A DNA stretch of 64,000 nucleotides. Origin: an uncultured Thiotrichales bacterium. GTDB taxonomy: Bacteria > Pseudomonadota > Gammaproteobacteria > CAIRSR01. Of the stretch, positions 1 through 64,000 are shown piece by piece. The DNA lies in contig CAIRSR010000175.1 of assembly GCA_903881315.1 (NCBI GenBank), forward strand, positions 1 to 64,000. The letters run 5' to 3'. Position 1 is the stretch's first letter. Each line of letters begins with the position of its first letter. The notes beneath the pieces are model-generated. The model searched no databases, was not told where the DNA came from, and saw only the letters and a program-made list of their open reading frames with translations. A program made the translations under genes and the position numbers.

Positions 1-467
1 GAGGTAGCGCCGAGGATATTGAGCCAACTCCCGCGCCTCTCCAAGACATATTCAAAAAGATTGCCCAAGAACTGCATGGCGACATCTTTGAAGGCAAGCG
101 TTGGCCCGTTGGATAGCCCAAGCAACCACACACCAGGCCCAAGCGAACGCACCGGCGTAATCTCGGGGGAGCCAAAGATCTCTGTTGTGTAGGTTCTCTC
201 TACCATTGCCCGCAGATCGGTCTCGGGGATGTCGTCAACAAAGCGCCGCACCACCTCGAATGCCAACTGCGGGTAGGAGAGCTGACGCCACGCGGTTAGT
301 TCCTGCTGGGACAGTACCGGATACGCCTCGGGGATTGACAATCCCCCATCAGGGGCGAGCCCATCAACGAGGATCTCAGTAAACGAGCGGGGTGACATAC
401 CGCCTCGGGTACTGAGGTAACGTACCCGTCGGGACGGAGATTCGGCAAGGCCCGATTGAATGCTCAT
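1..467 (-). CDS. thrC: Threonine synthase, N-terminal part (cut by window edge)
   Basis: Translating the minus strand from the ATG at 467 gives about 155 residues that run off the left edge. The start reads MSIQSGLAESPSRRVRYLST, followed by the family-typical 'GLAPDGGLSIPE' segment and the 'AFKDVAMQ' motif, whose lysine carries the pyridoxal phosphate. Threonine synthase converts O-phosphohomoserine to threonine in the last step of the pathway. A GGAAG-type ribosome site lies just upstream of the ATG. The next gene on the same strand, the PilZ protein, ends about 290 bases upstream, so co-transcription is not obvious. The family call is secure; the C-terminal two thirds are outside the window. 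Confidence 0.93.
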   Translation of the reverse strand, partial: MSIQSGLAESPSRRVRYLSTRGGMSPRSFTEILVDGLAPDGGLSIPEAYPVLSQQELTAWRQLSYPQLAFEVVRRFVDDIPETDLRAMVERTYTTEIFGSPEITPVRSLGPGVWLLGLSNGPTLAFKDVAMQFLGNLFEYVLERRGSWLNILGAT

Positions 468-754
468 GGTTCTTTTCTTCCGCAAAGGGATGAGGCCTGC
501 TACCCCTCCCGGTTTTGATAACAACCAGATCTATGACAATACTCTCATGTGCTAACCTCCCGCGACGCTGGCTTGCTGTGTGGTGCTCGTATGGTCAGGG
601 GGGTTTCGAAGCTGATTTTACACCAATAAAAGCAAGTCTGCGGATTGGCTCGGACAAGCCAACGACACACGCGCCACAAGACCGTGCGGCATCAATGGCG
701 GGAGAAACGCATTCTTAGTGCAAGGCTTGGCCAGCTTGCTGGGTACGCCTAACC

Positions 755-1474
755 TCAGCGTCGAGTCTCTTGTCGAGACTCTTGTTGTTCTTGGGCGAGT
801 CGTGCGATGGAACGATCGAGTTCGCGGTGATGATGTTCCGTAAGCTCCAACATCTCTCCGCGCACGCGAGTTTCATGAGTCATTGTATCCAACTGGGAGG
901 TGAGGATCTTGAGGCGGCACGATATTGACACACCACCAGGTAGTTGGAAGGTGCAAGAGGACGCTTCTTCGTTGGGCCGGAAGGGAACCATGTCGCGGGT
1001 GCGAAACTCAAGCCCCGTTAGGGAAATATCTGACAAGCGCCCACGAACCATGCAACCCTTGCCGACTACGGTGACAGCCGCAGCGCCCACGGTGAGCGCA
1101 ACACCGCCAAGCCTGCGTTCCTGGTACTCTATGGTCTTTGGTATCCGTACCACGTAACGGGTCTGCTCTGGCTTGGTCGTATCGGGCAATTCCGCATTGA
1201 AGCTCACAACCCCATTGCAGCGTGCCATCGCGTGGAACCGCCGCACCCGTATAATGCGCTGGTGGCCCTGCTCATCTTGGATACGTTTCAATGCCATCAA
1301 TCCGTGTCGCGGATCCAAAGCCACCACCGCACTGTTGTGCCATATCTCGGAGCCGGCGATGCGCAACGCCAAGACCGTTGCTTGAGACTTAATCTCTTCA
1401 AGGAGTGCGATGACACGCGCCGACTCTCCGACCATGCCAGGGGCTAATTTTTTGCTCTTGAATAACCCAAACAT
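755..1474 (-). CDS. PilZ-domain protein, possible cyclic-di-GMP receptor
   Basis: About 239 residues when read from the ATG at 1474, which follows a strong GGAGGGAG ribosome site; a longer reading from 1534 lacks such a site. The second half has the PilZ-type 'DISLTG' motif (D/N-x-S-x-x-G) near residue 149, preceded by a beta-rich stretch. The usual RxxxR arginine motif is not clean: only a 'YQERR' run is present, so c-di-GMP binding is uncertain. The N-terminal half could be a YcgR-like PilZN domain, but I only infer that. The C-terminus is charged and Gln/Arg-rich. No membrane segment or signal peptide is seen, so it is probably cytosolic. The large GGDEF/EAL protein at 39.9 kb shows that c-di-GMP signalling exists in this genome. 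Confidence 0.65.
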   Translation of the reverse strand: MFGLFKSKKLAPGMVGESARVIALLEEIKSQATVLALRIAGSEIWHNSAVVALDPRHGLMALKRIQDEQGHQRIIRVRRFHAMARCNGVVSFNAELPDTTKPEQTRYVVRIPKTIEYQERRLGGVALTVGAAAVTVVGKGCMVRGRLSDISLTGLEFRTRDMVPFRPNEEASSCTFQLPGGVSISCRLKILTSQLDTMTHETRVRGEMLELTEHHHRELDRSIARLAQEQQESRQETRR

Positions 1475-1572
1475 TACTCCCTCCGGGATATACCAGCACA
1501 GGGAAATCCCTACCTGGGTGTATCGGCAGGACACATCAAGGTTTGAGCCCCCCCTAACTTAGGATTACTCAC

Positions 1573-2187
1573 TTGCAGAATCACGACTCTTCGCTATCCG
1601 GCAATCTGTCCGCAAGCACGCTACAAAACCCGGCACACCTAATCTGGATCGATCTTGAAATGACAGGTCTTGATCCAGAGCATGATCTCATTATCGAGAT
1701 CGCCACCCTCATTACCGACACGCGCCTCGAAATTGTCGCCGAGGGCCCGATAATCGCGGTACACCAAGACGACACGGTACTCGCCGCGATGGATGAGTGG
1801 AACACTCGCCAGCACAACGCCTCTGGTTTGGTGAACCAGGTGCGCACAAGCCGCATCGACGCAACGCAGGCTGAACTGCTCACCCTAGAGTTTGTCAGCC
1901 GCTACGTCCCAACGGGCCAATCCCCCATGTGCGGAAACAGCATCTGCCAGGATCGCCGTTTCTTGGCGCGCTACATGCCGAACCTAGAAAAATGGTTCCA
2001 CTACCGCAACCTGGACGTAAGCACACTCAAGGAGCTTGCCAAACGCTGGGCACCCGAAGTAGCCGGATCCTTTAAAAAGGACACTGCTCACCGTGCGCTC
2101 GATGACATTCGCGATTCCGTGGCAGAACTACGCCACTACCGCGAGCACCTCTTGCGCTTGCCGACAAGCCCTGAGCGCCCGCAGTAA
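1573..2187 (+). CDS. orn: Oligoribonuclease
   Basis: This DEDDh 3'-5' exoribonuclease degrades the last 2-5 nt RNA fragments and pGpG, the product of c-di-GMP breakdown. The first acidic pair is in '[10 protein letters not shown]', followed by '[10 protein letters not shown]', the family-specific '[17 protein letters not shown]' block and the closing '[10 protein letters not shown]', which carries the catalytic His and Asp. At 204 residues it is somewhat longer than the usual 180, because the only plausible start is a TTG at 1573, with AGGA eight bases upstream, giving an extra Ser/Asn-rich N-terminus. It is divergent from the PilZ gene and convergent with rpsT, 11 bases away. Confidence 0.95.
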
Positions 2188-2198
2188 ACAGCCGCACC

Positions 2199-2480
2199 TT
2201 AGCCAGTGGCCGACGCACCAGCCATGCCGCGCAAGTGGCTGTTGAGTCGGCTCTTGTGCCGAGCTGCCTTGTTGGTGTGAATGATACCCTTCCGCGCCAT
2301 GCTGTCGATAATGGGCACGGCCTCGGTATAGGCATGTTCGGCCTGGGCTCGATTACCACTACCAATGGCCTTGACGACCTTCTTGATGTAGGTACGTAAC
2401 TTGGATCGATGACTGACGTTCTGCTGACGATGGGTTTCAGCTTGACGGGCACGCTTCTTAGCTTGGGCAGTGTTTGCCAA
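2199..2480 (-). CDS. rpsT: 30S ribosomal protein S20
   Basis: A 93-residue, Lys/Arg/Ala-rich protein starting MANTAQAKKRARQAETHRQQ, the standard S20 N-terminus. The middle 'LRTYIKKVVKAI' and the 'KGIIHTNKAARHKSRLN' block are typical of the family. S20 binds 16S rRNA at the bottom of the small subunit. It is a single gene here, convergent with orn. In other gammaproteobacteria rpsT is autoregulated through its leader; nothing specific is visible here. Confidence 0.97.
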   Translation of the reverse strand: MANTAQAKKRARQAETHRQQNVSHRSKLRTYIKKVVKAIGSGNRAQAEHAYTEAVPIIDSMARKGIIHTNKAARHKSRLNSHLRGMAGASATG

Positions 2481-2564
2481 AGGGATAACTCCTCATGTGA
2501 CTGGACAAAGGAAACGCAGTATTGTGCAGGGTGATTGGTGATTTGTCTACGTGATCGAAAGCCT

Positions 2565-3953
2565 TTACTTGATGGGAAACACCTTATCTGGATTGAGAAT
2601 ACCTCGTGGGTCGAAGATGGTTTTGATCTGTCGCATCAGGGCTAGGGTGGGTGGGTCTATCTCGCGGTTCACAAAGTCGCGTTTCTGCATCCCCACCCCA
2701 TGTTCACCAGAGAGGGTTCCGCCGAGACGCAGCACGAGATCAAACACCTGATCTAAGCAATGGTGCGCTGCTGCAACCTGGACAGGGTCGCTTGGGTCGA
2801 TCAGCAGGTTGACGTGGATATTACCATTACCGGCGTGGCCAAAGTTGACGATGGTGATGCCGTGTTCTCCGCCAAGACGGCGCAGCCCAGCGATCAGCTC
2901 CGCGATGCGTGATACCGGCACGACCACGTCTTCGTTGATCTTTTTGGGCGCGACGTGGCGTAGGGCGGGGGACAATGCCTTGCGCGTAGCCCACAGCGCC
3001 TCGGTTTCGGCTTTCGTAATAGGCACATGCAACTCCAACAAGCCCTCTCCTTGTGCGGTTCTGGTCACTCGTGCCACCGCTTCATCTAGCCCCGCAGCAG
3101 AGCCATCTACCTCGATCATCAACAGCCCACCTGCGCCCTCGGGTAGATGCGCATTAGAGTAAGAGCGGATCATTTCAATGGCTTGTCCGTCCATCATTTC
3201 TAAGGCGCAAGGGGTGGCCGGTTGTCCCATAATCCGCGCTACCGCTGCTGCTGCTGTTTCCACATCGGTGTAGATGGCCTGTAAGACCCGTCGCGCCTCA
3301 GGTAAGGGTGTAAGTTTCAGGGTTGCCTCAGTAATGATCGCAAGCGTCCCCTCCGAGCCAATCAGCAGTCGCGTGAGGTCATAACCCACCACCCCCTTGG
3401 TGGTGTATACCCCGGCACTGATTGCCTCGCCGGCACCCGTTACGGCACGTACACCCAGTGTGTTATCTCGGGTTGAGCCATACTTGACCGCATGGGGCCC
3501 GGCTGCGTTACAGGCCAGGTTGCCACCTACAGAACAAAAAGCGGCACTGGTAGGGTCAGGTGGCCAAAAAAGGCCGCTGCTCGCGGCAGCCTCTTGGATT
3601 GCTTGGTTGGTGACGCCCGGCTCTACCACCATCACCCGATTCGCGGGATCGACGACCAGGATACGATCCATCCGCTCCATCGCAAGAACCAGGCCACCGC
3701 GCACGGGTACTGCGCCACCTGTCGTACCCGTGCCGCGCCCTCGCGGAACAATGGGGACTTTAAACTCGTTGCACAACCGCACACAGGCCTGAACCTGGTG
3801 AACATCCGCAGGAAAAACCACGACATCGGGCACAGAATGGCTGCGACTATTATCATAGCCATAAGCCCAACAATCTGCGCTGTCGGTAAGAACGGCACCT
3901 TTCGGCAATAGCTCAACCAATTTGGTAATCAATCGACGAGTGAGGCGACTCAT
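2565..3953 (-). CDS. FAD-linked oxidase, GlcD / D-lactate dehydrogenase type
   Basis: 462 residues with the layout of GlcD and bacterial D-lactate dehydrogenases: an N-terminal FAD_binding_4 domain (about 40-180) containing 'VPRGRGTGTTGGAVPVRGG', then 'LACNAAGPHAVKYGSTRDN', and a C-terminal FAD-oxidase domain ending in 'NFGHAGNGNIHVN' and 'LGGTLSGEHGVGMQKRDF'. It should oxidise a 2-hydroxy acid (glycolate or D-lactate) and pass electrons to a quinone or partner subunit. Neither GlcE nor GlcF is adjacent; the distant Fe-S oxidoreductase at 52.2 kb has the CCG-domain type found in such partners, but no link is shown. Substrate cannot be fixed from sequence. It starts with ATG at 3953 with a weak ribosome site. 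Confidence 0.85.
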   Translation of the reverse strand: MSRLTRRLITKLVELLPKGAVLTDSADCWAYGYDNSRSHSVPDVVVFPADVHQVQACVRLCNEFKVPIVPRGRGTGTTGGAVPVRGGLVLAMERMDRILVVDPANRVMVVEPGVTNQAIQEAAASSGLFWPPDPTSAAFCSVGGNLACNAAGPHAVKYGSTRDNTLGVRAVTGAGEAISAGVYTTKGVVGYDLTRLLIGSEGTLAIITEATLKLTPLPEARRVLQAIYTDVETAAAAVARIMGQPATPCALEMMDGQAIEMIRSYSNAHLPEGAGGLLMIEVDGSAAGLDEAVARVTRTAQGEGLLELHVPITKAETEALWATRKALSPALRHVAPKKINEDVVVPVSRIAELIAGLRRLGGEHGITIVNFGHAGNGNIHVNLLIDPSDPVQVAAAHHCLDQVFDLVLRLGGTLSGEHGVGMQKRDFVNREIDPPTLALMRQIKTIFDPRGILNPDKVFPIK

Positions 3954-4177
3954 AGGCCTATTTCGAGAAAGGGAACGGCACCTACGCTGAGATCTTCACA
4001 AGGACTCGGTATCTCCCAAGACCCTTCTCATCCAACGGGTGTGGGTATTTTGACAAGTCTCACCACAGACCCCGCTACTCCAGATAAGGAAGTCATTGCT
4101 CTCCCACCCTCTGGTTTCTTCACGCCAGGTGGTTGGTCTGATAAACAATATACCGCAAGAGATCAGCAGTGAAGGTC

Positions 4178-5335
4178 TCATTTTTTGATAACGCCCCGGC
4201 CATTGTTTGCACGCCGATAATCGAAAAGGTACGACCAGATAAATAGTCGCTTCGCCCAATGGAAGAGCCTACTTCGTAAGGCAATGCTACGTTTTGAATC
4301 TCGGTAGACCAATATGCCGCCATCCAGGGTATCTACGATGTAGACAAATTCCTGATGAAAGGTATATTGGGTTTGCTCTCCCTGCCTATCCCCAATAAGA
4401 TTTTTTACTAAGACCTGCGCTTGGAGATCCGCCGTGTGGCCATGCTTGGGTACCCATGCGGGTAGCGGGTAATGTCCGGCGTCTCCTGCCACGTACACAC
4501 TCCCCTCCAGGCCAGAGACCCGACAGGAAGCATCGGCACGGATAAATCCATTCTCTGAGAGCGGAAGACTGCTTTGTTTGGCCCACGCTGGGCCCACGAG
4601 TTCTGGAATAAAGATCGTTAGATCGCTCTTTAGCTCACACCCATCTAGTATGACCTGGTCTTCGCCAAAGCCATCAATCCTTTGTCCGACACAGCTCTGA
4701 ATGCCGCGTCGCGCTAACTCGCGACGGAGATAACCCTTCTCACGAATCCCCCAGCGGGCGTCGAGTTCGGGGCAAGAGGTAAAGAAGACGAGATGAAAGT
4801 TATCCCTGCGCTTCTGACGCCGCAGCAGCGTATCGATGCCAAACAAGAACTCAAACAATGGCTCACCCCGAATTGCCGCTGGATCATTCTCATTGCCTGA
4901 GAAACCAAAGGCAAGCGTCCCTCCCTGAAGCAGCGCCAAGCGCTCGGTGATAGCCAATAGGGAACGATAACCTTCGCAAGGAAGAAAGACATGCGCAATG
5001 CCCGGCAGGTTTCTCGCAGATTCCCCGCCCGTGGCAATCACCAAGCGCTCGTAGTCCATCGCTCCGGCTGTGGTATAGAGCCGCTTTGTCACGACATCCA
5101 GGCCCGTGATACTCCCTGCCACGTACTCTACTCGGTAATGCTGGATGAAGTGGTCGAGGGGAAAGTTTAGGTCATGTCGCTGGTATAATCCGGCTGGCAC
5201 CCAGATCGATGCGGGGTAATAAAACATCTCCGCCAGGGGTGCCAATAGAACAATAGACCCCTGGTAACCCCGTCGGCGCAGGGTCTTTATCGTCATCAAT
5301 CCCGCGAAACCTGCACCAACAACAATGATCTTCAT
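4178..5335 (-). CDS. Sulfide:quinone oxidoreductase-like FAD flavoprotein
   Basis: 385 residues of the two-dinucleotide-binding flavoprotein fold. The FAD-binding 'VVGAGFAGLMTIKTL' begins at residue 5, 'YERLVIATGG' marks the middle of the fold, and 'GSVYVAGDAGHYPLPAWVPK' is the second FAD contact. The 'FYYPASIWVPAGL' block and the C-terminal amphipathic tail (WAKRLFIWSYLFDYRRAN) resemble sulfide:quinone oxidoreductases and related membrane-attached NDH-2 enzymes. Cysteines are present near residues 119, 187, 216, 233 and 272, but I cannot align them confidently with the redox-active SQR pair, so the substrate is open. It is the last gene of a minus-strand unit with the 5416 and 6048 genes (80-base gap). 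In a sulfur oxidiser, sulfide oxidation is a reasonable but unproved role. Confidence 0.65.
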   Translation of the reverse strand: MKIIVVGAGFAGLMTIKTLRRRGYQGSIVLLAPLAEMFYYPASIWVPAGLYQRHDLNFPLDHFIQHYRVEYVAGSITGLDVVTKRLYTTAGAMDYERLVIATGGESARNLPGIAHVFLPCEGYRSLLAITERLALLQGGTLAFGFSGNENDPAAIRGEPLFEFLFGIDTLLRRQKRRDNFHLVFFTSCPELDARWGIREKGYLRRELARRGIQSCVGQRIDGFGEDQVILDGCELKSDLTIFIPELVGPAWAKQSSLPLSENGFIRADASCRVSGLEGSVYVAGDAGHYPLPAWVPKHGHTADLQAQVLVKNLIGDRQGEQTQYTFHQEFVYIVDTLDGGILVYRDSKRSIALRSRLFHWAKRLFIWSYLFDYRRANNGRGVIKK

Positions 5336-5415
5336 CAGGAGTCTTCTGAGGATCGGGCCCGGAGTAAGGCAAGCAGATTACTGCTGCCGGTTGGGCTGGC
5401 CCATATTTTACGAGA

Positions 5416-6039
5416 TCAACGACGATACACTCCCGTGCAGATCTCGTTCACTAGTTGAGTCACTACTTCTTGCATAATGCGCTGCAATTCCTGCGACAAC
5501 CAGGTACGTAGCGGCGCGAAGATCATCGGTAGTTGTACCGACTGATTATGGGCGATTGTCTCTTTGACGTAGAGGGTAAAGATCTCAAGGAGTCGCCGTT
5601 CCAATTCTGCCTTGGTGAACGTGCGCCGCAACCGATGTCCCTTGCGCCAGGCCTGCAAAACCCTATGAGACAGATCTAGGGTGCATTGGATGCGTTGTGT
5701 ACGGAGTGGTGTCACCTGGTCATAGGGAATGGTGATACGGAACGGAAAACCATCAACGCTGCGCAGAAATTCCCGATCAACCTCTTTCACCTTGCCCAAG
5801 AGATACTGTACCGCATGGGGGTCGCTCGGCGCGGCATCTGTCGATTTCGTGGCGGCGTATCGAATAACGATAGCATCCTTAACGACTTCTTTACCCACAT
5901 TTTTGGCAAGAAACGACTCAATATGTGGTAGCAGCATGCCCAAACCAACAACCGTACGCAATCTGTCGGTAGTACGTTGACTGAATGCCTCTAACAATCG
6001 GCGATCAATCTGCAAAAGTACCGCCAATGGATCCCTCAT
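5416..6039 (-). CDS. Uncharacterised protein between methyltransferase and SQR-like genes
   Basis: A 207-residue protein that I do not recognise. It has no signal peptide or clear membrane span. It looks largely helical, with a basic middle (AWRKGHRLRRTFTKAELERRL) and a C-terminal half rich in long amphipathic helices (TWLSQELQRIMQEVVTQL). The start at 6039 lies 8 bases after the stop of the methyltransferase, and the SQR-like gene follows after 80 bases, so the three are probably co-transcribed. That context suggests a role with a membrane or quinone-linked enzyme, but no motif supports a function. Confidence 0.6.
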   Translation of the reverse strand: MRDPLAVLLQIDRRLLEAFSQRTTDRLRTVVGLGMLLPHIESFLAKNVGKEVVKDAIVIRYAATKSTDAAPSDPHAVQYLLGKVKEVDREFLRSVDGFPFRITIPYDQVTPLRTQRIQCTLDLSHRVLQAWRKGHRLRRTFTKAELERRLLEIFTLYVKETIAHNQSVQLPMIFAPLRTWLSQELQRIMQEVVTQLVNEICTGVYRR

Positions 6040-6047
6040 GGTGGCAA

Positions 6048-6827
6048 TTACCCTACAGGAGGCTTAACAGCACGGTGGAATCCGAGCATCCCAAACTGGG
6101 CAGATTTCCCGTTGACGTTGATATACCCCAAAGATCTCAGCACGTCGGACAGTTCTGGTACCGAGTAAAACATCCGCAAGGCGCTGACAAAGTACTCTTT
6201 ACACTGTAAGGATGCTTCATTACTACGAAATATCAGTGCAGTGAACCACAATACAAAACGCAGATAGCCGTAAGACATCGCATCAACAATACGGTTTGTT
6301 GGGCGCATCATATCGCAATGGTAGAATCTACCTCCGGGCTTGAGTACCCGATAGATCTCAGAAAAGACCTGTTGTATCCGCAGATGGCGTGAGGCAAATT
6401 GCAGCGTCACGATATCAAAGTGGTTATCTGGGAACGGCAACGTGTGTACATCACCAATCACGCTTTCAATATGAAAGCCAGCCGCCTCGGCATTCCGCTT
6501 ACCTACCGCCTGCATTTCTGCGCTGCGATCCATGGCATGCATTTCAAGGGTTGGTTCACGCTTTAACAGAGCAATACCAATTGCATTGGTTCCAGCGCAT
6601 ACATCAAGTCCCCGCTCCTGCGGATGCAGCTCAATCGTCTTCATAAATCTACGCCTGAACCATCCCCACAAGCCCATACTCGCTACATAGTTCGCTACAT
6701 CGTAATAGGGCGCAACATTCGCGAATACCTTATCCAGATCATTCCCCCACACGGAACTGAACTTTTCGTCACGCACACTCTCACGCACGTCAGCGGGCAA
6801 CTGGTCCATTACTTCCCCCATAGTCAA
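6048..6827 (-). CDS. UbiE/COQ5-like SAM-dependent methyltransferase
   Basis: 259 residues. 'VFANVAPYYDVANYVASMG' near residue 35 is the UbiE-type entry sequence. The SAM-binding motif I is 'GLDVCAGTNAIGIALLK', altered from the usual D-x-G-x-G-T-G because Cys and Asn replace glycine positions. 'MHAMDRSAEM' supplies the acidic ribose contact, 'FPDNHFDIVTLQFASRHL' is motif II, and 'VLKPGGRFYHCDM' is motif III. Canonical UbiE methylates the quinone ring; the altered motif I and the unusual neighbours (an unknown protein and an SQR-like flavoprotein) point to a paralogue rather than the housekeeping copy. The first gene of the minus-strand unit running 6827 to 4178. Confidence 0.75.
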   Translation of the reverse strand: MTMGEVMDQLPADVRESVRDEKFSSVWGNDLDKVFANVAPYYDVANYVASMGLWGWFRRRFMKTIELHPQERGLDVCAGTNAIGIALLKREPTLEMHAMDRSAEMQAVGKRNAEAAGFHIESVIGDVHTLPFPDNHFDIVTLQFASRHLRIQQVFSEIYRVLKPGGRFYHCDMMRPTNRIVDAMSYGYLRFVLWFTALIFRSNEASLQCKEYFVSALRMFYSVPELSDVLRSLGYINVNGKSAQFGMLGFHRAVKPPVG

Positions 6828-6947
6828 CGATAGAAACCGGTCGATTCGTTGTCAAGATTATATTGACCAAATCTAACCCGGGCTGCTACTGGATTCTACA
6901 AAAAGGAAAGCCTCCTTCCAAGTATCACTTTCAAATGAGCGCAGCCT

Positions 6948-8459
6948 TTAGGGGACTATTAACGGCATTCCCACCAACAAGGCGTTGGATTTCGCCAAGA
7001 TATGGGCATTCGCTCCGCGTATTTTCTCCAAGCGATTTCCATCACTGGAGACAAAGCGTGCGATGTCGGACAGAGAATCATGGGGACGCACTACATAGAT
7101 ATCCCCCTGGCCATGCGCCCTCATTACGCGGTACTGGGCTGCGAAAAGATCGTGGCGTGTTTGATAGACCTCGTTCATCAATGTTGCGTCGCGGCTGTGG
7201 CGTAGATGCTCTTCCCAGAGTTTACGATAGCGGTCGTAGATTTCCGCCGCCGCTGCCTCTGCCGCTGCGCTGTCCAATGTTCCGCCATCCACAGAGGGAA
7301 GCGTAGCCGTGAGCTTACTATAGCGGTCATTCAGCGCGGAGAGATCTTGGCTGCTCTTTCCTAGATTCTCACGCAGTCCGGTCGCCTCTTCCTCTAATTG
7401 TGAGAGACGGGTGCGGGCCTCGTCACGCTCTTTCGTAACGCTATCTACATTGGAACGCAACGCAACGGATTGCGTCTCGCTGTCGGTGAGTTTATTTTTA
7501 ACCGTAGCTAAGGCTTCATCGCGTTCTTGTGCCTGTACTTGTAGCGTACTGACAGTGCGCTCACGCTCCAGTAGTTCTTTTTTGAGGAGGGCCAGGGGGG
7601 CTTCGCACTCTTTGAGTTCGCCACGAACCTGGGTGAGAGTTACCTCTTGCTCGGCGAGTTGTTTTTGGAGCGCATCCCGTGCCTCTGTTAGGTTTTGCGT
7701 CTTTTGTTGCAAATGGCTCATCTCATCTGCGGTCGTGTGGGCACGTACCTCGAATTCCCCCAGCGTTTCTCCGCAATGATGCGCTGCATTCATAGCGTCA
7801 TGTACCCGAGACTCTTGACTGGCTATCATTGCGGCGTCGCGCTTCGACTGGTCGCGCTCGGTGATCAGGTTCTTCTCTAGGATGGCGATCCGGGTACGAG
7901 CGGCAAGGAGATCCTCTTCCAATCCGGTTGCGCGTTTTTGTGCGGTCAACCCGTCTTGGCGTATCACCGCAACGTCCGCTCGAATCCCTTCCAAGTGCCG
8001 CATGGCCTCATCGCGCTCACTCTCTGTTTTTGCCAAGCTGGCTCGTAGAGCAACCAACTCCGTGTGGGGGTCGGCCAAGGCTGTTGGTACCGATGGGCTC
8101 GGGGCTGTTGGTGGTGAAGTTACCGCTTGAGGCGTTGCGGTGGTCTCTCCCGCTGCCTGTGACGGAGGCATCCCGCTCGGCCCTGCCACCTTCTCTGCTC
8201 CTATGGCAGTTGTCGATGCCGTGGTCTTTTCTGGCTCTACGGCAGCCGACGGTGGTGTCACGACTGGCGCTTGTGCAGCACCCTCTTGGCCTTTCGCCTC
8301 AGGGGATACCGTTGCTGTCGGTTGATTCTCCACTGAGGTTGTGGCCTTTGTGCCAGAGGCTGGAGCAGACTCCTCGGATGCTGCCGCCGCCGTGAACACG
8401 ACACAGAGCGCGCAACCCAACCACCATCTCTTGATGTTCCTAACGTCACGTCGTTGCAT
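6948..8459 (-). CDS. Secreted coiled-coil protein with C-terminal LysM domain
   Basis: About 503 residues from the ATG at 8459, which has a G-rich ribosome site upstream; a TTG at 8471 is an alternative. An N-terminal signal peptide (basic start, then WWLGCALCVVFTAAAA) leads into a Pro/Thr/Ala/Glu-rich linker of about 100 residues. A long heptad-rich coiled coil follows, roughly residues 135-400, full of Glu, Leu, Arg and Lys. The C-terminus has a LysM-like module, 'YVVRPHDSLSDIARFV' through 'ALLVGMPLIVP', which in this family binds peptidoglycan. The protein should sit in the periplasm, anchored to the cell wall. Function unknown; it faces away from the thioredoxin gene at 8.6 kb. Confidence 0.75.
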   Translation of the reverse strand: MQRRDVRNIKRWWLGCALCVVFTAAAASEESAPASGTKATTSVENQPTATVSPEAKGQEGAAQAPVVTPPSAAVEPEKTTASTTAIGAEKVAGPSGMPPSQAAGETTATPQAVTSPPTAPSPSVPTALADPHTELVALRASLAKTESERDEAMRHLEGIRADVAVIRQDGLTAQKRATGLEEDLLAARTRIAILEKNLITERDQSKRDAAMIASQESRVHDAMNAAHHCGETLGEFEVRAHTTADEMSHLQQKTQNLTEARDALQKQLAEQEVTLTQVRGELKECEAPLALLKKELLERERTVSTLQVQAQERDEALATVKNKLTDSETQSVALRSNVDSVTKERDEARTRLSQLEEEATGLRENLGKSSQDLSALNDRYSKLTATLPSVDGGTLDSAAAEAAAAEIYDRYRKLWEEHLRHSRDATLMNEVYQTRHDLFAAQYRVMRAHGQGDIYVVRPHDSLSDIARFVSSDGNRLEKIRGANAHILAKSNALLVGMPLIVP

Positions 8460-8613
8460 ACCGACCCCCAAATATTAAATGACTGACTGCCATAGGGAGA
8501 CTACGTTTAGCGTGTTGCCCGAAAGGATTTAGATGGGTATCTAACCCCCTAGTGATTGCGGCAGTTTGCGGCTAACATGGGGCGGAGGTTTGTATAACAA
8601 GGTGCCCCGCGTC

Positions 8614-8964
8614 GTGAAAAGCCATGATAGTTGGATCATTGATGTCACCGAAACGGATTTTACCGCGCAGGTTGTGGAGGGCTCGCAACAGCGTCCGGTG
8701 TTGGTTGATTTTTGGGCCGAGTGGTGCGGGCCCTGCCGTGCGTTGACCCCCTTGCTTGAGCGGGTGGTGCTGAGCTACCACGGCAGGGTGCTGCTCGCCA
8801 AGGTTGAGGCTGACGAGAACATGCGTCTCGCCGGACTCTATCGACTGCGCGGGTTCCCCACCTGTCTTCTGTTCCGTGACGGTGAGATGGTCGGTCATTT
8901 TTCTGGTATGCGTCCGGAACATTTTGTGCGGGATTTTATTGAGACCCATGGCAGACTGCCGTAG
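8614..8964 (+). CDS. Thioredoxin-family protein
   Basis: A single thioredoxin domain with the active site '[13 protein letters not shown]' and the cis-proline loop 'LRGFPTCLLFRDGE'. It is a cytosolic thiol-disulfide exchange protein; the N-terminal pattern 'WIIDVTETDF' is closer to the thioredoxin domain of YbbN/CnoX than to classical TrxA, but the TPR region of YbbN is absent. The start is uncertain: GTG at 8614 (chosen because it gives a family-like N-terminus, with AAGG upstream), GTG at 8602 or TTG at 8566. The gene converges on rho, 48 bases away. A second thioredoxin, trxA, lies at 10.7 kb. Confidence 0.8.
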   Translation: MKSHDSWIIDVTETDFTAQVVEGSQQRPVLVDFWAEWCGPCRALTPLLERVVLSYHGRVLLAKVEADENMRLAGLYRLRGFPTCLLFRDGEMVGHFSGMRPEHFVRDFIETHGRLP

Positions 8965-9012
8965 CACGGTACGCCGTCCATTGTGATCTTCGACCGGGAC
9001 ACTGGGCACGTT

Positions 9013-10272
9013 TCAAGAGCGCTTCATCGAATCAAAAAAGGCGGAATTCGTCTTGGTGGCTTTGACGCGCTCCAAGAGGAAATCCATCGCGGCAATCTCG
9101 TCCATCGGGTGCAAGAGTTTACGCAGGATCCACATCTTTTGCAGTTCATCCGCCTCGGTGAGCAGTTCCTCGCGCCTGGTGCCAGAACGGTTGATGTTCA
9201 TTGAGGGGAATGTCCGCTTCTCTGAGATCTTCCGGTCCAGATGGATTTCCATGTTGCCGGTTCCTTTGAATTCCTCGTAGATCACATCATCCATGCGCGA
9301 GCCCGTATCGATAAGCGCTGTCGCGATGATGGTGAGGCTTCCACCCTCTTCGATATTACGGGCGGCACCGAAGAACCGCTTGGGGCGATGCAGCGCATTG
9401 GCATCCACACCACCGGTCAGAACCTTGCCGGACGAAGGAACCACGGTGTTATAGGCACGCGCCAAGCGCGTAATGGAATCAAGCAGTATCACGACATTGC
9501 GCTTGTGCTCGACCAGGCGCTTGGCCTTCTCGATGACCATTTCAGCGACCTGCACATGCCGGGTTGCAGGCTCGTCAAAGGTGCTGGAGATGACCTCTCC
9601 GCGTACCGATCGCTGCATCTCGGTCACTTCTTCCGGGCGCTCATCGATCAGCAGCACGATGAGATAGCTGTCTGGTGAGTTGTGCGCGACGCTCTGCGCA
9701 ATACTTTGCAGCATCATGGTTTTGCCCGCTTTGGGCGGTGACACCACAAGCCCGCGTTGACCTTTTCCAATCGGGGCGATGAGGTCGATGATGCGCGGCG
9801 TAATGTCCTCGGAACTGCCGTTCCCCCGCTCTAAGGTCAGGCGTTCATTGGCGAATAGAGGGGTAAGGTTCTCAAACAAAACCTTATTCTTTGAGTTCTC
9901 CGGGGTCTCGAAATTGATGTCCCCCACCTTGAGCAAGGCAAAATACCGCTCACCCTCTTTGGGGGGGCGAATCTTACCAGAGACCGTATCGCCGGTACGC
10001 AGGTTGAAGCGGCGGATCTGGCTCGGTGAAACGTAGATGTCGTCAGGGCCGGCAAGATAGGAGCTATCTGCGGAGCGCAGAAAACCGAAACCATCCTGTA
10101 AGATCTCAAGGACTCCATCACCGTAGATGTCCTCACCCCTTTGGGCATGAACCTTCAGGATGGCGAAAATCACATCCTGTTTACGGGAGCGTGCCATTCC
10201 CTCTATGCCCATGCTTTGGGCAACATCAATCACTTCGGAAGCGCTTTTTTTCTTGAGTTCAGTGAGATTCAT
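9013..10272 (-). CDS. rho: Transcription termination factor Rho
   Basis: From the ATG at 10272 the protein is 419 residues, the same length as E. coli Rho, starting [19 protein letters not shown]. The N-terminal cold-shock-type RNA-binding domain contains '[23 protein letters not shown]' in parts. The ATPase domain has P-loop '[16 protein letters not shown]', '[16 protein letters not shown]' and '[13 protein letters not shown]', and the Q- and R-loop regions '[10 protein letters not shown]' and 'RRFFGAARN'-like sequence. An upstream extension to 10353 is open but lacks family similarity. Rho is an RNA-dependent hexameric helicase that ends transcription. The trxA gene lies upstream on the same strand, as in many gammaproteobacteria. 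Confidence 0.97.
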
Positions 10273-10736
10273 GGTAGTAAATTTAGATGGGACAGCGCGA
10301 ACCGTACAAAAAACACGGGCACGGTAGAGCTTTGGCGGGATGCAGGGAAGCACGCAGAACAGAGTGGCTAGGAAGCCGAACAGACACCCGATGGGTACGG
10401 AGGCGTCTTTGAGGAAGTGTGCGGAGGGAAGATATCACCTCCGCTGGGTGCCGTCCAGTCCCCCCTGCCACTTGGGGGACAACCACTAGCCCCCGTGCCA
10501 GAGAACTGAGGCCAGCCTCTCGGATCCTCTTGGCCCGAGCCTTCTCTGCCATCATGAAAGCGAACCCGTTGCATTCCCAGCAACGTAAGGTGGTTCTGCC
10601 GTGTGAATTTTATGTGGACATAATATCAAAAACAGATATCCTTGAACCACTTATTTTGACTGCTCTGGGGAATATAAGCCACCGATCGCCGACATTCACC
10701 AAAACCGACGATCGGATGGGTGGAAAACAGCAACCA
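10273..10736 (-). other. rho leader / trxA-rho intergenic region without genes
   Basis: 464 bases separate trxA from rho on the minus strand. No open frame here resembles a protein. A long leader upstream of rho would fit the autoregulation known for rho in enterobacteria, where Rho attenuates its own transcription in the leader, but no specific structure is identified here. Confidence 0.4.
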
Positions 10737-11063
10737 TCACAGGTTACTATCAATGAAAACACCGATTTGTGATCGGGAGAGTGCGCCCACCTTGGTGGCT
10801 TCCACCTGACCGTTCTTAAACAGCATCAGGGTTGGGATGCCACGGATCCCGTAGCGAGGCGGGGTCTTAGGGTTCTGATCGATATTGAGCTTGGCGACCT
10901 TGACGCGCCCAGCGTACTCTGCGGCAACATCATCCAACACGGGAGCAATCACCTTACATGGGCCACACCACTCTGCCCAATAGTCAACCAAGACCGGTAT
11001 CGATGACTTCAGCACATCACTCTCAAAGCTGTCATCGGTGATGGTTACGATATTCTCACTCAT
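10737..11063 (-). CDS. trxA: Thioredoxin 1
   Basis: A 108-residue classical thioredoxin: '[20 protein letters not shown]' has the CGPC active site, '[20 protein letters not shown]' the cis-proline loop and 'TLMLFKNGQ' the following strand. It is reduced by thioredoxin reductase and supplies electrons to ribonucleotide reductase, PAPS reductase and many other enzymes. The N-terminus [20 protein letters not shown] matches the family and fixes the start at 11063. The rho-trxA order with rhlB divergent is the E. coli arrangement. Confidence 0.97.
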
Positions 11064-11231
11064 GGGAAACCTTTATTTCTCTTGGGGAACGAAAAACGAT
11101 AAGCAGGTGATCGCGATGGGTGCAGGAAGACCAACCCGTCCGGCGCGACCGGGGACGTGGTGTGGATTTCATCCTAATCGACCGGATGTTGCAAGCCCGA
11201 CCGACCTTTTTCTCTGACAAAAAAATCGAAC

Positions 11232-12515
11232 ATGACAGATAACCACCTGACCAATTTACCATTCTCTGGTTTTGACCTGCCCGAAACATTAAGCCGTGGT
11301 CTTGCTGATCTTGGCTTCACCCACTGTACGCCAATCCAGGCGCAGACACTGCCTGTTGCGCTCACCGGGCGAGACGTTGCGGGTCAGGCACAAACTGGCA
11401 CTGGCAAAACCATTGCCTTCTTGCTGGCTACTTATGCCCACCTCCTGCGTCACCCTGTGATCCAAGCGGCAGGGAACCCGCAGCCCCGTGCCGTCATTAT
11501 GGCACCAACGCGGGAGCTGGCAATCCAGATTCACAAGGACGCAGAGGAACTCGGCAAGTATACTGGGCTGCGCCTTGGCCTAGCATACGGCGGTACTGGC
11601 TACGAAAGCCAACGGGCAACCATAACCGAGGGGGTGGACATCCTCATCGGCACACCCGGTCGCATCATTGACTACCACAAGCAGCAGGTATTCGGTCTCA
11701 AGGGAGTGCAGGCGATGGTTTTGGACGAGGCCGATCGGATGTTCGACCTAGGCTTTATTGCCGACGTGCGTTTCATGCTACGCCGGATGCCGCCTCCGGC
11801 ACGACGCCTCAACATGCTTTTTTCGGCAACGCTTCCCTGGCGGGTCTATGAACTGGCCTACGAGCACATGAACGACGTGCATCTGGTGCAGATCTCTCCC
11901 GACCGAAAAACCGTCGAACAAGTGAGTCAATGTGTCTATTATACGGCCAATGAGGAAAAACTCCCGCTGCTGGTGGGCTTGTTGCGCACCATTGATCCAC
12001 GCCGCAGCATTGTTTTTGTTAATACCAAGGCAGAGGCCGAAAAACTACGCATGCACCTAGTCGCAAATCATCTCCGATCTGCCGTTCTGTCTGGCGACGT
12101 TCCCCAGATCAAGCGCATGAAATTGCTTGATTCCTTTCAGCGCGGGGATTTGCCGGTGCTCGTTGCTACTGACGTTGCCGCGCGCGGTCTACACATCCCC
12201 GACGTGAGTCACATTTTTAATTATGACCTCCCCCAAGACCCAGAGGATTATGTCCACCGTATCGGTCGCACGGCTCGTGCCGGGGCTGCTGGCGATGCAA
12301 TCAGTTTTGCGTGTGAGCGGTACTCGTTTTTTCTCCCCGAGATCGAGTCCTTTCTCAATTATAAGATCCCAATCGGCGAGCTTACTCCAGAACTCCTGGT
12401 GAGTACGGTGCCGCCTTCGGCTGAGGCGTTACGCGAATATCGGAGCCAACATAGTAAAGTCCATGGTCGTCCCAATGCGCCGCATTCAGCGCCTCGGCGA
12501 CGCCCGCGACCATAA
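11232..12515 (+). CDS. rhlB: DEAD-box ATP-dependent RNA helicase RhlB
   Basis: 427 residues with all DEAD-box motifs in order: the Q motif 'CTPIQAQTLP', motif I 'AQTGTGKT', Ia 'PTRELAIQ', II 'LDEADRMFDLGF', III 'SATLPWRV', then 'VFVNTKAEAEKL', 'VATDVAARGLHIPDV' and VI 'HRIGRTARAGAAG'. The short basic proline/arginine-rich tail is typical of RhlB. In E. coli RhlB unwinds RNA for the RNase E degradosome. The gene is divergent from trxA with a 168-base spacer, which agrees with RhlB rather than RhlE. Confidence 0.94.
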   Translation: MTDNHLTNLPFSGFDLPETLSRGLADLGFTHCTPIQAQTLPVALTGRDVAGQAQTGTGKTIAFLLATYAHLLRHPVIQAAGNPQPRAVIMAPTRELAIQIHKDAEELGKYTGLRLGLAYGGTGYESQRATITEGVDILIGTPGRIIDYHKQQVFGLKGVQAMVLDEADRMFDLGFIADVRFMLRRMPPPARRLNMLFSATLPWRVYELAYEHMNDVHLVQISPDRKTVEQVSQCVYYTANEEKLPLLVGLLRTIDPRRSIVFVNTKAEAEKLRMHLVANHLRSAVLSGDVPQIKRMKLLDSFQRGDLPVLVATDVAARGLHIPDVSHIFNYDLPQDPEDYVHRIGRTARAGAAGDAISFACERYSFFLPEIESFLNYKIPIGELTPELLVSTVPPSAEALREYRSQHSKVHGRPNAPHSAPRRRPRP

Positions 12516-12679
12516 TTGGCTCTCGTCAAGAGGATTGCTTACTCAAGAAAAGGCAATCGGTGGTGTTTCTCCGTTTGCCGACCCCCTCGGTCTGTCACGG
12601 TTGTGGCGTTCTGCGGAGTGATGACTAGGAACGCTTTCTCAGCGGCAACTCTTTTGTTTCAGCGATGAGTTGCCGCATA

Positions 12680-12967
12680 CTATCCCTGATAGTACCAGAT
12701 CAGCCCACACATGCCGTACAACGAAAGCGATGCAAAAAGGTTAGCATCGCGCATACGATCGAGCGCTGTTGGATTCTTGTTATACCAATAGATCCAGTAA
12801 CAACCATCCACCGAGAACCACGTATAAAAAAGCATCAACGGGAACTTTCTCCATTGCCTTTCTAGTACAACCCGCATACTCCAAGCGGTGGTTAGATAGG
12901 TGGTGATTGCCATCATCAAACTGATTGGAATGTCCCAATCCGGTGCTTGGTAGGAGTCCGAGATCAA
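12680..12967 (-). CDS. Small membrane protein downstream of frdA
   Basis: 95 residues with three likely hydrophobic segments (near 14-34, 42-60 and 75-93) and many Trp and Tyr residues, including 'CYWIYWYNKNPTALDRMRD'. I do not recognise it. It sits where frdB would be expected in an frdCAB operon, 48 bases after frdA, but is far too short and has no Fe-S cysteine motifs, so it is not FrdB. The start is a TTG at 12967; an ATG at 12916 is possible. It may be a membrane protein co-transcribed with frdCA. Confidence 0.5.
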   Translation of the reverse strand: MISDSYQAPDWDIPISLMMAITTYLTTAWSMRVVLERQWRKFPLMLFYTWFSVDGCYWIYWYNKNPTALDRMRDANLFASLSLYGMCGLIWYYQG

Positions 12968-13015
12968 ATAATGAGCAGGATGATCCCTTCCCCGCTATCT
13001 TCTGTGCATTAGCGA

Positions 13016-14980
13016 TTACGCGAGGCGCTGGTTGAGCCTGCGGTAGCGTTCGGGCAGCAAATGCAGGTAGGGCAAGATAGCCGCCTGGCGCTGAATGGGA
13101 TCAGTGACCCGCGTACGCAGAGTCTCGATCTCGGTTTGACGATGATTGGCATCTGGATGCTCGATAAGATTGCGCGCCCCATAACCGCGAAAACCCGGCG
13201 GTAGCTCCATCGCGTTGACATCCAGCGGTTCTTGGTGCAGCGTCGGCAACTCTGCTGACGGGCTCGTCCATACCGCGAGGGTGCGGCTTAACCAATCGCG
13301 GTCGTTGCGCGCCGGAAAGTCTGCGCGATAATGGGCTCCACGACTCTCGGTGCGTACTAACGCACCGTAGGCAATGGTCATCGCAAGTTTGATCATGCGC
13401 GGCAATCGGTACGCTGCCACCAATTCGGGATTGGCCGCATGTCCGCGTGTGCGCACCGATACCTGTTGCGCCCGCCGCAGAAGCTCTTGCAACTCTCCCA
13501 CCGCTTGTTCCAATTCGGGGCCGTTGCGGAACATCCCGACCGCGTCCATCAGTACCGTTTCCATCTGCCGACGAATCGCCACCGGATCTTCGCTACCTGC
13601 CCCATTGAGTAGGCCCTCTAGCCTGGACTGTTCCCGTCGCAGGGATTCGCGCACCAAGCTCGTCGGACAGGGTGTTTCTACCGCCGATGAAAAACAAAAA
13701 TCCGCGACATATTCAGAGACTAGCATTCCCGCCACAACCGTTTCTGCCACCGAGTTCCCGCCGAGACGATTAAAGCCATGGAGATCCCAGCAGGCGGCCT
13801 CGCCACAAGAGAACAATCCAGTGAGTGTCGGGCTCATCCCTCTGTGGTCAGTGCGGATTCCGCCCATCGAATAGTGCTGGGTTGGGCGCACGGGAATCCA
13901 CTCACGGGACGGATCGATACCCAGGAAGTAGTGGCAGATCTCTTGTACCTCCCGCAGATTACGATTGATATGCGCAGCACCTAGGGCGGTAATATCAAGC
14001 CACAAATGTGCGCCGTAGGGGGATGTCACTCCCTTACCACTGCGGATATGTTCTGCCATACGGCGGGCAACCACGTCCCGTGAGGCAAGTTCTTTTTTCT
14101 CGGGCTCATAGTCGGGCATGAAGCGGTGCCCAGTAACGTCGCGTAACAGACCGCCGTCGCCACGACACCCCTCGGTGACCAAGATCGCTGAAGGTACCAG
14201 CGCCGTTGGGTGAAACTGAACCGCTTCCATGTTGGCCAACTCGGCAATGCCGGTCTCGAGCGCTAGGGAGGCCCCCATCCCGTCGTTGATCAGTGCGTTC
14301 GTGGATACGCCATACAGCCGACCATAGCCGCCTGTCGCAATCACCGTGGCATGTGCCACATAGGCGGTCAGTTCGCCCGTTGCTAAGTCACGCACGATGG
14401 CACCATAGCAGTGGTGGGCATCATGGATAAGTGCGATAGCCTCCTTGCGTTCGTGTACCGGAATGGCCTCCGCTGCAGTACGATCACTCAGCGTGTAGAG
14501 CATGGTGTGACCAGCACCATCCGATGTGTAACAGGTACGCCAAGTGCGCGTCCCCCCGAAATCACGCGCAGCAATCAGACCATGCGCTGCCTCCGGTTCG
14601 ATGAGAGGGTGACGCGCACCATCAATCAGGATCTCTCGGCTGCCCGCCCGCACGCGGCTCCAGGGTACGCCCCAGGCGGCCAATTCACGCACGGCCTTGG
14701 GTGCTAGGTGGACGAACATCCGCGCAACCACCTGGTCGCAACCCCAATCGCTACCGCGCACCGTATCCTCGAAGTGACAGTTCTCGTCATCGCTTAAACT
14801 CCGTGCACCATTGCCAAGACTCGCCTGCATCCCGCCCTGAGCGGCTACCGAGTGAGATCGCTTGACTGGTACCAAAGATAAGACAATGGGTGACAATCCC
14901 CGGCGCTTTATGCCGAGCGCAGTACGCAGGCCTGCCAACCCTCCGCCGATAACCAATGCGTCACAATGAATTACGTTCAT
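13016..14980 (-). CDS. frdA: Fumarate reductase / succinate dehydrogenase flavoprotein subunit, Wolinella type
   Basis: 654 residues, close to the 656 of Wolinella succinogenes FrdA. '[17 protein letters not shown]' starts the FAD fold; '[16 protein letters not shown]' contains His43, the covalent FAD site at the same number as in Wolinella. '[11 protein letters not shown]' and 'HYSMGGI' line the active site, '[12 protein letters not shown]' carries the catalytic Arg, and '[15 protein letters not shown]' is the second FAD contact. It interconverts fumarate and succinate on the cytoplasmic face of the membrane. frdC is immediately upstream (17 bases). The Fe-S subunit FrdB, which must connect FAD to the haems, is missing from the locus. 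Confidence 0.92.
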
Positions 14981-14997
14981 AGTTCACAACCAGATGG

Positions 14998-15717
14998 TTA
15001 ATACAAACCAGCATGGGCGGCATGTTCGATACCGATACGGATATAAGTAGTCAATGCCAGAAAACCAAGAAGCAGAAACACAATACCCACTCCCAGCATC
15101 GCCCAACGCAATCGGATACGGAAATCTGCCAGGCCATGACTCCATTTCATGACAAAACGATAAAAACCAATGCAACCATGTGGCACAACAACCAGCAGCA
15201 GCAGCAGATCAAGCGGGAAAAATCTCTCAGTCCAGACGCGCACAGAAGACTCGATAGGGCCAAGCTGCTCGGGGTGCGTAAGAATAACATAGAGATGAAC
15301 CGACCCCAGAAAAAGCATCGCAAAACCCGTAATCACCTGGATTATCCAAAGGGTAGTGTCTCTGTGACGAAAGACACGCGCATGGCTCCAGAAAGCGCGC
15401 CACTGGCCTACGTTCGCCGGGAACCTGCCTAGGGTTAACCCAGCGTGAGCAATAAATAATGCAAACACCGTTGCCGCGAAACAAAACACTAAAGACGGGT
15501 AGGTCTCTCCAAAAAAATAGTAACCCTCAAAAAAACGCGACACTCGCCACATTGCTTCTTGGCCGAGTAGAATAGAAGAGGTAAGGAAAATATGCAGACA
15601 CAAGAACACCCAAAGGAATAAGCCAGTCATGCTTTGGAGTAAATCGATGCGCCCCTGCCATGGGTCACCCTTGCCCGAGCTGATGTTATACATTTGGCAT
15701 AACCTTTGTGCGACCAA
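14998..15717 (-). CDS. frdC: Dihaem cytochrome b membrane anchor of fumarate reductase
   Basis: 239 residues and five membrane helices. The four haem ligands of the Wolinella dihaem cytochrome b (His 44, 93, 143 and 182) are all present here with a uniform offset of two: H42 'LCLHIFLTSS', H91 'FIAHAGLTLG', H141 'GSVHLYVILTHPE' and H180 'VVPHGCIGFYRF'. This subunit passes electrons between menaquinone or ubiquinone and the Fe-S subunit. The first gene of the frdC-frdA unit; the start is the GTG/ATG region at 15717, and a start a few codons further in is possible. Confidence 0.9.
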   Translation of the reverse strand: MVAQRLCQMYNISSGKGDPWQGRIDLLQSMTGLFLWVFLCLHIFLTSSILLGQEAMWRVSRFFEGYYFFGETYPSLVFCFAATVFALFIAHAGLTLGRFPANVGQWRAFWSHARVFRHRDTTLWIIQVITGFAMLFLGSVHLYVILTHPEQLGPIESSVRVWTERFFPLDLLLLLVVVPHGCIGFYRFVMKWSHGLADFRIRLRWAMLGVGIVFLLLGFLALTTYIRIGIEHAAHAGLY

Positions 15718-16839
15718 TCAGGTACCAACGAAGCGAGGTCATGGGCTGCGACGCACACATAAGCAACGCGCTGCTCACCCAACAAACCGGAAAGATGTCG
15801 AAAGGGAATTGATGTACATATTTTGCCACTGACTGAACCTTACGTGACCTGGTCATAGAGTAAAATCGTTGCTCTGGCTAGATACCTAACATCTCAAGGT
15901 GGATATGGTCGTAGGTCACGCAAGTTTATGATCAGCGCCGCGATCCCGACCTGTTATCGGAGAAACAATGAGCGGCTCACCGCATCCCGGCCCTTGGCAG
16001 GGTTGCCACGCTGTAAGCTGTAATTAGGTGGTGAAAACTACGCCACATCGTTATCAACTGTGCGATGGGGTTATGCTACCCCATATCCACATCCACGGGC
16101 TAGAGGATCGGCATCAAAAGCGTTTTATTTGCGTGGTTGTGTCGCTGCAGGGCTAGCTTGTGGTACGGTAGGTGTGCGCTGGCTGCTGTTCCTCAAGAAC
16201 CTGGGGTGTGAGGAGTGCTTTGGGTGGCCACCAGGCGGTGGTCTGCCAACGGGTGTCTGCTGCGTCTAAACAATCCTCATTTCGAGCGAAAGGTACGTCA
16301 AAGGTAGGTGCTTAGCGTCGATGCGGGTGCTATCCTAGTACGCTTTTCGTATTTCGTGGTCGTGCGCCAATCCGCTGTAGTCGGGACGCCTCAAGAACCC
16401 GCTTCTTTTCTGGCTTCCAAACGGTTGCAAAGAGAGGGTTCAGCGCCTCACCAATTGGAAGGGTGGCGTGGGGATTTTTCCAAAGGAATGCGTACGTAAT
16501 TGTTTTTTTCGGTGGCACCGCGCCTTAGCGAAGGGGCGAGGCGCACACGAGAGGGACAGAAGGCCGTTTTTTGCGGCTATCCACAAGGAGAATTTTCGGA
16601 GTGCGCTATGTTGACCCGCCATCAACGGATACCGTACCAGGTAGTGGAAAGCGGGCACCTACGGAAGAGTATTTCTGTGAATACAGCGGTGATTCTTACG
16701 ATGCGCACTGACTTGAGCACGAACCGCCTGTAGTCGCGATGGTTGTTGACCACCGTGGCTGTCGAGCAGATACCCTGCCTAACGCAGCAAACGAGGGTTT
16801 GGGTGGTTCTGAGGTATTGGATTCGTTGGGGAAAATCCC
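15718..16839. other. 1.1 kb region without recognisable genes
   Basis: Between frdC and the DUF4124 gene only short open frames exist on both strands (up to about 77 codons). Their translations are rich in Arg, Gly, Pro and Cys and look like chance readings. I saw no tRNA and no 6S, RNase P or tmRNA signature. An 8-base inverted repeat, CGTGACCT at 15843 and AGGTCACG at 15913, frames about 78 bases but has no clear meaning. The divergent promoters of frdC and the downstream gene must lie here. Confidence 0.5.
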
Positions 16840-17850
16840 ATGAGAAATAGATTCAATCGCTTTTGTTTATTCATCACGCTGCTCGTGGGGCTATGTGCTT
16901 CGTCCTTTGCGGTGGAAGAGAATTTTTACAAATGGACGGATGAGAAGGGTATTATCCATTACGGCGATCATGTGCCGCCTGAATATTCTCAGCAAGAACA
17001 ATCAGAGCTTAATAAATTTGGACTAACCGTTGGGGTTACCAATGCGCCTAAAACGAAAGAGCAACTGATCGAGGATGAGCGCAAGGCGCGTGTCCAGGCA
17101 GCAGAGCGTCGCAAAATCGCTGAGATGCGATTACGGGATCAGGCGTTGCTAAATTCTTATACCACTGTCAAAGATCTAGAGAATACTCGCGATGCAAAGA
17201 TTGCCGCTGTGGATAGTATTATAACCGCGACCAACAGTAATATTGCCATTTCCCTAAAAACCCTCAGAGACCTGATGGCGCGCGCCGCAGAAATAGATGG
17301 CAGCGGCAAGCCGGTTCCTGAAGTATTGCGTAAAAATATTTCCAGTACGCAAGACCTTATCGGTAAATACAAGGCCTACATTGAGACAAAGCGCAAAGAG
17401 CAACATGATATCCGTACTCAGCTTGATGATGATATCAAAAGATTCCGTGAGCTGCGCGGGTTACCAGAAACAGAAATCTCCGATCAGGAGATACTGTCGC
17501 AGAAAAACGGCGATCTAGCCAAGGATGCTGCTAAAAAGGAGGGTAGAATGGTAATGGCGGAATGTAATGACCCTCCTGGCTGCGCACAAGCTTGGTCTTT
17601 GGCGCAATATTACATAGAGGCTAAGTCCAGTGCTCGCCTACAGATTGTGACCGATACCCACCTGGCTACCGCTGAACCATCCATGCCGGACTCCATTGGT
17701 CTTTCTGTAGTCCGTGTACCAATACGCGGTGGGGAGCGTTTTGTCATGGAGATTCACTGCCACAATTCCCCTGAGGGGAAGGAATTTTGTCGCACACCCG
17801 AGGCACAATCCATCCTAGACGGGTTTAAAGACTATCTGTCAGGGCATTAG
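16840..17850 (+). CDS. Secreted DUF4124-domain protein
   Basis: 336 residues. A signal peptide (MRNRFNRF, then FITLLVGLCASSFAVEE) is followed at once by a DUF4124 module, 'FYKWTDEKGIIHYGDHVPPE', about residues 28-50. DUF4124 is a short periplasmic domain common in proteobacteria. The middle (about 75-230) is a charged helical stretch, probably a coiled coil. The last 90 residues have cysteines in 'MAECNDPPGCAQAW' and 'IHCHNSPEGKEFCRTPE' that could form disulfides. ATG at 16840 with GGGGAAAA upstream. The YdcF-type gene follows after 20 bases, likely in one transcript. Function unknown. Confidence 0.75.
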   Translation: MRNRFNRFCLFITLLVGLCASSFAVEENFYKWTDEKGIIHYGDHVPPEYSQQEQSELNKFGLTVGVTNAPKTKEQLIEDERKARVQAAERRKIAEMRLRDQALLNSYTTVKDLENTRDAKIAAVDSIITATNSNIAISLKTLRDLMARAAEIDGSGKPVPEVLRKNISSTQDLIGKYKAYIETKRKEQHDIRTQLDDDIKRFRELRGLPETEISDQEILSQKNGDLAKDAAKKEGRMVMAECNDPPGCAQAWSLAQYYIEAKSSARLQIVTDTHLATAEPSMPDSIGLSVVRVPIRGGERFVMEIHCHNSPEGKEFCRTPEAQSILDGFKDYLSGH

Positions 17851-17870
17851 CGCGATAGGAGAGTAGGCCT

Positions 17871-18668
17871 GTGGATTTTGTTTTGTCAAAGTTATTGTGG
17901 ATTGTGGTGGCACCGTCGAATCTCGTGGCATGGGTGCTCGTGGTCGGCGTTTGTTTGCAGGGGTTTGGCGGACCTTATTGGCAACGATTGGGTTGGGGGC
18001 TCACTCTATTTAGTGCGTCAATCCTCTTCGGGTTTCTTTGGTTCCCCGTAGATAATTGGGTAGAGAAATCACTGGAACAGCGCTTTCCAATCCCCAGCTT
18101 GCCAGCGCATGTGGATGGCGTTATCGTGCTTGGCGGTATGGTCGATCCATCAGTCATCAAGGTGTGGGGGCAGCCAAAGTTAAATGGCCAGGCGGACAGG
18201 CTAACAGAATTCGTGCATCTTGCCCGTCTCTACCCAGAGGCAAAGTTGATCTTCTCGGGTGGTTCAGGGAGCATACGATCTACCGATCTCACCGAAGCGG
18301 CAGTAGCACAAGAGATCCTTTCTCGCATTGGTCTCCCCCCAGAACGAGTACACTTTGAGGGAAGGTCGCGCAATACCTACGAGAATGTCCAATTCAGCTA
18401 TGCGATTGCGCAGCCCAAGCCGGGAGAAACCTGGGTTGTCGTCACGTCTGCGCTACATATGCCACGCGCGGTTGGTATCTTCCGCCAGATAGGTTGGCCA
18501 GTTTTGCCTTATCCGGTCGCTTTTATTAGCGCTCCTACCAGCCTCCTGGATCCACCGATGGACTTGGCTGACACGCTATTCCGATTGGATGGAGCAGTGC
18601 ATGAATGGATTGGTCTCATCGCATATCACCTGATGGGGCGCACCAGCGACTGGGTTCCGAAACCTTGA
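17871..18668 (+). CDS. YdcF/SanA-family (DUF218) inner membrane protein
   Basis: 265 residues starting with GTG at 17871. Two N-terminal hydrophobic segments (about 8-30 and 40-56) precede a DUF218 domain: 'VDGVIVLGGMVDPSV' near 82, 'LIFSGGSGSIRSTDLTEA', 'VHFEGRSRNTYENVQF' and 'WVVVTSALHMPRAVGIFR'. The arrangement of two helices followed by DUF218 resembles E. coli ElyC, which acts in envelope and peptidoglycan-precursor homeostasis. No catalytic activity is established for the family. It follows the DUF4124 gene by 20 bases and converges with kup. Confidence 0.85.
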   Translation: MDFVLSKLLWIVVAPSNLVAWVLVVGVCLQGFGGPYWQRLGWGLTLFSASILFGFLWFPVDNWVEKSLEQRFPIPSLPAHVDGVIVLGGMVDPSVIKVWGQPKLNGQADRLTEFVHLARLYPEAKLIFSGGSGSIRSTDLTEAAVAQEILSRIGLPPERVHFEGRSRNTYENVQFSYAIAQPKPGETWVVVTSALHMPRAVGIFRQIGWPVLPYPVAFISAPTSLLDPPMDLADTLFRLDGAVHEWIGLIAYHLMGRTSDWVPKP

Positions 18669-18826
18669 GTCTTTACAGCGGCTGGGGAAGAACCTTACGA
18701 TTAACAGCGCACAGCCGCCCGCTGAGAAACCTCCTGATCTCATGACGTTCCCATAAAAATTCCTATCGGCCTGTGCGCTGACAGTTAGTGTTGGTGCGGT
18801 ATCACTGCCGCGCCTCTGGCTAGAGG

Positions 18827-20731
18827 TCATAGCTCTATCTGTGCGCCCAATTCTACTACTCGGTTGGTGGGCAAGCGCAGGAATTCCGTCGCACTGCCCG
18901 AATTACGCGCCATGGCAGCAAACAGGTGTTCCCTCCAGAGCATCATAGCGGGCCCGATACTCGGGATGAGTGTTTCTCGGCTGAGGAAGAAACTCGTGGT
19001 CATGGGATTGAATGCCAAACCGTGCGCCTGACACAGGGCTAATGCCTTGGGTATATCAGGGGTTTCGGAGAAACCATACCGAACCGTAATCCGTGCGAAT
19101 CCTGGACGAATGTGTTGAATTGCCACTCGTTCATTGTCGTCTACGGCAGGGATCTCTTCTACTAGCACGGTGAGCAAAACCACCTGTTCGTGGATAACGT
19201 GATTATGGTGCAGGTTGTGCAGCAAGGCGCGGGGAATCCCTTCGCAACGGGCGGTCATGAATACCGCTGTGCCCGGTACGCGGATAGGAGGGCTTGCAAC
19301 CAAGGCGTCCAGAAAGCTTTCCGTCGGTATGGAGTCATTCGCGAGCTTTTGCAGTAACATCTCGCGTCCCCGTTTCCAGGTTTTCATGAGGAGATAGATG
19401 CCGACCCCCACCGCCAAGGGGAACCATCCTCCCTCGGCCACCTTGAAGAGATTCACACCAAAGAAGGTGAGATCCACTGTTAGCATTACCCCCAATCCAA
19501 GCAATACCACACCCCATGGCCAGTGCCACATATAACGCGCTACTACGGCTAAGAGTAATGTGGTGGTCGCCATTGTCCCGGTGACCGCAATACCATACGC
19601 TGCGGCCAAGGAGTCGGATGATCCGAAACCCATGACCAATAATTCAACAGCAACCGCCAGGATCCAGTTGATTGTGGGCAGGTAGATCTGACCTCGCGTA
19701 GCAGATGAGGTGTAGCAGATCCGCATACGCGGCAGGAAGCCAAGTTGTACTGCTTCCTTGGTGAGGGAGTACGTCCCCGAGATAACAGACTGAGAAGCGA
19801 TAATCGTAGCGAGCGTTGACAGTATCACCAACGGATAGAGACCCCAGTCTGGTATGAGGTGGTAAAAAGGGTTTACCACTGCGGCAGGATCACGGATCAA
19901 CAGGGCCCCTTGGCCGAAATAATTGAGTATCAGCGAGGGTAGAACAAGGCTCATCCAAGCGTTTCGGATAATCTGACGCCCTAAATGACCCATATCCGCA
20001 TAGAGCGCTTCAGCGCCGGTGATGGCAAGCACTACCGCACCCAGGATAAACGCTCCGGTTATGCCATGGCAGGTAAAGTATGACAAGCCATAGCGTGGAT
20101 CTAACGCAGCCAGGACGCCTGGGGTTTGGTATACACTCACTGCACCCAATATGCCGATCGTAAGAAACCACACAGCCATTACTGGGCCAAATAATGCCCC
20201 GACCCGGGCGGTGCCCTGACTTTGAATCAGAAACAAGCCGGCTAGTACCGCAACCGCTAGTGGTACCACATACGGAGTAAGTCCGGGGGTCGCAACCTCC
20301 ATCCCTTCTAGGGCTGACAATACCGATATGGCCGGAGTAATTACGCTATCCCCGTAAAACAACGCTGCGCCAGTAAGGCCTATTGTAATGACGGCAGTTC
20401 TGCGTCGACCCGTTGTTGCAAAGGCGTGCAACGCAAGCGCGGTCAGCGCCAAGATGCCCCCCTCGCCACGATTATCTGCACGCATCACAAAAAATACGTA
20501 TTTCATGGTGACGACGAACGTCAAAGACCAAAAGATTAACGACAAGACCCCAAAGATGTCGTTCTGATTTACGACTGCGCCACCCGTGTGAAAACACTCG
20601 CGAATGGCGTAGAGAGGGCTTGTCCCGATGTCGCCGTAGACTATTCCAAGGGTGGCAAGAAACAATGAGCTAGATTTTGGCAATAGCGAAGTCTTGGCGG
20701 CAGGAATGGGGTGGGCGGGTGGCGTAATCAT
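18827..20731 (-). CDS. kup: Potassium uptake transporter Kup
   Basis: 634 residues of the KUP/HAK/KT family, with the N-terminal signature 'LGIVYGDIGTSPLYAIRECF', 'RADNRGEGGILAL' in the loop and about twelve membrane helices followed by a soluble C-terminal tail of around 150 residues. It imports K+ with protons. Start at ATG 20731. The gene is monocistronic: it converges with the YdcF-type gene and has a 255-base upstream spacer that contains the 13-base palindrome TGTTCA-C-TGAACA at 20922. Confidence 0.95.
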   Translation of the reverse strand: MITPPAHPIPAAKTSLLPKSSSLFLATLGIVYGDIGTSPLYAIRECFHTGGAVVNQNDIFGVLSLIFWSLTFVVTMKYVFFVMRADNRGEGGILALTALALHAFATTGRRRTAVITIGLTGAALFYGDSVITPAISVLSALEGMEVATPGLTPYVVPLAVAVLAGLFLIQSQGTARVGALFGPVMAVWFLTIGILGAVSVYQTPGVLAALDPRYGLSYFTCHGITGAFILGAVVLAITGAEALYADMGHLGRQIIRNAWMSLVLPSLILNYFGQGALLIRDPAAVVNPFYHLIPDWGLYPLVILSTLATIIASQSVISGTYSLTKEAVQLGFLPRMRICYTSSATRGQIYLPTINWILAVAVELLVMGFGSSDSLAAAYGIAVTGTMATTTLLLAVVARYMWHWPWGVVLLGLGVMLTVDLTFFGVNLFKVAEGGWFPLAVGVGIYLLMKTWKRGREMLLQKLANDSIPTESFLDALVASPPIRVPGTAVFMTARCEGIPRALLHNLHHNHVIHEQVVLLTVLVEEIPAVDDNERVAIQHIRPGFARITVRYGFSETPDIPKALALCQAHGLAFNPMTTSFFLSRETLIPSIGPAMMLWREHLFAAMARNSGSATEFLRLPTNRVVELGAQIEL

Positions 20732-20986
20732 AGAGTACTACCTAGGTTGAGAACGAGGCCCAAGGGCGTCGGGTTTCTGGCAAAGGGTTATCGCTGGCCT
20801 GGTTATAGCATTGCTGTTGGTAGACAGGGCAAGGGGCCGGCTAGATAGCGTCAACCGAAAGACGCGCTGCCTTATAAGGCTACGGCCAATGCTGTAATGC
20901 CTTTGCCACATTACGACTATCTGTTCACTGAACAACAGAAGTTTTCGTATACGTTAAAAAATAACGTCACCTGGCATAAAATAATG

Positions 20987-22141
20987 CTAGCGATTGTGAA
21001 AAAATTGGTGCTCCATTACGGTTAGGATGCGCTCTATCTCTGCTTCTAGCCGCGTCAGTAGATCGTTTGACCTTGGGGCGTGGAAGATTACATCACGACG
21101 CAGTTGTCCGAGTGCCGTGAGGTGTGCCGTAAACATTTCTTCTCCGCGCAGATTGGGGGCGTAAGCCACTAGTAATGCCAGCTCCTCACGTAGATCCTCA
21201 AGCGGGCGACGCGCCTCTAGGACAGGGCCACCGGCCTCTTCTATCAGGGGTTGGATCACATCTCGCAGGGCGACCGCTTCTTCTGGTGTGCTCCAAACGT
21301 GGGTTAAGGGCCAGAGGTCGCGGGGGGTGGCTTCGTCCCTACCATCTAGCAGCGCAGCCGCACGAATCAATTTGAGACCCTTCACAATACGCCGGTCGGA
21401 AAGATCTATCCCCTCGGCCCGCAGATGGCGCAGCAGCCCTTGGTACAAGGCGGCTATCTCTGCTATCGCCACATCGGGCAAGGCGCGATAGAGGTTATCC
21501 AAGTCCTCGGGGGCAAGAGAGGGTTCAGGTGCAGTCGGTGTGGATGCGCCCATTTCAAGCGCCCACCCTTTGCTTAGCAACTCGCCGAGCGCAGCATCTT
21601 GCACTGGTTCTAGGCGCAGGCGCAGCAGAAATCGGTCAGAAAAACCGCGCAAGGAAAGGTCGTCGGGTAGATGGCGAGAGGTTGCAAAAAGGGAGATCAG
21701 TGGAACCGTAAGACGCTCAAACCCGTTATGAAAAACGCGATTTTGCAGCAGCGTAATCAGGGAATTAATCATCAATGAGTTGATCTGAAACACATCATCC
21801 AAGAGGACAATGCGGGCGCTAGGCAAAAATCCATCCGTTCGTGTGCGAGTGCGATCGGGGTGGGGTAGCAAACCATGGTGCGCCCCACACAGCTCTGCGG
21901 TATCAGTGAAATGGGTTAGTAGGTAGTGAAATGTTTCGCATTGAATCGCGTGCGCGAAGCGCTCGACCAAATCTGATTTGGCCGTTCCCTGCGGCCCAAG
22001 AAACAGCAGGTGCTCGCGGGAGACCAGCGCCAGTATGACGAGATCGACTGCCGTATCGCGCCGAGCAAAACTAGATTTAAGTCTCGTCGCCACGTACTGA
22101 AGGCGACTTATGGTCGTCAGGGTGTCTGGAGAAAGTGACAT
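20987..22141 (-). CDS. RavA-like MoxR AAA+ ATPase
   Basis: 384 residues. Walker A is 'LLFLGPQGTAKSDLVERF' near residue 47. The Walker B strand reads 'IVLLDDVFQINSLMINSL', so Asp stands where most MoxR/RavA proteins have Glu (LDEI). The sensor region 'LFATSRHLPDD' replaces the usual Asn by Ser, and 'RGFSDRFLLRLRLEP' corresponds to the RavA arginine-finger region. RavA works with the VWA protein ViaA on respiratory complexes, but no VWA gene is adjacent. The MFS gene lies 27 bases upstream on the same strand. ATPase activity may be changed by the substitutions. Confidence 0.75.
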   Translation of the reverse strand: MSLSPDTLTTISRLQYVATRLKSSFARRDTAVDLVILALVSREHLLFLGPQGTAKSDLVERFAHAIQCETFHYLLTHFTDTAELCGAHHGLLPHPDRTRTRTDGFLPSARIVLLDDVFQINSLMINSLITLLQNRVFHNGFERLTVPLISLFATSRHLPDDLSLRGFSDRFLLRLRLEPVQDAALGELLSKGWALEMGASTPTAPEPSLAPEDLDNLYRALPDVAIAEIAALYQGLLRHLRAEGIDLSDRRIVKGLKLIRAAALLDGRDEATPRDLWPLTHVWSTPEEAVALRDVIQPLIEEAGGPVLEARRPLEDLREELALLVAYAPNLRGEEMFTAHLTALGQLRRDVIFHAPRSNDLLTRLEAEIERILTVMEHQFFHNR

Positions 22142-22168
22142 ACTACTGGAGGGCGCTACGTAAAGGGT

Positions 22169-23362
22169 TCACGATACGCTCTTAACGGGGCGATATTCGA
22201 GCCCGAGAGTAGCCAGTAGCCACAATAGGGCAAAGGTGGTTCCCATTAAAAAAACGCCCTGCATTCCAAAGTGTGCATGCATCCACCCGCCGAGACTGCC
22301 ACCAATAAACGCACCCAAGAATTGGGCAGTACTGTAAATGCTCATGGCCGTTCCTTTCGCCTCTGGTGGTGCCAGCTTCGACATAAGAGAGGGAAGGATG
22401 GCTTCGAGTAGGTTGAACGCCGTAAAAAATAAAAACAAAACAAAACCTGTTGCCCACAGGCTGACATGGGCCGGTATAAACAGTAACTCAGCAATGCCAA
22501 GAAGTGAGACGGATCCCAGCAGGATCTGCTTGATAAGACCGCGTTTCTCCGCAATCAATACAAAGGGCACCATCGCTGCGACGGAAAACAACAACACCGG
22601 AAGATAGACCCACCAGTGTAACTGTTTATCCAGGTATTCACTCAGTACCAGTGGTACCACTACCCAATTGGCAGTGATAATGGTATGTAGCGACAAAATG
22701 CCAAAATCGAGACGCCGCAGTGTTGCATTATGATACACGCCCTTTAATTTACTGGGTATCGCGCCCGCCTCTTGGTGCGGCTCGCTACAGGCGGGTGTGG
22801 GAACAATAAAAAGAAGCACCCCAATACCCACCACCGCCAGCCCGCCGATGAGCCAGAAAATACCTGGCACGCCGATCCAATGATCGATGGTTGGTGCAAC
22901 GACAATCGCTACCATGAACGATAGCCCAATGCTCATGCCAATCATCGCCATGGCCTTGGTGCGTTGTGTTTCACGGGTCAGATCAGCGGCAAGCGCCATC
23001 ACGGGCCCGGCAATCGCACCGGCCCCTTGGAGTGCGCGACCAAAAATGACTCCCCAAATAGAAGTGGAAAGCGCCGCCACAACACTCCCTGCGGCAAAGA
23101 TGACGAGACCAATCGCAATGATAACCTTGCGCCCGAAACGGTCGGAGAGCATCCCAAAAGGGATCTGCAACAACGCCTGGGTGAGACCGTAGGCACCAAT
23201 CGCAACCCCCACCAATGTCGGCGTAACCCCAAACAGTTCGTGATTGGCGTAGAGGGCAAAAACCGGAAGGATCATGAACAAGCCAAGCATCCGCAGCGAA
23301 AAAATACCCGCTAGCGCGATCGTAGCGCGGCGCTCAATGGGGGTCATGCCTGAATTTTCCAT
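22169..23362 (-). CDS. Major facilitator superfamily transporter
   Basis: About 397 residues and twelve membrane helices when read from the ATG at 23362 with GGAAA upstream; the open frame extends to 23518 but the extra N-terminus has no family similarity. Motif A, 'GMLSDRFGRKVIIAIG', is complete between helices 2 and 3. The opening 'IFSLRMLGLFMILPVFALYA' and the general pattern resemble YajR-like and multidrug proton antiporters, but the characteristic C-terminal YAM domain of YajR is lacking. Substrate unknown. It is 27 bases upstream of the RavA-like gene, so the two are probably co-transcribed. Confidence 0.85.
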   Translation of the reverse strand: MENSGMTPIERRATIALAGIFSLRMLGLFMILPVFALYANHELFGVTPTLVGVAIGAYGLTQALLQIPFGMLSDRFGRKVIIAIGLVIFAAGSVVAALSTSIWGVIFGRALQGAGAIAGPVMALAADLTRETQRTKAMAMIGMSIGLSFMVAIVVAPTIDHWIGVPGIFWLIGGLAVVGIGVLLFIVPTPACSEPHQEAGAIPSKLKGVYHNATLRRLDFGILSLHTIITANWVVVPLVLSEYLDKQLHWWVYLPVLLFSVAAMVPFVLIAEKRGLIKQILLGSVSLLGIAELLFIPAHVSLWATGFVLFLFFTAFNLLEAILPSLMSKLAPPEAKGTAMSIYSTAQFLGAFIGGSLGGWMHAHFGMQGVFLMGTTFALLWLLATLGLEYRPVKSVS

Positions 23363-23613
23363 GCAAATTTCCGTCTGATGTGGAGAAGCGATTTTGGAGT
23401 GACTGGTGGATGTTGCTAACAACTTGCGCTCACAGAGGGTTCCTCTTTTGCGAGACGCAACCCTCAGTGATAGTATGGATGGTGCCGTGGTAGCGAAGGA
23501 ATGTAGCAGCAATAACATCCCCCTAGAAAGACTGAGAGTAAGATTGCTGCAACGATTCGCTGGCTTCGTTTCACTATGCTTCTCCAGGGTATCTCCCCGA
23601 CAGACTGGGATGA

Positions 23614-24486
23614 TTGGTTTTGACCATTGCCTTTTTCGGGCCCAACGGGCACCGTCTTACGCTCGCACTACTCATCGCATTGCTGGTGCATCTTTTGGTG
23701 CTCACCTTGGCGCAGGTTGACATGTCCTCGCGGCTGCCTGCAACCATGCCTACATTGAAGGTTTTCTTGGCCCCCCAACATCGCGGAGCCTCTCCAGAAC
23801 GTCAAGAGACTACACCAATCACCCAACCGTTGGGCAGTTCGCTGCAGAAAACCGCATCAATCACGCCCCCCCACGCCGACACGACCCCTATCACCCCTCC
23901 CCTACGCAGTACCCCAATGAATATGCCCCATCGGCCTATCGGGCAAGAGGCGCACCACGGACAACACCCGTTTCCGCCAGCAACGCAAAGGGTGCTACCA
24001 TCCTCTGCCCAAGTAACGCCCCCCCCTTTGGCGGCGCCTCGCTTGGCCAGGCGTAGTGCGGCTCTGTTGGTTGCGAGCAGCCTTGAGATTGCTGAGCGTA
24101 CGGCAGAGCAGAATCCGCACCACGACCTAAGCCACACCCGCAGTGTCTACATCAGCAGTCGCTCGCACGATTTCAAGTATACTGCCTACCTGGAGGCATG
24201 GCGGATTAAGATAGAGCGGATTGGTAACATGAACTATCCGGCGGACGCACAACGTCGCCGGATCCACGGCAGTCTGGTACTAGACGTGGCGCTAAACCCG
24301 GATGGGGGGATTCGTGATATCCAGCTCGTCCGTACCTCTGGGCACAAACTTTTGGATGAGGCAGCCAAGAACATTGTCCAACTATCTGCCCCGTTTGCGA
24401 CATTTCCAGCGGATATCCGCAAGGAAGCTGACGTTTTACACATCACCCGAACTTGGCAATTTCGTGCGGACGATGTCTTCGAGTGA
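23614..24486 (+). CDS. tonB: TonB-family energy transducer
   Basis: 290 residues. A single N-terminal anchor helix (about 13-36, 'LTLALLIALLVHLLVLTLA') is followed by a long Thr/Pro/His-rich periplasmic linker (about 45-180), then a TonB C-terminal domain with 'YLEAWRIKIERIGNMNYP', 'GSLVLDVALNPDGGIRDI', 'SGHKLLDEAAKNIVQLSAPF' and 'ITRTWQF'. TonB passes proton-motive energy to outer-membrane receptors. ExbB and ExbD are not adjacent. Starts with TTG at 23614 or a nearby codon. It heads the yqgE-ruvX-pyrR-proB block, as in other gammaproteobacteria. Confidence 0.85.
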   Translation: MVLTIAFFGPNGHRLTLALLIALLVHLLVLTLAQVDMSSRLPATMPTLKVFLAPQHRGASPERQETTPITQPLGSSLQKTASITPPHADTTPITPPLRSTPMNMPHRPIGQEAHHGQHPFPPATQRVLPSSAQVTPPPLAAPRLARRSAALLVASSLEIAERTAEQNPHHDLSHTRSVYISSRSHDFKYTAYLEAWRIKIERIGNMNYPADAQRRRIHGSLVLDVALNPDGGIRDIQLVRTSGHKLLDEAAKNIVQLSAPFATFPADIRKEADVLHITRTWQFRADDVFE

Positions 24487-24572
24487 GTGCAGAACGACTG
24501 CCTCGCAACGGAAGATAGGAGATCTGTCCCGATACCCTTGTATGCCTTGATAGCCTCACTCATACTACTCAC

Positions 24573-25142
24573 ATGGTCGAGTTCACTTCCTCTCTCACGA
24601 ATCACTTTCTCATCGCCATGCCGATGTTGGCGGATCCCAATTTCTTCCATACGGTAACCTATGTCTGTGAGCATAGCCGTGAGGGAGCCATGGGTATCGT
24701 CATCAATCGGCCGCTCTCGGTTACTGTCAGCGAGATCCTAGAGCAGATGAGCATCACCATGGAAGATGGCGAAACCCTTCGTAACCAGCCAGTCTTTCTG
24801 GGGGGGCCCGTCCAACGCGAACGAGGCTTTGTCATCCACCAACCGATTGGTAATTGGGAGGCCTCGCTGGCGGTGACCGACACCATCGGTGTGACCACCT
24901 CCAGGGACATCCTGATGGCCATGGCCGGTGGTACCGGGCCGCGCCGCTCGTTGGTTGCCCTCGGCTACGCGGGTTGGGGGGCGGGTCAGCTTGAGCGGGA
25001 GATTGCTGCCAACGCCTGGCTGAGTGGCCCTGCCGACCTGCGCGTCTTGTTTGAAACACCGATCGATCGTCGGTGGCATGCTGCTGCCATGATCCTCGGC
25101 GTGGATCTCAATCTCCTTTCTGGTGAAGTGGGTCACGGATGA
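24573..25142 (+). CDS. yqgE: YqgE/AlgH family protein
   Basis: 189 residues, the usual family length. The N-terminal 'NHFLIAMPMLADPNFFHTV' and 'YVCEHSREGAMGIVINRP' and the central 'VFLGGPVQRERGFVIH' and 'LVALGYAGWGAGQLERE' are diagnostic of the UPF0301 family. Biochemical role unknown; in Pseudomonas AlgH influences alginate regulation. Its stop overlaps the start of ruvX by four bases (ATGA), showing tight translational coupling. Confidence 0.95.
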   Translation: MVEFTSSLTNHFLIAMPMLADPNFFHTVTYVCEHSREGAMGIVINRPLSVTVSEILEQMSITMEDGETLRNQPVFLGGPVQRERGFVIHQPIGNWEASLAVTDTIGVTTSRDILMAMAGGTGPRRSLVALGYAGWGAGQLEREIAANAWLSGPADLRVLFETPIDRRWHAAAMILGVDLNLLSGEVGHG

Positions 25143-25609
25143 ACGAAGAGGTAGGCTCAAACGATGCGCCTCGCCCACACACGGTACTGGGCTTCGATTT
25201 CGGATTGCGCCGCATCGGTGTGGCGGTGGGTCAGACCCTCACCGGTACGGCCTCACCGCTCCAGACCTTGCTGTGCACGGATGGTCGCCCCAATTGGGAT
25301 GTCGTGTCTCGATTGATCGCCGAGTGGTGTCCTGCAGTTTTGGTGGTGGGCTTGCCGACTACCGCAAACGGTATGGAATCCGCTGTCTTGGCTGCGACGC
25401 GCCGTTTTGTCCGCCACCTAGAGGAGCACTATCGTTTGCCGGTGCATACCGTGGATGAGCGGCTCTCTTCCTGGGAGGCCGAGGCCCACATGGTAGAGGC
25501 CGGAAAGATGCGTTCTCGACCTAAGGGAACCATTGACAAGATGGCCGCCCAGGTTATCCTTCAGTCCTGGCTAACCGAACAGGCTGCCCTGTCTAGGAAT
25601 GTAGTGTAG
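25139..25609 (+). CDS. ruvX: Holliday-junction resolvase-like RuvX (YqgF)
   Basis: 156 residues of the YqgF family, an RNase H-like fold. '[17 protein letters not shown]' supplies the first acidic residue, '[10 protein letters not shown]' the second region and '[17 protein letters not shown]' the third. YqgF acts in 16S rRNA 5' processing and has been proposed as a resolvase. It overlaps yqgE by four bases and its final base is shared with the pyrR start. Confidence 0.94.
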
Positions 25610-26115
25610 TGGACTCGAACCCCTCCCCGACCGACTTGTTGGCACCCATGGCCAAGCGGCTCACCCAGGTGTTGGATGAGCGTCGCATCGCAGCCCCCCT
25701 TCTGGTTGGTATCCACACCGGCGGGGTGTGGGTGGCTGAGCGCCTCGCAAGGCTCATCCCTATCGAAAGCCCGCTGGGTCGCCTGGACATTTCCTTCTAT
25801 CGCGACGACTTTACTCGTGTCGGCATGAACCCAGAAGTAAAGCCATCCCATCTGCCTTTTGGTGTCGATGGCCGTCACATCATCTTGGTGGACGACGTAC
25901 TCCATACCGGACGCACCATCCGCGCCGCACTGAACGAACTATTCGATTACGGTCGTCCTGCGGGTGTCCTCTTGGCAGTATTGGTCGAGCGTAGTGGTCG
26001 CGAGTTACCGATTCAGGCGGATGTCGTTGGCCTACACATGGATTTGGGCCCAAAAGAGTATGTCAAACTGACAGGCCCCGACCATCTGCGGTTGCTCGTC
26101 CACAAAGACTCATGA
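25609..26115 (+). CDS. pyrR: PyrR bifunctional regulator / uracil phosphoribosyltransferase
   Basis: 168 residues, GTG start at 25609. The PRPP-binding motif '[18 protein letters not shown]' near residue 90 is intact and '[18 protein letters not shown]' precedes it. In Gram-positive bacteria PyrR is an RNA-binding attenuator; in gammaproteobacteria its regulatory role is unclear and the enzyme may simply salvage uracil. Unusually it is followed by proB (4-base ATGA overlap) rather than pyrB. Confidence 0.93.
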
Positions 26116-27239
26116 TCAACGATCGATTGGCAGTACGGAGTGCGCGGCGTTATGTCGTCAAGATCGGTAGCGCCCTGCTCACCAACGAGGGGCGCGGTCT
26201 GGATCGAGTCGCTATCCAGGGATGGGTTGATCAGATAGCAGAATTGCGGAAGCTCGGGATCGAAGTGGTCTTGGTGTCGTCCGGCGCGGTTGCGGAGGGG
26301 ATGAAGCGCCTTGGTTGGAAGAATCGACCCGTAGCAGTCCATGACCTGCAAGCCGCCGCAGCGGTGGGTCAGATGGGCCTGGTGCAGGCCTACGAGTCCT
26401 GTTTCCAACACCACCACATCCATACCGCCCAGGTCTTGCTCACCCACGAAGACCTCAGCAATCGCAAGCGGTACCTCAATACTCGCAGTACCTTGCGTAC
26501 CCTGCTTGCGCTTGGGGTGGTGCCGGTCATCAACGAAAACGATACCGTGGCCACCGAGGAGATCCAACTCGGCGACAACGACACCCTGGGCGCACTGGTA
26601 GCGGGCCTGATCGAGGCCGATCTGTTGATCATTCTCACCGACCAAGAGGGCATGTACGAGGCCGATCCCCGTCAGGTGCCCGATGCACCTTTGGTGCGCC
26701 TGGCGAAGGCCAACGATCCGCGTCTTTTGGCCATGGCGGGTGCCGAAAGTGGCGCACTGGGGCGTGGCGGCATGGTCACCAAGGTTAAGGCAGCGGCCCG
26801 GGCAGCACGCGCAGGGGTTGCCACCATCATTGCTTGGGGTCGTACAGAACAAGTGCTCACGCATATCGCCGCAGGCGAAGAGATCGGCACCCTGTTATTG
26901 CCGACCACCGCCGTGGAAACCGCCCGCAAACAGTGGTTGGCGAGCCATTTGCGGGTGCGCGGGGTCTTGCATCTAGACACTGGCGCGGTACAGGCCGTCC
27001 GCGAATTGGGAAAAAGCCTGTTACCGGTTGGCGTAGCCGCAGTTGGGGGGGAGTTTCATCGCGGCGCTATGGTGTCCTGCGTGGATCCTGCGGGTCAAGA
27101 AGTTGCGCGTGGTTTGGTGAATTACAGCGCTACGGAGACGCGGCGCATCGCGGGCATGTCGTCGCAGCGCATCATAGAACTGCTGGGCTACGTGGACGAG
27201 CCCGAACTCATTCACCGCGACAATCTCGTATTGATATGA
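26112..27239 (+). CDS. proB: Glutamate 5-kinase
   Basis: 375 residues, the standard length for ProB with a C-terminal PUA domain. The amino-acid kinase domain starts '[18 protein letters not shown]'; '[17 protein letters not shown]' and '[18 protein letters not shown]' form the glutamate and Mg-ATP site, and '[18 protein letters not shown]' the nucleotide loop. The PUA region is about 285-370. It phosphorylates glutamate in the first step of proline synthesis and is feedback-inhibited by proline. proA is not adjacent. It starts inside the pyrR stop. Confidence 0.96.
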
Positions 27240-27291
27240 GATGCCGGGTTTGTACAACGCTTACTGCTGTTAATGGCCAATTAGGTGTTTT

Positions 27292-27846
27292 ATGACATAT
27301 CAGGAGAGGTTTTGGAGAGAGATTGATCAATTAAAGATCCATATTTGCTACTTAGAGTTTTATTTGGAAGAGACCATCCGGATAGATAGATGGATCAACA
27401 TACTGCTTGCGATTGCATCTAATAGCAGTATCGCGGGTTGGGCTATATGGAGAGAATACTCAAGTATCTGGGCGTTCATAATAGCGCTCTCTCAAACAAT
27501 CAATGCGGTTAAAGTTTATCTTCCTTATTCCAGGAGATTAAAGGCATTGCAAGGGCTGGCAAATGACCTAGAGGTGTTATTTTTGTCTATGGAAGGTGAT
27601 TGGTTCGAGGTGTCTAAAGAGCATCTTACCGAAGAATCTCTACATAAACTACCTATGCGATACAAAGAGAAGCGGCACCAATTCATACACTAACATTTTA
27701 GTGATACTGATCTGCCAAATTCGGTGCGCTTGCTAGAGAAGGCAAAAGCTGAGGCGGCAGCGTACTTTAATAACTTCTATGCAAATGACCAGAATGGGGA
27801 TGAACATGAAGAAACCAAATCTGCAACCGACTCGGATATTGGCTGA
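27292..27846 (+). pseudogene. Two-helix membrane protein interrupted by an in-frame TAA
   Basis: The first open part codes for 133 residues with two adjacent hydrophobic segments (about 34-52 and 60-78) and charged flanks. The TAA at 27691 is followed in the same frame by 50 more open codons ending at TGA 27844. That continuation is protein-like (Ala/Glu/Lys-rich helix, then acidic tail) and runs into the next small gene, so the original protein was probably about 184 residues and a lysine codon such as AAA has become TAA. A sequencing error is the other explanation. The gene is noticeably richer in A+T than proB before it. Family not named with confidence; it resembles small 2TM proteins of accessory islands. 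Confidence 0.6.
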
Positions 27847-27979
27847 GGATCATATCTTACCCCCTGCATCTTCGGGAACCCCAATGCCTACGGCCAGGTC
27901 TGTCAAACCAATTGAAAATCAGCGATCAGTACCAAATAAGACTGAAGATAAGCGAGGCGATAGTAGTAAGCGTTACTAA
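27806..27979 (+). CDS. Short Pro/Ser-rich polar protein paired with the 2TM gene
   Basis: 57 residues starting MKKPNLQPTRILAEDHILPP, rich in Pro, Ser, Lys and Arg and without hydrophobic segments; probably disordered. An in-frame ATG at 27800 is an alternative start. GGGGA lies a few bases upstream of 27806. It overlaps the 3' end of the preceding interrupted gene in another frame by about 40 bases, which supports the view that the first gene once extended this far. Function unknown. Confidence 0.5.
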   Translation: MKKPNLQPTRILAEDHILPPASSGTPMPTARSVKPIENQRSVPNKTEDKRGDSSKRY

Positions 27980-28043
27980 ATAACGCCATCGCGGGAAGTA
28001 TCTTATCGGCCTTCGCATGAGTTGACAGACACAGAACCGATCA

Positions 28044-29294
28044 ATGAACAAATCCCTTGCCTTTCCTCGCTACGGCGACAAACTGAACTCGGATTTCTTC
28101 GAGACCTTCCTCGTGCGCCTCTTGGAGGAGCGCGACCGTTCAGGGCTTACCGAGATGATACGGCGCATTGATGCGCTGATGATCACCGTAGAGCCGGGTC
28201 ACTCGATTGCCTATGTCGGTGAGCTATGCCTCATGACCCCGTACCATTATTTGGTAACGCTTGAGTCGGAGCAACATTACACCCACATCCTGCGCATCGA
28301 TAACAATTCACCTGACCTGCTCATCCGGGAAGTAAAGGATCGCAACACCCGTGGTATTTTCCGAAGCCTCAACGAGGTCTATCCGATTGGCGCACAGAAA
28401 CCCAACTCTCGCTATATGGGTGAGATCTTTAGCGTTACCAATCTGCATGAGGTAGTAACCCTACAAAAGGGGCGCGATGTGCGCTTCTTTGATCAGGATC
28501 AGGTTCGTGCATTGGAATTGCCGAGCAATGTTGCTTTCGTCAAACCGAGCCCATACACCCATAATATCGTCGGCTATTGGGAGAGACCCGCAGATGACAT
28601 TCGGGTGTATGGGTTGGGCGGGTCGACCATTCGTAGCGATGTGCAAGCCGCCTACGAGGCAGCCAAGATAACCCAAGAGAAGTTTGGCCTGGATAGGCTG
28701 TTATTACCCTTTGATCACCTAGCCACCAGGATCTATAGCCAGAATCGGGAAGTGGCTATCTTAGAATACATAACCCTGAGCAGTTATTATTACTGGGGAT
28801 CCTACGATATCACCGATCAAGATTCCTCGACGAATGTTACCAAAAGCGTACATTACGCCAACGAACTAGAAAGCCCAGCCAAGGTATTTACAGCCGCCAA
28901 TCATCCCTACTTTGTCAACCATTTGCTACGCTTGCCCTCCCCCACCGAGTCCTTTGTGCGCAATTATGGCCCACGTTTACATCACTTAGCGGTTGCTGTG
29001 AACGACGGTCATATTGCTGACCAGGCAAATATCGATTACGTTGTGAGCGTTTTGCGCGGTTGTGGTCAGGATTTCTTATTGGACGTAATTGGTAGCGAAG
29101 AAGAAGGTCTAAAGCAGATCTTCTCGAGCGCCTCCGAACACTCTAGCCTGATCATTGAGTATGTGCAGCGCTTTGGTGATTTCCAGGGATTCTTCACCAA
29201 GGGCAATGTTGCGCATCTCACCCAGGCCGCCAGCGTTGAAGAAGGGTTACGCACGATGGACGAGGCCGCACGTAAAGTCAACGTCACGGCATAA
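28044..29294 (+). CDS. HPPD-like VOC-superfamily dioxygenase
   Basis: 416 residues. The C-terminal half follows the pattern of 4-hydroxyphenylpyruvate dioxygenase: His225 in 'LPFDHLATRIYS', His313/314 in 'RLHHLAVAVNDGHI' and Glu372 in 'SLIIEYVQRFGDFQGFFTKGN'. These match in order and setting the two His and one Glu that hold the iron of HPPD. The N-terminal 200 residues are unlike ordinary HPPD, so the substrate may differ. No other tyrosine-degradation gene is adjacent. The spacer to the 27.3 kb island is 64 bases, with an ATG start at 28044. Confidence 0.6.
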   Translation: MNKSLAFPRYGDKLNSDFFETFLVRLLEERDRSGLTEMIRRIDALMITVEPGHSIAYVGELCLMTPYHYLVTLESEQHYTHILRIDNNSPDLLIREVKDRNTRGIFRSLNEVYPIGAQKPNSRYMGEIFSVTNLHEVVTLQKGRDVRFFDQDQVRALELPSNVAFVKPSPYTHNIVGYWERPADDIRVYGLGGSTIRSDVQAAYEAAKITQEKFGLDRLLLPFDHLATRIYSQNREVAILEYITLSSYYYWGSYDITDQDSSTNVTKSVHYANELESPAKVFTAANHPYFVNHLLRLPSPTESFVRNYGPRLHHLAVAVNDGHIADQANIDYVVSVLRGCGQDFLLDVIGSEEEGLKQIFSSASEHSSLIIEYVQRFGDFQGFFTKGNVAHLTQAASVEEGLRTMDEAARKVNVTA

Positions 29295-29379
29295 TACGGA
29301 TGCGGTGTTATCGCAATAGGGTAAGATACGTGTGGTAAGATGCGCGTCTTGAAGGGGCATTTAACCATCCTGCGGTGGT

Positions 29380-30195
29380 GTGTGCCTTTGCCACGCAGGA
29401 ATACCTGTAAAATATTGCGAGCACAAACCTTTGGATCTCCGGCAGGGTTCCCCACAAATACGTCCGCGAACGGTAGCCATTGTCCAAGCGCGTCTTGCTT
29501 CGACGCGCCTTCCTGGCAAGGTGCTCCTGGATCTCTCGGGCGATACGCTACTTGCCCGCGTACTACACCGTGTCCAACGTGCTAAGACCATCGACCAGGT
29601 GGTGGTCGCAACCACCATAGCCGCCCATGATGACCCTATCGCGTTGGAATGCGCCCGACTCGGGGTTTCTTGTCTGCGGGGCGACGAAGCAGACGTTCTC
29701 GGTCGTTATCGCGAGGTTGCGGCGGCGACCAATGCGGTGGTGGTGGTACGCATCACTGCCGATTGCCCGCTCATCGACCCCAGCGTAATAGACAGCGTGG
29801 TGGAGGCGTTCCATCGTCACCCAGTCGATTATGCGAGTAACACCCAGCATCGTACCTGGCCCCGTGGGTTGGATGTCGAGGTCTTTAGTCGTGTCTCGCT
29901 AGAACGTGCCTGGCAGGAGGCTACCGAACCGTGGCAACGCTCGCACGTCACCCCATACTTCTACCAGCATCCCGAGCTGTTCCGGCTGCACTCGGTTGCG
30001 ATGCCGGTGGATCACAGTACGCTTCGCTGGACGGTGGATACTGCGGATGATCTGGCGCTGATCCGCATCATTTACCAGCATCTTGGCAACCGCGATGATT
30101 TCGATTGGCGCGAGGCGTTGGCAGTGGTCGAGCACGCCCCCGAGCTTGCCAGCTTTAATCAGCATGTGCCGCAGAAATTATTGGAAGAAGGATAG
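29380..30195 (+). CDS. SpsF-like cytidylyltransferase-family protein
   Basis: The core begins with 'VAIVQARLASTRLPGKVL', the nucleotide-binding signature of SpsF and acylneuraminate cytidylyltransferases, then 'VVVATTIAAHDDPIA', 'GDEADVLGRY', 'VVRITADCPLIDPSVID' and 'DYASNTQHRTWPRGLDVEVF'. SpsF-like enzymes activate sugars for surface glycans or flagellin glycosylation. The reading starts at a GTG (29380), about 30 residues before the core; a TTG near 29431 may be the real start. The end is 7 bases before the YhaO-like gene, but no other sugar gene is nearby. Confidence 0.8.
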   Translation: MCLCHAGIPVKYCEHKPLDLRQGSPQIRPRTVAIVQARLASTRLPGKVLLDLSGDTLLARVLHRVQRAKTIDQVVVATTIAAHDDPIALECARLGVSCLRGDEADVLGRYREVAAATNAVVVVRITADCPLIDPSVIDSVVEAFHRHPVDYASNTQHRTWPRGLDVEVFSRVSLERAWQEATEPWQRSHVTPYFYQHPELFRLHSVAMPVDHSTLRWTVDTADDLALIRIIYQHLGNRDDFDWREALAVVEHAPELASFNQHVPQKLLEEG

Positions 30196-30202
30196 GCAAT
30201 CC

Positions 30203-31471
30203 ATGCCCAAGCCTTCGATCAGATTTATCCACTGCGCTGATCTGCACCTCGATAGCCCAATGCGTGGGCTTGCGAACTACGCGGGTGCGCCAGTCGAGGA
30301 AATGCGCACAGCGACGCGACGTTCTTTCTCTAATGTTGTGGATCTTGCGCTGGAGCGCGAGGTCGATCTTATGCTTATCTCGGGAGATGTTTTCGACAAG
30401 GATTGGCCCGATTTCAATACGGGTCTATTCTTTGCGAACCAATTACGCCGCTTGGTGGATGCTGCCGTGCGTGTCTTTGTCGTCAGCGGTAATCATGATG
30501 CTGTAAATAAAATATCGAGAACCGTGCCTCTGCCAAAGAATGTAAAATGGTTTGAGGCGACGGAGGCTACTACTTTCGTTGATGAAACCCTCGGCGTTGC
30601 AATCCACGGCCAGAGCTTTGCGACAGACAAGATGAGTGATGACCTTGCGAGTCGCTATCCCGACGCCTATGCTGGTCTTCTGAACATTGGCCTGCTCCAC
30701 ACCTCTCTTACTGGGCGCGAGGGATTAGAGCATTACGCCCCGACCAGCGCCGATCGATTAACTGCCAAAGGCTACCAATATTGGGCGCTGGGTCACATCC
30801 ATAAACGTAGCATAATACGTGAAGAACCGTGGATCGTTTTTCCTGGAAATATCCAGGGGCGTCATGCCCGTGAACTCGGGCCGAAAGGATGCGTGGTCGT
30901 AGCAGGTGATGCGGAACGCGGCATCCTTTCGCCGCCTGAATTTGTCGCAACAGATGTTGCCCGTTGGGTTCACCTTACGATTGATGCGAATAACCTGACG
31001 CATTTGGATGATCTCGCGACCGCAGTGCAACGCGAGGTTCAGCAATCTGTACTTACAGCGGGAAATCGTCCACTTGCCGTGCGTCTCTCAGTCAATGGTC
31101 GCTCGCTGTTACACGGCGCACTGTCAAAGAATCCGGAACAATTTCGCACCAATGTGTGTGCGTGGCTAAACGAGGCATCGAGTGGAAATGCCTGGTTGGA
31201 AAAGATCAATTCCTCCCTGGCAGCCCCGATGGATCTAGAGGTTCTGGCAAAACGCGACGATCCCTTCGGCATTCTCCTCCGACGACTTAACGCGCTCGGC
31301 ACCAATCGCGAAGCCGTGGATCAGATCGCCGCGTCCGTTCTTTCTGAATTGGAACAAAAGATTCCTGTTGAATTGCGCGGTGAATTACTTGGGCGCGAGC
31401 TTGGCACAGAAGCGCTACGCTTAGCACGGGAACGTCTGTTGGCTTCACTCTCGATGGAGACGCCTCCATGA
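30203..31471 (+). CDS. YhaO-type DNA repair exonuclease (SbcD/Mre11-like)
   Basis: 422 residues from ATG 30203, with an AAGGAT ribosome site upstream. The calcineurin-type metallophosphoesterase motifs are complete: 'FIHCADLHLDSPM', 'LMLISGDVFDKDW', 'VVSGNHDAVNK', 'IGLLHTSLTG' and 'YWALGHIHKRSI'. The C-terminal 130 residues form a separate helical region. It should be the nuclease subunit that works with the SMC-like ATPase encoded next; the two genes overlap by four bases (ATGA). B. subtilis yhaO-yhaN has the same organisation. Confidence 0.88.
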   Translation: MPKPSIRFIHCADLHLDSPMRGLANYAGAPVEEMRTATRRSFSNVVDLALEREVDLMLISGDVFDKDWPDFNTGLFFANQLRRLVDAAVRVFVVSGNHDAVNKISRTVPLPKNVKWFEATEATTFVDETLGVAIHGQSFATDKMSDDLASRYPDAYAGLLNIGLLHTSLTGREGLEHYAPTSADRLTAKGYQYWALGHIHKRSIIREEPWIVFPGNIQGRHARELGPKGCVVVAGDAERGILSPPEFVATDVARWVHLTIDANNLTHLDDLATAVQREVQQSVLTAGNRPLAVRLSVNGRSLLHGALSKNPEQFRTNVCAWLNEASSGNAWLEKINSSLAAPMDLEVLAKRDDPFGILLRRLNALGTNREAVDQIAASVLSELEQKIPVELRGELLGRELGTEALRLARERLLASLSMETPP

Positions 31472-34400
31472 GAATTGTACAACTGGATCTCAAGGCCTTT
31501 GGTCATTTTACCAATCGACAAATCATTTTTAACAGCACCCCAGATTTTCATATTGTCTATGGCCCAAACGAGGCGGGCAAGACAACCATTTCTCGCGCCC
31601 TGCACGCAGCACTGTTCGGGATTGATGATAAAACAACCGACGACCATCTGCATTCTAAACAAAATTTGCGTGTTGGTGTTGTATTGACATCATTAACCGG
31701 AGAGCAATTGGCTGTTATGCGTATGGCTGTTATGCCTAAAAAGGTGCGCAAAAACAGTCTTGTCAAATACGACCCGTCGACTGGTGAGGAGAATGGCGAA
31801 ACGATTGCGGAAGAACTGCTCGCGATGTGGCTTGGCTCACTTACCAAAGAACTTTACACATCCATGTTTGGTCTCAATCACGAAAAATTGGTTGATGGTG
31901 GACAGGCATTAAGCGAGGGAAAGGGTGAGATTGGCCATAGTTTGTTTGAGGCAGGCGCGGGTCTCTCCACCATCCGTGGGCTACGCCTAAGCCTGGAAAA
32001 AGAGGCGGACAGCCTTTTCCGACCCCGGGCATCCTCATCGGAGATTCACAAGACTATCGAGCGCTATAACACGGAACGCAAAAAAGCCAAGGAGTCACAG
32101 GTAAAACCAGCGGAATGGCGCTCGCTGCAGCAATGCCAGACCGAGACGAAGGCGGCATACGATGAGGTGCGACGTCGTCAGGCCCTTCTCCAAGAACAGG
32201 CCCCACGACTTGAACGCTTGGCGGCGGTATTACCGGATGTTGCAACACACGCAATCACCAAGGATCGCCTTACCCTATTAGGGAAAGTGACTGAACTCGC
32301 AGAAGATGCGCCAACCGCACGCATGACTGCGAAGACACAATTGGAGCAAGCAGAGGTCAATCGTAGCGACGCCTTGACTGACATCGCACGACTACAAAAG
32401 GATCTAGAGGGTATTCCGCAACCATCGCAATCTTTCTTGGACGAAAATGGTTCCATTGAAGCGCTTTATCATTCTATTAACCCGTATAGAACGGCGCGGG
32501 ATGAGGTCTTGCGCGCCGATAGCAAGATCAAGGAAGCAACGATAACAATTAATACACTTCTCAATGCGATTGGTGCAGAACAATGGGATAACGCATCAAG
32601 GCAGGAGTTACCAACAGCCATCCCAAGCGCAACCTTGTGTGCCAGGATCCAAAGTTTAATAAGTTCTGAGGTAAAATTACGTGTTGAACTAGAATCTGCC
32701 TCTAACGAGGTGGCGTCGATCCAGCAAGAGTTGTCTAGTCTATCGTCTGAGATTGCTGCACTTCCGCCGCTGGTTGCCCCTGCGTCCGTCGTGGAGGTAT
32801 TGGAGATCTTCGATGCGGAAGGTAATCCTGAAGCGAAAGCAACCGATCTGGCCCAACAGATCGAGAAACAGGATGCGACCCTGCGGCGTGAAGCGGCTGA
32901 TCTGTCTCGGAAGGCCAGATTGGCGGAAGGCTCTGTGGCAACACTCGTCGCAATGGGAACTCCGCTGCCAGAGGAGATTAACCGCTTTCGCACCGAACGT
33001 GAAGAGTCAATCGCAAAAAATAAAACTCTCCACGATAAGATTAAGACCATAGAGAACGACCTTGTCCCCGTTGAAGGTGAATTAGAAGGGATAATGCAGA
33101 AGGGTAAGGTTCCTACTGCTGAACAACTCACAATGCAGCGGCATATTCGTGATCGGTTATGGAAGGAGTTTCGTGGCAAACTATTTCCTAGCGAACAGGA
33201 GTCTGTGGGGACTCTCCCAACGGCGGCTGAATACGAGGCGGCCGTCGGTAATGCAGACTCTTTTGCTGATGTTCGGTTTGCCGATGCCGCACGGGTTACG
33301 CAACACGCCGAATTGATCAAGCGCCGCTCGCAGATGAGTAAAGCGCTTGACTTAGAGCGCGGTCGTCTTGATGCAATGGAGAATGAACTCAAAGATTCTA
33401 AACGTCGCTGGCAGGGGTTGATCGATAAATATGGTCTGCCTCCGCTTGGCGTCCCAGAAATGATCGATTGGTTGAACCAGCGTACGATATTCTTGCAACA
33501 CCATCAGTCCTACCTAGACCTGAAAGACCAAGAGAAAATCTCAATAGAACTGGTCGAGAAAATGCGCTCCCGATTTTCTGGTGCGTTACATGACGCGGGT
33601 CTACCGCCCTGCGGGGAAACTGAGCCACTTTCGCGGGTAGTCGCTCGGGTAAGACCCATCGTTACCCAGGCAGGTAAAACAGCAACGAGAAAAGAGGTGC
33701 TTTCTAAGGATAAGAAAAAATACGAAGACCGACTCGCCCGAGCTACCACATTACACAATACTACGCAAAGCAAGCTCGCCGAGTGGAGGCTTCTCTGGGG
33801 TAAGGCAATGGGCGAGATTCGCCTAGCCGAGAACGCATTGGCAGAAGAAGCGACAGCAAGGCTGCGGGAGTTTGCTGAGCTTGAGAATGCGTTGAATATG
33901 CGGGATCAGGCATCTGTGGCGCTCAATGTGGCACAAGCCACCGTGGCCCGCACAGAGAGTGGGGTCACGCAGATCTGTGAGGCTGTTGGCCACGATCGCG
34001 CCAATAAAGCAACCGATGTAATTCTTGAGAATCTCTACGCCCGACTACTTGAGGAAAAAGAATCTTTGCAGCGCCGCAAAACGCTTCAGGATAAAATTGA
34101 GGAAATCGACAAGGCTAAGATTCGTGCAGAACAACAGATGCAGCGTGCCGAACAGGAATTGGCAAAGCTCATGACAGAGGCTGGATGCGCAACCCTGAAA
34201 GACCTAATCGAAGCAGAAAGGCGAAGCGCTGAATATCGCACATTGGCGCGTAAGCTTATTGACATAGAGGACAGGCTTGCGGAGGCATCCGCTCTCCCGC
34301 TAGAGGCATTGCTTGGGGAGGTAAATGGCCAAGACTTGGTGCAGGTCAGGGCCGAGCTGTCCCGAGTGAAAGGTGAATTAACAGATCTTGCTCCCGAGAT

Positions 34401-35004
34401 AGAAATGCGCCATGGTGAACTAAAAAGCGCCCAGATTGCGTTGGATAAAATAGACGGTGAGGCTGTCGCTGCCCTTGCGGAACAGCGATCCCTTGATGAG
34501 GTGGCGCACCTTTCTAATGTAATAGGCAATTACGTGTCAGCTCGGCTCGCCGCGAGTATCTTGTCAGAAGTTATTGAAGAATATCGACAGCGTTATCAAG
34601 GGCCACTGCTTGCGCGCGCCTCTGAACTGTTCGCGACTATCACCAATGGGCGATTCGTAAAAGTGGCACCGCATTACGATGAGGACAGAACAATCCTGGT
34701 TGGCGTTCGTCCAAACGGAAGGCGAGAACCTATCGATGCCTTGAGTACTGGCACTCGTGATCAGTTGTTCCTTGCGTTGCGGTTGGCGGCGATCGAAAGC
34801 CACGTTGTGAATCAAGCGCCCATGCCAGTTGTTGTAGATGATATCGTCATCAATTTTGATGATGCGTCGGCGAGCGCCACTTTCTCGGTTCTGGCAGAAT
34901 TGTCCAGAAAAACTCAGGTGCTGTTCTTTACGCATCATGAGCACCTAATCGATAGGGCAGCGAATGCCATTGGGAATAAGTCATTTGCTGCACACCAGTT
35001 ATAG
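31468..35004 (+). CDS. YhaN-type SMC-like ATPase (SbcC/Rad50-like)
   Basis: 1178 residues. The N-terminal ATPase half has Walker A 'VYGPNEAGKTTISRAL' at 32-41. Long coiled coils fill about 190-1050, broken near the middle by a hinge-like region without a CxxC zinc hook. The C-terminal half has the signature 'LSTGTRDQLFLALRLA' and Walker B 'PVVVDDIVINFDDA', then 'LFFTHHEHLIDRA'. Together with the YhaO-like nuclease it should bind and process DNA ends; the pair may serve repair or defence. Translationally coupled to the nuclease gene. Confidence 0.88.
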   Translation: MRIVQLDLKAFGHFTNRQIIFNSTPDFHIVYGPNEAGKTTISRALHAALFGIDDKTTDDHLHSKQNLRVGVVLTSLTGEQLAVMRMAVMPKKVRKNSLVKYDPSTGEENGETIAEELLAMWLGSLTKELYTSMFGLNHEKLVDGGQALSEGKGEIGHSLFEAGAGLSTIRGLRLSLEKEADSLFRPRASSSEIHKTIERYNTERKKAKESQVKPAEWRSLQQCQTETKAAYDEVRRRQALLQEQAPRLERLAAVLPDVATHAITKDRLTLLGKVTELAEDAPTARMTAKTQLEQAEVNRSDALTDIARLQKDLEGIPQPSQSFLDENGSIEALYHSINPYRTARDEVLRADSKIKEATITINTLLNAIGAEQWDNASRQELPTAIPSATLCARIQSLISSEVKLRVELESASNEVASIQQELSSLSSEIAALPPLVAPASVVEVLEIFDAEGNPEAKATDLAQQIEKQDATLRREAADLSRKARLAEGSVATLVAMGTPLPEEINRFRTEREESIAKNKTLHDKIKTIENDLVPVEGELEGIMQKGKVPTAEQLTMQRHIRDRLWKEFRGKLFPSEQESVGTLPTAAEYEAAVGNADSFADVRFADAARVTQHAELIKRRSQMSKALDLERGRLDAMENELKDSKRRWQGLIDKYGLPPLGVPEMIDWLNQRTIFLQHHQSYLDLKDQEKISIELVEKMRSRFSGALHDAGLPPCGETEPLSRVVARVRPIVTQAGKTATRKEVLSKDKKKYEDRLARATTLHNTTQSKLAEWRLLWGKAMGEIRLAENALAEEATARLREFAELENALNMRDQASVALNVAQATVARTESGVTQICEAVGHDRANKATDVILENLYARLLEEKESLQRRKTLQDKIEEIDKAKIRAEQQMQRAEQELAKLMTEAGCATLKDLIEAERRSAEYRTLARKLIDIEDRLAEASALPLEALLGEVNGQDLVQVRAELSRVKGELTDLAPEIEMRHGELKSAQIALDKIDGEAVAALAEQRSLDEVAHLSNVIGNYVSARLAASILSEVIEEYRQRYQGPLLARASELFATITNGRFVKVAPHYDEDRTILVGVRPNGRREPIDALSTGTRDQLFLALRLAAIESHVVNQAPMPVVVDDIVINFDDASASATFSVLAELSRKTQVLFFTHHEHLIDRAANAIGNKSFAAHQL

Positions 35005-35039
35005 CCTGTGTATAAGATTTACCCTAGAGGAATAGTGGC

Positions 35040-35336
35040 GTGGCAATCCGTGACATTGAGGTATTGGAGCATCTGCTGAGGCAGGGAGTGTCGCGTCGCA
35101 CTTTCTTACAGTACTGCACTACGCTTGCGGCGCTAATGGCCTTACCGCCCTCTGCAGGCCGTGTATTTGCTAAATCTCTTGCGAGTGCGTTACTGCCCTC
35201 TGTAATCTGGCTCTCCTTTCAAGGCTGTGCTGGATGTTGCGTGTCGATTACTCGCGCGCATCACCAAATGAATGTGCCCGTAGTGGGTTTAACCGAATTA
35301 ATCGCCGACCACTTGGCAGGAACGCATGTTGAGTGA
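35040..35336 (+). pseudogene. hupS: [NiFe]-hydrogenase small subunit, truncated remnant
   Basis: 98 residues. A twin-arginine signal, 'SRRTFLQYCTTLAALMAL' (R19-R20), leads into 'PSVIWLSFQGCAGCCVSITRAHH', the N-terminal Fe-S segment of hydrogenase small subunits (usually xQECTGCxE). The Glu before the first Cys is now Gly. The frame stops after 'LAGTHVE', where a normal protein continues for about 250 residues, so most of the subunit, including the remaining cluster ligands, is lost. GTG start with AGGA upstream still present. It must be non-functional as a hydrogenase. Confidence 0.78.
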
Positions 35337-35402
35337 AATGGCTTTATCGCAATTATTGCTTTCCCGATTTGTGTCGGGTTCATGTCCGTGCCCATGTCTA
35401 CT

Positions 35403-35852
35403 ATGAATGACAATCGATTCAGGGAAATCCTTTATGGCTTGGATCCAATCAAGCAACGTGGAGTGGCGGCGGCTTTTGCGGAAAACGTGTTGTTTTTGTG
35501 CTCCGCTTCTCGCCTAAGCGCTATTGTTTCTCTTGCAAAACGCCCTGACGTAACCGATCGGGAATTGGCTGTGGCGCATCAGGCGGCTAATGCGATTAAA
35601 ACAGAAAGGCTTTGCTCGTGTGGTAGTGAGGTTGATTGGGCAATACAGTCTCGATATTTTGTATACCGAGCAGCGCTTGATTGCGTGAAGCCCGCGAAAA
35701 ATGGGGTTAATTTGGCGTGGGATGCGGCCATGAATTCCCGTATCGCTCGCATATGTGACGGTATCGCCAAGGGCATTGGTTTTGCGAGACAGGAAGCGGA
35801 GGTCCAATACCGCATTCTATCTGATTTTATGAATAAGCAGGAGGGAGCATGA
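35403..35852 (+). CDS. Unknown helical protein inside the hydrogenase remnant
   Basis: 149 residues from the ATG at 35403 (35382 is also possible). It looks helical, with cysteines in 'TERLCSCGSEVDW' and at 'AALDCVKPAK'. I do not recognise it. It lies between the small- and large-subunit remnants and its stop overlaps the large-subunit start (ATGA) with a strong GAGGGAG site, which suggests the original operon held an accessory protein here. It has no visible disruption and may still be expressed. Confidence 0.5.
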   Translation: MNDNRFREILYGLDPIKQRGVAAAFAENVLFLCSASRLSAIVSLAKRPDVTDRELAVAHQAANAIKTERLCSCGSEVDWAIQSRYFVYRAALDCVKPAKNGVNLAWDAAMNSRIARICDGIAKGIGFARQEAEVQYRILSDFMNKQEGA

Positions 35853-36001
35853 CAGACAAACAGCGGATCGTTGTCGATTCAATTACGTGCATCTCTGATC
35901 ATTTGCGTATTGAGGCAGAAATAGAGGATACCGGAAGCGGTACATCGGGGCAGTTGGCAGCACCGTATCTGTTGAAGGTACAGTTGGGCTATTTTTTCTA
36001 A
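35849..36001 (+). pseudogene. hupL: [NiFe]-hydrogenase large subunit, N-terminal remnant
   Basis: 50 residues. 'RIVVDSITCISDHLRIEAEIED' broken into parts (RIVVDSITCI, then SDHLRIEAEIED) matches the N-terminus of large subunits, which read RIVVDPITRIEGH. The conserved Pro, Arg, Glu and Gly are changed to Ser, Cys, Ser and Asp. The frame then ends at TAA 35999; the remaining 500-odd residues, with the Ni-binding cysteines, are absent. It starts within the stop of the preceding gene. A decayed gene, not a functional peptide. Confidence 0.72.
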
Positions 36002-36048
36002 ACTGGCGTTGCTTGCCAAGGTAAGCTTGGTCGTAAGCGGGTTGTTTT

Positions 36049-36521
36049 TTGATCGGTACCACCCTGATTCCAGCGCAGGCCACGGTAATTGCTGGAGATC
36101 CTGCGCCCGCACTGGTCATCAAAGAGATTAACGGTTCCCGTTTCGATCCCTCTTTGTTACGCAGGCAGGTGTTGATTGTCAACTTTTGGGCGAGCTGGTG
36201 TCCTCCGTGTCGTAAGGAGCTATCCATACCCGATACTTTCTTTGCCGAGCGCACAACCAAGGCCTCGCTCTGATTGGCATAAGCCTGGATCGCAACCGTG
36301 AAATGGAGGCTGTCATCACGGCGGCACACTCAGTTTCGTACCCGATAGCACTGTATGTGGATACCGCAATCTCGACCTTCGATGAGCCGGAGTCTCTGCC
36401 GGTAACCTATACCATCGATCGAACCGGATTTGCGCGTGCCATCCTGTCTGAAGCAATTACCGAGGCCACGCGAGAGCGGTTCGTAACACCACTGCTGTCT
36501 ATTACAACCACAGGCCCTTAG
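36049..36521 (+). pseudogene. TlpA/ResA-like thioredoxin, frameshifted
   Basis: The first frame reads 'GDPAPALVIKEINGSRFDP', then 'VLIVNFWASWCPPCRKEL', a TlpA-type CPPC active site, and stops at TGA 36271. A one-base shift near 36245-36265 restores 'GLALIGISLDRNREMEAV' and the C-terminus up to 36521. A signal-peptide-like 'LALLAKVSLVVSGLFF' is in yet another frame just upstream, ending at a T6 run at 36045-36050, so a second shift is likely. TlpA-like genes accompany hydrogenase operons, where they handle cysteines. The gene is inactivated. Confidence 0.7.
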
Positions 36522-36539
36522 AATTAAGGAGATGTTCTC

Positions 36540-37733
36540 TTGCAATTCACTGCCGATTCAGTGACGAACCACGCCTTGTCACGGCCCATGATTCGTTATC
36601 GCCTCTCGCGTCTGCAGTGGGCGCTAAAGCGCAGTGTTATGGTGCTCATCCATCATCTGTTGCGGTTGCGTGTGTATTGGCAGCCAGCGCGATGGCCAGC
36701 GGTGGTCAACGGGACGGTGGCGGTGTTCGATCGCTGTCTTGGCATCGGCGATGTGCTGATGATCTCTCCGGCGCTTCGTCTTCTGCTGGAGAGCGGCAGA
36801 TGTACAGTGGTTGCCCACCTACCGCGATTGTTGGATGCTGAGCTATCTTGGCACACCACCAAGTCCTGGCAGGAGCACTACGCTAGTGTTACCCGTCTTG
36901 TTGCGGCGGGCAATGTGGTCTTGGTTCCCTTCACCGGCTTACGTGGCGCACTCACATGGTTGCTGTGGAGAGGCGCTTTGCCGCCGGGGATTATCGTACT
37001 CAGCGATCGTTATTGGATTGATACGGTTTCTGGTGCCATGGGGAGCGTCAGCTCCCCCCATTACTCCGCCCCATCCCGGGCTGCTGCGTGCGCATTGGTA
37101 GGGCGTATCGCCAACACGGTTCCGACGTGTGGGACGCTTCTGCGGCTTCCCCCGCTGCTGCATCACACGGCGAGTCAGCAATTACGAACCCCTACCGAAC
37201 CATTTGTAGCCCTGGCACCGTGGGCAACCGCAGCCACTCGCCGTTGGCAGTTGGCCCACTGGGCGAGGCTTATTGAAATCCTTGCGAGCTGTTACCCGCA
37301 TCTCCGTTTTGTACTGCTTGGAAGCGCAGACGAACGCGGGCATGGTGAGGCAATCCTAACCCAGTGTGATAACCGTAGGGCTGTGACCAATCTGATGGGC
37401 GACCTTAGTATCACCGAGACAGCGGCGGCCCTTTGCAGTGCAAGTCTGTTGGTGTGTTGTGACAGCGGGCTTATGCACATCGCTCTCGGGCTCAACACGC
37501 CAGTCTTGGCCCTATTCGGCAGTACCGACCCTGCAACGCGCGTCCCTGAGGCTGCCCACGCCAACACAACGCTTGCGGACACAACGCTCTGTCCACGGCA
37601 TCTGGCACCGTGCTACGCCGGTTTGCAGCGCGAACCAGTCTGCCCGACGCACATTGAGTGTCTATCCCTTTTGCAACCGGAGCGCGTTGCGACCCGCGCA
37701 TTGGAACGGTTGGCGACGACGCTTGGGTTATAG
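36540..37733 (+). CDS. Glycosyltransferase family 9 (heptosyltransferase-like)
   Basis: 397 residues starting with TTG at 36540, supported by AAGGAG eight bases upstream; an ATG at 36588 is an alternative. 'VFDRCLGIGDVLMISPALRLL' in the N-terminal domain and 'PFVALAPWATAATRRW' at the nucleotide-sugar loop are typical of GT9, as are 'LVCCDSGLMHIALGLNTPVL' and 'ALFGSTDPATR' in the C-terminal domain. GT9 enzymes add heptose to lipopolysaccharide core. Cysteines near the end ('CPTHIECLSLL') also fit. Isolated from other LPS genes. Confidence 0.85.
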   Translation: MQFTADSVTNHALSRPMIRYRLSRLQWALKRSVMVLIHHLLRLRVYWQPARWPAVVNGTVAVFDRCLGIGDVLMISPALRLLLESGRCTVVAHLPRLLDAELSWHTTKSWQEHYASVTRLVAAGNVVLVPFTGLRGALTWLLWRGALPPGIIVLSDRYWIDTVSGAMGSVSSPHYSAPSRAAACALVGRIANTVPTCGTLLRLPPLLHHTASQQLRTPTEPFVALAPWATAATRRWQLAHWARLIEILASCYPHLRFVLLGSADERGHGEAILTQCDNRRAVTNLMGDLSITETAAALCSASLLVCCDSGLMHIALGLNTPVLALFGSTDPATRVPEAAHANTTLADTTLCPRHLAPCYAGLQREPVCPTHIECLSLLQPERVATRALERLATTLGL

Positions 37734-37830
37734 GCGGAAGATCCCAACGCAACAGCAGTGGATGTGAGCCAGAAAACATCGCATGGCCCACACTCTCCAC
37801 CGCTGAATCGTTGAAAACCGAGGACAGATT

Positions 37831-37907
37831 TGGCGCGCCCGGAGAGACTCGAACTCCCGACCACCTAGTTCGAAGCCAGGTACTCTATCCAGCTGAGCTA
37901 CGAGCGC
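37831..37907 (-). tRNA. tRNA-Arg(UCG)
   Basis: 77 bases with encoded CCA. The acceptor pairs GCGCTCG with CGGGCGC (one U-G wobble). The anticodon loop CTTCGAA gives anticodon UCG (codons CGA and others). T-loop TTCGAGT is standard. It differs from the neighbouring tRNA-Arg(ACG) at four positions only, one of them anticodon base 34, so the two arose by tandem duplication. Confidence 0.93.
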
Positions 37908-37986
37908 TTAAGCGGTATCGGCAATACGCGGGAGTCCCTGCCCACCATGCGCTCCATCGCCAACTGACGACTGTGGAAGTAAAAAA

Positions 37987-38063
37987 TGGCGCGCCCGGAG
38001 AGATTCGAACTCCCGACCACCTAGTTCGTAGCCAGGTACTCTATCCAACTGAGCTACGGGCGC
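37987..38063 (-). tRNA. tRNA-Arg(ACG)
   Basis: 77 bases with encoded CCA. The acceptor pairs GCGCCCG with CGGGCGC perfectly. The anticodon loop CTACGAA gives anticodon ACG, expected to be edited to ICG and to read CGU, CGC and CGA. A T6 run follows the CCA. It lies 79 bases upstream of the near-identical tRNA-Arg(UCG) on the same strand. Confidence 0.95.
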
Positions 38064-38616
38064 TTAAGGAGTGGCGATTATGCGAAGGAGCCCCGTCCAT
38101 GTCAAGACTGCGGCGGCATTGAATCATCGACTGTTCGATCACATAGCTAAAATTTAAGTGACGATAAGGTATCTATATCCAGGGTGTTGGTAATTCAATG
38201 GGCTTAGTGGTTCAGGTATACTCTCGTCGGCACAAACTTCATCCGATCCCCGCAAGGTTCCCTGAGGTCGATGTTGGCTGCGCAGTCTGGAGTAGCTCGT
38301 ACCTGCTGTGCGGATGTTGGGACTTCGGTTTGCGCTTGGGATATGATTGCGCTGACTCTTAATGAGTGGACGTATATGCCTCAACTACAATCACTGTTCC
38401 CATGCGTTACACGCTGGTTGGCATTGGGGCTTGTGTGTGTTGCTGAAACGAACCCATTGCTCACCTTGACTTGGGGGTGTGCGTTATGACACTGGTTACA
38501 GTGCGTGATCACCCAAGACGTACCCGCCCACAGGTTATTTTTGGGTTATACGATACCTGCCCCGGTCTTCTCCCTGTACCTTCAGGCGCTTGTGCGCTGG
38601 CCAAGAGTTGCTTCCC
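38064..38616. other. Region before cysZ without recognisable genes
   Basis: About 550 bases between the tRNA pair and the cysZ-type gene. Small open frames on the + strand (for example 38376-38489 and 38486-38639) contain Cys- and Leu-rich peptides but no recognised motif or consistent ribosome site. The tRNA promoter (minus strand) and the cysZ promoter must lie here. Confidence 0.4.
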
Positions 38617-39879
38617 ATGCACGCAACCATTGATGATAATCATTTAAAGGATCTGATGAAGATCGCCCTGATGGAGCTTTTAGAAGAGCACCCAGGGATG
38701 CTTCGCGGCCTCATGGCGGAGGCGCTTGAAGACATGACCTCAGATCGTCGTAGCGTTCGGGATGAGCCCGACTACGAGGAGGATGATTTTCCACGTCGCC
38801 ACACCGTCCGTCCGCAACGATCGCGGATGCACTCCTCGGGCTTCTCGGGATTTGGTGACGGTATCTCCTCCAGCACACGCAGAACTGGGGCTGGGTCGGG
38901 TGCTGGGTTCTCTACCCAAAATCCTGAATCCGTCTCATCCTCTGGGCGTTGGAGCACAGGGGGTAGTGCGACGCCTTCTCCAGAGGATCCGCACCTCGGG
39001 GCTACTGCAACCGACTATGGTACACCCTACGGTGCTGCCGATCCCTTTTTTAGAACGTCTTCTGCATCGGGTGCGGCGCACGATAATCAAGCCGCAGGTG
39101 CCCCATTTCATCATCATCCAGGAATTGCTCGATCCGGTGCCCCACTTACTGGTGCTGCTTATCTATCGCAAGGGTTTAATCTGATCGTTCACCCGGGTCT
39201 GCGGCGGTATGTCGTGTTACCGATGATTACGAGTGCGCTCCTATTTTCCTTTGCTCTTTGGTGGGGTATGGGCCAATTTGGGGCGTTTGGCAGCATGGCC
39301 CACGGCTACCTGCCTTTTTGGCTCGGCTGGGTTGAATGGTTGTTATGGCCTTTCTTTGTGATTGCTCCGGTAGTCATCATTTTCTATTTCTTCACCCTAA
39401 TCACCAATATCATTGCCGCACCCTTTAATGCCTTGCTGACAGAAAAGGTATCGCGTCAGATGAGCGGAATGCCCTTGGGGGGTGGGCCAGGGTTTGGCGC
39501 AGCCCTGCTACGGGTGCCCGCGTCGCTGAAAGATGAGTGGCGAAAGTCCATGTGGTTCATCTTGCGCGCATTGGGGTTGTTGGTTCTTTTCTTCATCCCA
39601 TTTGTCAACCTGATCGCGCCGCTGGTGTGGGCGTTGTTTGCCTCTTGGTCATTGGCGCTGAAATACCTGGATTACTCCGTCAATAATCAGAATCTTGAAT
39701 TCGATGAAACGCGCGCACTAGCGGCGGAAAACCGCTGGTTAGTCTTAGGATTTGGTGGCGCGGTACTCCTTGTTACCATCGTGCCGTTGCTCAATTTGGT
39801 TGCGATGCCGGCTGCGGTAGCTGGCGCTTCCGCGCTCTGGACGGAACGCATGGCAGTTCGTCGTAATATCACGGTATGA
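38617..39879 (+). CDS. cysZ: CysZ-type membrane protein with a long soluble N-terminal extension
   Basis: 420 residues. The C-terminal part, from about residue 178, is a CysZ/EI24 protein: 'GAAYLSQGFNLIVHPGLRRY', several hydrophobic segments, 'IIAAPFNALLTEKVSRQMSG' and 'FVNLIAPLVWALFASWSLAL'. CysZ imports sulfate for cysteine synthesis. Ahead of it is an unusual extension: a short helical module (LKDLMKIALMELLEEHPGM, LRGLMAEALEDM) that resembles the N-terminal helices of small antitoxins, then about 110 residues of Ser/Gly/His-rich linker. The ATG at 38617 sits inside a slightly longer open frame. The next gene starts 11 bases downstream. Confidence 0.8.
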   Translation: MHATIDDNHLKDLMKIALMELLEEHPGMLRGLMAEALEDMTSDRRSVRDEPDYEEDDFPRRHTVRPQRSRMHSSGFSGFGDGISSSTRRTGAGSGAGFSTQNPESVSSSGRWSTGGSATPSPEDPHLGATATDYGTPYGAADPFFRTSSASGAAHDNQAAGAPFHHHPGIARSGAPLTGAAYLSQGFNLIVHPGLRRYVVLPMITSALLFSFALWWGMGQFGAFGSMAHGYLPFWLGWVEWLLWPFFVIAPVVIIFYFFTLITNIIAAPFNALLTEKVSRQMSGMPLGGGPGFGAALLRVPASLKDEWRKSMWFILRALGLLVLFFIPFVNLIAPLVWALFASWSLALKYLDYSVNNQNLEFDETRALAAENRWLVLGFGGAVLLVTIVPLLNLVAMPAAVAGASALWTERMAVRRNITV

Positions 39880-39890
39880 GCGGATGACCT

Positions 39891-42800
39891 GTGTCCCTTC
39901 ACGGTAAGCTGCGCGGCATTGTACTGCTGACTACGGCCATTGCACTTGGCATGGCCTTTCTGACGACGCTTGCGTTTAATACCAGCTTTTTTCATCGCAA
40001 CTTGGTAAACCAAGTCTCTATCTTGACACAGGTAGTTGCGATCACCACAGCACCATCGGTGGCGTCAGGTGATAGTGACACTGCGAAACAATTGCTGGCT
40101 GCATTACAAGCCCAATCCGATGTCGATGTTGGCTATATTTTTATCGACAAGGACATCATCTTCGCAAGCTATCATCGCGCTGGTCTTGTCCTTGATGCCA
40201 GTTCCATCAAGCAGGATCCATGGCTACACACAGCGTCTTCGGGCTCGGAGCGTCTGCAATACCGTGAGCAAAGCGGACAGATTGATCTGCTTGCGCCCAT
40301 CGCGCTAGACCACAAAATTGTAGGGCGTCTCTACCTGCGGGCCCATTTCGGGCAGGTGTACACCAATGTGGCTCAGAGTATCCTGGTGGCGCTGGTGGTC
40401 ATGGTTGCTACCGTATTTCTGGCTCTTTTTTTGACGGGCCGTTTGCAAGAGCGCATTTCCGGGCCGATTTTGCGCCTCGCTCTGGTCATGCGGCGCGTTT
40501 CAGAGGAACAAGATTATAGTTTGCGGGTTGAGGCGGGGGACGCAGACGAGGTGGGCTATCTCATCAACGGCTTCAACCAAATGCTCGCCCAGGTTGAGGA
40601 TCGAGATAAGCATCTTGCCCGCTATCGGCTCTACTTGAGGGAGGAAATGGCGGCGCATGCGGCACAGCTTTCCTATGCCACGAGCGACCACAAGCCAGAA
40701 AGAAGTACCGAAGAGATCAGTAGGGCCACCGAGGAGACACCAGGCTCTCCAGGGCAAGAGGCTGAGGTCATTGCGCTTCCTGCGTTCCATCCTCCTTGCT
40801 CGGAAGGAGCGTCGCTCATTTTGGTCGCAGACGATGACCCGGGCGTACGCTTGTTGGTCAGGCACGTTCTGACCCAGGCAGGCTTCCGTGTTCTTGAGGT
40901 GGAGGATGGCCATTCTGTCCTTGCGGCTTTCTCAGCACACCACCCGGCCCTCGTTATTCTTGATGTCCTCATGCCTGGTTTGGACGGTTTCCAGACCTGC
41001 ACTAGACTGCGTCAACTCAGCAACGGTGCCCATGTTCCGGTTTTGATGATGACCGGAATCAATGACCTCGTCGCTGTCGAGCGAGCCTATCAGGCTGGTG
41101 CAACCGATTTCTTACCTAACAAGCATGACTACTGGACATTACTCGAACACCGCGTACGGTATCTGCTCCGTGGGGGACAAATGCTCCGTGCCCTGCAGCA
41201 CAGCGAGTCACAGCTACGCATCCTGTCCCTGGCCATAGAACAAAGTCCCACCTCGATTCTGATCACGGATAGTAAGGGCGACATCGCATATATCAATCCC
41301 CGTTTCTGCGACATGACCGGCTACGAGCGGCATGAGGTTCTTGGAAAAAATGTGCGCATCATTAAGCATCCCGACACTCCGCATGTGGTGCATCGCGATC
41401 TATGGGAAACCATTACCTCCGGTGGAATCTGGCGTGGCGAGCTGTGCAATCAACAGAAAAACGGCTTGCCTTACTGGGTGTCTTTAACAATCTCACCCAT
41501 CTATGGGGTGGGTGATTATTTTGAAGACCAGACCGAGCAAACGTCATCGGGAATAGGCTCTAGAATCACCCATTACCTCTCTTTTCAAGAGGATGTGACG
41601 ACACGTCGATCACAAGAGTTACGCATCCGGTATCTGTCCTTTTTCGATACGGTGACGAGTCTACCCAATCGGCGGTTACTGCGCGATCGTCTTGGGCAGC
41701 TATTGCCTCAGATAGGACATCCGGAGACGCTGGTCGCTCTTTTCTTCTTGGATCTGGATCACTTCAAGCGGGTCAATGATACCTTTGGGCATCGTGTTGG
41801 TGATCAATTATTACGGGAGGTTACGGTACGACTATCGGAGCACTTGAATAAGACAAATCATGTTGCCCGACTCGACGAAGAGAGTATTCATGCCATCGCC
41901 CGCATTGGTGGCGATGAGTTTGCCTTCATCCTGGTTGGAATGATACACACCGACCGGATGGCGCAAATCGCTCAACAAATACTCGACCAACTTGCGCGTC
42001 CTTTTTTGTTAGAAGAAACGGATGTAGTTTGTAGCGCTAGCATTGGTATCGCAGTGTACCCTGTTGATGGGAGCGACATCGATACCTTGTTGCAAAGTGC
42101 TGATACCGCGATGTATAGCGCAAAAAGCAGCGGAAGGAACACCTACCAGTTCTATTCACATGCAATGAATGAATCCGGTGTGCGTCGGATGCGCCTAGAG
42201 AGTAATTTACGTCGGGCATTAGAGCGGGAAGAATTAGTTTTACATTATCAACCGCAGATGTGCTTCTGTGATGACAAGGGACGCATCATCGGTTTCGAGG
42301 CGCTGGTGCGCTGGAACTGTGCCGAAATGGGGATGATCTCCCCTGCGGAATTTATTCCCATCGCGGAAGAGAGCAACCTCATCGTCCCTATCGGGACTTG
42401 GGTGCTCAATACCGCGTGTCGCGCAGCCGCCGCATGGCAAGCCTACGGTAACTTGCGGGTGGCCGTGAATCTTTCTGCCCAACAGCTCAGCCACCAGGAA
42501 TTGCTAGGAACGGTTACGCGGGCTCTTGTAGACGCCAACCTGCACCCTGACTGCTTAGAGCTTGAGATTACCGAGAGCGTTATTATGCGCGACGCACCCG
42601 CAACTGCTTTGCTATTGGCAGAGCTAAAATCCATCGGTCTGCATCTTGCTATTGATGATTTCGGAACAGGATACTCTTCCTTAAGTTACCTAAAGACATT
42701 TTCCATTGATACCCTTAAGGTGGATCGTTCTTTTGTAATGGATATTGAGACAAGTAGTGGAAGCGCCCATATCGTTACCGCTATCATCGCCATGGGGCAT

Positions 42801-42962
42801 GGCCTAGGTCTCAAAATTGTTGCTGAGGGGGTTGAGGATATCCATCAACTTGATTTCTTACACACTCGTGGATGTGACCTGATCCAGGGTTACTTAGTGA
42901 GTCGTCCATTGCCCGAATCGGAAATTAAAGATTTCCTTGAACGCTTTGATCGCGCCCATTAG
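39891..42962 (+). CDS. HAMP-REC-PAS-GGDEF-EAL signalling protein
   Basis: 1023 residues, GTG start. In order: a transmembrane helix (6-28), a periplasmic sensor of about 130 residues, a second helix (160-182), HAMP (about 183-235), a receiver domain with acidic pocket 'VADDDPG' near 312 and phospho-acceptor 'LVILDVLMPGLDGF' near 357, a PAS domain (about 440-570), GGDEF with intact 'RIGGDEFAF' near 675, and EAL with 'GFEALVRW', 'ELEITESV' and 'DDFGTGYSSLSYL'. Both c-di-GMP synthesis and hydrolysis look possible. A receiver in the middle of a membrane-bound GGDEF/EAL protein is uncommon. It follows cysZ by 11 bases. Confidence 0.93.
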   Translation: MSLHGKLRGIVLLTTAIALGMAFLTTLAFNTSFFHRNLVNQVSILTQVVAITTAPSVASGDSDTAKQLLAALQAQSDVDVGYIFIDKDIIFASYHRAGLVLDASSIKQDPWLHTASSGSERLQYREQSGQIDLLAPIALDHKIVGRLYLRAHFGQVYTNVAQSILVALVVMVATVFLALFLTGRLQERISGPILRLALVMRRVSEEQDYSLRVEAGDADEVGYLINGFNQMLAQVEDRDKHLARYRLYLREEMAAHAAQLSYATSDHKPERSTEEISRATEETPGSPGQEAEVIALPAFHPPCSEGASLILVADDDPGVRLLVRHVLTQAGFRVLEVEDGHSVLAAFSAHHPALVILDVLMPGLDGFQTCTRLRQLSNGAHVPVLMMTGINDLVAVERAYQAGATDFLPNKHDYWTLLEHRVRYLLRGGQMLRALQHSESQLRILSLAIEQSPTSILITDSKGDIAYINPRFCDMTGYERHEVLGKNVRIIKHPDTPHVVHRDLWETITSGGIWRGELCNQQKNGLPYWVSLTISPIYGVGDYFEDQTEQTSSGIGSRITHYLSFQEDVTTRRSQELRIRYLSFFDTVTSLPNRRLLRDRLGQLLPQIGHPETLVALFFLDLDHFKRVNDTFGHRVGDQLLREVTVRLSEHLNKTNHVARLDEESIHAIARIGGDEFAFILVGMIHTDRMAQIAQQILDQLARPFLLEETDVVCSASIGIAVYPVDGSDIDTLLQSADTAMYSAKSSGRNTYQFYSHAMNESGVRRMRLESNLRRALEREELVLHYQPQMCFCDDKGRIIGFEALVRWNCAEMGMISPAEFIPIAEESNLIVPIGTWVLNTACRAAAAWQAYGNLRVAVNLSAQQLSHQELLGTVTRALVDANLHPDCLELEITESVIMRDAPATALLLAELKSIGLHLAIDDFGTGYSSLSYLKTFSIDTLKVDRSFVMDIETSSGSAHIVTAIIAMGHGLGLKIVAEGVEDIHQLDFLHTRGCDLIQGYLVSRPLPESEIKDFLERFDRAH

Positions 42963-43234
42963 ATGAGAAGGCTGGGTTAGCGTCACATCATTGCCTGCGT
43001 CTTTTGTGGCGATTCGGAAACCACTTGATCTGGCGACGATTTAATTCCGATGCTGCAATATTGGGCAGGGCTTAGAAATCAACTGGTTACTATGTTGTGA
43101 GTAATGGTATGGGTTGGGTTGCCGTCCCCTTTAGGGCTAGCCGCAGGTAGTGTCGCTGCGTCAGGCTAGCTGCTTTGTGTGGGGTGCTGGTTGCGCATAA
43201 AATAGCCCATTGCTTCTGTTCGCTCATTACCGCG

Positions 43235-44731
43235 ATGACTGTACTCGACCGACCAATGATGACTGCGTCCTCCCAACCTGCTCTGCCCGTTACGATCGAA
43301 ACGTCCGTTGGTACGCAACCGTTCTCTGTGTCGCTGGCAGACCTATTGCGTCAAGCCCCTATCTATTGTGGCACCGAGACGCCGGTCTATACCGTGCTGG
43401 CTACTTTAGCCAAGGTTGGTGCGAGCGCGATGGTTGTGACCGACGCCGATCGACAACCCATCGGTTTGTTCACGCTCCATGATTTGTTGCGGATCAATGT
43501 CCAAGGAACCAGCTTAGATACCCTGATCGGACAGGTCATGAGCACACGGATCATCACTCTGCCGCGCCAGGCCCCTGCCTGGGAAGCGGCGCTTGCCATG
43601 ACTCGTCACAACATCCATTACGTCTTGGTGGTAGACGATGGGCGACTCTTAGGCGTTATCTCGGGCCGTGACCTCTTTTCCCTGCAGCGCATCGGCTTTG
43701 CGCCCCTCAGCACCCTGCTGCATGAGGCCAAGTCGCTTGATGACCTCGTCCAAGCCGCCGCAGATATCCGCCTACTTGCCGCCACACTGGTCGATCAAGG
43801 TGTTGAGGCTGAGAAGATTACAAGCCTCATCTCTAACCTAAACGACCAATTGACCCTGCGAATCTTTCAGCTCGAATGCACTGGCGAATGTACCGATATT
43901 AATCTGTGCTGGATGTCGCTTGGATCGGAGGGCCGATACGAACAGACCCTCTTGACCGATCAGGACAATGCCATCCTTTTTCCCGACCCCCCGGGAGGAG
44001 ATTGCGATGCTCTGCGCGCACGGTTACTACCCGTTGCACAACGCATTAACGAAGTTCTCGATCGCTGCGGCTTCCCCCTTTGCAAAGGCGGGGTGATGGC
44101 GAGCAATCCCCGTTGGTGTTTGTCGCTTTCGGAATGGAAGGAAACCTTTGCCGATTGGATCCACCGCAGTGATGCTCCGATGCTGCTCAATGCAACCATA
44201 TTTTTTGATTTTCGTGCCCTGTACGGCAATGCGTCTCTGGTAACCGAGTTGCGATCCTGGCTCCATAGCTATCTTAAGTCCTATCGACCCTTCCTGCGAC
44301 AACTTACCCAACACGCCCTAGCGAACCGCCCCGCTCTGGGCGGCCTTTTGCATGATTTTTCCCTAAATGGGGTAGGTGAGCAGGCCAATACCCTGGATCT
44401 CAAGGTCAACGGTAGCGCACTGTTCGTTGATGCCGCACGTATCTTTGCGCTGGCTGCTGGTGTTGCCGAAACCAATACCGCTCATCGTTTGCGCGGGGCC
44501 GCTACCCTTTGGCACCAGGACGAGGCAGCAACCGAGGCCTGGATCCGCGCCTTTGAGCTTCTCCAGGGCTTACGGCTACGTCATCAACGCGCCCAATACC
44601 GAGAGGGCCGCACACCTGATAACCGCCTCGACCCAAGTCAACTAAATGAGCTTGACCGAAGGATCCTCAAAGAAAGCCTGAAGCAGGCAAAATGGTTACA
44701 AGAGGCGATGAAGAGGAATTTTCAATTCTAA
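43235..44731 (+). CDS. CBS-domain DUF294 nucleotidyltransferase-like protein
   Basis: About 498 residues from ATG 43235 (43259 is an alternative; the frame is open to 43175). Two CBS domains (about 45-160: 'GASAMVVTDADRQPIGLFTL' and 'HYVLVVDDGRLLGVISGRDL') precede the DUF294 putative nucleotidyltransferase with 'WMSLGSEGRYEQTLLTDQDN' and a DUF294 C-terminal helical domain. The GS-x10-DxD pattern is that of nucleotidyltransferases related to GlnD. Role unknown; often next to DnaQ-type exonucleases or sodium/solute symporters, not here. Confidence 0.85.
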   Translation: MTVLDRPMMTASSQPALPVTIETSVGTQPFSVSLADLLRQAPIYCGTETPVYTVLATLAKVGASAMVVTDADRQPIGLFTLHDLLRINVQGTSLDTLIGQVMSTRIITLPRQAPAWEAALAMTRHNIHYVLVVDDGRLLGVISGRDLFSLQRIGFAPLSTLLHEAKSLDDLVQAAADIRLLAATLVDQGVEAEKITSLISNLNDQLTLRIFQLECTGECTDINLCWMSLGSEGRYEQTLLTDQDNAILFPDPPGGDCDALRARLLPVAQRINEVLDRCGFPLCKGGVMASNPRWCLSLSEWKETFADWIHRSDAPMLLNATIFFDFRALYGNASLVTELRSWLHSYLKSYRPFLRQLTQHALANRPALGGLLHDFSLNGVGEQANTLDLKVNGSALFVDAARIFALAAGVAETNTAHRLRGAATLWHQDEAATEAWIRAFELLQGLRLRHQRAQYREGRTPDNRLDPSQLNELDRRILKESLKQAKWLQEAMKRNFQF

Positions 44732-44923
44732 GCGGGTGCCCTTCGTGTGCTTGCCCCCGTTCGCCTGCTGGTGTTTGGGCAATTTTTCTGCGGGGGGGAT
44801 TACGTGTAGTCCGGCGGGGGTAGCGTTACCCCACGGTTTCTCTCACCTTGGGTCGATGGGTGCGCGATGAATGGGGCGATCAACCGCTGCACGGTCACGT
44901 CCTAACGAGGCTCTTGGTTGGGA

Positions 44924-45670
44924 CTATCCTTTGTCCCTGCGTTGTATTGCGGTGAGGATGCCGCGCAGGATGTTGACCTCAGCAGCGTCTGGTTGGGCCC
45001 GATTGAAGAGACGCCGCAGACGGCGCATCAGCAACTTTGGTCGGGATGGATTCAGGAAATCAATGTCTGCCAATGTCTGTTCGATATGTGTGTAGAACCG
45101 TTCCATTTCTATGGCGGGTGCTGGCAGATGCTGATCCCTACGGGTGGTTGAACTGTCGGCTGGTTCTTTGCTTTGCCCGTCTGCCATCGTTAGGGTTGCC
45201 ATGTGAACTTCGTAGGCCATCACCTGTACTGCCGCTGCTAGGTTTAGCGAGCTGAAATCTTCGCGGGTTGGGATGTGGGCTAGATAATGACAACGATCCA
45301 ATTCAGCATTGGTGAGACCGGTACGTTCGCTGCCAAAGACAAAGGCCACGGTCGAAGGGTGTGCCTGGGTTGCTGCCAGTTTTCCTGCTGCTCTCGCGTC
45401 TAGTTGTGGCCATTCTAGGTGGCGCGTACGTGCGCTACTACCGATGATCAGATTGCAGTCGGCGACAGCTTCTGCGAGGGTTGAAAAGACCCGAGCAGCA
45501 TGGAGGAGGTCATCGGCCCCTGCGGCACGAGCTGTGGCTTCTGCATGGGGGAAGATGCGGGGTGTCACCAGCGAAAGCTGGGTTAGCCCCATGGTTTTCA
45601 TTGCGCGTGCCGCAGCGCCGATGTTGCCTGGATGGCTGGTGCTCACCAGAACGATGCGAACAGTTGACAT
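44924..45670 (-). CDS. trmJ: tRNA 2'-O-methyltransferase TrmJ
   Basis: 248 residues from the ATG at 45670; a GTG at 45691 is possible. SPOUT motifs: 'RIVLVSTSHPGNIGAAARAM' at the N-terminus, 'VAFVFGSERTGLTNAELDRC' and 'IPTREDFSSLNLAAAVQVM' which form the SAM-binding knot. A C-terminal extension of about 80 residues is typical of TrmJ. It methylates the ribose of residue 32 in tRNAs. Convergent with the CBS/DUF294 gene, 192 bases apart. Confidence 0.93.
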   Translation of the reverse strand: MSTVRIVLVSTSHPGNIGAAARAMKTMGLTQLSLVTPRIFPHAEATARAAGADDLLHAARVFSTLAEAVADCNLIIGSSARTRHLEWPQLDARAAGKLAATQAHPSTVAFVFGSERTGLTNAELDRCHYLAHIPTREDFSSLNLAAAVQVMAYEVHMATLTMADGQSKEPADSSTTRRDQHLPAPAIEMERFYTHIEQTLADIDFLNPSRPKLLMRRLRRLFNRAQPDAAEVNILRGILTAIQRRDKG

Positions 45671-45780
45671 GATCGAAACCAGGGCACCCACGTAGCGCGC
45701 GTGCGGGTGGTGAGTGGGAGGGTGAAGACGTTAGGCGTATCGAAGAGGCCGGATAGGGTTGCAACACCGCATTGCGACCG

Positions 45781-46647
45781 TCATTCGATATTTTGCACCT
45801 GTTCGCGCATTTGTTCGATAAGAACCTTGAGATCTACCGCAGCGTGAGCGCTTTCAGCATCGGCAGCCTTGGCACCGAGTGTGTTGGCTTCACGATTGAG
45901 TTCTTGCATCAAAAAATCTAACCGCCGCCCCGGGTGTTCCTCCCTCGCGATCACCCGCCGCACTTCCTTGAGGTGTGTGGCGAGTCGATCCAGCTCCTCT
46001 TCTACATCAATGCGCTGGGAAAAAAGTAACATCTCTTGTTCTAGGCGCTCCTGGTTCAGAGAGGCGCGAATCTCTGACAAACGCACCACCAATCTCTCCC
46101 GCTGGCGCTTCAGGAGTTCTGGCAGACGGGCGCGTATCTGTGCCAATACGCCATCCATCGTGGCGAGACGATCCGCGAGAAAGGCAGCGACACTAGCTCC
46201 TTCTCGTTCGCGGGTTGTTACCGCTTCTGTCAAAACGGTGTCCAGCGCATCTAGCACGTTGTCACGCACAGAGGCCAAATCAACGCTACGGGTCTGTAGG
46301 ACACCTGGCCAACGCAACACGTCCAGGGACGAAACCGGAGCAGCGTTGTACAGCAGCGCATCGACCTGGCGCGAGAGCCGAGCGACCTGCAGAGTGAAAG
46401 GGTGGTTGATTGAAAGATCGGGGCAGCCTTCCACTGGCTGCCAGCGTAGCACGATCTCAATCTTACCTCGGCGCAACCGAGCAGCAACCTTCTCGCGCAC
46501 CTGGGGTGCTAGGATGCGCAGCTCATCGGGCAGCCGTATCACTTGCTCCAAAAAACGCTGGTTGACGCAACGCAGCTCCCAGACCAGTCCCTCTCCTGTA
46601 TTACTTCGCACATCCATCCGTGCGAAAGCGGTCATACTGCGCAACAT
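45781..46647 (-). CDS. yicC: YicC family protein
   Basis: 288 residues, the family length. It starts 'MLRSMTAFARMD' and ends with 'REANTLGAKAADAESAHAAV' and 'DLKVLIEQMREQVQNIE', both diagnostic; 'ELRCVNQRFLE' is the N-terminal hallmark. YicC is an endoribonuclease-like stress protein, in E. coli connected with degradation of the small RNA RyhB. It is not followed by gmk here; trmJ lies 110 bases downstream on the same strand. Confidence 0.94.
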   Translation of the reverse strand: MLRSMTAFARMDVRSNTGEGLVWELRCVNQRFLEQVIRLPDELRILAPQVREKVAARLRRGKIEIVLRWQPVEGCPDLSINHPFTLQVARLSRQVDALLYNAAPVSSLDVLRWPGVLQTRSVDLASVRDNVLDALDTVLTEAVTTREREGASVAAFLADRLATMDGVLAQIRARLPELLKRQRERLVVRLSEIRASLNQERLEQEMLLFSQRIDVEEELDRLATHLKEVRRVIAREEHPGRRLDFLMQELNREANTLGAKAADAESAHAAVDLKVLIEQMREQVQNIE

Positions 46648-46723
46648 AATCCATTACTCCATCCGCGATGCCAGGAAAACCGTTACGCAAAACCGAGTAA
46701 CGCTACTGTGAGCGCAACAGCAC

Positions 46724-47212
46724 TCACTTGCCGCTTACAGGAGCCGCCGCACCACCTGCATCCGCAGTACCACCAGCCCACCAATACGCGGCTGTGGCAC
46801 CGGCTACGGCACCTACCCCAAGCACGAAGGTGTAAAACATATCCCGACGGGCGATAACATCGCGGGCATGGGTCGCCGGAGCGATCATCTCACCCAACAC
46901 GGCACCGGCGGCGCGGGCACCAAGGATCTCAGGGGAATAGACCACTGGTGCTGCTGTTGCAGCCGTGCCCCACCCAAACAACGATGCTGTCAACGTACCA
47001 CCGACCAGCAGATCGGCAACGATCACGCCACCTACCAGCCCGACCCCGGTGACCACCGTCCGCCACATGGAACCACTATCAGCAGAACCGGTAGCGGCAC
47101 TCGAAATAGCGGCGGCTGGTGCAGCAGCAGCGGGCGGAGCAGCAGCATTCCCGTCTGCACTGGCGATCAGCGGGAGCAACGACAGACACATTATTGCAAG
47201 CACTTTTTTCAT
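46724..47212 (-). CDS. Secreted or membrane Ala/Gly-rich protein beside the paired-Cys family
   Basis: 162 residues. A clear signal peptide (MKKVLAIMCLSLLPLIASA) is followed by an Ala/Pro-rich stretch, a Gly/Val/Ala-rich hydrophobic segment (about 50-85), a short charged helix ('HARDVIARRDMF') and a second hydrophobic segment (about 125-148). It lacks the two-cysteine pattern of the next four genes, and its only similarity to them is composition. Same strand and adjacent, so perhaps the same unit. I do not recognise it. Confidence 0.6.
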   Translation of the reverse strand: MKKVLAIMCLSLLPLIASADGNAAAPPAAAAPAAAISSAATGSADSGSMWRTVVTGVGLVGGVIVADLLVGGTLTASLFGWGTAATAAPVVYSPEILGARAAGAVLGEMIAPATHARDVIARRDMFYTFVLGVGAVAGATAAYWWAGGTADAGGAAAPVSGK

Positions 47213-47281
47213 TTAAAGACTCCGAACGAAATGAATATGGTTGACAGTTACTTCCGCCACAAAAAACTACAAAAACCCCAC

Positions 47282-47650
47282 CTAATGATGCGAGAGAAGC
47301 CGACCCGCTTGGTCTTTAAACCACACCACCGTTGGCGCAAGGGTAGCACCAATGGAGCAACCCGCAGCGCCCAGCGCTCCCAAGAGGGAAATGGCGAGCA
47401 CCGTACTCCCCGATGGCACCAACAAACCACCACCCCACAACATGATCGCCTCGCTTGGGCCTAACGCATAGCCGACGGTAAACATCCCGCCACCACCCGC
47501 TAGACAACCAAAGCCTGCAACCTCACCGTCTGAGAGCGCTCCTGGTGCGCTACCCCCGCTATCATCCGCAAAGGCAACGCCCACCGCGAACCACCCACAC
47601 AGAATTACGACAGCTATCCGCCGGACTAATTCTCGAACTGACACGCGCAT
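47282..47650 (-). CDS. Paired-Cys secreted protein, copy A
   Basis: 122 residues. An N-terminal signal or anchor (about 10-28, 'IAVVILCGWFAVGVAFA') is followed by a short polar linker and one copy of the domain shared by four genes here. C49 and C98 are 49 residues apart. Relative to the first Cys, the domain has Pro at +16, Glu at +18, Met at +21, Gly at +25, Pro-Ser at +30/+31, the second Cys at +49, Gly at +52 and Pro at +57. The two segments between the motifs are hydrophobic and would form a membrane hairpin. Function unknown. Confidence 0.72.
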   Translation of the reverse strand: MRVSVRELVRRIAVVILCGWFAVGVAFADDSGGSAPGALSDGEVAGFGCLAGGGGMFTVGYALGPSEAIMLWGGGLLVPSGSTVLAISLLGALGAAGCSIGATLAPTVVWFKDQAGRLLSHH

Positions 47651-47662
47651 TTCCTCCGGGTC

Positions 47663-48562
47663 TTAAGGGGTATAGTAGGTCAGAGGGAGGAGCACGCTTT
47701 CTACGGAATCCTGTTGCCCGACCTGTAGCGACGATGTTGGCTCCGCCTGTGACTGCCTGACCTTTGCGCCAGACGCGCCCGCCTGTAATCCAGGAGCCGA
47801 TGATGATGGCCTGTTCCACCCTACCAGTGAGGCCAATTTCTGACCAATGGCGTTCGTGTCGAAATTCTGATAAAGCGCCACCAATGGCAATGCAGCGGCA
47901 GAGCCCATCGTACAACCGGCAGGAAGGATGGTTCCAATTACCCCCAGCATCAATATCGATGTCTTAGATGGCGCGGTAACACCTCCGGCTGCCAACATAA
48001 CCATCTCGGTAGGGGCTGCCGCTAGTGTGATGGCGCCAAGACCAAGAACGCCCAGCAAACACCCAGCTCCCTGCATTTCCCCTTCGTTCATTGGCACCAC
48101 TGCGGGAGGATCCTGTTTTACTGCCCGCTTATTTACCGAGGATAATGTCGGCGTAAGTTTAGCCTCTATTCCGTCCGCATTGTTCGCCGCCCATAGAACG
48201 GCTGGGGTTGCGGCTGCGCCCACGCCGCACGATCCCGCGCCTAAGATCCCCCCCAGGGCGAGGAAGAGCAATGACGACGAGGAGGGCACAATAACGGCAC
48301 CCGTTACGAGCATCATGATCTCGGTCGGGCCGAGAAGATAGGCTGCGCCCAGACTGCCTGAGCTAGCCACTAAACAACCCACCCCCTGTGCCGCGTTATC
48401 TGGCATAGGGGTAAAAATGGAAGATCCTTGGGCAGCGTCATTACTATCTGCTGGCGCGGTGTCCGCTGATACGACACCCGCAGCGAATAACGTGAGTGCC
48501 GCGACTAACCTGATCCCCTTCACGAGACGGATTGGCACGAGTAATCTCTCCAGAATCAACAT
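47663..48562 (-). CDS. Paired-Cys secreted protein, copies B1 and B2 (tandem)
   Basis: 299 residues holding two copies of the domain. B1 has C62 and C111, B2 has C167 and C216; both spacings are 49. The fixed Pro/Glu/Met/Gly/Pro-Ser positions of the family are kept in both. A linker of about 45 residues joins them, and a Ser/Gln-rich tail of about 60 residues follows. An N-terminal hydrophobic segment (about 18-33) ends in 'SADTA', which looks like a signal peptidase site. An internal duplication or a fusion of two adjacent genes. It begins upstream of copy A by 12 bases. Confidence 0.7.
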   Translation of the reverse strand: MLILERLLVPIRLVKGIRLVAALTLFAAGVVSADTAPADSNDAAQGSSIFTPMPDNAAQGVGCLVASSGSLGAAYLLGPTEIMMLVTGAVIVPSSSSLLFLALGGILGAGSCGVGAAATPAVLWAANNADGIEAKLTPTLSSVNKRAVKQDPPAVVPMNEGEMQGAGCLLGVLGLGAITLAAAPTEMVMLAAGGVTAPSKTSILMLGVIGTILPAGCTMGSAAALPLVALYQNFDTNAIGQKLASLVGWNRPSSSAPGLQAGASGAKVRQSQAEPTSSLQVGQQDSVESVLLPLTYYTP

Positions 48563-48607
48563 TCGACTCAGACAATGTTACGAAATGGAATGTCTTGCCC
48601 ACAAAAC

Positions 48608-49015
48608 CTAATTGGGCGACTTCACCGCAGCCGCAGGAGCTGCTTGCTCCCCCCACAGCCCATTAAAGATTGTTCCGACCTGCTCGGATAGCCACAACGC
48701 AAAAGGTGTTGCCGCAATACCAAAGCTGCATGTGGCGGTGAGAACGGTAGCCACCAAGCCAACCATCAAAGGCCCCGTTGCAGAAGGAACCAAGGTTCCG
48801 CCTGCCGCAACCATAACCAGCTCATTAGGGCCAGCGATAAGTGCGGCACCCAAGACCCCGCCGGTCGCAGCCAAACAACCAATCCCCGCCTTTGTGGCGT
48901 CAGATAACCCACCCCCCCCACCGGAGGCATCGTCATCGGCACACGCCAACGACGAGAAACTAACCAGCGCACCAATCAGTAAGGCAAATACAGCACGAAA
49001 TAATAAATCTTTCAT
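48608..49015 (-). CDS. Paired-Cys secreted protein, copy C
   Basis: 135 residues from the ATG at 49015; the open frame reaches 49306 but only the shorter form begins with a signal peptide (MKDLLFRAVFALLIGALVSF, then SSLACADDD). C47 and C96 are 49 apart, with the same Pro, Glu, Met, Gly and Pro-Ser spacing as copies A, B and D. A Gly-rich linker precedes the domain and an Ala/Pro tail follows. An additional Cys in the signal region ('LAC') might be a lipoprotein site or merely part of the cleaved peptide. Confidence 0.7.
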   Translation of the reverse strand: MKDLLFRAVFALLIGALVSFSSLACADDDASGGGGGLSDATKAGIGCLAATGGVLGAALIAGPNELVMVAAGGTLVPSATGPLMVGLVATVLTATCSFGIAATPFALWLSEQVGTIFNGLWGEQAAPAAAVKSPN

Positions 49016-49089
49016 CTTGGTATCCCGTGACAATCCACACGAGGTTATACAAAAACAGGATAATCCCGAATCACCAACCACAAACGTGG

Positions 49090-49497
49090 TCAACTGGTGC
49101 CGACAATATGACGATACAACCAAGAAAACGCCGGTTGCGCCACCGCACCAATCGTGCAACCTGCCGCAGCGATGGTTCCAAACAGGCCTAAAAATAGAAC
49201 TGACGAATTGGAGGGCACAACCATCCCCCCGACTATCAACATAATCACCTCGGACGGGCCAGCCGCATACGCTGCCGCCATCCCGGTCGTTGCACCACCT
49301 ACACAATAAGCAGAGGTTACCTCCCCATCACTCATAGGCCGAATGTTGGAGAACATCCCCGCGAAGCCAGAGGCGGATGCTTGATCACCCCCCTCTCTCT
49401 GTGAAGGGTCTGCTGCCACCGCATAACCCGACCCAATAGTCAATAGGAGGGCGAGTACTGGCAGCAATCGCCTGCTTAGAAAATAAAACTGGGGCAT
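49090..49497 (-). CDS. Paired-Cys secreted protein, copy D
   Basis: 135 residues from the ATG at 49497, where a signal peptide begins (MPQFYFLSRRLLPVLALLLT); a longer frame to 49557 is open. C65 and C114 are 49 apart, and all the fixed residues of the family are present. 'MSDGEVTSAYCVGG' before the first Cys parallels 'LSDGEVAGFGCLAG' of copy A and 'MNEGEMQGAGCLLG' of copy B2. The first gene of the cluster on the minus strand, so a promoter is expected just above 49500. Confidence 0.72.
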   Translation of the reverse strand: MPQFYFLSRRLLPVLALLLTIGSGYAVAADPSQREGGDQASASGFAGMFSNIRPMSDGEVTSAYCVGGATTGMAAAYAAGPSEVIMLIVGGMVVPSNSSVLFLGLFGTIAAAGCTIGAVAQPAFSWLYRHIVGTS

Positions 49498-49695
49498 GGT
49501 AAGTTTTCTCAGGACTGTTACTTTGGGGTGTATTCTACCCATTACGACACGCGCCAATAATATACAGTAAGCGTTCTCATTTGAAAATAATCTTTAGTAA
49601 AAAAAATCAAGATTCTCTTATGAGATTGCGGGCGGCGTAGGTCTTCCTGTCGAAGCCCGATAAATCTAAACCTGCTCAGCGGGCGGCTGTCAATC

Positions 49696-51276
49696 CTAGT
49701 ATCCCAAAAAATGCTGAACCAAGTAGGTGTGGCACTCTAAGGTTGAATCGGGGTGGGTGGGTATCCGTATACTGCCCAAATCTTGGGCGTGGGCGAAAGC
49801 TTTGGTTGCTGCGCCGAAAGCTGTTCCGCGAGCGACGAATAGGTACTCCCCTGTGGGGTGGTGGAGAATATCGGCGCTTAGTCTATATTGATCGGAGATC
49901 GCCCCGGTGGGGTTCCATACCGCTATTGTTGGGGGGCGTGGTCGGATATAGTAATCAAGTTCGGCCAGTACCGCACGATCGTCTCCTAATAGGCCGACGC
50001 CGGGGTGTTCTGCCAGAAGGCCCTGCACCTTTATGGCTAATTCGCGCCATCCGCGTAGACGCGCATAAGGATCCAGGTGGCGCACGGGTGTGGCACCCAT
50101 GATTGTCCAATAGAGTTTATCGTAGTGGTATCCAGCGCAACCTATGAGTATATTTACAACAAGAGCTGTTGTTAAAATGCGACGACGCCATTGGGAGGGG
50201 TTGTTTGCATAAACATGATCTCTTGCGCTCGCCGAGTATATAGGGAGTGTGAACCAGGCGGCGACGAGTAGTGTAAAACCGAGATAGCTTGGGGCCGCCC
50301 AATTGGCGTTGGCGCGAACCGCCAGGGCCTCGCCTGCCATGGTGAGGAATAGCGGCAGGCTCATGGTAAGCAGCAATCGTCGTCGCCAGTCCGGCATGGC
50401 GTCTTGATCGATTCCCATAGCAGCGTTACGTTGGAGCAGGGCTGCTGGTAGCGCTGCAATCAAGATAGGGCCAAAAACCAAGGCTTGGCCGGCAATGAAC
50501 TCAAAAAATTTGCCGGGATGAAACAAAGAATGATCAAGTGCGGCAGTGTTTGCGGTGTGGCGGAAACTGACCAGGTCATGAAAGCCATTCCACAAGATGT
50601 TGGGGAGGATGAGCAGAGCGGCGACCAATAGCGCAAGATATGGCCCTGGGCGGCGTAAGAAAATGCGGTGAGCCGGAGACAGTGCCAAGTACAGCACAAG
50701 GGACAAGAGAAAAGCGACCATCGTATATTTGGCCAGTAATCCCACGCCCACACAAAATCCTAATCCGAGCCAGTCTTGCCAGCGCTGGCTATCGAGGGCG
50801 CACACCAAAAACCACAACCCATAGGCCCAGAATAGCAACAGCAAGGCATCTGTTGACATGATCCAAGACGATGCAAAGACCAAGGGAAGAGTGGCGTAGA
50901 GCGCGGCAGCCAATCGGCCCGTCCTTGCCCCGTATAAGCGCCATCCAATCAGAAAGAGACCGAAGGCAGTAAAGGGTTGTAATAATAGCGCCGGGGTGCG
51001 TACACAAAGTTCGCTTTCACCACAGAGGCTAGTGCTTGCGGCAATCGTCCAGGCAATCAGCGGTGGCTTGGAGTAGTAGCCGAAAGCGAGTGCTCTTGAC
51101 CAATCATAGTAATATGCCTCATCAAGAAACAGCGGTAGGTTGGCAACACTTAGGGCAACGGCGCGGTACAAGGTCAGTGCCGCGAGAAAAAGGACTAACC
51201 CGAGGAGGAGGAGCGTTTCGTTCTTGGTAGCAAGCTTTGTTGGAAAGGTGCTGCGGGGGGATTCGTGCGGCATCAA
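49696..51276 (-). CDS. GT39/PMT-type membrane glycosyltransferase (ArnT-like)
   Basis: 526 residues with about eleven to twelve hydrophobic segments. The first periplasmic loop has 'LFLDEAYYYDWSRALAFGYY' followed by 'SKPPLIAWTIA', the DE and SKPP pattern of PMT_2 family glycosyltransferases, such as ArnT, that use polyprenyl-phosphate sugars on the periplasmic face. The last 130 residues form a soluble periplasmic domain. Target unknown. ATG 51276 start; the gene is 200 bases from the paired-Cys cluster on the same strand. Confidence 0.85.
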   Translation of the reverse strand: MMPHESPRSTFPTKLATKNETLLLLGLVLFLAALTLYRAVALSVANLPLFLDEAYYYDWSRALAFGYYSKPPLIAWTIAASTSLCGESELCVRTPALLLQPFTAFGLFLIGWRLYGARTGRLAAALYATLPLVFASSWIMSTDALLLLFWAYGLWFLVCALDSQRWQDWLGLGFCVGVGLLAKYTMVAFLLSLVLYLALSPAHRIFLRRPGPYLALLVAALLILPNILWNGFHDLVSFRHTANTAALDHSLFHPGKFFEFIAGQALVFGPILIAALPAALLQRNAAMGIDQDAMPDWRRRLLLTMSLPLFLTMAGEALAVRANANWAAPSYLGFTLLVAAWFTLPIYSASARDHVYANNPSQWRRRILTTALVVNILIGCAGYHYDKLYWTIMGATPVRHLDPYARLRGWRELAIKVQGLLAEHPGVGLLGDDRAVLAELDYYIRPRPPTIAVWNPTGAISDQYRLSADILHHPTGEYLFVARGTAFGAATKAFAHAQDLGSIRIPTHPDSTLECHTYLVQHFLGY

Positions 51277-51382
51277 TAGGGGCTCATTGTAACGCGAAGT
51301 GCGGCAGTGGGAGAGACATAAGGTGTCGCCCCGGGGAATATAGCAGGATCACGCCTCTCGGATGAGATTTTCGTCCCAGTCC

Positions 51383-51916
51383 TCAGTGTGCGTATTGGAG
51401 TCGTCTGATCATCTCGGTGGGTGCGAGTGGCTGATAGGACTCGCTACAGAGCGTGGAGCGTACTTCTTTGCGAAAACGTCCCATCGCCGAGGAAGACCCC
51501 ACAGCGTCACTGTTGCTGCGCCAAACAGGATCACGCACCTTCTGAAAGGTGTCGCTACGGCCGTAAGCGATGGTCTTGTACTCGCCAGTATCGCAGCGCA
51601 ACGCTTCGTGGAACACCGATCGGGCGTGGCCGGTAGATGCCACCACGACGGTGTAACGCACTGCACGATCGGCCCCCACCGCCAACGATTGTGTGTCCAC
51701 GAAATACTGATAATCGGTTGCCTCAAGGGGAAGTCGCACCAGCCCCCCTTCTACGGGAAAGGGCGGCACCCCCAGTTCCTGTTCCTTCCATGGTGTTGGT
51801 TCCTCAAAGGGGCGTGGCGCATAGGTGCCGCCCCGTGGTTGCATCGGGTCGAGAACCTCGGCCATTGCTGCCCCAAACCAAAAGGCCAATAACAATAGTT
51901 GTGCTGGTTTTGCCAT
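51383..51916 (-). CDS. CNP1-like secreted protein
   Basis: 177 residues with a signal peptide (MAKPAQLLLLAFWFGAAMAE). The body follows the CNP1-like pattern: 'WKEQELGVPPFPVEG', 'YFVDTQSLAVGADRAVRYTV' and 'EALRCDTGEYKTIAYGRSD', with a late Cys ('VRSTLCSESYQPL'). The family is periplasmic, of unknown function, first noted in neisserial species. It precedes the GT39-type gene on the same strand (107 bases). Confidence 0.75.
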   Translation of the reverse strand: MAKPAQLLLLAFWFGAAMAEVLDPMQPRGGTYAPRPFEEPTPWKEQELGVPPFPVEGGLVRLPLEATDYQYFVDTQSLAVGADRAVRYTVVVASTGHARSVFHEALRCDTGEYKTIAYGRSDTFQKVRDPVWRSNSDAVGSSSAMGRFRKEVRSTLCSESYQPLAPTEMIRRLQYAH

Positions 51917-52212
51917 GGTTCTACCCTATCTAAATCAAACGCGAGAGAGGCGGTTCTCTGAGGTTGGATCCATTATATGGTGATAATGCGTAGGTTCAAT
52001 GCCGATGACAACGGCTGCTGCCCGATTGGATCGGTCACTGTCATCCTTGATGATAGTATAAAACGCCGGACAGTATCGCAGAGATTTTCTCTGGTGGTTA
52101 CTGCGGTGGTTTCCATTGGCAATGAGAGCGGATCCCTATCAGTAAAAAGCTCGCGCCACGGGGTAGCGTCCCAAAACGCTATCGATCGGATCGCGATAGG
52201 GGCTTCGTGCCA

Positions 52213-53565
52213 TCAAAGCCCGTAGGCTATGCGCAGTAGGGTGATGGGCGATACGGGTGCTACCCCTTTGCCAAGGCCAAGTTCTATCTGACGGCCTGCC
52301 ATTGGACAATCGCTTCCGTACCAATCCGCATCCAATTTGTCCACGCGCTTGACCAGCGGTTTTGCGATTTTCATTGATGTGTCGTGGAATTCGCGTTTGA
52401 CCGCATAGGTTCCGTTATGGCCCGAACAGCGCTCAATCGCCTCTACCTCGGTGCCTGGAATCAGCAGTAAGCACTCGCGGGTTTTGAGGCCGAGGTTCTG
52501 CACCCGCAGATGGCAGGGCACATGGTATGCCACCTTTCCGAGGGGGCGTTTGAAATTAGTGTCTAACAGAGAGTCTTGGTGACGCAACATCAGGTACTCG
52601 AAGGGATCAAAAAAGGCTGCCTTTACCTTGGCCACATCAGGGTCGTGGGGAAACAGGAGGGGCAACTCTTGTTTGAACATGAGTACGCAGGAGGGCACCA
52701 CCGCGACAATATCAAAACCCTGCTCTACCAGGGCAGCGAGGCGAGGGATGTTGTGCTCTTTTAGAGCGGCTACCCCGAGCAGATCGCCCAGTTCTAATTT
52801 TGGCATTCCGCAGCAGCGACTGTCTTCCATGAGCTGCACTGGTATCCCGTTGTGCTCGAAGACCTTTACCAGATCTTCACCGATCCCTGGTTCGTTGTAG
52901 TTGCCGTAACAGGTTCCAAAAAGTATCACCTTGCCGCTTGTTGTTGACCCGTCTTGTATCATGGTGGGGGTCGTTTCACGGAGTTTGCTGAGACGTTTGG
53001 TAAGGGTATTTTGTTGGTATTCCGGTAAAACGGCGCTCGGGTGGATAGCCAATCTTGCGTCTAATAGCTTTCGACCAGCCACCGAGCGATTCACCACATT
53101 CACAATAGTGCTGATGATGGGAAGGCTTGCGAGTTTACCAACAGCGTCTGTGTGTGTGACGATGAGATCCCGTATTGATGGATCGCCGTGGCCAAATTTT
53201 ATCGCCTTGGCGCGCAACATGAGGTGCGGAAAATCAAGATCATATTCGTGCGGTGGTACATAGGGGCACTTGGTCGAGTAACACACATCACACAGGAAGC
53301 AGTGGTGTACGGCCTGCCAAAACACCGCACGGTCGACACTATCAACCTCGCCTGAGTCGCTGTCCTCAATTGCATCGAACAAGGTTGGGAAGGTGTTACA
53401 CAAACTGATGCAGCGGCGACAACCGTGACAGATGTCAAAGACCCGCTCCATCTCGGTGAATAGTTCGCTCTCATTGTAGAAATCAGGGTTGTGCCAATCC
53501 AGCGGATGGCGCGTCGGGGCTGCTAGGCAATCATCGTTGTTCTCATCGTCGCTCTGTGTGGACAT
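52213..53565 (-). CDS. Fe-S oxidoreductase, GlpC / heterodisulfide-reductase-like
   Basis: 450 residues. Two N-terminal cluster motifs, 'CHGCRRCISLCNTFP' (Cx2Cx2Cx3C) and 'CFLCDVCYSTKCPYVPPHEY', are followed by two CCG-type domains with 'DSRCCGMPKLE' and 'VPCHLRVQNLG', and 'ERCSGHNGTYAV' and 'YGSDCPMAGRQIE'. The second motif and 'LDFPHLMLRAKA' match a class of Fe-S oxidoreductases usually encoded next to rubrerythrin and a DUF3501 protein, neither of which is here. It should pass electrons between cofactors or reduce disulfides. No membrane span seen. Stands alone. Confidence 0.85.
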   Translation of the reverse strand: MSTQSDDENNDDCLAAPTRHPLDWHNPDFYNESELFTEMERVFDICHGCRRCISLCNTFPTLFDAIEDSDSGEVDSVDRAVFWQAVHHCFLCDVCYSTKCPYVPPHEYDLDFPHLMLRAKAIKFGHGDPSIRDLIVTHTDAVGKLASLPIISTIVNVVNRSVAGRKLLDARLAIHPSAVLPEYQQNTLTKRLSKLRETTPTMIQDGSTTSGKVILFGTCYGNYNEPGIGEDLVKVFEHNGIPVQLMEDSRCCGMPKLELGDLLGVAALKEHNIPRLAALVEQGFDIVAVVPSCVLMFKQELPLLFPHDPDVAKVKAAFFDPFEYLMLRHQDSLLDTNFKRPLGKVAYHVPCHLRVQNLGLKTRECLLLIPGTEVEAIERCSGHNGTYAVKREFHDTSMKIAKPLVKRVDKLDADWYGSDCPMAGRQIELGLGKGVAPVSPITLLRIAYGL

Positions 53566-54789
53566 ATCTACTCCAAAATTACAGCGACCGAAAGGATCGC
53601 ATTGTCGACTGCCTAGTTGTTTCCGCTATACCACCCTGCTGTACAAAAGCGCAGAGCCTCGATTGTCGGGGGTTTTTCGGGAGCGGCTCGCGTGAGCGTG
53701 CTCTGTTCATAGCAAGGATCTCGGGCCGATCGGTAATACCAGTTTGTTGGCACAGTAAAGGTTGGTGGTAAGTTGTTCCTGATGTGCCTGCAAAGGCGGC
53801 CTCTGGGTTATCGTAGACCTTGTCGTTGTTCGGCACCACAAAACGCTCCCTATTATAATGGACAGATATGGGCGGGGGTTGAAGACAGATACTCCTTGTT
53901 TAGATAAGTTTCGTGATTTTTCTCGGCCAGGCAAACCTATTGCGGGCTATGGGTATCTTCTGGGCTGCATGAAAATAGGGCGGATAACGCCATCTCGTTG
54001 CGCAGTCTTGCTTGGTCTTGGTATAGCGCCTTGGTTATGAAGGGGCAGTTGGTTTGGTTTTGGTGGGGTTTGCGTCCGGTTTCTGGTATATAAGCGGATT
54101 TTGTGTGGGTAACGGCAGGGGCTGGCACCCCCTATACGCCTTGGTTCCCAAGAGTACTATCCCGCGAGCGCCCATCCGCGCTATCCTTCCCAGCCACGCG
54201 AGCCCCGACTTTTTTGCCGAGAGCGGTGCATACGACAACGGGGTAGGCAGATCGCCTCGCGGCAATGGGGGCGGGTATTGGTAAGGAGGGGTTGCGTGGC
54301 TCAGCCACGGGTGATTGCGGGCTGTCGCAAGGTTGTGTGGTCCCCAATAGAAAAGGCCCCCCGAGGTTACCGCTGCTAAACCGATCGGTTGGGCGGGTAT
54401 ACTCCTTATATATGGGTATGGATGAGAGGGTTTGGGGCAAGAGACTGCGTAAGGATTGGGGGTGCGATAGTCGCTGTTGCCTTCGTGCTGCGATCATCGT
54501 CCTGTTTCCATAATCATCTCTATGGCGTGACAGCAGCGGTTGGGAATAGCTGTCGTTAGGCTGTTATGCCAGGATTGCAGAGATGTAAGCAGTAGTGTTC
54601 CTTGTCTAACAAAGGACGTGCGGCTACCCTCTAAAGCGCTTTGGGGGCGTGTGATTTTCTTTACTGATATGTCAGAACGGTTGGTGATTCTTTATCGGTG
54701 CAAGATGCAGTCGAACAATAAATTCCGATGGCAAACGCAAGCGTGCGGGGTGATGATGCGGGTGGATACGTATTTTGAGGCGCGGCACA
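53566..54789. other. 1.2 kb region without recognisable genes
   Basis: Between the Fe-S oxidoreductase gene and ispA. Open frames on both strands reach about 120 codons but overlap one another, have no consistent ribosome site and give Arg/Pro/Cys-rich translations unlike proteins. No tRNA or known RNA structure was seen. xseB, which usually precedes ispA, is not recognisable here. Confidence 0.5.
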
Positions 54790-55689
54790 ATGACCATTGA
54801 TTTCGCGGCGGTTGATGCCTTTGTGACACATTGCCAGTCTCGCGTTGAAGAGGCGCTACTGCGTTGGTTGCCGCCAATCCAAACTGCCCCTACTGAACTT
54901 CACCAGGCGATGCAGTATGCCGTGTTGGGTGGTGGGAAGCGGGTTCGCCCCTTACTCGTTTATGGCACGGGTCGTGCGCTGGGGGCTCTCCCTGAAACGC
55001 TAGATGCGGCTGCCTGCGCGGTTGAACTTATCCATGCCTATTCGTTGGTGCATGATGACCTGCCGTTGATGGACAATGACGATCTGCGTCGTGGCAAACC
55101 GACCTGCCATAAGGTGTATGGTGAGGTTACTGCGCTTTTGGCTGGGGATGCGTTACAGGCTTTGGCCTTTTATGTGCTAGCGCATGCTCCGCGTGTACCC
55201 GGCGAGGATCGCTTGCGCATGATAGAGATCCTGGCCTTGGCATCGGGTTCGCGCGGGATGGTGGGTGGTCAGGTAATGGATCTGGCTGCCGAAGGAAGGG
55301 AACTTACCCTGCCTGAATTGGAGCTGCTCCATATCCACAAAACTGGCGCTGTCATTCGCGCAAGTACTTTGCTTGGTATCCATGCCTGTCAGCAGGTAGC
55401 TCCAGAATACTATGAACGCTTAGATCGCTATGCAAAATGCGTTGGGCTGGCCTTTCAGATCCAAGACGATGTGTTGGACGTTGAAGGGGATACCACGATC
55501 CTTGGTAAACGCCAGGGGGCTGATGTTGCTCGGGACAAATCAACCTACCCCGCCCTGATGGGGCTTGCTGCTGCGAAGGAACGAGCGGTAGAACTCCAAG
55601 AAGAGGCATTAGAGTGTCTTGCGATTTTCGATGCATCGGCGGACGTGTTACGCTGGCTCGCAGACTATATCGTGCGACGTCGCCATTGA
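54790..55689 (+). CDS. ispA: (2E,6E)-farnesyl diphosphate synthase
   Basis: 299 residues from ATG 54790. The first aspartate-rich motif is 'VHDDLPLMDNDDLRRG' (D89-D90, typical of short-chain bacterial enzymes), the second 'QIQDDVLDVEGD' (D226-D227); 'LGGGKRVRPLLVYGTG' binds the diphosphate. It condenses isopentenyl diphosphate with geranyl diphosphate to give FPP for quinone and carrier-lipid synthesis. Neither xseB nor dxs, the usual neighbours, is present. Confidence 0.95.
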   Translation: MTIDFAAVDAFVTHCQSRVEEALLRWLPPIQTAPTELHQAMQYAVLGGGKRVRPLLVYGTGRALGALPETLDAAACAVELIHAYSLVHDDLPLMDNDDLRRGKPTCHKVYGEVTALLAGDALQALAFYVLAHAPRVPGEDRLRMIEILALASGSRGMVGGQVMDLAAEGRELTLPELELLHIHKTGAVIRASTLLGIHACQQVAPEYYERLDRYAKCVGLAFQIQDDVLDVEGDTTILGKRQGADVARDKSTYPALMGLAAAKERAVELQEEALECLAIFDASADVLRWLADYIVRRRH

Positions 55690-55735
55690 CGTGACAAATC
55701 TAACCGCAGTCTAACTGGCGAGAACCTTAACAACC

Positions 55736-56266
55736 ATGACTTCTACAGAAAAGCATAGCCCACATCTGCTTCGCAGCTACCATAACATGATAGAACGTGT
55801 GCGGGCGGTCTTTGAGTACGGCACCAAGACCGGAGTAGCCCCTTCTTTGGTTCACTCTATCCAACTGGGTAAGGATAAAGCGGTAGAGCTTCAGGAGTTG
55901 TCGCGGGAAGAAGCAGAGCGGCTTGGTGATTTTTTGCGGCGTGATATCGAGGATGCTGCACACTATCTGGCCAACACCGAAGGTGATTTGGCCGAATGGA
56001 TGCGCTTTGATCTCGCGCTTATTGAGGAGCGGCTGGTAGAGACATTCTTGATTGTGGCCGATCGCACCCAGGTTGAGCTTTCTGAATGGGCCGAGGAAGC
56101 GCGCCATGCCAATGAATATCGGTCAAACGATATTACTGGCCCGGGCACTCTGCAGTGTGCTGCGTGCGACCATACTGTGCATTTCCAAGAGCCTTCTCAT
56201 ATCCCAGAATGCGTTCGCTGTGGCGGCAATCTCTTCAAGCGCCTGCCCTTGGAACAGGACGAATAG
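55736..56266 (+). CDS. Zinc-ribbon protein (DUF1451 type)
   Basis: 176 residues. The first 130 are helical and acidic (Arg/Glu-rich heptads); the C-terminus has a zinc ribbon with 'LQCAACDHTVHF' and 'PECVRCGGNLFKRL', four cysteines in two CxxC pairs. This is the DUF1451 arrangement, common beside aminoacyl-tRNA synthetases and transport genes in gammaproteobacteria. Role unknown. It lies 46 bases after ispA and 6 bases before valS, so the three may be co-transcribed. Confidence 0.8.
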   Translation: MTSTEKHSPHLLRSYHNMIERVRAVFEYGTKTGVAPSLVHSIQLGKDKAVELQELSREEAERLGDFLRRDIEDAAHYLANTEGDLAEWMRFDLALIEERLVETFLIVADRTQVELSEWAEEARHANEYRSNDITGPGTLQCAACDHTVHFQEPSHIPECVRCGGNLFKRLPLEQDE

Positions 56267-56272
56267 AGAAAG

Positions 56273-59047
56273 ATGGATAAGACCTATAACCCTCACGCGA
56301 TTGAACAACGCTGGTATCAGATCTGGGAAGAAAAGGGCTATTTCCAACCGAGTGGTCAAGGAGCGCCCTATTGCATCATGATCCCGCCACCGAATGTGAC
56401 GGGTAGTCTGCACATGGGGCATGCCTTTCAGGATACCCTGATGGATGCCCTGGTTCGTTATCACCGCATGAAGGGACACAATACCCTGTGGCAGGCAGGC
56501 ACCGATCATGCGGGTATTGCAACCCAGATGGTTGTGGAGCGAAAGCTGAATGCCGAAGGCAAGACGCGCCATGATCTGGGGCGTGAGGATTTTCTGCGCC
56601 GGATCTGGGCGTGGAAGGCCGAGTCTGGAGGGACGATTACCTCGCAACTACGACGCATGGGTGCCTCGTTGGATTGGTCGCGTGAGCGTTTCACCATGGA
56701 TGAGGGGCTTTCTGCCGCCGTTACCGAGGTCTTTGTCCAGCTCTACGACGAGGGGCTGATCTATCGGGGCAAACGTCTCGTAAACTGGGATCCGGTGCTG
56801 CACACTGCGGTCTCTGATCTAGAAGTGGTCTCCCAGGAAGAGGATGGATTCCTCTGGCACATCCGCTATCCGTTGGTTGTTGGTGAGGGGCATCTCGTCG
56901 TGGCGACGACTCGTCCCGAGACCCTTCTTGGCGATACGGCTGTGGCGGTTCACCCCGATGACGAACGCTATCGGCACCTGATCGGACAACAGGTATTGCT
57001 GCCGCTAACCGGGCGCACCATACCGGTTATTGCCGACACCTATGTGGATCCGGCCTTTGGTACCGGTTGCCTCAAGATTACGCCAGCCCATGATTTCAAC
57101 GACCATGCGACCGGGCAGCGACATGGTCTGCCGATTATCAATGTATTTACCGTCGATGCGTGCATCAACGATCAAGCGCCGCTCGTCTATCGTGGTCTCG
57201 ATCGCTTCGAGGCGCGGCGGCGTATTGTGGCCGATCTGGAAGCGGCACGACTACTCGAGAAGGTGCAGCCCCATAAACTGATGATTCCGCGCGGTGACCG
57301 CACCCGTGCGGTGATCGAGCCCCTCTTGACGGATCAATGGTATGTTCGGGTTGCGCCACTTGCGGAACCTGCGGTACAGGCAGTGGAGGACGGACGCATC
57401 CGCTTTATCCCTGAGAATTGGGCCAAGACCTATTTCGAATGGATGAATAATATTCAAGACTGGTGTATCAGTCGTCAGATATGGTGGGGACATCGGATTC
57501 CGGCGTGGTATGGAACGGATGGCAAGATCTATGTTGCTCATTCCGAGGTAGCGGTTCGTGCCAAATATCATCTCGATGCGGATGTCCTATTGTCTCAGGA
57601 CGAGGATGTGCTCGACACCTGGTTTTCATCCGCCTTGTGGCCATTTTCAACACTAGGCTGGCCGAGTAAAACAAAAGAGCTAGAAAGCCTTTATCCGACC
57701 TCTGTCCTGGTCACGGGATTTGATATTATCTTTTTCTGGGTTGCACGGATGATCATGATGGGGCTTAAATTTACCGGAGAGGTTCCCTTTCGAGAAGTGT
57801 ACATTCACGGGCTGGTGCGCGATGCTCACGGACAGAAAATGTCCAAGTCTAAGGGGAATGTCCTTGACCCTATCGACCTGATTGATGGTATTGATCTAAA
57901 GTCCCTGCTGGCCAAGCGCACCAGCGGTTTGATGCAACCGGAAATGGCTGCACGGATTGAGCAGGCTACTCGCCAAGAATACCCAGACGGCATTCCGTCG
58001 TTTGGCACAGATGCCTTGCGGTTTACCTTTGCGGTTCTTGCTACCACGGGTCGAGACATCAATTTTGAATTGGCGAGGGTGAACGGCTACCGCAATTTCT
58101 GCAATAAGCTCTGGAATGCTGCGCGCTATGTCCTTACGAATACCGAAGGGCATGATGTTGGCGAAGAAAACGAGCCAGTAGAGCTAGGTCTTGCGGATCG
58201 CTGGATCCTTTCTCGCCTAGAGCATACCATTGAGGTGGTTAATAAGGCTTTTGGTGACTACCGTTTCGATCTGGCTGCAACGGCTATTTATGAGTTTACC
58301 TGGAATGAGTATTGCGATTGGTACCTTGAATTCTCTAAACCAGTTCTGGTGAATAGTACTTCAGTAGACGAAAAGCGTGGCACACGACGCACCTTAGTGC
58401 GGGTTCTCGAAACGCTGTTGCGTCTTGCGCACCCGCTGATCCCATTTATCACTGAGGAGATCTGGCAGCGCGTGGCGAGTCTGCTCGGTGATACGGATCC
58501 AACATTGATGCAGAAGACCTATCCGCGCTGTGACTCAAGTCGATTTGATCCAGAGGCAGAGGCGGAGATTCGCTGGGTGATGGATTTCATTTTAGGCGTC
58601 CGAAATATCCGTGGCGAGATGAATCTGTCCCCGACAAAAGCTTTAGCCGTTTTGCTTCAGTATGGGGAAGAACAAGACCGGGTGCGTGTTGTTCGCCACC
58701 AGGTTTTGCTTTGTGCGCTGGCGCGTATTAGCGCGATTACCTGGCTTTCTGAAGAGGCAAAGGCCCCGCCTTCTGCAACCACGCTGGTCGGGCAGGTACA
58801 TGTTTTTGTGCCGATGAGCGGACTTATCGATGTTGCAGCGGAGCTAAGGCGACTGGATAAGGAAATCGATCGTCTACGCAAGGATTTGGAACGAATGAGT
58901 GCTAAACTTAACAACGCCAGTTTTGTAGACCGAGCACCCGCCGAGGTGGTCGGCAAAGAACGCGAACGGTTCCAGCAAACGGATGCAGCGTTAGCAAAGT
59001 TGGTAGCGCAACGAAGACGTATCGAGACTGAGCCCGGACAACCGTGA
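56273..59047 (+). CDS. valS: Valyl-tRNA synthetase
   Basis: 924 residues, close to the usual length for ValRS. Class I signatures: '[14 protein letters not shown]' (HIGH-like, HMGH at 47-50) and '[14 protein letters not shown]' (KMSKS near 522). '[17 protein letters not shown]' and '[18 protein letters not shown]' (editing domain) are also typical. A C-terminal coiled-coil arm, '[19 protein letters not shown]', is present. It charges tRNA-Val. The region 3' of the gene, up to dsrA, has no gene. Confidence 0.98.
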
Positions 59048-59403
59048 TTCGTGGGGCCGCATGGAGGGGGTGTGTCGGTGAATATCTCCATTGGCAGGAG
59101 ATGCTATCTCATTGGGGTGGCCGATAATCGGCTGTCTCTCTCTGTAGATATGTAGAGTTATGAGGAAAGGAGTGCTGTGGTTGTGGTGCAGTTGTCTCTT
59201 GTTGTTGATTTATATTGAGAAACACGAAAGATGGAGAGATGCTGAGAGGCTTCGAGCAGAGTTTGGGGTTATCTGTTGGCTTTGCCCCAAGCGCCTCAGT
59301 AAGGTATCCTCCAAAAATTGATTGATGGGACTGTTGATCCAGAGATTAACCCATTTTCCTTGCTTCATTAAGCATCCATTCACGTTGAGGAGTAACGATC
59401 GCC
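59048..59403. other. Upstream region of the dsr operon
   Basis: 356 bases without an open frame. It must contain the valS end and the main dsr promoter. A 13-base palindrome, GCCGAT-A-ATCGGC, at 59120-59132 is a candidate operator or weak hairpin. No convincing -35/-10 pair could be fixed by eye. In A. vinosum the dsr operon is sulfide-induced from a promoter ahead of dsrA. Confidence 0.5.
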
Positions 59404-60630
59404 GTGGCTAAACAGATGCATGACACTCCCATGCTCGATCAGCTCGAGGGTGGCCCGTGGCCAAGCTTTATTACCGGGCTTAAGCGCTTGGCAAAAGATA
59501 ACGATATGATGGTGGATCTCTTAGGACAGCTTGAGCATTCCTACGAGACTCGCAAAGGTTTTTGGAAGGGAGGCACGGTTGGTGTCTTCGGGTATGGTGG
59601 CGGCATCATTCCTCGTTTTTCTGAGGTAGCCAGCAAGTTTCCCGACTCGGCCGAGTTCCACACCTTGCGTATTCAACCGCCCGCCGGGATGCATTATTCC
59701 ACCGATCTGCTGCGCCAGATGTGCGACGTCTGGGAGAAGCATGGATCCGGTTTGGTTGCCTTCCATGGTCAGAGCGGTGACATCATGTTTCAGGGCATCC
59801 GCACCGATAAGGTGCAGGCTGCTTTTGATGAATTCAACGAGATGGGCTTTGACCTGGGGGGCGCGGGCCCAGCGGTGCGCACCAGTATGTCGTGCATTGG
59901 TCATGCCCGCTGCGAGCAGTCGTGTTACGACACCGCTCGTGCCCATCGGGACATTGTGAATACCTTCTTAGACGATATGCACCGTCCCGCATTGCCCTAC
60001 AAGTTTAAGTTTAAGTTCTCCGGTTGCCCGAATGACTGCATGAATTCCGTGCAGCGTGCAGACATGGCGGTGATCGGCACCTGGCGCGACGATATGCAGG
60101 TGGATCAGGCAGAGGTCAAGGCCTTTGTTGCCAGTAAGGGGCGCCAGTACGTGGTGGATAATGTCCTCACCCGTTGCCCGACCAAGTGCTTGAGTCTGAA
60201 CGACGACAATACTCTCGCCGTTGATAATCGCAACTGTGTGCGTTGCATGCATTGCATCAACGTCATGACCAAGGCGCTGAAGCCCGGTAATGATCGCGGC
60301 GTGACGGTGCTGATTGGTGGTAAGCGTACGCTCAAGATTGGCGACTTGTTTGGCACGGTGGTGGTGCCCTTCATGAAGCTTGAGTCTCAGGAGGACATGG
60401 ATAGCCTGCGCGAGATCGCACAAAATACTATCGATTTCTTCGCAGAAAACGCATTGGAGCACGAGCGTACTGGTGAGATGATCGATCGCATTGGTCTTGT
60501 GAACTTCCTAGAAGGGATTGGTCTTGAGGTCGACCCGCACATGATCGAGTATCCTAGAATCAGTTCCTATGTGCGTATGGATGGGTGGGACGAAGAAGCG
60601 GCCAAATGGAATGAGCGGAAGGCTGGTTGA
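59404..60630 (+). CDS. dsrA: Dissimilatory sulfite reductase alpha subunit (oxidative type)
   Basis: 408 residues from GTG 59404, with GAGGAG upstream; an ATG at 59416 is an alternative. 'SCIGHARCEQSCYDT' and 'FKFSGCPNDCMNSVQ' contain the cysteines that hold the sirohaem-linked 4Fe-4S cluster. A ferredoxin insert has 'RCPTKCLSLN' and 'CVRCMHCINVMTKAL'. With DsrB it forms the alpha2beta2 sulfite reductase; alongside DsrEFH it should run in the direction of sulfur oxidation. The N-terminus MAKQMHDTPMLDQLEGGPWP resembles A. vinosum DsrA. Confidence 0.97.
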   Translation: MAKQMHDTPMLDQLEGGPWPSFITGLKRLAKDNDMMVDLLGQLEHSYETRKGFWKGGTVGVFGYGGGIIPRFSEVASKFPDSAEFHTLRIQPPAGMHYSTDLLRQMCDVWEKHGSGLVAFHGQSGDIMFQGIRTDKVQAAFDEFNEMGFDLGGAGPAVRTSMSCIGHARCEQSCYDTARAHRDIVNTFLDDMHRPALPYKFKFKFSGCPNDCMNSVQRADMAVIGTWRDDMQVDQAEVKAFVASKGRQYVVDNVLTRCPTKCLSLNDDNTLAVDNRNCVRCMHCINVMTKALKPGNDRGVTVLIGGKRTLKIGDLFGTVVVPFMKLESQEDMDSLREIAQNTIDFFAENALEHERTGEMIDRIGLVNFLEGIGLEVDPHMIEYPRISSYVRMDGWDEEAAKWNERKAG

Positions 60631-60749
60631 ACACGGTAGCTGCCTGCGTGGAGATTGAGTACGGTCACGTTTTGGCATGGCGGTGAGGATCTGCGGAAGC
60701 AGGCCTTCCTAGGGCAAAAATTCAATAGACAAGAGAGTTGGAGGTTATA

Positions 60750-61820
60750 ATGGCCGAAATGCGTCCACCTATTGAGAGTGGCGTACCGGATCCCTTCCAG
60801 TATATGCATCCGGCAATGCGCCGGAATTATGGACAGTGGAAGTGGCATGACCGTCCTCGTCCGGGCGTGTTGCACCATGTCGCTGAAAGCGGTGATGAAG
60901 TCTGGTCGGTGCGTGCCGGTACTCAGCGTCAGATGGATCTCTACACGATTCGTAAGTTGTGCGATATTGGTGATGCGTACGGTGAGGGCTATGTCCACTT
61001 CACCATTCGTAGCAATATCGAATACATCCTGACCGACAAGAATAAAGTTGCTCCGCTGATCGAAAAGTTACAGGCGGAGGGTTTCCCAGTCGGGGGCACT
61101 GGTAACTCGGTTACCATGATTGCGCACACCCAGGGCTGGCTGCATTGTGATATTCCTGGCACAGATGCGTCGGGCGTGGTAAAGGCCTTGATGGATGAGC
61201 TCCATGCAGAGTTTGTTCGCGAGGAGATGCCGAATCGTGTTCACATTACTACCTCGTGCTGCCAGATTAACTGCGGCGGCCAGGGTGATATTGCGATCAA
61301 TATTCAGCATACCAAGCCACCGAAGATTAATCATGATTTAGTGGCCAATGTTTGCGAACGCCCCACGGTTGTTGCGCGTTGTCCGGTTGCGGCCATCCGC
61401 CCTGCAATGGTAAACGGCAAGCCATCCCTCGAAGTGGATGAGAAGAAGTGTATCTGCTGCGGCGCATGTTATCCGCCCTGCCCTCCCATGCAGATCAACG
61501 ACCCAGAGCATTCCAAGCTTTCTATCTGGGTTGGTGGTAAGAATTCTAATGCTCGTGGTAAGCCTCAGTTCCATAAATTGGTGGCGGCTGGCATCCCCAA
61601 TAACCCACCACGCTGGCCAGAGGCTGCGGCGATCGTTAAGAAGATCCTTCAGGTCTACAAGAAGGATGCAAAAGATTGGGAGCGCCTTGCTGACTGGGTA
61701 GAGAGGATTGGTTGGCCACGCTTTTTTGAGCTAACCGAGCTGCCCTTTACCAAGTTCCACATCGATAATTGGCGTGGCGCACGTGAGAGTTTGAACGCAT
61801 CTACCCATATCCGCTTTTAA
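60750..61820 (+). CDS. dsrB: Dissimilatory sulfite reductase beta subunit
   Basis: 356 residues from ATG 60750, preceded by GGAGG. 'VHITTSCCQINCGGQGDIAI' carries the cluster cysteines, and 'DEKKCICCGACYPPCPPMQI' is the ferredoxin domain. It pairs with DsrA. The gap to dsrA is 119 bases, rather long for the operon, and to dsrE 27 bases from the stop. Confidence 0.97.
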   Translation: MAEMRPPIESGVPDPFQYMHPAMRRNYGQWKWHDRPRPGVLHHVAESGDEVWSVRAGTQRQMDLYTIRKLCDIGDAYGEGYVHFTIRSNIEYILTDKNKVAPLIEKLQAEGFPVGGTGNSVTMIAHTQGWLHCDIPGTDASGVVKALMDELHAEFVREEMPNRVHITTSCCQINCGGQGDIAINIQHTKPPKINHDLVANVCERPTVVARCPVAAIRPAMVNGKPSLEVDEKKCICCGACYPPCPPMQINDPEHSKLSIWVGGKNSNARGKPQFHKLVAAGIPNNPPRWPEAAAIVKKILQVYKKDAKDWERLADWVERIGWPRFFELTELPFTKFHIDNWRGARESLNASTHIRF

Positions 61821-61847
61821 GTGAGCGGAGGGAAAGGAAAGAGCGGC

Positions 61848-62240
61848 ATGAAGTTCGGCATCATGGTGAATGAGGGGCCATACCAGCACCAGGCCTCTGA
61901 CACAGCGTATCTGTTCGCCAAGGCAGTGTTGGCCAAGGGTCATGAGATATACCGCGTGTTTTTTTATCACGATGGTGTAAACAATGGCACACGCCTGACT
62001 GTTCCTCCCCAAGACGATCGTAATATCGTCAATCGGTGGTCGGAGCTGGCTGCTAAGCATGGCATCGATTTGGTGGTGTGCGTGGCTGCGGCCCAGCGTC
62101 GCGGCATCTTGGACGAGAGCGAAGCCAAGAGGCATGGCCGGGACGCCAATAATATCGCCGCTGGCTTCCGGATCTCTGGTCTGGGTCAGCTCGTCGAAGC
62201 AGGGATCCAGGCGGATCGCCTGGTCGTTTTCGGTGACTGA
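61848..62240 (+). CDS. dsrE: Sulfurtransferase DsrE
   Basis: 130 residues from ATG 61848, preceded by GGAAAGGAAAG; a GTG at 61821 extends the frame but adds nothing family-like. Cys78, in 'DLVVCVAAAQRRG', is at the very number of the sulfur-binding Cys of A. vinosum DsrE. It accepts persulfide sulfur, for transfer with DsrF and DsrH to DsrC. The N-terminus MKFGIMVNEGPYQHQASDTA is diagnostic. Confidence 0.96.
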   Translation: MKFGIMVNEGPYQHQASDTAYLFAKAVLAKGHEIYRVFFYHDGVNNGTRLTVPPQDDRNIVNRWSELAAKHGIDLVVCVAAAQRRGILDESEAKRHGRDANNIAAGFRISGLGQLVEAGIQADRLVVFGD

Positions 62241-62254
62241 CGGGGGAAATGAAG

Positions 62255-62632
62255 ATGGCGGATGCAGGCGGTGTCGTTAAGAAGTTTATGTTTGTCAACC
62301 GTAAGTCTCCTTACGGAACCATCTACGCCCTGGAGTCATTGGAGGTGGTGTTGATAAGCGCCGCTTTCGACCAGGACGTAAGTCTGGCTTTTCTCGATGA
62401 TGGTGTTTACGAATTGACCAAGGGCCAGAGCACAAAGGGTGTGGAGATGAAGAACTTCTCCCCGACCTACCGTGCGCTGGAGGGCTACGACATTGAGAAG
62501 TTGTACGTGGCCCAGGAGTCGTTGGAGGAGCGTGGTCTCTCCGAGGACGATTTGTTGGTGGATGTCCAGGTTGTCAGCCGTGCTGAGATGGCGGATCTGA
62601 TGGCCGAACAGGATGTAGTCTTAAGCTTCTGA
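62255..62632 (+). CDS. dsrF: DsrF subunit of the DsrEFH sulfur carrier complex
   Basis: 125 residues from ATG 62255, eight bases after GGGGG; an ATG at 62249 is an alternative. 'MFVNRKSPYGTIYALESLEV' in the N-terminus and 'LSLAFLDDGVYEL'-like sequence are typical of DsrF, which lacks the catalytic Cys and shapes the heterohexamer. It is 15 bases after dsrE and 11 bases before dsrH. Confidence 0.94.
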   Translation: MADAGGVVKKFMFVNRKSPYGTIYALESLEVVLISAAFDQDVSLAFLDDGVYELTKGQSTKGVEMKNFSPTYRALEGYDIEKLYVAQESLEERGLSEDDLLVDVQVVSRAEMADLMAEQDVVLSF

Positions 62633-62642
62633 GGAGATTGCG

Positions 62643-62942
62643 ATGCTGCATACGGTCAACAAGTCACCATTCGAGCGCAACACCCTGAAGAGCTGTCTCG
62701 CACATGTCAAGCCTGGGAGCGCGGTTCTGCTCATTGAGGATGGGGTTTACGCTGCCCTGGCGGGTACCGTTGCCTCGGACATGGTTCAACAGGCGATGGC
62801 AGAGGTTTCCGTCTACGCCCTTGGCCCCGATCTAGACGCCCGAGGTGTAGCAAATCGAGTTATTGATGGGGTTAAGGTGATAGATTATGCCGGGTTCGTT
62901 GACCTGGTCATTGAGCACCCCAGTACCCAATCTTGGCTATAG
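62643..62942 (+). CDS. dsrH: DsrH subunit of the DsrEFH complex
   Basis: 99 residues. Cys18 in 'NTLKSCLAHVKPGSAVLLIE' corresponds to the conserved Cys20 of A. vinosum DsrH. 'VYALGPDLDARGV' and the C-terminal 'HPSTQSWL' are TusB/DsrH-like. With DsrE and DsrF it relays sulfur to DsrC. The dsrC gene follows after 143 bases. Confidence 0.94.
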   Translation: MLHTVNKSPFERNTLKSCLAHVKPGSAVLLIEDGVYAALAGTVASDMVQQAMAEVSVYALGPDLDARGVANRVIDGVKVIDYAGFVDLVIEHPSTQSWL

Positions 62943-63022
62943 AGGTTGGTTCTGCGTAAAAGGTGCGTCACCGTGGAACAGATGAACTGATGGCGTGTGG
63001 AGATGGTTCGTGCTGCGGTGTG

Positions 63023-63028
63023 TATAAC
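63023..63028 (+). promoter_or_regulatory. Possible -10 element for dsrC
   Basis: TATAAC lies 58 bases before the dsrC start within the 143-base spacer. A matching -35 is not clear, so this is a weak candidate. A separate promoter for dsrC would fit the known high, partly constitutive expression of dsrC in A. vinosum. Confidence 0.2.
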
Positions 63029-63085
63029 TAAATCTGTTGGGAAGAGGCACGCCTGTCCCAACCTCTCTGGGGGTTAAAAAGATCC

Positions 63086-63421
63086 ATGGCAACTATTGAA
63101 GTCAACGGGAAGTCGGTTGAAGTAGATGAAGAGGGTTACCTCATCAATCTGGGCGAGTGGAATGAAGCCATCGCGGAGCGGTTCGCTGGGGATGACAATA
63201 CACAGCTAACCCCGAATCACTGGGAAGTCATCACCTTCCTGCGTGAGTATTACAATGACTATCAGATTGCTCCTGCCGTGCGGGTGCTGACCAAGGCCAT
63301 TGGCAAGAAGTTAGGGCCAGAGAAGGGCAACAGCAAGTACCTGTATGAGCTGTTCCCGTATGGGCCAGCGAAGCAGGCATGTCGCTATGCTGGGCTGCCG
63401 AAGCCTACTGGTTGTATCTGA
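63086..63421 (+). CDS. dsrC: DsrC sulfur carrier protein
   Basis: 111 residues. The flexible C-terminal arm ends in 'QACRYAGLPKPTGCI', with C99 and C110, the two conserved cysteines (100 and 111 in A. vinosum) that form a trisulfide or accept persulfide. 'INLGEWNEAIAERFAGDD' and 'LTPNHWEVITFLREYYNDY' are family hallmarks. DsrC takes sulfur from DsrEFH and hands it to DsrAB, then to DsrMKJOP. Confidence 0.97.
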   Translation: MATIEVNGKSVEVDEEGYLINLGEWNEAIAERFAGDDNTQLTPNHWEVITFLREYYNDYQIAPAVRVLTKAIGKKLGPEKGNSKYLYELFPYGPAKQACRYAGLPKPTGCI

Positions 63422-63427
63422 AGATTT

Positions 63428-63451
63428 CAGGGCCCCCATCGTGGGGCCCTG
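63428..63451 (+). terminator. Strong hairpin between dsrC and dsrM
   Basis: CAGGGCCCC and GGGGCCCTG form a perfect 9-bp GC-rich stem with loop CATCGT, followed by GTTTATG (three Ts). It starts 6 bases after the dsrC stop. It may partly end transcription or shield the dsrC message from 3' decay, which would raise dsrC over dsrMKLJOP. Confidence 0.7.
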
Positions 63452-63517
63452 TTTATGCCCTGTCCGGTTCCGACGATTAGTGGTTCGGTTCGAGGTCTTT
63501 CTTGAGGAATGCCAAGC

Positions 63518-64000
63518 ATGACAGTGGTGACGCTGCTGTATGCGCTGCTATTCTATGCAGCAACGGCGATCTTGACGATCGGCGTGGTACGTCGTGTGGT
63601 GATCTATGCTCGTTCCCCCGCGCCGTTACGGATTGTGACTATGCCAGCACCTCTTACGTACACCGGGGTAGTGTTGCGCATGGTGCGGGAGGTGGTGTTT
63701 TTCGAGAGCCTGTTTAAGTCTACCAAGTGGACATGGCTTTTTGGGTGGTTGTTCCATATGTGTCTGGCGCTCGTGTTAATGCGCCACATTCGTTATTTTC
63801 AGGAGCCAGTCTGGTTGGGTGTGCAGATTATCCAACCGCTTGGGAAATATGCGGCTTTTGGTATGATCGCGGGTCTTCTTGCCCTTGCCGTGCGGCGGGT
63901 GTGTGTTGAGAGGGTTCGGTATATTACAGCGCCTTCCGATCGGGCCATGCTTCTTTTGTTGCTGGCGATTGCGATCTCTGGGGCATCAATGACCTTTCTG
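63518..64000 (+). CDS. dsrM: DsrM cytochrome b subunit, N-terminal part (cut by window edge)
   Basis: 161 residues to the edge, starting MTVVTLLYALLFYAATAILT at ATG 63518 with GAGGA upstream. 'WTWLFGWLFHMCLALVLMRH' contains the haem-type histidines of the NarI/DsrM family, followed by 'GVQIIQPLGKYAAFGMIAG'. It should be the membrane b-type cytochrome of DsrMKJOP, which exchanges electrons between DsrC and quinones. Confidence 0.92.
   Translation, partial: MTVVTLLYALLFYAATAILTIGVVRRVVIYARSPAPLRIVTMPAPLTYTGVVLRMVREVVFFESLFKSTKWTWLFGWLFHMCLALVLMRHIRYFQEPVWLGVQIIQPLGKYAAFGMIAGLLALAVRRVCVERVRYITAPSDRAMLLLLLAIAISGASMTFL

Follow-up and report, generated by a model that had tools for sequence, protein, structure and literature searches.

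The window analysed in this work is a stretch of 64,000 nucleotides from an uncultured Thiotrichales bacterium, and its minus strand holds four adjacent genes for exported proteins that share a two-cysteine domain of about 79 residues. Gene D (49090..49497) and gene C (48608..49015), both of 135 amino acids, each consist of a signal sequence and one such domain (at about 49105-49341 and 48677-48910, respectively). Gene B (47663..48562, 299 amino acids) carries a signal sequence or anchor followed by two domains, B1 (about 48179-48412) and B2 (about 47861-48094), and gene A (47282..47650, 122 amino acids) has a signal sequence and a single domain (about 47309-47539). The five copies in four adjacent genes reported by the initial annotation are confirmed where it had placed them, but the unit reaches past the interval it considered (47282-49497), to a gene E (46724..47212, minus strand, 162 amino acids) whose exported, Gly/Ala-rich product belongs to a different family from A-D. 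Since the gaps within D-C-B-A-E are only 13 to 75 bases long, the five genes are probably one transcription unit. A weak sigma-70-like promoter match lies upstream of D (49557..49587, minus strand, 9 of 12 positions), which is not evidence on its own, as the region has four such sites against 2.0 expected. The domain duplication is old, as no long DNA repeats were found between the copies.

In the window, the two cysteines are 49 residues apart in all five copies, without gaps, just as the initial annotation claimed. The further motif it described (P+16, E+18, M+21, G+25, P-S at +30/31 and G+52, relative to the first cysteine) is invariant in these five copies but not family-wide: over 30 sequences from both the Gamma- and the Alphaproteobacteria, only the two cysteines, E+18 and G+25 never change. 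M+21 is replaced by leucine in one D copy, P+16 by alanine in alphaproteobacterial C and P-S by V-S in alphaproteobacterial B2, and the cysteine spacing is 50 in alphaproteobacterial C, as opposed to 49 elsewhere. Judged from these sequences, the family is wider than the motif first used to define it. The family profile matches each window copy at about 1e-28 to 1e-35, values that are partly self-matches, the copies themselves being among the rows of the profile. Between the window and its congener G001, dN/dS is 0.09-0.15 for all five genes, which marks D, C, B, A and E as constrained protein genes and shows that the frames are real.

Each protein opens with a signal sequence of the Sec type whose last residues read AxA, as judged from the sequence, in agreement with the signal peptide or anchor first proposed for all the genes. 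Beyond it, A-E are rich in glycine, alanine and hydrophobic residues and have few acidic ones, and no Ca2+-binding motif was recognisable in them. AlphaFold predicted the full-length D protein poorly (pLDDT 66) and the isolated domain with moderate confidence (pLDDT 76, pTM 0.56). The domain model has one helix at residues 5-27, a connecting segment with a short helix at 28-46, and a second long helix at 47-78, i.e., a predicted antiparallel two-helix hairpin. In the model, the first helix continues for 14 residues beyond Cys13, and Cys62 lies 15 residues into the second, so that the two would lie level with each other in the hairpin and could form an intramolecular disulfide after export. The invariant glutamate and glycine, together with the near-invariant proline and P-S pair, all fall in the 19-residue connecting segment. 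The disulfide-closed membrane hairpin suggested by the initial annotation is consistent with this single-copy model.

The description of the family as unrecognised also stands. Neither A, B, C, D and E nor their relatives had a significant match in Pfam and NCBIfam (at the curated cut-offs) or PHROGs (at a significant E-value), the best weak match of D in these libraries being to oleosin (Pfam PF01277), under the cut-off at E = 0.14. A sequence-profile search against PDB chains found no match (best E = 0.7), and Foldseek, run with the moderate-confidence models, found none in one search and nothing better than E = 1.8 in another.

Within the window's own family, D-C-B-A-E is present in four of the four genomes (G000-G003, of which G000, the window genome, is of the same genus as KR_bin-0880, G001), where it is flanked by a PMT_2-family gene and yicC wherever the contig permits reading. 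A profile search found the block in none of 365 further gammaproteobacteria. A contig scan returned four loci, i.e., those of KR_bin-0880 (Thiotrichales; locus L025, on the same contig as G001), VK3_bin-0780 (Rhodospirillales; G369, locus L026), B12_bin-0097 and D14_bin-1024 (both Acetobacteraceae); it depends on exact short motifs and did not pick up G802 and G803, which is why the lack of further loci in it counts for little. The alphaproteobacterial loci keep the same order, D-C-B-A with two domains in B. Among 385 alphaproteobacteria only G369 has the block and three others have single distant relatives, among 82 Azospirillaceae it occurs in G369, G802 and G803, with all others except G804 having none or single distant copies, and among 300 Acetobacteraceae only B12_bin-0097 and D14_bin-1024 carry it. 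The Azospirillaceae genome G804 has a fragment, D, where a contig of 3.5 kb breaks off. Ordered D-C-B-A is thus found in G000-G003, G369, the Acetobacteraceae MAGs G370 and G371, G802 and G803, and is absent from about 1,100 other genomes screened (gamma- and alphaproteobacteria, Azospirillaceae and Acetobacteraceae), all of these being samples that include incomplete MAGs. The array-bearing Azospirillaceae form a small-genome group, and their large-genome relatives have single distant relatives of the domain. As to the co-occurrence with particular lineages that the initial annotation suggested checking, the block is limited, among the genomes screened, to the window family, the small-genome Azospirillaceae and two Acetobacteraceae. 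A search for gammaproteobacterial photosynthetic reaction centres, comparing three M chains with PDB chains, gave no clear Chromatiaceae, and its other matches were not resolved.

A secreted toxin or bacteriocin set, one of the roles first considered, would be small, exported, glycine-rich, hydrophobic and disulfide-capable, and encoded in tandem, all of which applies here. It is nevertheless very improbable, given the low dN/dS and the copy number and order fixed across two classes; besides, no immunity, export or variable partner gene adjoins the block in the loci read, and no relative of the array was found in viral contigs, plasmids or phages.

In a tree of 51 domains from both classes, positions A, B1, B2 and C each form one clade spanning the two (supports 97/96, 98/100, 99/94 and 93/93), whilst the position of D is not resolved. 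Since these clades span the classes, the five-domain arrangement predates whichever event, split or transfer, separated the lineages, and, as this holds for four of the five domain positions, the block was inherited or moved as a unit. At A, B1 and B2 the sequences from Acetobacteraceae group with that of G369, apart from those of G802 and G803, even though the latter two share G369's family; this grouping points to horizontal transfer of the block. The tree of E does not contradict such transfer, nor does it resolve the point.

The E protein has two hydrophobic stretches and a conserved segment, ARAAGAVLGExIxxATxARDxxARxD. Its gene adjoins A in the gammaproteobacterial and Acetobacteraceae carriers, following it on the opposite strand in the two Acetobacteraceae. 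Within the Azospirillaceae it is confined to the array-bearing clade: G369 and G801-G804 have it, a single weak match comes from G809, and G801 has E while the D-C-B-A block is absent. In G369, G804, G803 and G801, E is part of a row of three tandem E-like exported genes (L156 2330-4090, L157, L158 and L159) that lies upstream of a gene for a dnaB-like replicative helicase; two of the three are short relatives, and the product of the middle gene ends in PWWRFW. In G802 and G803, an MBOAT-type O-acyltransferase-like gene and, after it, a likely partner gene, both named by eye from the sequence, adjoin A (L106 3580-6114, L107 4000-6511).

More distant paralogues were also seen. A sixth, F, is encoded on contig C31 of the window genome (L169 3422-3910, minus strand, 162 amino acids), and its C-terminal segment, LFGKIVDxIPxEPL, recurs in single genes of G369 (L168), G801 (L170), G802 (L166) and G803 (L167), making F a second exported protein common to gamma- and alphaproteobacterial carriers; its contexts have no conserved neighbour. 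Two adjacent distant paralogues lie on G801:C269 (L170 3093-4188), one of them with the pattern ACVLGGLAGTG...GP.E, which also occurs in G802, G803 and G804 and points to an expansion of the superfamily in this group of Azospirillaceae. A separate branch of single-copy relatives with the pattern GC.(2)G..GT...........NxxAGG.V.PANP is found in G645 (L112), G722 (L113) and G787 (L111), alphaproteobacteria that have no block.

The initial annotation suggested checking for co-occurrence with dsr genes, and dsrA does stand beside the locus in the window genome. It is present in G000-G003, G370 and G371, but absent, with at most weak partial matches, from G369 and G801-G806, so that four array-bearing genomes (G369, G802, G803 and the fragment in G804) are without it and a link to dsr sulfur oxidation is not supported. 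Magnetochrome (PF18509), the one domain used as a magnetosome check in these incomplete MAGs, is present in G000-G003, G369 and G804 and absent from G370, G371, G802 and G803. Carriers of the block thus include genomes with both markers, with either one alone and with neither, so that neither explains it, each being missing from four carriers. Of 304 alphaproteobacteria taken as a control, G369 was alone in scoring above the magnetochrome cut-off, which leaves no block-free magnetotactic genome for comparison. The dsrA genes of the Acetobacteraceae MAGs (G370:C297, G371:C132) are 71% identical to that of the window gammaproteobacterium, which suggests that a sulfur trait, too, is shared by these carriers and the window lineage or has been transferred.

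These data bear on two readings of the array as part of an inclusion. The proteins could coat sulfur globules whilst being unrelated in sequence to SgpA-D: dsrA stands beside the locus in the window genome and has a 71% identical counterpart in the Acetobacteraceae carriers, Sgp proteins are likewise exported and extremely hydrophobic (PMC10386293), and globules occur in some of the magnetotactic bacteria of these lineages (PMC11773610). This is unlikely, however, given the carriers without dsrA, the inability of the alphaproteobacterial carbonate formers discussed below to oxidise reduced sulfur compounds (PMC11773610), and the restriction of the block to one family among 369 gammaproteobacterial genomes, where most dsr-bearing ones would be expected to have it. 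Slightly less likely still is a set of magnetosome-associated membrane proteins, a role that the six magnetochrome-bearing carriers would favour and that the four others do not; in the window genome, moreover, the magnetochrome genes are on contigs C4, C90 and C112, away from the block on C175.

A third kind of inclusion fits the distribution better. Some magnetotactic bacteria form intracellular amorphous CaCO3 (iACC), and among them morphotype 3, of the gammaproteobacterial order CAIRSR01, groups with KR-bin-0880, whilst morphotypes 1, 2 and 5, of the Azospirillaceae, group with VK3_bin-780 (PMC11773610). In both classes the inclusions are bounded by a lipid bilayer (PMC11773610). The cyanobacterial gene ccyA was searched for and is absent from the genomes of iACC magnetotactic bacteria and of Achromatium, no molecular determinant of iACC is known in Pseudomonadota, and for that reason a single origin followed by horizontal transfer and several separate origins are both still under discussion there (PMC11773610); a second paper proposes only cation transporters (PMC12710302). 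In Achromatium, the CaCO3 bodies sit in periplasmic pockets (PMC6995342), where exported, oxidised proteins would meet the mineral. One array carrier per class, KR_bin-0880 and VK3_bin-0780, falls within a clade holding observed iACC formers, which makes the block a candidate iACC gene set.

We therefore propose, with a probability of roughly 40% and on the correlation given by the clade membership of the carriers, that D-C-B-A-E encodes exported hairpin proteins that line or coat the membrane of the iACC compartment. As exported structural proteins, they would insert as hairpins from the periplasmic face into an extracytoplasmic membrane, or pack on it, and several diverged paralogues together would make up the lining or scaffold of a lipid-bounded amorphous CaCO3 compartment, in the way that Sgp proteins surround sulfur globules, with E as an accessory lining protein. 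The block would have moved between lineages by horizontal transfer. That it is a transferred module building the iACC compartment in Pseudomonadota, so that alpha- and gammaproteobacterial iACC shares transferred parts instead of having evolved independently, is a conjecture we hold marginally less probable than the lining role itself. Among the functions offered by the initial annotation, an envelope structure or the surface of a storage inclusion comes closest to the evidence, with calcium carbonate in place of sulfur.

Several observations speak against the carbonate reading. The evidence is correlation only, carbonate having never been seen in the array-bearing MAGs themselves, and iACC formation is not known from either of the Acetobacteraceae carriers. 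Large-genome Azospirillaceae and some Acetobacteraceae, from which no calcification is known, also have single distant relatives, and the superfamily as such is therefore not iACC-specific. The scarcity of acidic residues, the lack of a Ca2+-binding motif, the moderate confidence of the AlphaFold models and the E gene of G801 without the block count on the same side. The shared factor could also be habitat, since all carriers of known source come from oxygen-stratified freshwater; the named ones are all MAGs from stratified freshwater lakes or ponds (PMC11773610). Hence a rather doubtful, if serious, alternative is that these are envelope or channel proteins of a general kind, serving life where oxic and anoxic water meet in stratified lakes, with no tie to a mineral. 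The single-copy relatives in other Azospirillaceae and Acetobacteraceae imply that the fold is of some use outside the iACC clades, and the invariant proline, glutamate and glycine, in a segment predicted to be re-entrant, would be in keeping with a pore. On the other hand, hundreds of other genomes from these families and classes, taken without regard to habitat, do without the block, and five diverged paralogues kept together resemble a scaffold more than one channel.

A transferred, lineage-restricted block in both classes provides a named gene set for testing single versus repeated origin of iACC, and it marks the Acetobacteraceae MAGs B12_bin-0097 and D14_bin-1024 as possible non-magnetotactic carbonate formers. 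Even without the carbonate link, a conserved five-domain system of exported hairpins with no known relative is a new structural family.

Among known systems, the Mam/Mms proteins likewise belong to the membrane of a bacterial compartment that holds a mineral, a few being glycine-rich, and six of the ten carriers have magnetochrome; the array, however, matches no described family and four carriers are without magnetochrome genes. Oleosins share with it a hydrophobic hairpin, a proline in the turn and the coating of an inclusion, but the match of D to them is not significant, and they are eukaryotic lipid-droplet proteins with neither signal peptide nor paired cysteines. Calcyanin has a glycine-zipper architecture. 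Encoded by ccyA in iACC cyanobacteria, it is likewise lineage-restricted, glycine-rich and tied to intracellular amorphous CaCO3 (PMC11773610); the array encodes exported hairpins with cysteines instead, and the cyanobacterial inclusions have no lipid bilayer. The array also differs from SgpA/B/C/D of Allochromatium vinosum, in its two-cysteine hairpin, its occurrence without dsrA and its lack of a family-library match, so that the likeness is one of role: small, exported, extremely hydrophobic paralogues that envelop an extracytoplasmic inclusion (PMC10386293).
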